Origin: Sporomusa sp.
Lineage (GTDB): Bacteria > Bacillota_C > Negativicutes > Sporomusales > Sporomusaceae
Reading direction: 5' to 3'
Length of the DNA stretch: 11,502 nucleotides
Assembly (NCBI GenBank): GCA_029256645.1
Contig: JAQSXM010000064.1
Span: 1 to 11,502 of the forward strand
Shown here: in pieces, positions 1 to 11,502 of the stretch
Numbering within the stretch: the first letter of the stretch is position 1
Layout of the letters: each line of letters begins with the position of its first letter
Position numbers and translations under genes: made by a program
Notes under the pieces: model-generated
What the model was told of the DNA's origin: nothing
Database searches by the model: none
The model's input: the letters and a program-made list of their open reading frames with translations, nothing else

Positions 1-1
1 T

Positions 2-595
2 GTCGGTGAAAATGGATCGGGTAAATCAACTTTAGTCGAGGCTATAGCTGTAGCCTTTGGGCTTAATCCTGAAGGTGGGTCTAAACATTTCACCTTTTCA
101 ACGGAAGATTCTCATTCTGAATTGCATAGATATATAGTTTTGCGAAAAGGGATCAAACGGCCGAGAGATGCATATTTTTTGCGCGCAGAGAGCTTTTACA
201 ACGTAGCAACTAATGTTAAAGAATTAGGCGTAGGATACGTATATGGGGATAAGTCTTTACATAAACAGTCCCATGGCGAATCCTTTATGTCGCTATTTTT
301 ACACCGGTTTTTAGGCAAAGGGCTCTATATCCTTGACGAACCGGAAGCTGCGTTATCTCCTATGAGACAATTAAGTTTGATTAGCCGAATCCATGAATTA
401 GTTTCAAATGATTCGCAATTCATCATAGCTACACATTCGCCAATTCTCTTATCCTATCCTAATGCTTATATCTACAATATTGATAATAATGGGATAAACC
501 GGATAAAATATGAAGACACAGAACATTTTACTATGACTAAAAATTTTTTTAATCATTATAAGATTATGCTTAATGAGCTTATGAAGCTGGATTAA
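2..595 (+). CDS. AAA family ATPase (SMC/ABC-like), 5' end outside window
   Basis: This is the 3' part of an ABC/SMC-type ATPase gene. The frame is open from position 2, so the true start lies upstream; a TTG at 122 is internal. Counting window codons from position 2, the Walker A motif GENGSGKST is at codons 2-10, a degenerate signature SHGES at about 90-94, Walker B LYILDEPEAALSP at about 108-120, and the switch histidine in ATHSP at about 143-147. Walker A being at the very edge means only a short N-terminus, perhaps 30 residues, is missing. The compact form with almost no coiled coil between Walker A and the signature resembles the AAA_21/COG3910-type predicted ATPases, whose role is unclear. 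It is visibly more AT-rich than the genes that follow, and is separated from them by a gap of about 300 bp. It is unlikely to belong to the acetoin system. The ATPase assignment is firm; the subfamily is a judgement. Confidence 0.85.
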   Translation, partial: VGENGSGKSTLVEAIAVAFGLNPEGGSKHFTFSTEDSHSELHRYIVLRKGIKRPRDAYFLRAESFYNVATNVKELGVGYVYGDKSLHKQSHGESFMSLFLHRFLGKGLYILDEPEAALSPMRQLSLISRIHELVSNDSQFIIATHSPILLSYPNAYIYNIDNNGINRIKYEDTEHFTMTKNFFNHYKIMLNELMKLD

Positions 596-892
596 ATAGC
601 AAACTTTTGTTGCTCAATTCAATATTATCTAGCTGATTGTGCCGGAAGGGGAGCCGATGGAGATTGAGGCCTGGGTAGTGAAGGGCTGCGGGAGCGGTGA
701 GGCCGAGGGCTGACCAGTGGCAGATGGCTTCGGGCAGGGTGCTGTCCGGGATCTAACCAGTTTGAGGCACTGATTGACAGAGTAGACAGCAGGTTAAAAT
801 CTTTAATCCAGGTGATAAATATTGCAGGAATTTAGTGATGTTCTTAGAAATTCTACAATAATAATGTCAAGGCGCTGATAGGGGTGTTGCAA
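596..892. other. Intergenic gap with GC-rich block upstream of acoR
   Basis: No convincing gene is present. The flanks are AT-rich, but about 636-760 is purine- and GC-rich on the + strand, unlike either side, and no frame stays open with a plausible start. This looks like degraded sequence or a junction between the ATPase gene and the aco locus. An 18-codon reading frame (TTG 822 to TGA 878) has a reasonable AGGTGAT ribosome site at 810-816, but nothing else supports it. A weak hairpin (AGCAA/TTGCT) follows the ATPase stop without a T tract, so it is not a clear terminator. Confidence 0.5.
774..800 (+). promoter_or_regulatory. Possible sigma-70-type promoter of acoR
   Basis: A perfect TTGACA box (774-779) is followed by TAAAAT (795-800), five of six matches to TATAAT. 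The 15-nt spacer is shorter than the preferred 17, which weakens the call. Transcription would start near 807, giving a leader of about 85 nt before the acoR ATG at 893. It is the best housekeeping-type match in the gap, but chance matches are common in such DNA. Confidence 0.35.
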
Positions 893-2872
893 ATGCTTAG
901 AGACAAACCAGCCGGGTTATCTAGTAAAGATTTGGCCTGGAAAGCGTTTATTGGCAAGGGGAAGCTGGAGGGTCAAATCATCTTGCCCGAGATTGCAGAC
1001 TCATGGGTAAGATGTTTTCAGGCAGGTCTTAATTCAGATGACGGCAGAGCTCAGAATATTTTGGAACACGCAGCTGTCCGGATGCTGCTGGAAAAGAATC
1101 AGGAGATTATTAATATAGCAAAGCCATTTATGGCCAATATTTACGAGTTTTTTCGCAACTCGGGTTTTATTGTGGTGTTAGCTGATGTGAACGGCTATGT
1201 GATGGAGTGCTTTGGGGACCGGGATTCGCTGACTAGTGCCAAAAAGCTGCATTTTGTCCGGGGAGCAAGCTGGCGGGAGTGTGATGTGGGCACAAACGCA
1301 ATTGCAATCGGGCTGGCGACCGGTAAACCGGTGCAGGTTTCCGGTGCAGAACATTACTGCGCCAAACATCACTGGTGGACTTGTTCTGCTGCGCCTATTT
1401 ATGGCATTGATGGTCAGATTGTTGCCTTTCTCGATTTATCAGGGCCGGCTCAAGCAGCCTATTCGCATACTTTGGGTATGGTTGCGGCTGCCGCTAACGC
1501 GATTAGCATGCAGATCGGCATGGAGCAGAAGAAGAATGAGCTGTCTTTGATGAATAAGCACTTATCGAGTATATTTAATACAATGTCAGAGGGTGTAATT
1601 TTATTTGATCGTTTCGGTTTAATAAAAGAATACAATCCTATTGCCAGAAAGCTACTGGGACAGAGCAGCGCTTTGCTTCATGGAGCTTCCGTGCAGACAA
1701 TTTTCAAAGGGAATAATCAATTAATACAACAGTTGCTAACCGGCAAAGAGACCGAGATTGAGCTGGAGTTTCAGACCGGCTGTGATTCAGGGCCAAACCG
1801 TTGTGTCATCTCGGGTGAGTCAATCCTTGACAAACAAGGCTGCAGCAATGGCGGGGTTATTATCCTGCGGCCTGCCGAAAAGAGTCATAGTTTAATCAAC
1901 AGGGCAAGCGGCTATTATACGACTTTTCAATTCAAAAATATCCTGGGCAGCAGTGGCGCGATTTTAGAGGCTGTGCGTCAAGCGGCCTCGGCTGCCGTTA
2001 CCGCATCTAATGTTGTTTTGCAGGGGGAAAGCGGTACTGGGAAAGAGATGTTCGCCCAGGCAATCCACAACAAGAGTGCCAGGTGCAGTGGTCCGTTTAT
2101 TGCGTTAAACTGCGGCGCCATCCCCAGAGAGTTAGTGGCAAGCGAACTGTTTGGCTATGAGGACGGCGCGTTTACCGGGGCAAAGCGTGGTGGCAGGGCG
2201 GGGAAATTTGAATTAGCTTCAGGTGGCACCTTGTTTCTTGACGAGATCGGTGATATGCCGTTAGAGCAGCAGGTTGCCTTGCTCAGGGTGCTGCAAGAAA
2301 AGAAGGTTTCCCGGATTGGCGGGAATAAGGTGATCCCTGTTGATGTGCGAATCATTTGTGCAACGAATAAAGAGTTAAACAGGCTTGTTAAAGACGGAAT
2401 GTTCCGGCAGGATTTATACTACCGTTTGAATGTATTTAAGATCGAAATTCCACCCTTGCGGCAGCGGCGGGAGGATATCGAATTACTGTTTCGTAATTTT
2501 GTTAATCAAATTGGCAGTGAGCAGGGACGTGTGTATACGATTGATGCAAGTGTATTTGCACTGATAAACCGGTACAATTGGCCGGGGAATGTCCGGGAAC
2601 TCCATAATGCTGCCGAAAGAGCCTGCAACATGGCGGAAAACGGTGTTATTTCAGTGTCCTGTTTTCCTTCTGAGATTTGCTGTCCCCTTACTACTCTGAA
2701 CCAGGCTGTGACCGGCAATAAGGAGATAAGGCAGGGCCTGCTTGATTATGAGATTGCCAAGATCAGGGCTTTACTTGCGACAGAGGGCGGCAATATAAGC
2801 AGGGTAGCCGGGATACTGGGGATTGCGCGCAGTACGCTTTATCGCAAAATTAAGAGACACTCAATTCACTAA
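893..2872 (+). CDS. acoR: AcoR, sigma-54-dependent activator of acetoin catabolism
   Basis: An enhancer-binding transcription activator of about 659 residues that remodels sigma-54 RNA polymerase using ATP. A GAF-type sensor region occupies roughly residues 60-200 and a PAS domain roughly 220-325. The AAA+ domain (about 345-575) has Walker A GESGTGKE at 378-385, the sigma-54 contact loop GAFTGA at 425-430 and Walker B GGTLFLDE at 444-451. A Fis-type helix-turn-helix ends the protein (NISRVAGILGIARSTLYRK). Architecture and length match AcoR. ATG 893 is chosen because AGGGG at 880-884 sits 8 nt before it; GTG 884 overlaps that site and would add only three residues. The gene ends before the likely AcoR sites and the sigma-54 promoter, with the aco structural genes beyond, so it most likely senses acetoin. 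The ligand is inferred from context. Confidence 0.93.
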   Translation: MLRDKPAGLSSKDLAWKAFIGKGKLEGQIILPEIADSWVRCFQAGLNSDDGRAQNILEHAAVRMLLEKNQEIINIAKPFMANIYEFFRNSGFIVVLADVNGYVMECFGDRDSLTSAKKLHFVRGASWRECDVGTNAIAIGLATGKPVQVSGAEHYCAKHHWWTCSAAPIYGIDGQIVAFLDLSGPAQAAYSHTLGMVAAAANAISMQIGMEQKKNELSLMNKHLSSIFNTMSEGVILFDRFGLIKEYNPIARKLLGQSSALLHGASVQTIFKGNNQLIQQLLTGKETEIELEFQTGCDSGPNRCVISGESILDKQGCSNGGVIILRPAEKSHSLINRASGYYTTFQFKNILGSSGAILEAVRQAASAAVTASNVVLQGESGTGKEMFAQAIHNKSARCSGPFIALNCGAIPRELVASELFGYEDGAFTGAKRGGRAGKFELASGGTLFLDEIGDMPLEQQVALLRVLQEKKVSRIGGNKVIPVDVRIICATNKELNRLVKDGMFRQDLYYRLNVFKIEIPPLRQRREDIELLFRNFVNQIGSEQGRVYTIDASVFALINRYNWPGNVRELHNAAERACNMAENGVISVSCFPSEICCPLTTLNQAVTGNKEIRQGLLDYEIAKIRALLATEGGNISRVAGILGIARSTLYRKIKRHSIH

Positions 2873-2893
2873 TGGACCATCATTGTTGCAAAG

Positions 2894-2958
2894 TGTAGCG
2901 TAAGGTACGTGAACGCTACAGAGTGCTACAATCGATGCTACAATACCCGTTGTAAGCA
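2894..2958 (+). promoter_or_regulatory. Probable AcoR upstream activating sites
   Basis: TGTAGCGT (2894-2901) and ACGCTACA (2913-2920) form a perfect 8-bp inverted repeat with an 11-nt spacer. Two further copies of the right half-site, TGCTACA, follow at 2924-2930 and 2936-2942. A diverged opposite-strand copy, TGTAAGCA, is at 2951-2958. The same-direction half-sites begin at 2914, 2924 and 2936, about one helical turn apart, so proteins would lie on one DNA face. The cluster is about 105-170 bp upstream of the -24 element, the usual place for sites bound by sigma-54 activators. Binding by AcoR is inferred. Confidence 0.75.
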
Positions 2959-3012
2959 AGCTATATATTTGCAGCCGGAAAACAAATAGATATTTCAGAA
3001 TTATGACAATAC

Positions 3013-3056
3013 AGGGAACTGAAGCTCCTGAAAGGGGTTATCAGTTCCCTTTTTTT
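3013..3056 (+). terminator. Intrinsic terminator of acoR
   Basis: A perfect 10-bp stem, AGGGAACTGA (3013-3022) with TCAGTTCCCT (3041-3050), encloses an 18-nt loop and runs directly into seven T residues (3050-3056). It lies about 140 bp after the acoR stop and ends 6 bp before the sigma-54 promoter, so it would insulate the structural operon from acoR read-through. Confidence 0.85.
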
Positions 3057-3061
3057 ATTGT

Positions 3062-3077
3062 TGGCACAAGATTTGCA
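3062..3077 (+). promoter_or_regulatory. Sigma-54 (-24/-12) promoter of the aco operon
   Basis: TGGCAC (3062-3067), a 5-nt spacer and TTGCA (3073-3077) match the sigma-54 consensus TGGCAC-N5-TTGCW. The invariant GG (3063-3064) and GC (3075-3076) are 10 nt apart as required. Transcription should start near 3088, about 54 nt before the first gene. The upstream inverted repeats and adjacent acoR make this the acetoin-inducible promoter. Confidence 0.92.
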
Positions 3078-3141
3078 ATTATAGTGTTGTGCATGGTCAT
3101 TCTTGCAGCTCAGTGAAAACTTTTTAAACGGAGGTGATAAG

Positions 3142-3504
3142 GTGAAACGCAAACGATTTATTGTCGAGCTGGGTATGGGCGCTGATTTACACGGCGGCGA
3201 TGCCACTAAAGCCGCCCAGCGGGCAGTAAAAGACGCCATGTCCAGAAGTTGTCTCTGTGGTTTATTTGACATTGCCGGCATCAGTGACCCTAACCAGATG
3301 CAGGTTGAAGTGCGGATTGGCTGTCCGCAGCCGGAAAAAATCAACCACGATGCGGTTAGAGCGGTAATACCGTTTGGGTCTGTAACTGTGGAAACGGTGT
3401 CAGGAGGGCTTGCGGCCCAGGGACTGCACCTGCCGGCGCTCGGTGAAGGGGATATTATCGTTGTTGCTGTAGCTGCACTTACTGTATATGTTGCAATGTC
3501 TTAA
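3142..3504 (+). CDS. Lin0512 family protein of unknown function
   Basis: A 120-residue cytosolic protein, the first gene after the sigma-54 promoter. I recognise it as the Lin0512 family from the N-terminal motif GxGxDxHG, here G11-M-G-A-D15-L-H17-G18, and from its length. No biochemical function is established for the family to my knowledge. The conserved Asp and His could be catalytic or metal-binding, but that is a guess. There is no signal peptide or clear membrane segment; the C-terminal hydrophobic run (IIVVAVAALTVYVA) is more likely a core beta strand and helix. GTG 3142 is chosen because a strong GGAGGTGA site (3130-3137) sits just upstream; an in-frame TTG at 3103 would lie close to the predicted transcript start and lacks such a site. 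Its leading place in the operon suggests a role with acetoin or the E1 enzyme. Confidence 0.85.
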   Translation: MKRKRFIVELGMGADLHGGDATKAAQRAVKDAMSRSCLCGLFDIAGISDPNQMQVEVRIGCPQPEKINHDAVRAVIPFGSVTVETVSGGLAAQGLHLPALGEGDIIVVAVAALTVYVAMS

Positions 3505-3558
3505 ACTGTTTAGGTTTATTACCATGTATGATCAAGAAGAGAAAATGGGGGGAGAATT

Positions 3559-4521
3559 ATGGAAATTACCAAAGAGAAATTACTGGGCTTTTATGAAACT
3601 ATGCTCACAATCAGGGCGTTTGAAAACAAAGCGGTAGAGTTGTTTGCCGATAATCAACTGCCGGGGTTCGTGCATTTGTATCTTGGGGAAGAAGCGGTCG
3701 CCACCGGTGTTTGCGGCAGCCTGACCGATAAGGACTATATCACGAGTACTCACCGGGGCCATGGGCATTTGCTGGCCAAAGGCGGCAAGGTTGACCTGAT
3801 GATGGCTGAATTGTTTGGTAAGGCAACAGGCTATTGCAAAGGCAAAGGCGGTTCTATGCATATTGCTGACGTTGAACTGGGAATTTTGGGAGCTAACGGT
3901 ATTGTCGGCGCCGGACAGCCGATTTCGGCCGGTGCGGCGTTTGCCTGCCAGTACAAAAAAACCGACGCTGTGGCCGTGTGCTTCTTTGGCGATGCCGCAT
4001 CCAACCGTGGTACTTTCCATGAAGCGTTGAATATGGCTTCCATCTGGAAGCTGCCGCTGGTTTTTATTTGTGAAAATAATATGTACGGTATTTCCAATTG
4101 CCAGCGGGACCACATGCGGATTACTGATGTCTCAGACCGGGCCAGCGCTTATGGCATACCGGGGGTGACTGTGGACGGCAATGATGTGATTGCTGTTTAT
4201 GAAGCGGCCGCTGCGGCTATTGCCCGGGCAAGGAAAGGGGATGGCCCCAGCCTGATTGAATGCAAGACCTGGAGATGGCGCGGCCATTTTGAGGGCGATC
4301 CCGGCGCGTACAAAGACCCGGCAGAACAAGAAGCCTGGCTGCAGAAAGATCCTATTCCCCGGTTTGAACACAAGCTGGTGGAACTAAAATACGCTACCAT
4401 TGCTGAATTAGAGGAAATCAAGACCAAAGTGGACGCTCACATTGCGGCGGCTATTAAATTCTCTCAAGACAGTCCGTATCCTAACCCGGAAGACGCTTTA
4501 ACCGACGTGTACGCAGAATAA
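3559..4521 (+). CDS. acoA: Acetoin dehydrogenase E1 component, alpha subunit
   Basis: The alpha subunit of the thiamine diphosphate-dependent acetoin:DCPIP oxidoreductase, 320 residues, usual for the family. With AcoB it cleaves acetoin, releasing acetaldehyde and passing the acetyl group to the lipoyl arm of AcoC. The ThDP/magnesium-binding motif starts at GDAAS (144-148) and ends at ENN (172-174), the standard GDG...NN spacing. The active-site region STHRGHGH (63-70) is also typical of this E1 alpha class. ATG 3559 follows GGGGGGAG at 3547-3554. It is followed 23 nt later by acoB. Pyruvate or branched-chain 2-oxoacid dehydrogenase alpha subunits are close relatives; the acoR/acoX context favours acetoin. 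Confidence 0.93.
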   Translation: MEITKEKLLGFYETMLTIRAFENKAVELFADNQLPGFVHLYLGEEAVATGVCGSLTDKDYITSTHRGHGHLLAKGGKVDLMMAELFGKATGYCKGKGGSMHIADVELGILGANGIVGAGQPISAGAAFACQYKKTDAVAVCFFGDAASNRGTFHEALNMASIWKLPLVFICENNMYGISNCQRDHMRITDVSDRASAYGIPGVTVDGNDVIAVYEAAAAAIARARKGDGPSLIECKTWRWRGHFEGDPGAYKDPAEQEAWLQKDPIPRFEHKLVELKYATIAELEEIKTKVDAHIAAAIKFSQDSPYPNPEDALTDVYAE

Positions 4522-4544
4522 TCTAATTGAGGAGAGGGTGAAAC

Positions 4545-5516
4545 ATGATGACAGAAATGACTTATGCTGAGGCTATTAGAGATGGAATGCGCGTTGAGAT
4601 GCAAAGGGATTCCAATGTTTTCATTTGGGGCGAGGATGTGGCCAAGTTTGGCGGTTGTTTTGGCGTGACAGGCAACTTGTTTGCCGAGTTTCCCGGGCGG
4701 GTGATTGACACTCCTATTAGTGAAACGGCCATTGTTGGCGCAGCCGTAGGCGCGGCTGCCGCCGGTCTTCGTCCGATTGCCGAAATTATGTTTGTGGATT
4801 TTATGGGGGTTTGTCTGGATGAGTTATTCAATCAGGCGGCAAAAATGCATTATATGTTTGGCGGCAAGGCCAAAATCCCTATGGTACTCAGAACTCCCTG
4901 CGGCGCCGGTATGGGCGCTGCAGCTCAGCATTCACAGTCTATGGAAGCCTGGTTTACTCATATCCCCGGCGTAAAAACGGTGATGCCTTCGACCCCGGCT
5001 GATGCGAAGGGCCTGATGGCGGCCGCGATCCGGGATAACAATCCGGTAATGTATATCGAACATAAGCAGCTTTTTGGCGTCAAAGGCGATGTGCCTGAGG
5101 GCGAGTACGTTATTCCCCTCGGCAAGGCAGATATAAAGAGAGCCGGATCTGATGTCACGATCGTGGCCTGGTCCTGGATGGTTCAAAAAGCATTGGCAGC
5201 AGCCGAAGCACTGGCCGGGGAGGGGATTAATGCCGAAGTGCTTGACCCCCGTACCCTTATCCCGCTTGATACCGAAAGCATCTTACAATCGGTAGGCAAG
5301 ACCGGCAAACTGGTTATCGTTCATGAAGCAGTTAAAACCGGCGGCTTTGGTGGCGAAATCGCCGCTATTGTTGCTGAAGAAGGAATGGATCTGCTGGATG
5401 GTCCAATTAAACGGGTTGCTATGCCTTTTGCCCCGATTCCATTCAGTCCGGCGCTGGAAAGTATTGTCATTCCCAGTGAAGAACAAATCGTGGCTGCCGT
5501 TAAAAGCCTGTTCTAA
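4545..5516 (+). CDS. acoB: Acetoin dehydrogenase E1 component, beta subunit
   Basis: The 323-residue beta subunit that completes the E1 heterotetramer with AcoA. The transketolase-type pyrimidine-binding domain (about 5-180) carries the conserved glutamate E60 in ISETAIVG, which activates the thiamine cofactor, and H129 in AQHSQ. The C-terminal transketolase domain (about 195-315) includes DPRTLIPLD and VHEAVKTGGFG. Two adjacent ATG codons at 4545 and 4548 both fit the purine-rich GAGGAGAGGGTG site at 4529-4540, so the N-terminus is uncertain by one residue. It lies between acoA and acoX, with short gaps that fit a shared transcript. Confidence 0.93.
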   Translation: MMTEMTYAEAIRDGMRVEMQRDSNVFIWGEDVAKFGGCFGVTGNLFAEFPGRVIDTPISETAIVGAAVGAAAAGLRPIAEIMFVDFMGVCLDELFNQAAKMHYMFGGKAKIPMVLRTPCGAGMGAAAQHSQSMEAWFTHIPGVKTVMPSTPADAKGLMAAAIRDNNPVMYIEHKQLFGVKGDVPEGEYVIPLGKADIKRAGSDVTIVAWSWMVQKALAAAEALAGEGINAEVLDPRTLIPLDTESILQSVGKTGKLVIVHEAVKTGGFGGEIAAIVAEEGMDLLDGPIKRVAMPFAPIPFSPALESIVIPSEEQIVAAVKSLF

Positions 5517-5543
5517 CCAGCATACAAGGTGGTGAGGGGAAGT

Positions 5544-6572
5544 ATGGGGCATGTCGGCATCATCGCGAATCCGGCATCTGGTAAGGATATCCGGCGGCTT
5601 GTGGCGTACGGAACGGTTGTGGATAATCAGGAAAAAGTGAATATTGTCCGGCGGCTTATTCTAAGTCTGGCTGCTACCGGCGTTACCAAAATCACATATA
5701 TGCCGGAGTATTATGGCATTGTCCCGGGCGCGGTGGAGAGCATTTGCAGCCGTCACCGGCCGGATATGGAATTTGCAGCGGCAGACATGTGTATGACAGG
5801 CACACAACTGGACAGCTTTCGTGCCGCAGAAATTATGGCCCAATGCGGGGTTGGCTGTTTAATTACGCTGGGCGGTGACGGAACAAACCGCATGGTTGCC
5901 AAGGGTTGCCGGGATGTGCCCCTTCTTCCGATTTCCACTGGGACGAACAATGTTTTTCCCACGTTGGTCGAAGGCACAATCGCCGGTTTGGCGGCCGCCG
6001 TTGTTGCCAAAGGGCTGGTAACCGGGGCACCGGCCATAAAACCCAGTAAGAAGCTTAACATCTATAAGAATGGCCGGCTGATTGATAGTGCGATTGTTGA
6101 TGCGGTTGTGCTTAATGAAGCTTTTATTGGTTCAAGGGCAGTCTGGGATGCCAAAAAAATCAGGCGTATTGTAGTGACCAGAGGCGAGCCGCATAACATC
6201 GGCATAGCGTCAATCGCCGGTAATCTGGTCCCTGTGATGCCAGGTGAGCCCAGAGGGGCCGATATTGAAGTAGGTCCAGGCAGCATTCAACTGCGCGCTC
6301 CGATTGCACCAGGCCTGATTGAACAGGTACCGGTCCGGAATTATGGCTATATCAGGATTGGTCAGGTTATTGAGGTCAATGAAGCCTGTGTAATTGCTTT
6401 AGACGGAGAGCGGGAGGTTGAGATCCGGGCCGGGGAAAAAGCTCATATTGAGCTGACTTTTGACGGGCCTAAAGTAATCGATGCTGAAGCGGCGCTGCGC
6501 ATAGCTGTCGCCGGCGGCTATAGTAAGTTCAACAACAACTTTAAACCAGTTCACGATGAGGAGGAGCAGTAA
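5544..6572 (+). CDS. acoX: AcoX, NAD-kinase-like protein of acetoin catabolism
   Basis: A 342-residue protein of the ATP-NAD kinase/diacylglycerol kinase fold superfamily, matching AcoX of known aco operons; its precise reaction is not established. The nucleotide-binding motif GGDGTNR is at 110-116, preceded by the N-terminal NPASGKDIR (9-17) and followed by STGTNN (131-136). ATG 5544 is chosen because AGGTGGTGA (5527-5535) lies 8 nt upstream; GTG codons at 5529 and 5532 are part of that site. The stop overlaps the acoC start by one base (TAATG), indicating translational coupling. I recall the order acoA-acoB-acoX-acoC from Clostridium magnum. A role in forming or repairing a cofactor for the complex is plausible but unproven. 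Confidence 0.88.
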   Translation: MGHVGIIANPASGKDIRRLVAYGTVVDNQEKVNIVRRLILSLAATGVTKITYMPEYYGIVPGAVESICSRHRPDMEFAAADMCMTGTQLDSFRAAEIMAQCGVGCLITLGGDGTNRMVAKGCRDVPLLPISTGTNNVFPTLVEGTIAGLAAAVVAKGLVTGAPAIKPSKKLNIYKNGRLIDSAIVDAVVLNEAFIGSRAVWDAKKIRRIVVTRGEPHNIGIASIAGNLVPVMPGEPRGADIEVGPGSIQLRAPIAPGLIEQVPVRNYGYIRIGQVIEVNEACVIALDGEREVEIRAGEKAHIELTFDGPKVIDAEAALRIAVAGGYSKFNNNFKPVHDEEEQ

Positions 6573-7768
6573 TGGCCACAGAGGTTAATATGCCGAAACT
6601 AGGCTTGTCCATGAAAGAAGGTACTGTAGGCAAATGGCTGATCAATGAAGGAGACCCAGTCAAAAAGGGCGATGCCCTGCTGGAAGTCATGACAGATAAG
6701 ATTGCCAATAAAATTGATGCCCCAGCCGATGGGGTTTTGCTAAAAATTGTTGCCAATAAGAAAGCTAAACTCCCGATTGGCGGTCTCCTGGGGGTTATCG
6801 GCAATGCGGGTGAAGATATTAGCGAACTGTTAAGGTCTGCTGCCAACAGTACTGCCAGGGTGGCTCCGGCTGGTAAGACCACAGGCGGGCAGCCGGCCAG
6901 GAAAGCAGTGGCTGCCGTACCAGGCGCCAGGGTGAAAATTTCTCCGGCAGCCCGGGCGCTGGCTGAAGCAAATGCCATTGATTATACCGTGATTGCCGGC
7001 ACAGGGCCGGAAGGACGGATTGTCAGGGAAGATGTAGAGCAGGCAATCGCTAACGCGAGCGCAGCAGCAGACGACCGCGCTGTCATTGAGGTCATTCCTT
7101 ATGAGGGAATGCGTCAGGCTATCGGTGAAAACATGGCCAATAGCTGGGCTGTAGCACCTAAGGTTACTCACCATGTGGGCGTGGACTTATCGGCACTGCA
7201 GGTTTTGCGGGCCACAATCAATGCCGATGTAAAAGATACCGAAAAAATCTCCGTCACCGACATCCTTGTTAAAGCGGTTGCAAAAGCGTTGCAGGCTCAC
7301 CCCAGGATTAACTCGACCCTGAGCGGGGATGAGATCAGGGTGTTGCAAGATATCAATGTCGGGGTGGCTATCGCGATTCCGGATGGATTAGTTGTTCCGG
7401 TCGTTAAGAATGCCAACCAAAAGAGCCTGGCTGATGTTAGCAAGCAAATTAAGGATTTTGCCAAACGGGCCCGGAAAAACAAGCTTGACCCGGAAGAGAT
7501 GACTGGTGGTACCTTCACCATTACTAATTTGGGTGGCTATGGGTCGGTCGATTACTTTACTCCCATTATCAATCAACCGGAGTCAGCCATCTTAGGTGTC
7601 GGGCGGACTGTCAGACAGCCTGCTGTTCAGGGCGAACAGATTGTCATTAAACCCATCATGGGCCTGTCTCTGGCCTTTGATCACAGGGTAATTGACGGCG
7701 CACCGGCAGCAGAATTTTTGGCCTTGTTAATTAAACTTATCGAACAACCACACAAAATCTTTATTTAA
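6572..7768 (+). CDS. acoC: Acetoin dehydrogenase E2, dihydrolipoamide acetyltransferase
   Basis: The 398-residue core of the complex, transferring the acetyl group from E1 to CoA. The N-terminal lipoyl domain (about 1-80) carries the lipoylated lysine K43 in MTDKIANK. An Ala/Pro/Gly-rich flexible linker follows (about 88-120). The peripheral subunit-binding domain is at 121-160 (ISPAARALA, GPEGRIVREDV). The catalytic domain (about 172-398) ends with the active-site motif DHRVIDG, with H371 and D375. All three domains are intact and there is one lipoyl domain. The start codon overlaps the acoX stop, and the GAGGAG site at 6559-6564 lies inside acoX. K43 is a natural target for the lipoylation enzymes encoded downstream. 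Confidence 0.94.
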   Translation: MATEVNMPKLGLSMKEGTVGKWLINEGDPVKKGDALLEVMTDKIANKIDAPADGVLLKIVANKKAKLPIGGLLGVIGNAGEDISELLRSAANSTARVAPAGKTTGGQPARKAVAAVPGARVKISPAARALAEANAIDYTVIAGTGPEGRIVREDVEQAIANASAAADDRAVIEVIPYEGMRQAIGENMANSWAVAPKVTHHVGVDLSALQVLRATINADVKDTEKISVTDILVKAVAKALQAHPRINSTLSGDEIRVLQDINVGVAIAIPDGLVVPVVKNANQKSLADVSKQIKDFAKRARKNKLDPEEMTGGTFTITNLGGYGSVDYFTPIINQPESAILGVGRTVRQPAVQGEQIVIKPIMGLSLAFDHRVIDGAPAAEFLALLIKLIEQPHKIFI

Positions 7769-7809
7769 TCGTTACGCTCAAAATAAAAAAGAAAAGGCAG
7801 GGAGATACA

Positions 7810-8151
7810 ATGGCAGGAGATTGCATGGAATTAGTGAGTGAACTACAGACAGGAATGGGTCAGGTACAAGCTGAGAGCCCGGAGCTTATGGCCGCATTCG
7901 TGCAGATGGATCAGGCCGCCTATGTGGAAGGGGAATTAGAGCGCAAGTACAAAGAACTGATTGGTATCGGCATTGCTCTGGCCGTACGCTGCGAATATTG
8001 TATGAATATTCATGTTAAAAATGCCTTGGCAGAGGGAGCTACCAGAGAGGAAATACTGGAAGCCGCCGCAGTTGCCGTCGCTTTTGGCGGGTCACCGGCT
8101 ATGGCGTACCTGTCCACCACGATTATGAAAGCGCTTGATGCTTTCGAGTAA
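7810..8151 (+). CDS. AhpD-like/carboxymuconolactone decarboxylase family protein
   Basis: A 113-residue all-alpha protein of the CMD/AhpD family. The redox motif C61-E-Y-C64 is followed by H68, and E49 lies 12 residues before C61. This reproduces the Glu-X11-Cys-X2-Cys-X3-His spacing known from mycobacterial AhpD, a peroxidase-linked disulfide reductase reduced by a lipoylated E2. The histidine that AhpD has between the cysteines is replaced here by Y63. The cysteine pair argues against a true decarboxylase. ATG 7810 follows AGGGAGA at 7799-7805, and the stop overlaps the lipA start by one base. Downstream of acoC, it may exchange electrons with the lipoyl arm or take part in sulfur or peroxide chemistry; that is inference. 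Confidence 0.85.
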   Translation: MAGDCMELVSELQTGMGQVQAESPELMAAFVQMDQAAYVEGELERKYKELIGIGIALAVRCEYCMNIHVKNALAEGATREEILEAAAVAVAFGGSPAMAYLSTTIMKALDAFE

Positions 8152-9032
8152 TGGACAAAACTGCCGGTATGCCTACTGACAGACCACCGTGGCTTACTTT
8201 GCCGGTGCCTGAAGAACCGGCGCTCAACCGTATGAAAGCGCTGCTGGACCAAGGCCGGTTACATACCGTGTGTGAAAGCGCCGACTGTCCCAATATCGGC
8301 GAATGCTTTGGCAATAAGACCTGTACGTTTATGATTTTAGGCAACCACTGTACCCGGAATTGCCGCTTTTGCGCGGTGAACCATGGACTTCCGGAGGCGG
8401 TAGATCATAATGAACCACACATGCTGGCAGCGACTGCTAAGCAGTTAGGGTTAAAACACGTTGTTATTACATCGGTAACCCGGGATGACCTCGCTGATGG
8501 AGGGGCCAGGCAATTTGCTGCAGCTATAGCGACGGTGCGAGACCTGTTGCCTAAGGCCGGTATAGAGGTACTTATTCCGGATTTTAAGGGAAACCGGGAG
8601 GCATTGCAGACTGTGCTCCAGGCTAAACCCAATATCCTTAACCATAATATCGAAACTGTACCTAGACTTTATCCGGTCGTTCGGCCACAGGCGGTTTATT
8701 CGCGTTCCCTGGAACTCATAAACCGGACCAGTCAGGCTGGGGCCGGGATATTGCCCAAATCAGGCTTGATGCTGGGACTCGGTGAAGAGATCGCTGAAGT
8801 AGTTGAAGTAATGAAAGATTTACATCATTGCGGCTGTAAAATGCTGACCCTTGGACAATATCTTAGCCCATCCCCAGATCATTTACCTGTTGTGGAATAC
8901 ATACATCCCGATGTGTTTACATGGCTGGCGCAGGAAGCTCAAAAAATCGGCTTTTCTCAGGTGAGTGCCGGACCGATGGTGCGTAGTTCTTATCACGCCG
9001 GGTACTCTTTTTCCGAACTGGCCCAGGCGTGA
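8151..9032 (+). CDS. lipA: Lipoyl synthase (radical SAM)
   Basis: The 293-residue enzyme that inserts two sulfurs into protein-bound octanoyl groups to make lipoyl groups. Both iron-sulfur clusters are visible: the auxiliary, sulfur-donating cluster ligands C41, C46 and C52 (CX4CX5C) and the radical SAM ligands C67, C71 and C74 (CX3CX2C). The C-terminal RSSYHAG at 278-284 supplies the conserved serine ligand of the auxiliary cluster. The start is coupled to the preceding stop (TAATG). It is full length with all key residues present. A lipoyl synthase gene (acoS) in an aco operon is known from Pelobacter carbinolicus, as I recall, so this location has precedent. Confidence 0.95.
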   Translation: MDKTAGMPTDRPPWLTLPVPEEPALNRMKALLDQGRLHTVCESADCPNIGECFGNKTCTFMILGNHCTRNCRFCAVNHGLPEAVDHNEPHMLAATAKQLGLKHVVITSVTRDDLADGGARQFAAAIATVRDLLPKAGIEVLIPDFKGNREALQTVLQAKPNILNHNIETVPRLYPVVRPQAVYSRSLELINRTSQAGAGILPKSGLMLGLGEEIAEVVEVMKDLHHCGCKMLTLGQYLSPSPDHLPVVEYIHPDVFTWLAQEAQKIGFSQVSAGPMVRSSYHAGYSFSELAQA

Positions 9033-9062
9033 GCCAACCGCCAGTTTTATCCGATGACTAAC

Positions 9063-9117
9063 CCGCTCTAAGACTCGCAGCTTCTGCAAGTGGGAGTTAA
9101 GAGCGGCTAAGTCTCAC
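9063..9117 (+). repeat. Structured intergenic inverted repeats after lipA
   Basis: The 114-bp gap between lipA and the next gene contains overlapping inverted repeats. CCGCTCT (9063-9069) pairs with AGAGCGG (9100-9106), extended by ACTC (9073-9076) with GAGT (9094-9097), and encloses a small GCAG-CTT-CTGC hairpin (9077-9087). Alternatively GTGGGAGTTA (9090-9099) can pair with TAAGTCTCAC (9108-9117) around an 8-nt loop, with one mismatch and one G-T pair. The two folds exclude each other. Only a TTTA follows, so it is not a classical terminator. It may be a dispersed intergenic repeat, an mRNA-processing site or an attenuator. Confidence 0.55.
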
Positions 9118-9146
9118 TTTATCAGTATTCATTAGGAGGGACACGA

Positions 9147-9446
9147 ATGCTTAAAGCAGCCTTTGTTTTTGTTGCGCCTGAGGCCAACAGCAAGCAGCAT
9201 AGGTCGGTGATAACTACCCCTGCTGTGGAATTGACCGTTGTGGGGGTAAGCGATGTTCAGTCAGCTGTTGCGGCAGTGGAAGAGCTTGTTGAACAAGGCA
9301 TAGGAGCTATTGAATTATGCGGTGGTTTTGGACATGAAGGGGTGGCAGCCGTTAAAAAGGCGGCTAATAAGCAGGCTGTTGTCGGCGTAGTACGGTTTGA
9401 TGTTCACCCCGGACTGGATGGAAAAAGCGGCGATGATGTTTTTTGA
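9147..9446 (+). CDS. DUF6506-type conserved hypothetical protein
   Basis: A small 99-residue cytosolic protein with no signal peptide or membrane segment. The sequence, with IELCGGFG at 55-62 (cysteine C58) and the C-terminal RFDVHPG (83-89) followed by GKSGDDVF, fits the family I recall as DUF6506, whose function is unknown. The pattern of alternating hydrophobic strands and an Ala/Val/Glu helix suggests a compact alpha/beta fold. ATG 9147 has an excellent AGGAGG site (9134-9139) at 7-nt spacing, and its translation probably drives that of lipB, which overlaps its stop. A position between lipA and lipB hints at a lipoyl-related task, but nothing in the sequence defines one. Confidence 0.8.
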   Translation: MLKAAFVFVAPEANSKQHRSVITTPAVELTVVGVSDVQSAVAAVEELVEQGIGAIELCGGFGHEGVAAVKKAANKQAVVGVVRFDVHPGLDGKSGDDVF

Positions 9447-10156
9447 GAGAGCAGATTAGCCGTAAAGCCTGCAAGTTATTACTGTTAGGACGCATTCCTT
9501 ACACTGAGGCGTGGCAATTACAACAAGAGATTGCGGCGGCACGCCGCAGCGGCAGCGGTAAAGATACCTTACTGCTTGTTGAGCATTTGCCTGTGTACAC
9601 GCTGGGAAGGTCGGGCAGTAAGTCAAACATTAAGGTCTCAGATGAGGTCCTGTTAACAGCGGGACTTGAGGTCATTGAAGTCGACCGGGGCGGGGATGTC
9701 ACTTATCATGGCCCCGGTCAACTGGTAGGGTATCCGATATTGGACCTCAGGGGCTACCAACAGGACTTGCACCGCTATGCAGAGATGCTTGAGGAAGTCA
9801 TTATCAGGACACTGGACCAATATGGGATAAAGGGCTTCCGGGAAAATGGCTTAACCGGGGTATGGACCGCTAGTGGAAAAATAGCTGCTATCGGCATCGG
9901 GGCGCGCGGCTGGGTAACCATGCACGGTTTTGCCTTGAATGTACATCCTGATATGGATTATTTTGGCTTAATTAATCCTTGTGGTATAACCAATCGACCA
10001 GTTGTGTCAATGCAAGCGCTGGGTGTTGATGTGACCCTTGATAAAGTTAGCAAAAAGATGGTTGAGCAGTTTGCCGATATTTTCGGTGTAGAGTTTTCAT
10101 TAATTAAGCGTGATTGCTTACACGCTGGGCCGGGAAGCCGGTATGGAGGGCAATAA
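9443..10156 (+). CDS. lipB: Lipoyl(octanoyl) transferase LipB
   Basis: The 237-residue enzyme that moves octanoyl from acyl carrier protein to lipoyl-domain lysines, the substrate step before LipA. The family motif RGGDVTYHGPGQLVGYP is at 82-98, the catalytic lysine K146 in GKIAAIG, and the catalytic cysteine C180 in INPCGI. The start is a TTG at 9443 that overlaps the preceding stop (TTGA, 4 nt). An in-frame stop at 9434-9436 rules out a start further upstream, and no strong ribosome site is seen, so translation is probably coupled to the gene before it. The last 15 or so residues, after the core fold, are a short polar tail. Confidence 0.93.
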   Translation: MREQISRKACKLLLLGRIPYTEAWQLQQEIAAARRSGSGKDTLLLVEHLPVYTLGRSGSKSNIKVSDEVLLTAGLEVIEVDRGGDVTYHGPGQLVGYPILDLRGYQQDLHRYAEMLEEVIIRTLDQYGIKGFRENGLTGVWTASGKIAAIGIGARGWVTMHGFALNVHPDMDYFGLINPCGITNRPVVSMQALGVDVTLDKVSKKMVEQFADIFGVEFSLIKRDCLHAGPGSRYGGQ

Positions 10157-11248
10157 ATGGACCTATATCGGCTGGGGGCTATACCGTGGGATGAGACACA
10201 GGCTATCTATCATGCATTGGCACAAAATCAACAGGAAGGGCTGGTCATCTGCCGCCCTGCCGGACGCTGTGTTTGCCTGGGCCTGCATGATGACTTGCTG
10301 CAAGAGGTCGACACGAACTATTGCCAGGGAAATAATATTCCAATTATCAGGCGGGATATCGGCGGCGGCATGGTCTTGCTGGCCGTAGAACAGATCTTTT
10401 TTCAACTGGTATTGCGGGCCGGTAATCCGCTGCTGACAGGCCGGCGAGAAGAATTTTTTACCCGGTTTTTACAACCTGCCATAAAAACATTAGCAGACTT
10501 TTCGATCAAGGCCGTGATTAAACCTCCTGCCGACATTGTTGTTAACGGTAAAAAAATTTCCGGGAACGGTGCCGGCGATATCAATGGTTTTTCAGTGTAT
10601 ACAGGCAATATTTTACTTGCCTTTGACCGAACAGCCATGGCCAATGTCCTCAATGTCACCAGCAGCCGGTTTCGCGAGCAGCTCAGGTTGTCAATGGAGC
10701 GGTATTTAACATCTATGAGTGAAGAACTTGGTTATATGCCGGACTACGGGACAGTCGAAGACTGGTTGGTCTATCATTTTTCAGCATGGCTGGATCTAAA
10801 GCGGGGTGAATACTCCGCAGATCTGCAGCAAGCCGTCAATAAGGCGGCAAAGTACCTAACCAGTCCTGAGTTTTTAAACCTACCTGGCAAGCAGTCCAGG
10901 GTACGTCAGGTAAAGATCAATGAAGGAACTTATGTACGCCTGCATCCATTTCCCCAATGCATCAAGACAACTGTTGCCGGTCAAAGTGGCTGCGGCAACA
11001 GGCGCGGCGGGCCATGCTCAGGTTACGCTATCCTGGTGGTTCAGAATAATAAAATAGTTGAATTTGAGAGTCATGGGCTAACATGCCTGGCGGAATGCAA
11101 GTTGAATTTGCTGGCAACCTGTCTGATTGGCAGCTATTGGCACGAGCGTGATGTCAGGAATGCTTTGGCGCAATGGCTCCACAATGATGAGCGTGGCGCA
11201 GTTAAAGTTTTTAAAGACACACTAATTGATTGGATACTAGCTAGATAG
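10157..11248 (+). CDS. Divergent lipoate-protein ligase A-like protein with Cys-rich C-terminus
   Basis: A 363-residue protein whose N-terminal ~240 residues match the LplA/BPL fold. RRDIGGG (65-71) corresponds to the RRxSGGG lipoate-binding loop and GKKISGNGAGD (131-141) to the catalytic GxKISGSA loop, with K133 as the expected key lysine. The usual VxHD after GGG is replaced by MVLLAVEQ, and the usual HHGTLL by YTGNILL, so ordinary ligase activity is not assured. The C-terminal ~100 residues carry six cysteines (268, 279, 287, 310, 314, 322) plus H306. Part of this region (about 291-340) resembles in pattern the small accessory domain of LplA. ATG 10157 abuts the lipB stop, with GGAGGG at 10145-10150. 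It could be a lipoate ligase, an octanoyl/lipoyl amidotransferase, or a metal- or redox-linked variant. Confidence 0.8.
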   Translation: MDLYRLGAIPWDETQAIYHALAQNQQEGLVICRPAGRCVCLGLHDDLLQEVDTNYCQGNNIPIIRRDIGGGMVLLAVEQIFFQLVLRAGNPLLTGRREEFFTRFLQPAIKTLADFSIKAVIKPPADIVVNGKKISGNGAGDINGFSVYTGNILLAFDRTAMANVLNVTSSRFREQLRLSMERYLTSMSEELGYMPDYGTVEDWLVYHFSAWLDLKRGEYSADLQQAVNKAAKYLTSPEFLNLPGKQSRVRQVKINEGTYVRLHPFPQCIKTTVAGQSGCGNRRGGPCSGYAILVVQNNKIVEFESHGLTCLAECKLNLLATCLIGSYWHERDVRNALAQWLHNDERGAVKVFKDTLIDWILAR

Positions 11249-11268
11249 AACATAGGGAGTGATTTTTA

Positions 11269-11502
11269 GTGGCACAGTATGACATTCCGCAAGAACTCTA
11301 TTATACAAACGATCACGCGTGGGTGAAGGTGGAAGGGAGCACAGTTCGTATTGGCATCACCGATTTTATGCAAAAATTGGCAGGAGAGATTACCTTTATC
11401 CGGATTCCCCGTGTGGGCAAAGCACTTGCGGCCGGTGCAACGCTCAGCTCAATCCAGTCGGGTAAGTGGGCTGGCAAGATTCAGGTGCCGATGGCGGGAA
11501 AG
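11269..11502 (+). CDS. GcvH-like lipoyl carrier protein, 3' end outside window
   Basis: The first 78 codons of a glycine cleavage H-protein-like gene, running off the window in frame. The family start is clear: YYTNDHAWVKVEG (11-23) matches the HxWxK region, followed by IGITDFMQKLAGEI. The lipoylated lysine is expected at K66 in IQSGKWAGKI. The usual context is ESVKA, so the conserved glutamate is glutamine here and the following residues differ. GTG 11269 has AGGGAG (11254-11259) 9 nt upstream. No gcvT or gcvP is seen, and the neighbour is an LplA-like protein, so it may be a dedicated lipoyl carrier or lipoylation relay protein rather than part of glycine cleavage. Confidence 0.82.
   Translation, partial: MAQYDIPQELYYTNDHAWVKVEGSTVRIGITDFMQKLAGEITFIRIPRVGKALAAGATLSSIQSGKWAGKIQVPMAGK

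What the first reader, a model, noticed from the sequence alone, without database searches (positions are those of the whole stretch)
8151..11502. Acetoin dehydrogenase operon carrying its own lipoylation set
After acoABXC the same strand and tight spacing continue with lipA, lipB, an LplA-like gene and a GcvH-like gene. De novo lipoylation needs only LipB and LipA, so adding an LplA-like protein plus an H-like carrier suggests a relay like that of Bacillus (octanoyl on GcvH, then transfer to E2), or a carrier with another purpose. An acoS/lipA gene in aco operons has precedent; the full interleaved set is not something I recognise as described.
Basis: partly seen in the sequence, partly recalled or inferred. 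Interest (0 to 1): 0.7.

Follow-up and report, generated by a model that had tools for sequence, protein, structure and literature searches.

The report
Acetoin enzyme operon lacking its E3
A bacterial gene cluster, probably for breaking down acetoin, carries its own lipoic-acid attachment genes and an unusual lipoic-acid carrier gene, and in related bacteria it continues into flavin and iron-sulfur genes instead of the usual enzyme that recycles lipoic acid, which suggests a different way of disposing of the electrons.

Summary
In detail: lipA, DUF6506, lipB, an LplA-type ligase and a GcvH-like gene (cut by the window end) follow acoABXC on one strand with tight spacing. The window looks Sporomusa-like.

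The block recurs in 7 of 12 genomes of the Sporomusa family (5 named Sporomusa). In these 7 the run continues past the window's end: GlcD-like FAD protein, CCG-type Fe-S protein, second GcvH-like protein, second ligase, LipT-, LipS2- and LipS1-like genes, and no E3 (dihydrolipoamide dehydrogenase).

In 300 genomes of the class, 77 E1-beta loci have E3 within 15 kb (41), the GlcD-like gene (15), neither (21) or both (0). Close relatives read acoABC-lipB-lipA-DUF6506-E3. Sporomusa sp. KB1 has the operon, no E3 over the cut-off in its assembly, and only three lipoate-ligase-family matches, all in this operon.

Best reading: LipA/LipB lipoylate E2; the ligases serve the GcvH-like carriers; carriers plus the CCG/FAD pair re-oxidise dihydrolipoyl-E2 in place of E3. 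That last step is inferred from gene context and untested. 17 of 18 genomes with the module beside an acoC-type E2 have an E3 elsewhere. Acetoin as substrate is also inferred. The LipA-LipS1/S2 linkage in Sporomusa is already in print (PMC10332631).

The parts
884..2872 (+). acoR-like sigma-54 activator (GAF, AAA+, Fis-type HTH)
   Evidence: Pfam; best NCBIfam model DhaR, below its cut-off
3062..3077 (+). sigma-54 (-24/-12) promoter-like site, the only exact consensus match in the window
   Evidence: like sites upstream of the first gene in 7 of 7 Sporomusa-family loci
3142..3504 (+). Lin0512-family protein, first gene of the run
   Evidence: PF09585
3559..4521 (+). acoA, TPP-dependent E1 alpha (acetoin- or PDH-type)
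   Evidence: ORF; TIGR03182 371.3 bits, below cut-off
4545..5516 (+). acoB, E1 beta (acetoin- or PDH-type)
   Evidence: ORF; PRK09212 over cut-off
5529..6572 (+). acoX, NAD-kinase-like
   Evidence: PF01513
6572..7768 (+). acoC, E2 with one lipoyl domain (Lys43), subunit-binding domain and catalytic domain
   Evidence: PF00364, PF02817, PF00198; DHRVIDG
7810..8151 (+). AhpD/CMD-family protein
   Evidence: PF02627
8151..9032 (+). lipA, lipoyl synthase
   Evidence: TIGR00510 over cut-off; motifs
9147..9446 (+). DUF6506 protein
   Evidence: PF20116
9443..10156 (+). lipB, octanoyltransferase
   Evidence: TIGR00214 over cut-off; motifs
10157..11248 (+). LplA-like ligase with C-terminal accessory region, probably for the GcvH-like carriers (substrate inferred)
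   Evidence: PF21948, model and fold matches, conserved Lys133
11269..11502 (+). GcvH-like lipoyl carrier 1 (GcvH1), 5' part only, QSGKWAGK motif with Lys66
   Evidence: PF01597; motif

Best explanation
The block is the middle of one long operon, probably driven from a sigma-54 promoter, for an acetoin-type dehydrogenase that works without an E3 of its own. E1 (AcoAB) cleaves the substrate; E2 (AcoC) takes the acyl group onto its lipoyl arm and passes it to CoA. LipB and LipA make lipoyl-E2. The LplA-like ligase and, in relatives, the second ligase with LipT- and LipS1/S2-like proteins make lipoyl-GcvH1 and lipoyl-GcvH2. Dihydrolipoyl-E2 hands its electrons to the GcvH-like carriers. A CCG-type Fe-S protein with two non-cubane cluster motifs plus a GlcD-like FAD protein re-oxidises the carrier and passes electrons to an acceptor other than E3-bound NAD+, perhaps menaquinone. 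Shown: gene content, order, conservation, motifs, the E3 swap pattern, and KB1 without a recognisable E3. Inferred: substrate, single transcript, lipoylation of the carriers, thiol exchange between E2 and carrier, carrier oxidation by the CCG/FAD pair, and the acceptor. In the window itself only genes up to the first part of GcvH1 are seen.
For: In 7 of 7 Sporomusa-family loci with the block the run continues into GlcD-CCG-GcvH2-Lpl2-LipT-LipS2-LipS1; in L001 the gaps from GcvH1 to LipS1 are -8 to +46 bases. Of 300 class genomes, 11 have the LplA-like protein (E<=1e-20) and the same 11 the GlcD-like one (E<=1e-70). Of 77 E1-beta loci, 41 have E3 within 15 kb, 15 GlcD-like, 0 both, 21 neither; 8 with both would be expected if independent, P 1.6e-6, only a guide because loci are related. 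E3-bearing operons of the family: L104, L121, L122 (E3 of L121 and L122 over cut-off). A phylum search gave 11 further genomes with the GlcD-like gene at E<=1e-90; 7 lie beside an acoC-type E2, and no E3 match of 200 bits or more is in any of the 23 module loci. KB1 (G003): no E3 over cut-off, no GcvPB, contiguous flanks without N where S. ovata has one gcv-E3 operon, 3 PF21948 genes, all in this operon. Carriers differ from glycine-cleavage H: QSGKWAGK (17 loci) and E(A/S/T)GKW(V/I)G(R/K) (20 loci) against ESVKAVSD. Both CCG motifs in 23 of 23 loci. HxGDxNxH and GEHG in 0 of 120 GlcD-like homologues.
Against: Seventeen of 18 genomes with the module beside an acoC-type E2 have an E3 over cut-off elsewhere, so an unlinked E3 could serve the complex; the E3-less case is one genome. 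AcoC keeps the PF02817 domain, which in such complexes can bind E3. L098 (G051) has acoABXC-ahpD-GlcD-CCG without GcvH beside it, though G051 has GcvH1 and GcvH2 at another locus. G019 has acoABXC and DUF6506 with neither E3 nor module nearby (L115). The LplA-like gene is missing from 4 of the 7 further aco loci. Three loci have the GlcD-CCG-GcvH-ligase set without E1/E2 (L141, L143, L144), so the module is not tied to acetoin. L142 and L144 carry a pyridine-nucleotide disulfide-type oxidoreductase that matches E3 weakly (L144: 119 bits, cut-off 408.8). The E1 models are PDH-type. No expression or biochemical data were seen.
Confidence: 0.58

Rival explanations
1. Ordinary acetoin-type dehydrogenase served by an unlinked E3 (for instance that of glycine cleavage); the extra genes are a second, independent enzyme co-regulated with it.
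For: 17 of 18 module genomes have an E3 somewhere; E3s sit in gcv operons of several Sporomusa; module without E1/E2 in L141, L143, L144.
Against: KB1 keeps all operon ORFs but has no E3 over cut-off, with a gap-free empty site for one gcv-E3 operon. E3 and the GlcD-like gene do not occur at the same E1 locus, 0 of 77.
Confidence: 0.27
2. Bacillus-type lipoyl relay: octanoyl or lipoyl is first put on the GcvH-like protein and then moved to E2 by the LplA-like protein acting as a LipL-type amidotransferase.
For: Octanoyltransferase, LplA-like and GcvH-like genes together; the relay is known in Bacillus (PMC10332631 passages).
Against: E3-bearing operons of the family have lipB-lipA and no LplA-like or GcvH-like match (L104, L121, L122). 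Fold matches rank LplA ligases first; 2p5i (BH3822), which I recall as LipL-like, is rank 33. The LplA-like gene is missing from 4 of 7 further aco loci.
Confidence: 0.1
3. The GcvH-like proteins are glycine-cleavage H proteins placed in this operon.
For: PF01597 match; GcvH1 of L001 passes the subfamily model PRK01202, 124.1 bits over 117.
Against: GcvPB absent in 4 of 11 module genomes, which carry GcvH1; gcv operons have their own H, 174.3 bits on TIGR00527 against 104.2 for GcvH1, below the 115.85 cut-off; separate clade.
Confidence: 0.03

Closest known systems
Acetoin dehydrogenase cluster acoABCSL with lipB of Pelobacter carbinolicus (PMC3543383, passages)
   Same: E1, E2, acoX, a lipoyl synthase gene (acoS) and lipB in one same-direction cluster with an acoR
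   Different: Pelobacter has AcoL (E3, recalled meaning of L); here no E3 is in the run, and ligases, GcvH-like carriers and, in relatives, a FAD/Fe-S pair are added
sHdr-LbpA sulfur oxidation with LipS1/S2, sLpl(AB), LipT (PMC6067878 and PMC10332631, passages)
   Same: GcvH-like lipoyl carrier, dedicated ligase, LipS1/S2- and LipT-like genes, CCG-motif Fe-S protein; a carrier-ligase gene pair is also in archaeal loci L006-L009
   Different: one CCG protein with a GlcD-like FAD protein instead of the sHdr set; partner is an acetoin-type E1/E2
GlcD/LctD-type FAD enzymes and their Fe-S partners
   Same: fold of the FAD protein (D-lactate dehydrogenase); Fe-S partner closest to TfrB, LdhH and GlpC models, all below cut-off
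   Different: HxGDxNxH and GEHG motifs missing in 120 of 120 homologues
LipM/LipL relay of Bacillus
   Same: octanoyltransferase, LplA-fold protein and GcvH-like protein together
   Different: LipB in place of LipM; LplA-type ligase; sister operons with E3 have LipA/LipB alone

Membership tests
Acetoin dehydrogenase complex | E1 alpha and beta with E2 (lipoyl, binding, catalytic domains) | tested here: met
   the E1 and E2 models matched best are PDH-type
Acetoin dehydrogenase complex | E3 encoded with the complex | tested here: not met
   no match of 200 bits or more in 23 module loci; the window ends in GcvH1, so its own downstream is unseen
Acetoin dehydrogenase complex | acetoin as substrate | not testable with these tools
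   context only: acoX, AcoR-like regulator, zinc alcohol dehydrogenase in L137 and a like ORF in L136
sHdr-LbpA system | GcvH-like carrier distinct from GCS H, with LipS1/S2, ligase and LipT nearby | tested here: met
   in relatives only; LipS1 and LipS2 of L001 score just below their cut-offs; LipT by context, no model
sHdr-LbpA system | full sHdr subunit set | tested here: not met
   families of the nine genes after LplA in L001; other loci by BLAST labels only
Glycine cleavage H protein | GcvP in the genome | tested here: not met
   GcvPB absent in 4 of 11 module genomes
GlcD / D-2-hydroxyacid dehydrogenase | HxGDxNxH and GEHG motifs (role recalled; seen in the LctD alignment) | tested here: not met
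   0 of 120 homologues
HdrB/HdrD-like CCG protein | two CX(28-40)CCGX(25-45)CX2C motifs | tested here: met
   23 of 23 loci
LipM/LipL octanoyl relay | catalytic Cys of LipM/LipL type (recalled) | tested here: inconclusive
   C32 conserved 56 of 56, C56 55 of 56, Lys133 56 of 56; no LipM/LipL reference was aligned
Lipoate protein ligase (LplA) | ligase fold with RRxxGGG and catalytic Lys | tested here: met
   activity not testable

The most novel reading that the evidence does not exclude
A new kind of lipoyl redox chemistry: soluble H-protein-like carriers and a heterodisulfide-reductase-like CCG/FAD oxidoreductase take the place of E3 in TPP-E1/E2 dehydrogenase complexes, and the same module is plugged into other oxidoreductases (molybdopterin-enzyme and aldo-keto-reductase loci) across Bacillota.
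Probability: 0.43. Interest if true: 0.85.

Novelty: new variant of a known kind. Interest (0 to 1): 0.68.

Why it matters
E3 is taught as a fixed part of lipoate-dependent dehydrogenase complexes. A natural E3 swap would show that lipoyl electrons can leave by a non-NAD route, would explain why some anaerobes keep extra H-like proteins and two lipoate pathways in one operon, and gives a testable model in Sporomusa for CCG/FAD pairs now annotated as glycolate or lactate oxidase.

Tried and rejected
Own-genome search: no genome held. Chance cluster: rejected by conservation in 7 Sporomusa-family loci and, with another E1/E2 set, in G051, G075, G040 and G049. Separate promoters for the lip genes: sigma-70 and terminator scans over 7600-11502 gave 7 and 4 hits against 4.3 and 3.8 in shuffles; no sign of a break, though one in the 114-base lipA-DUF6506 gap is not excluded. 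Glycine-cleavage role of GcvH1: rejected. Canonical 2-hydroxyacid role of the GlcD-like protein: disfavoured. Equal longest-contig lengths as a linkage hint: 17 pairs among 55 of 73 LplA-like and 45 of 120 listed GlcD-like rows; suggestive only. Of the 21 E1 loci with neither gene I read 12: four stop at a contig end (L114, L116, L118, L119), five show no acoC in the stretch read (L109-L113), and L115, L117, L120 show other contexts; nine were not read. Searches on acetoin, lipoate, LipS, E3, LbpA and Sporomusa listed no paper whose title or abstract start shows this E3 swap; only four papers were opened, and most subscription journals are not held.

Full report
Observation. The window holds acoR, a Lin0512-family gene, acoA, acoB, acoX, acoC, an AhpD-like gene, lipA, a DUF6506 gene, lipB, an LplA-like gene and the first 78 codons of a GcvH-like gene, all on the + strand. 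Gaps from acoC on are 41, -1, 114, -4, 0 and 20 bases. The motifs of LipA, LipB and the LplA-like protein and the lipoyl lysines of AcoC and the GcvH-like protein are present. The name acetoin dehydrogenase rests on acoX, the AcoR-like regulator and neighbours: the family models matched best by E1 and E2 are PDH-type, E1 beta over its cut-off (PRK09212, a subfamily model) and E1 alpha and E2 below theirs.

Regulation. One site matches the sigma-54 consensus exactly, at 3062-3077 upstream of the Lin0512 gene; with up to two mismatches there are 6 sites against 8.7 in shuffles, so only the exact match and its place count. A like site (TGGCAY-N5-TTGCW) lies upstream of the first gene in 7 of 7 Sporomusa-family loci (L001-L005, L077, L078) and in L135-L139, and upstream of the transporter gene in L073, L075 and L076; none was found upstream in L074, L108, L121 or L122.

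Conservation and continuation. The LplA-like protein brought 38 loci from genome contigs, of which the first five are named Sporomusa genomes with the whole block in the same order. In all seven the run goes on past the point where the window ends: a GlcD-like FAD protein, a CCG-domain Fe-S protein, a second GcvH-like protein, a second ligase, a geranylgeranyl-reductase-family flavoprotein (LipT-like by context), LipS2 and LipS1. In L001 LipS1 and LipS2 score 217 and 235 bits, below the cut-offs of 230 and 270. A third ligase follows in three of the seven (L001, L002, L063), with a DUF116 domain shown for L001. No E3 was found in the run.

Wider distribution. In 300 genomes of the class, 11 have the LplA-like protein and the same 11 the GlcD-like protein. 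The four outside that family (G051, G075, G040, G049) have the module after another E1/E2 set (acoA/acoB 55-57%, acoC 39-40% identical) with an MFS-type transporter gene. In 348 genomes of the phylum, 12 including S. malonica have the GlcD-like gene at E<=1e-90; of the 11 new ones, 7 lie beside an acoC-type E2, 3 have the GlcD-CCG-GcvH-ligase-LipS set without E1/E2, and 1 (G554) has GlcD-CCG without GcvH or lip genes.

The E3 swap. Among 77 E1-beta loci in 46 of 300 genomes, 41 have an E3 over the TIGR01350 cut-off within 15 kb, 15 the GlcD-like gene, 0 both and 21 neither. The 15 loci stand for 12 GlcD-like genes, since three clusters have two E1 pairs. Only the best 5 (E3, GlcD-like) or 7 (E1 beta) candidates per genome were scored in these searches. 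Among the 23 loci at least 70% identical to the window's AcoB, 8 have GlcD-like, 6 E3 and 9 neither; of the 9, G008 and G009 stop at a contig end, G045 begins at one (by coordinate, not read), five show no acoC in the stretch read and G019 has acoABXC with neither. Three E3-bearing operons were read: L121 acoR-acoA-acoB-acoC-lipB-lipA-DUF6506-E3; L104, cut at acoB, with the same order; L122 acoABXC-lipB-lipA-E3. None of the three stretches holds an LplA-like or GcvH-like match. G075, the genome of L104, has the module elsewhere on the same contig; G066 and G117 are not among the 11 genomes with the LplA-like protein.

KB1. Sporomusa sp. KB1 has open reading frames for the whole run but no E3 over cut-off; the best match is 135 bits against 408.8. 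It has no GcvPB. S. ovata has a gcvH-gcvPA-gcvPB-LipS1-LipS2-ligase-E3 run inside L067 857-8701; in KB1 the flanks of that stretch are 790 bases apart on a 5.2 Mb contig with no N. S. ovata has a second gcv-E3 operon whose site in KB1 was not checked. KB1 has three PF21948 matches, all in this operon. If KB1 uses this E2, something other than a classical E3 should re-oxidise it. Of the 18 genomes with the module beside an acoC-type E2, 17 have an E3 elsewhere, so this argument rests on one genome, whose completeness I could not score.

The carriers. GcvH1 has QSGKWAGK in 17 loci and GcvH2 E(A/S/T)GKW(V/I)G(R/K) in 20, against ESVKAVSD in eight gcv operons. In a tree of 48 rows the glycine-cleavage H proteins form one clade (100/99), GcvH1 one (92/95) and the archaeal carriers next to a ligase gene one (100/99); GcvH2 needs two changes, and the deep order is weak. 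Calling the archaeal carriers LbpA rests on context and recall. GcvPB is absent in G003, G010, G040 and G049, which carry GcvH1 and GcvH2.

The redox pair. The GlcD-like model (mean pLDDT 92.0) matches D-lactate dehydrogenase structures, TM 0.81, but HxGDxNxH and GEHG occur in 0 of 120 homologues, and PYGxGLW in 116 (columns). The Fe-S protein has two CCG motifs in 23 of 23 loci and matches an Fe-S-binding reductase well (147.5 bits) and HdrB weakly (26 bits) among solved structures. This suits dithiol-disulfide chemistry, which is what E3 does; it is inference.

The LplA-like protein. The model (mean pLDDT 91.6) matches LplA ligases first, with the catalytic domain close to archaeal ligase 3r07 (TM 0.82 by target); full-length matches have rmsd near 13, which I read as the two domains lying differently. 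Lys133 is kept in 56 of 56 rows, drawn from 55 of the 73 search hits plus three loci, two short rows left out. It goes with GcvH-like genes and is missing from the E3-bearing stretches read, so the carriers are its likely substrates; against a strict link, four further aco loci with a module lack it.

Comparison with print. PMC10332631 (outline, abstract, passages; [quoted passage not shown] the word acetoin is not in it. PMC3543383 (passages) describes acoABCSL with lipB in Pelobacter. PMC6067878 (passages) describes LbpA carriers with an Hdr-like complex and proposes E3 for re-oxidation. PMC9430772 (passages) tried lipoate and dihydrolipoate with another, Hdr-containing complex of S. ovata without effect. 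Six searches listed nothing on this E3 swap by title or start of abstract.

Verdict. The finding is real, conserved and larger than the window. The electron route is the decisive unknown; confidence in the mechanism 0.58.

Noticed in passing
L109-L113: Five genomes have acoR-acoA-acoB-acoX runs (Lin0512 in 4, DUF6506 in 4) with no acoC E2 and no E3 match in the stretch read, although AcoA/AcoB are about 75% identical to the window's.
   Followed up: partly
L065, L066, L067, L068, L099, L103, L105: Glycine-cleavage operons carry their own LipS1-LipS2-ligase and E3 genes.
   Followed up: partly
L141, L143, L144, L142: GlcD-CCG pair without E1/E2, beside an aldo-keto reductase (L141, L143) or molybdopterin oxidoreductase (L142, L144); the first three with GcvH, ligase, LipT- and LipS1/S2-like genes.
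   Followed up: partly
L070, L100: Long E3 with an N-terminal extension that looks like a lipoyl domain (not family-tested), next to a ligase and a transporter-like gene.
   Followed up: no
L001:18897-20498: Ligase fused to a DUF116 domain at the end of the operon; like ORFs in L002 and L063.
   Followed up: no
window 10157-11248: C-terminal cysteines C268, C279 and C287 of the LplA-like protein are shared by 22-24 of 56 relatives; possible metal site.
   Followed up: no
window 3142-3504 and 9147-9446: Lin0512 and DUF6506 proteins recur in aco operons with and without E2; roles unknown.
   Followed up: no
window 2-595: Open 5' part of an ATPase-like ORF (not family-tested) upstream of acoR, apparently unrelated.
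   Followed up: no
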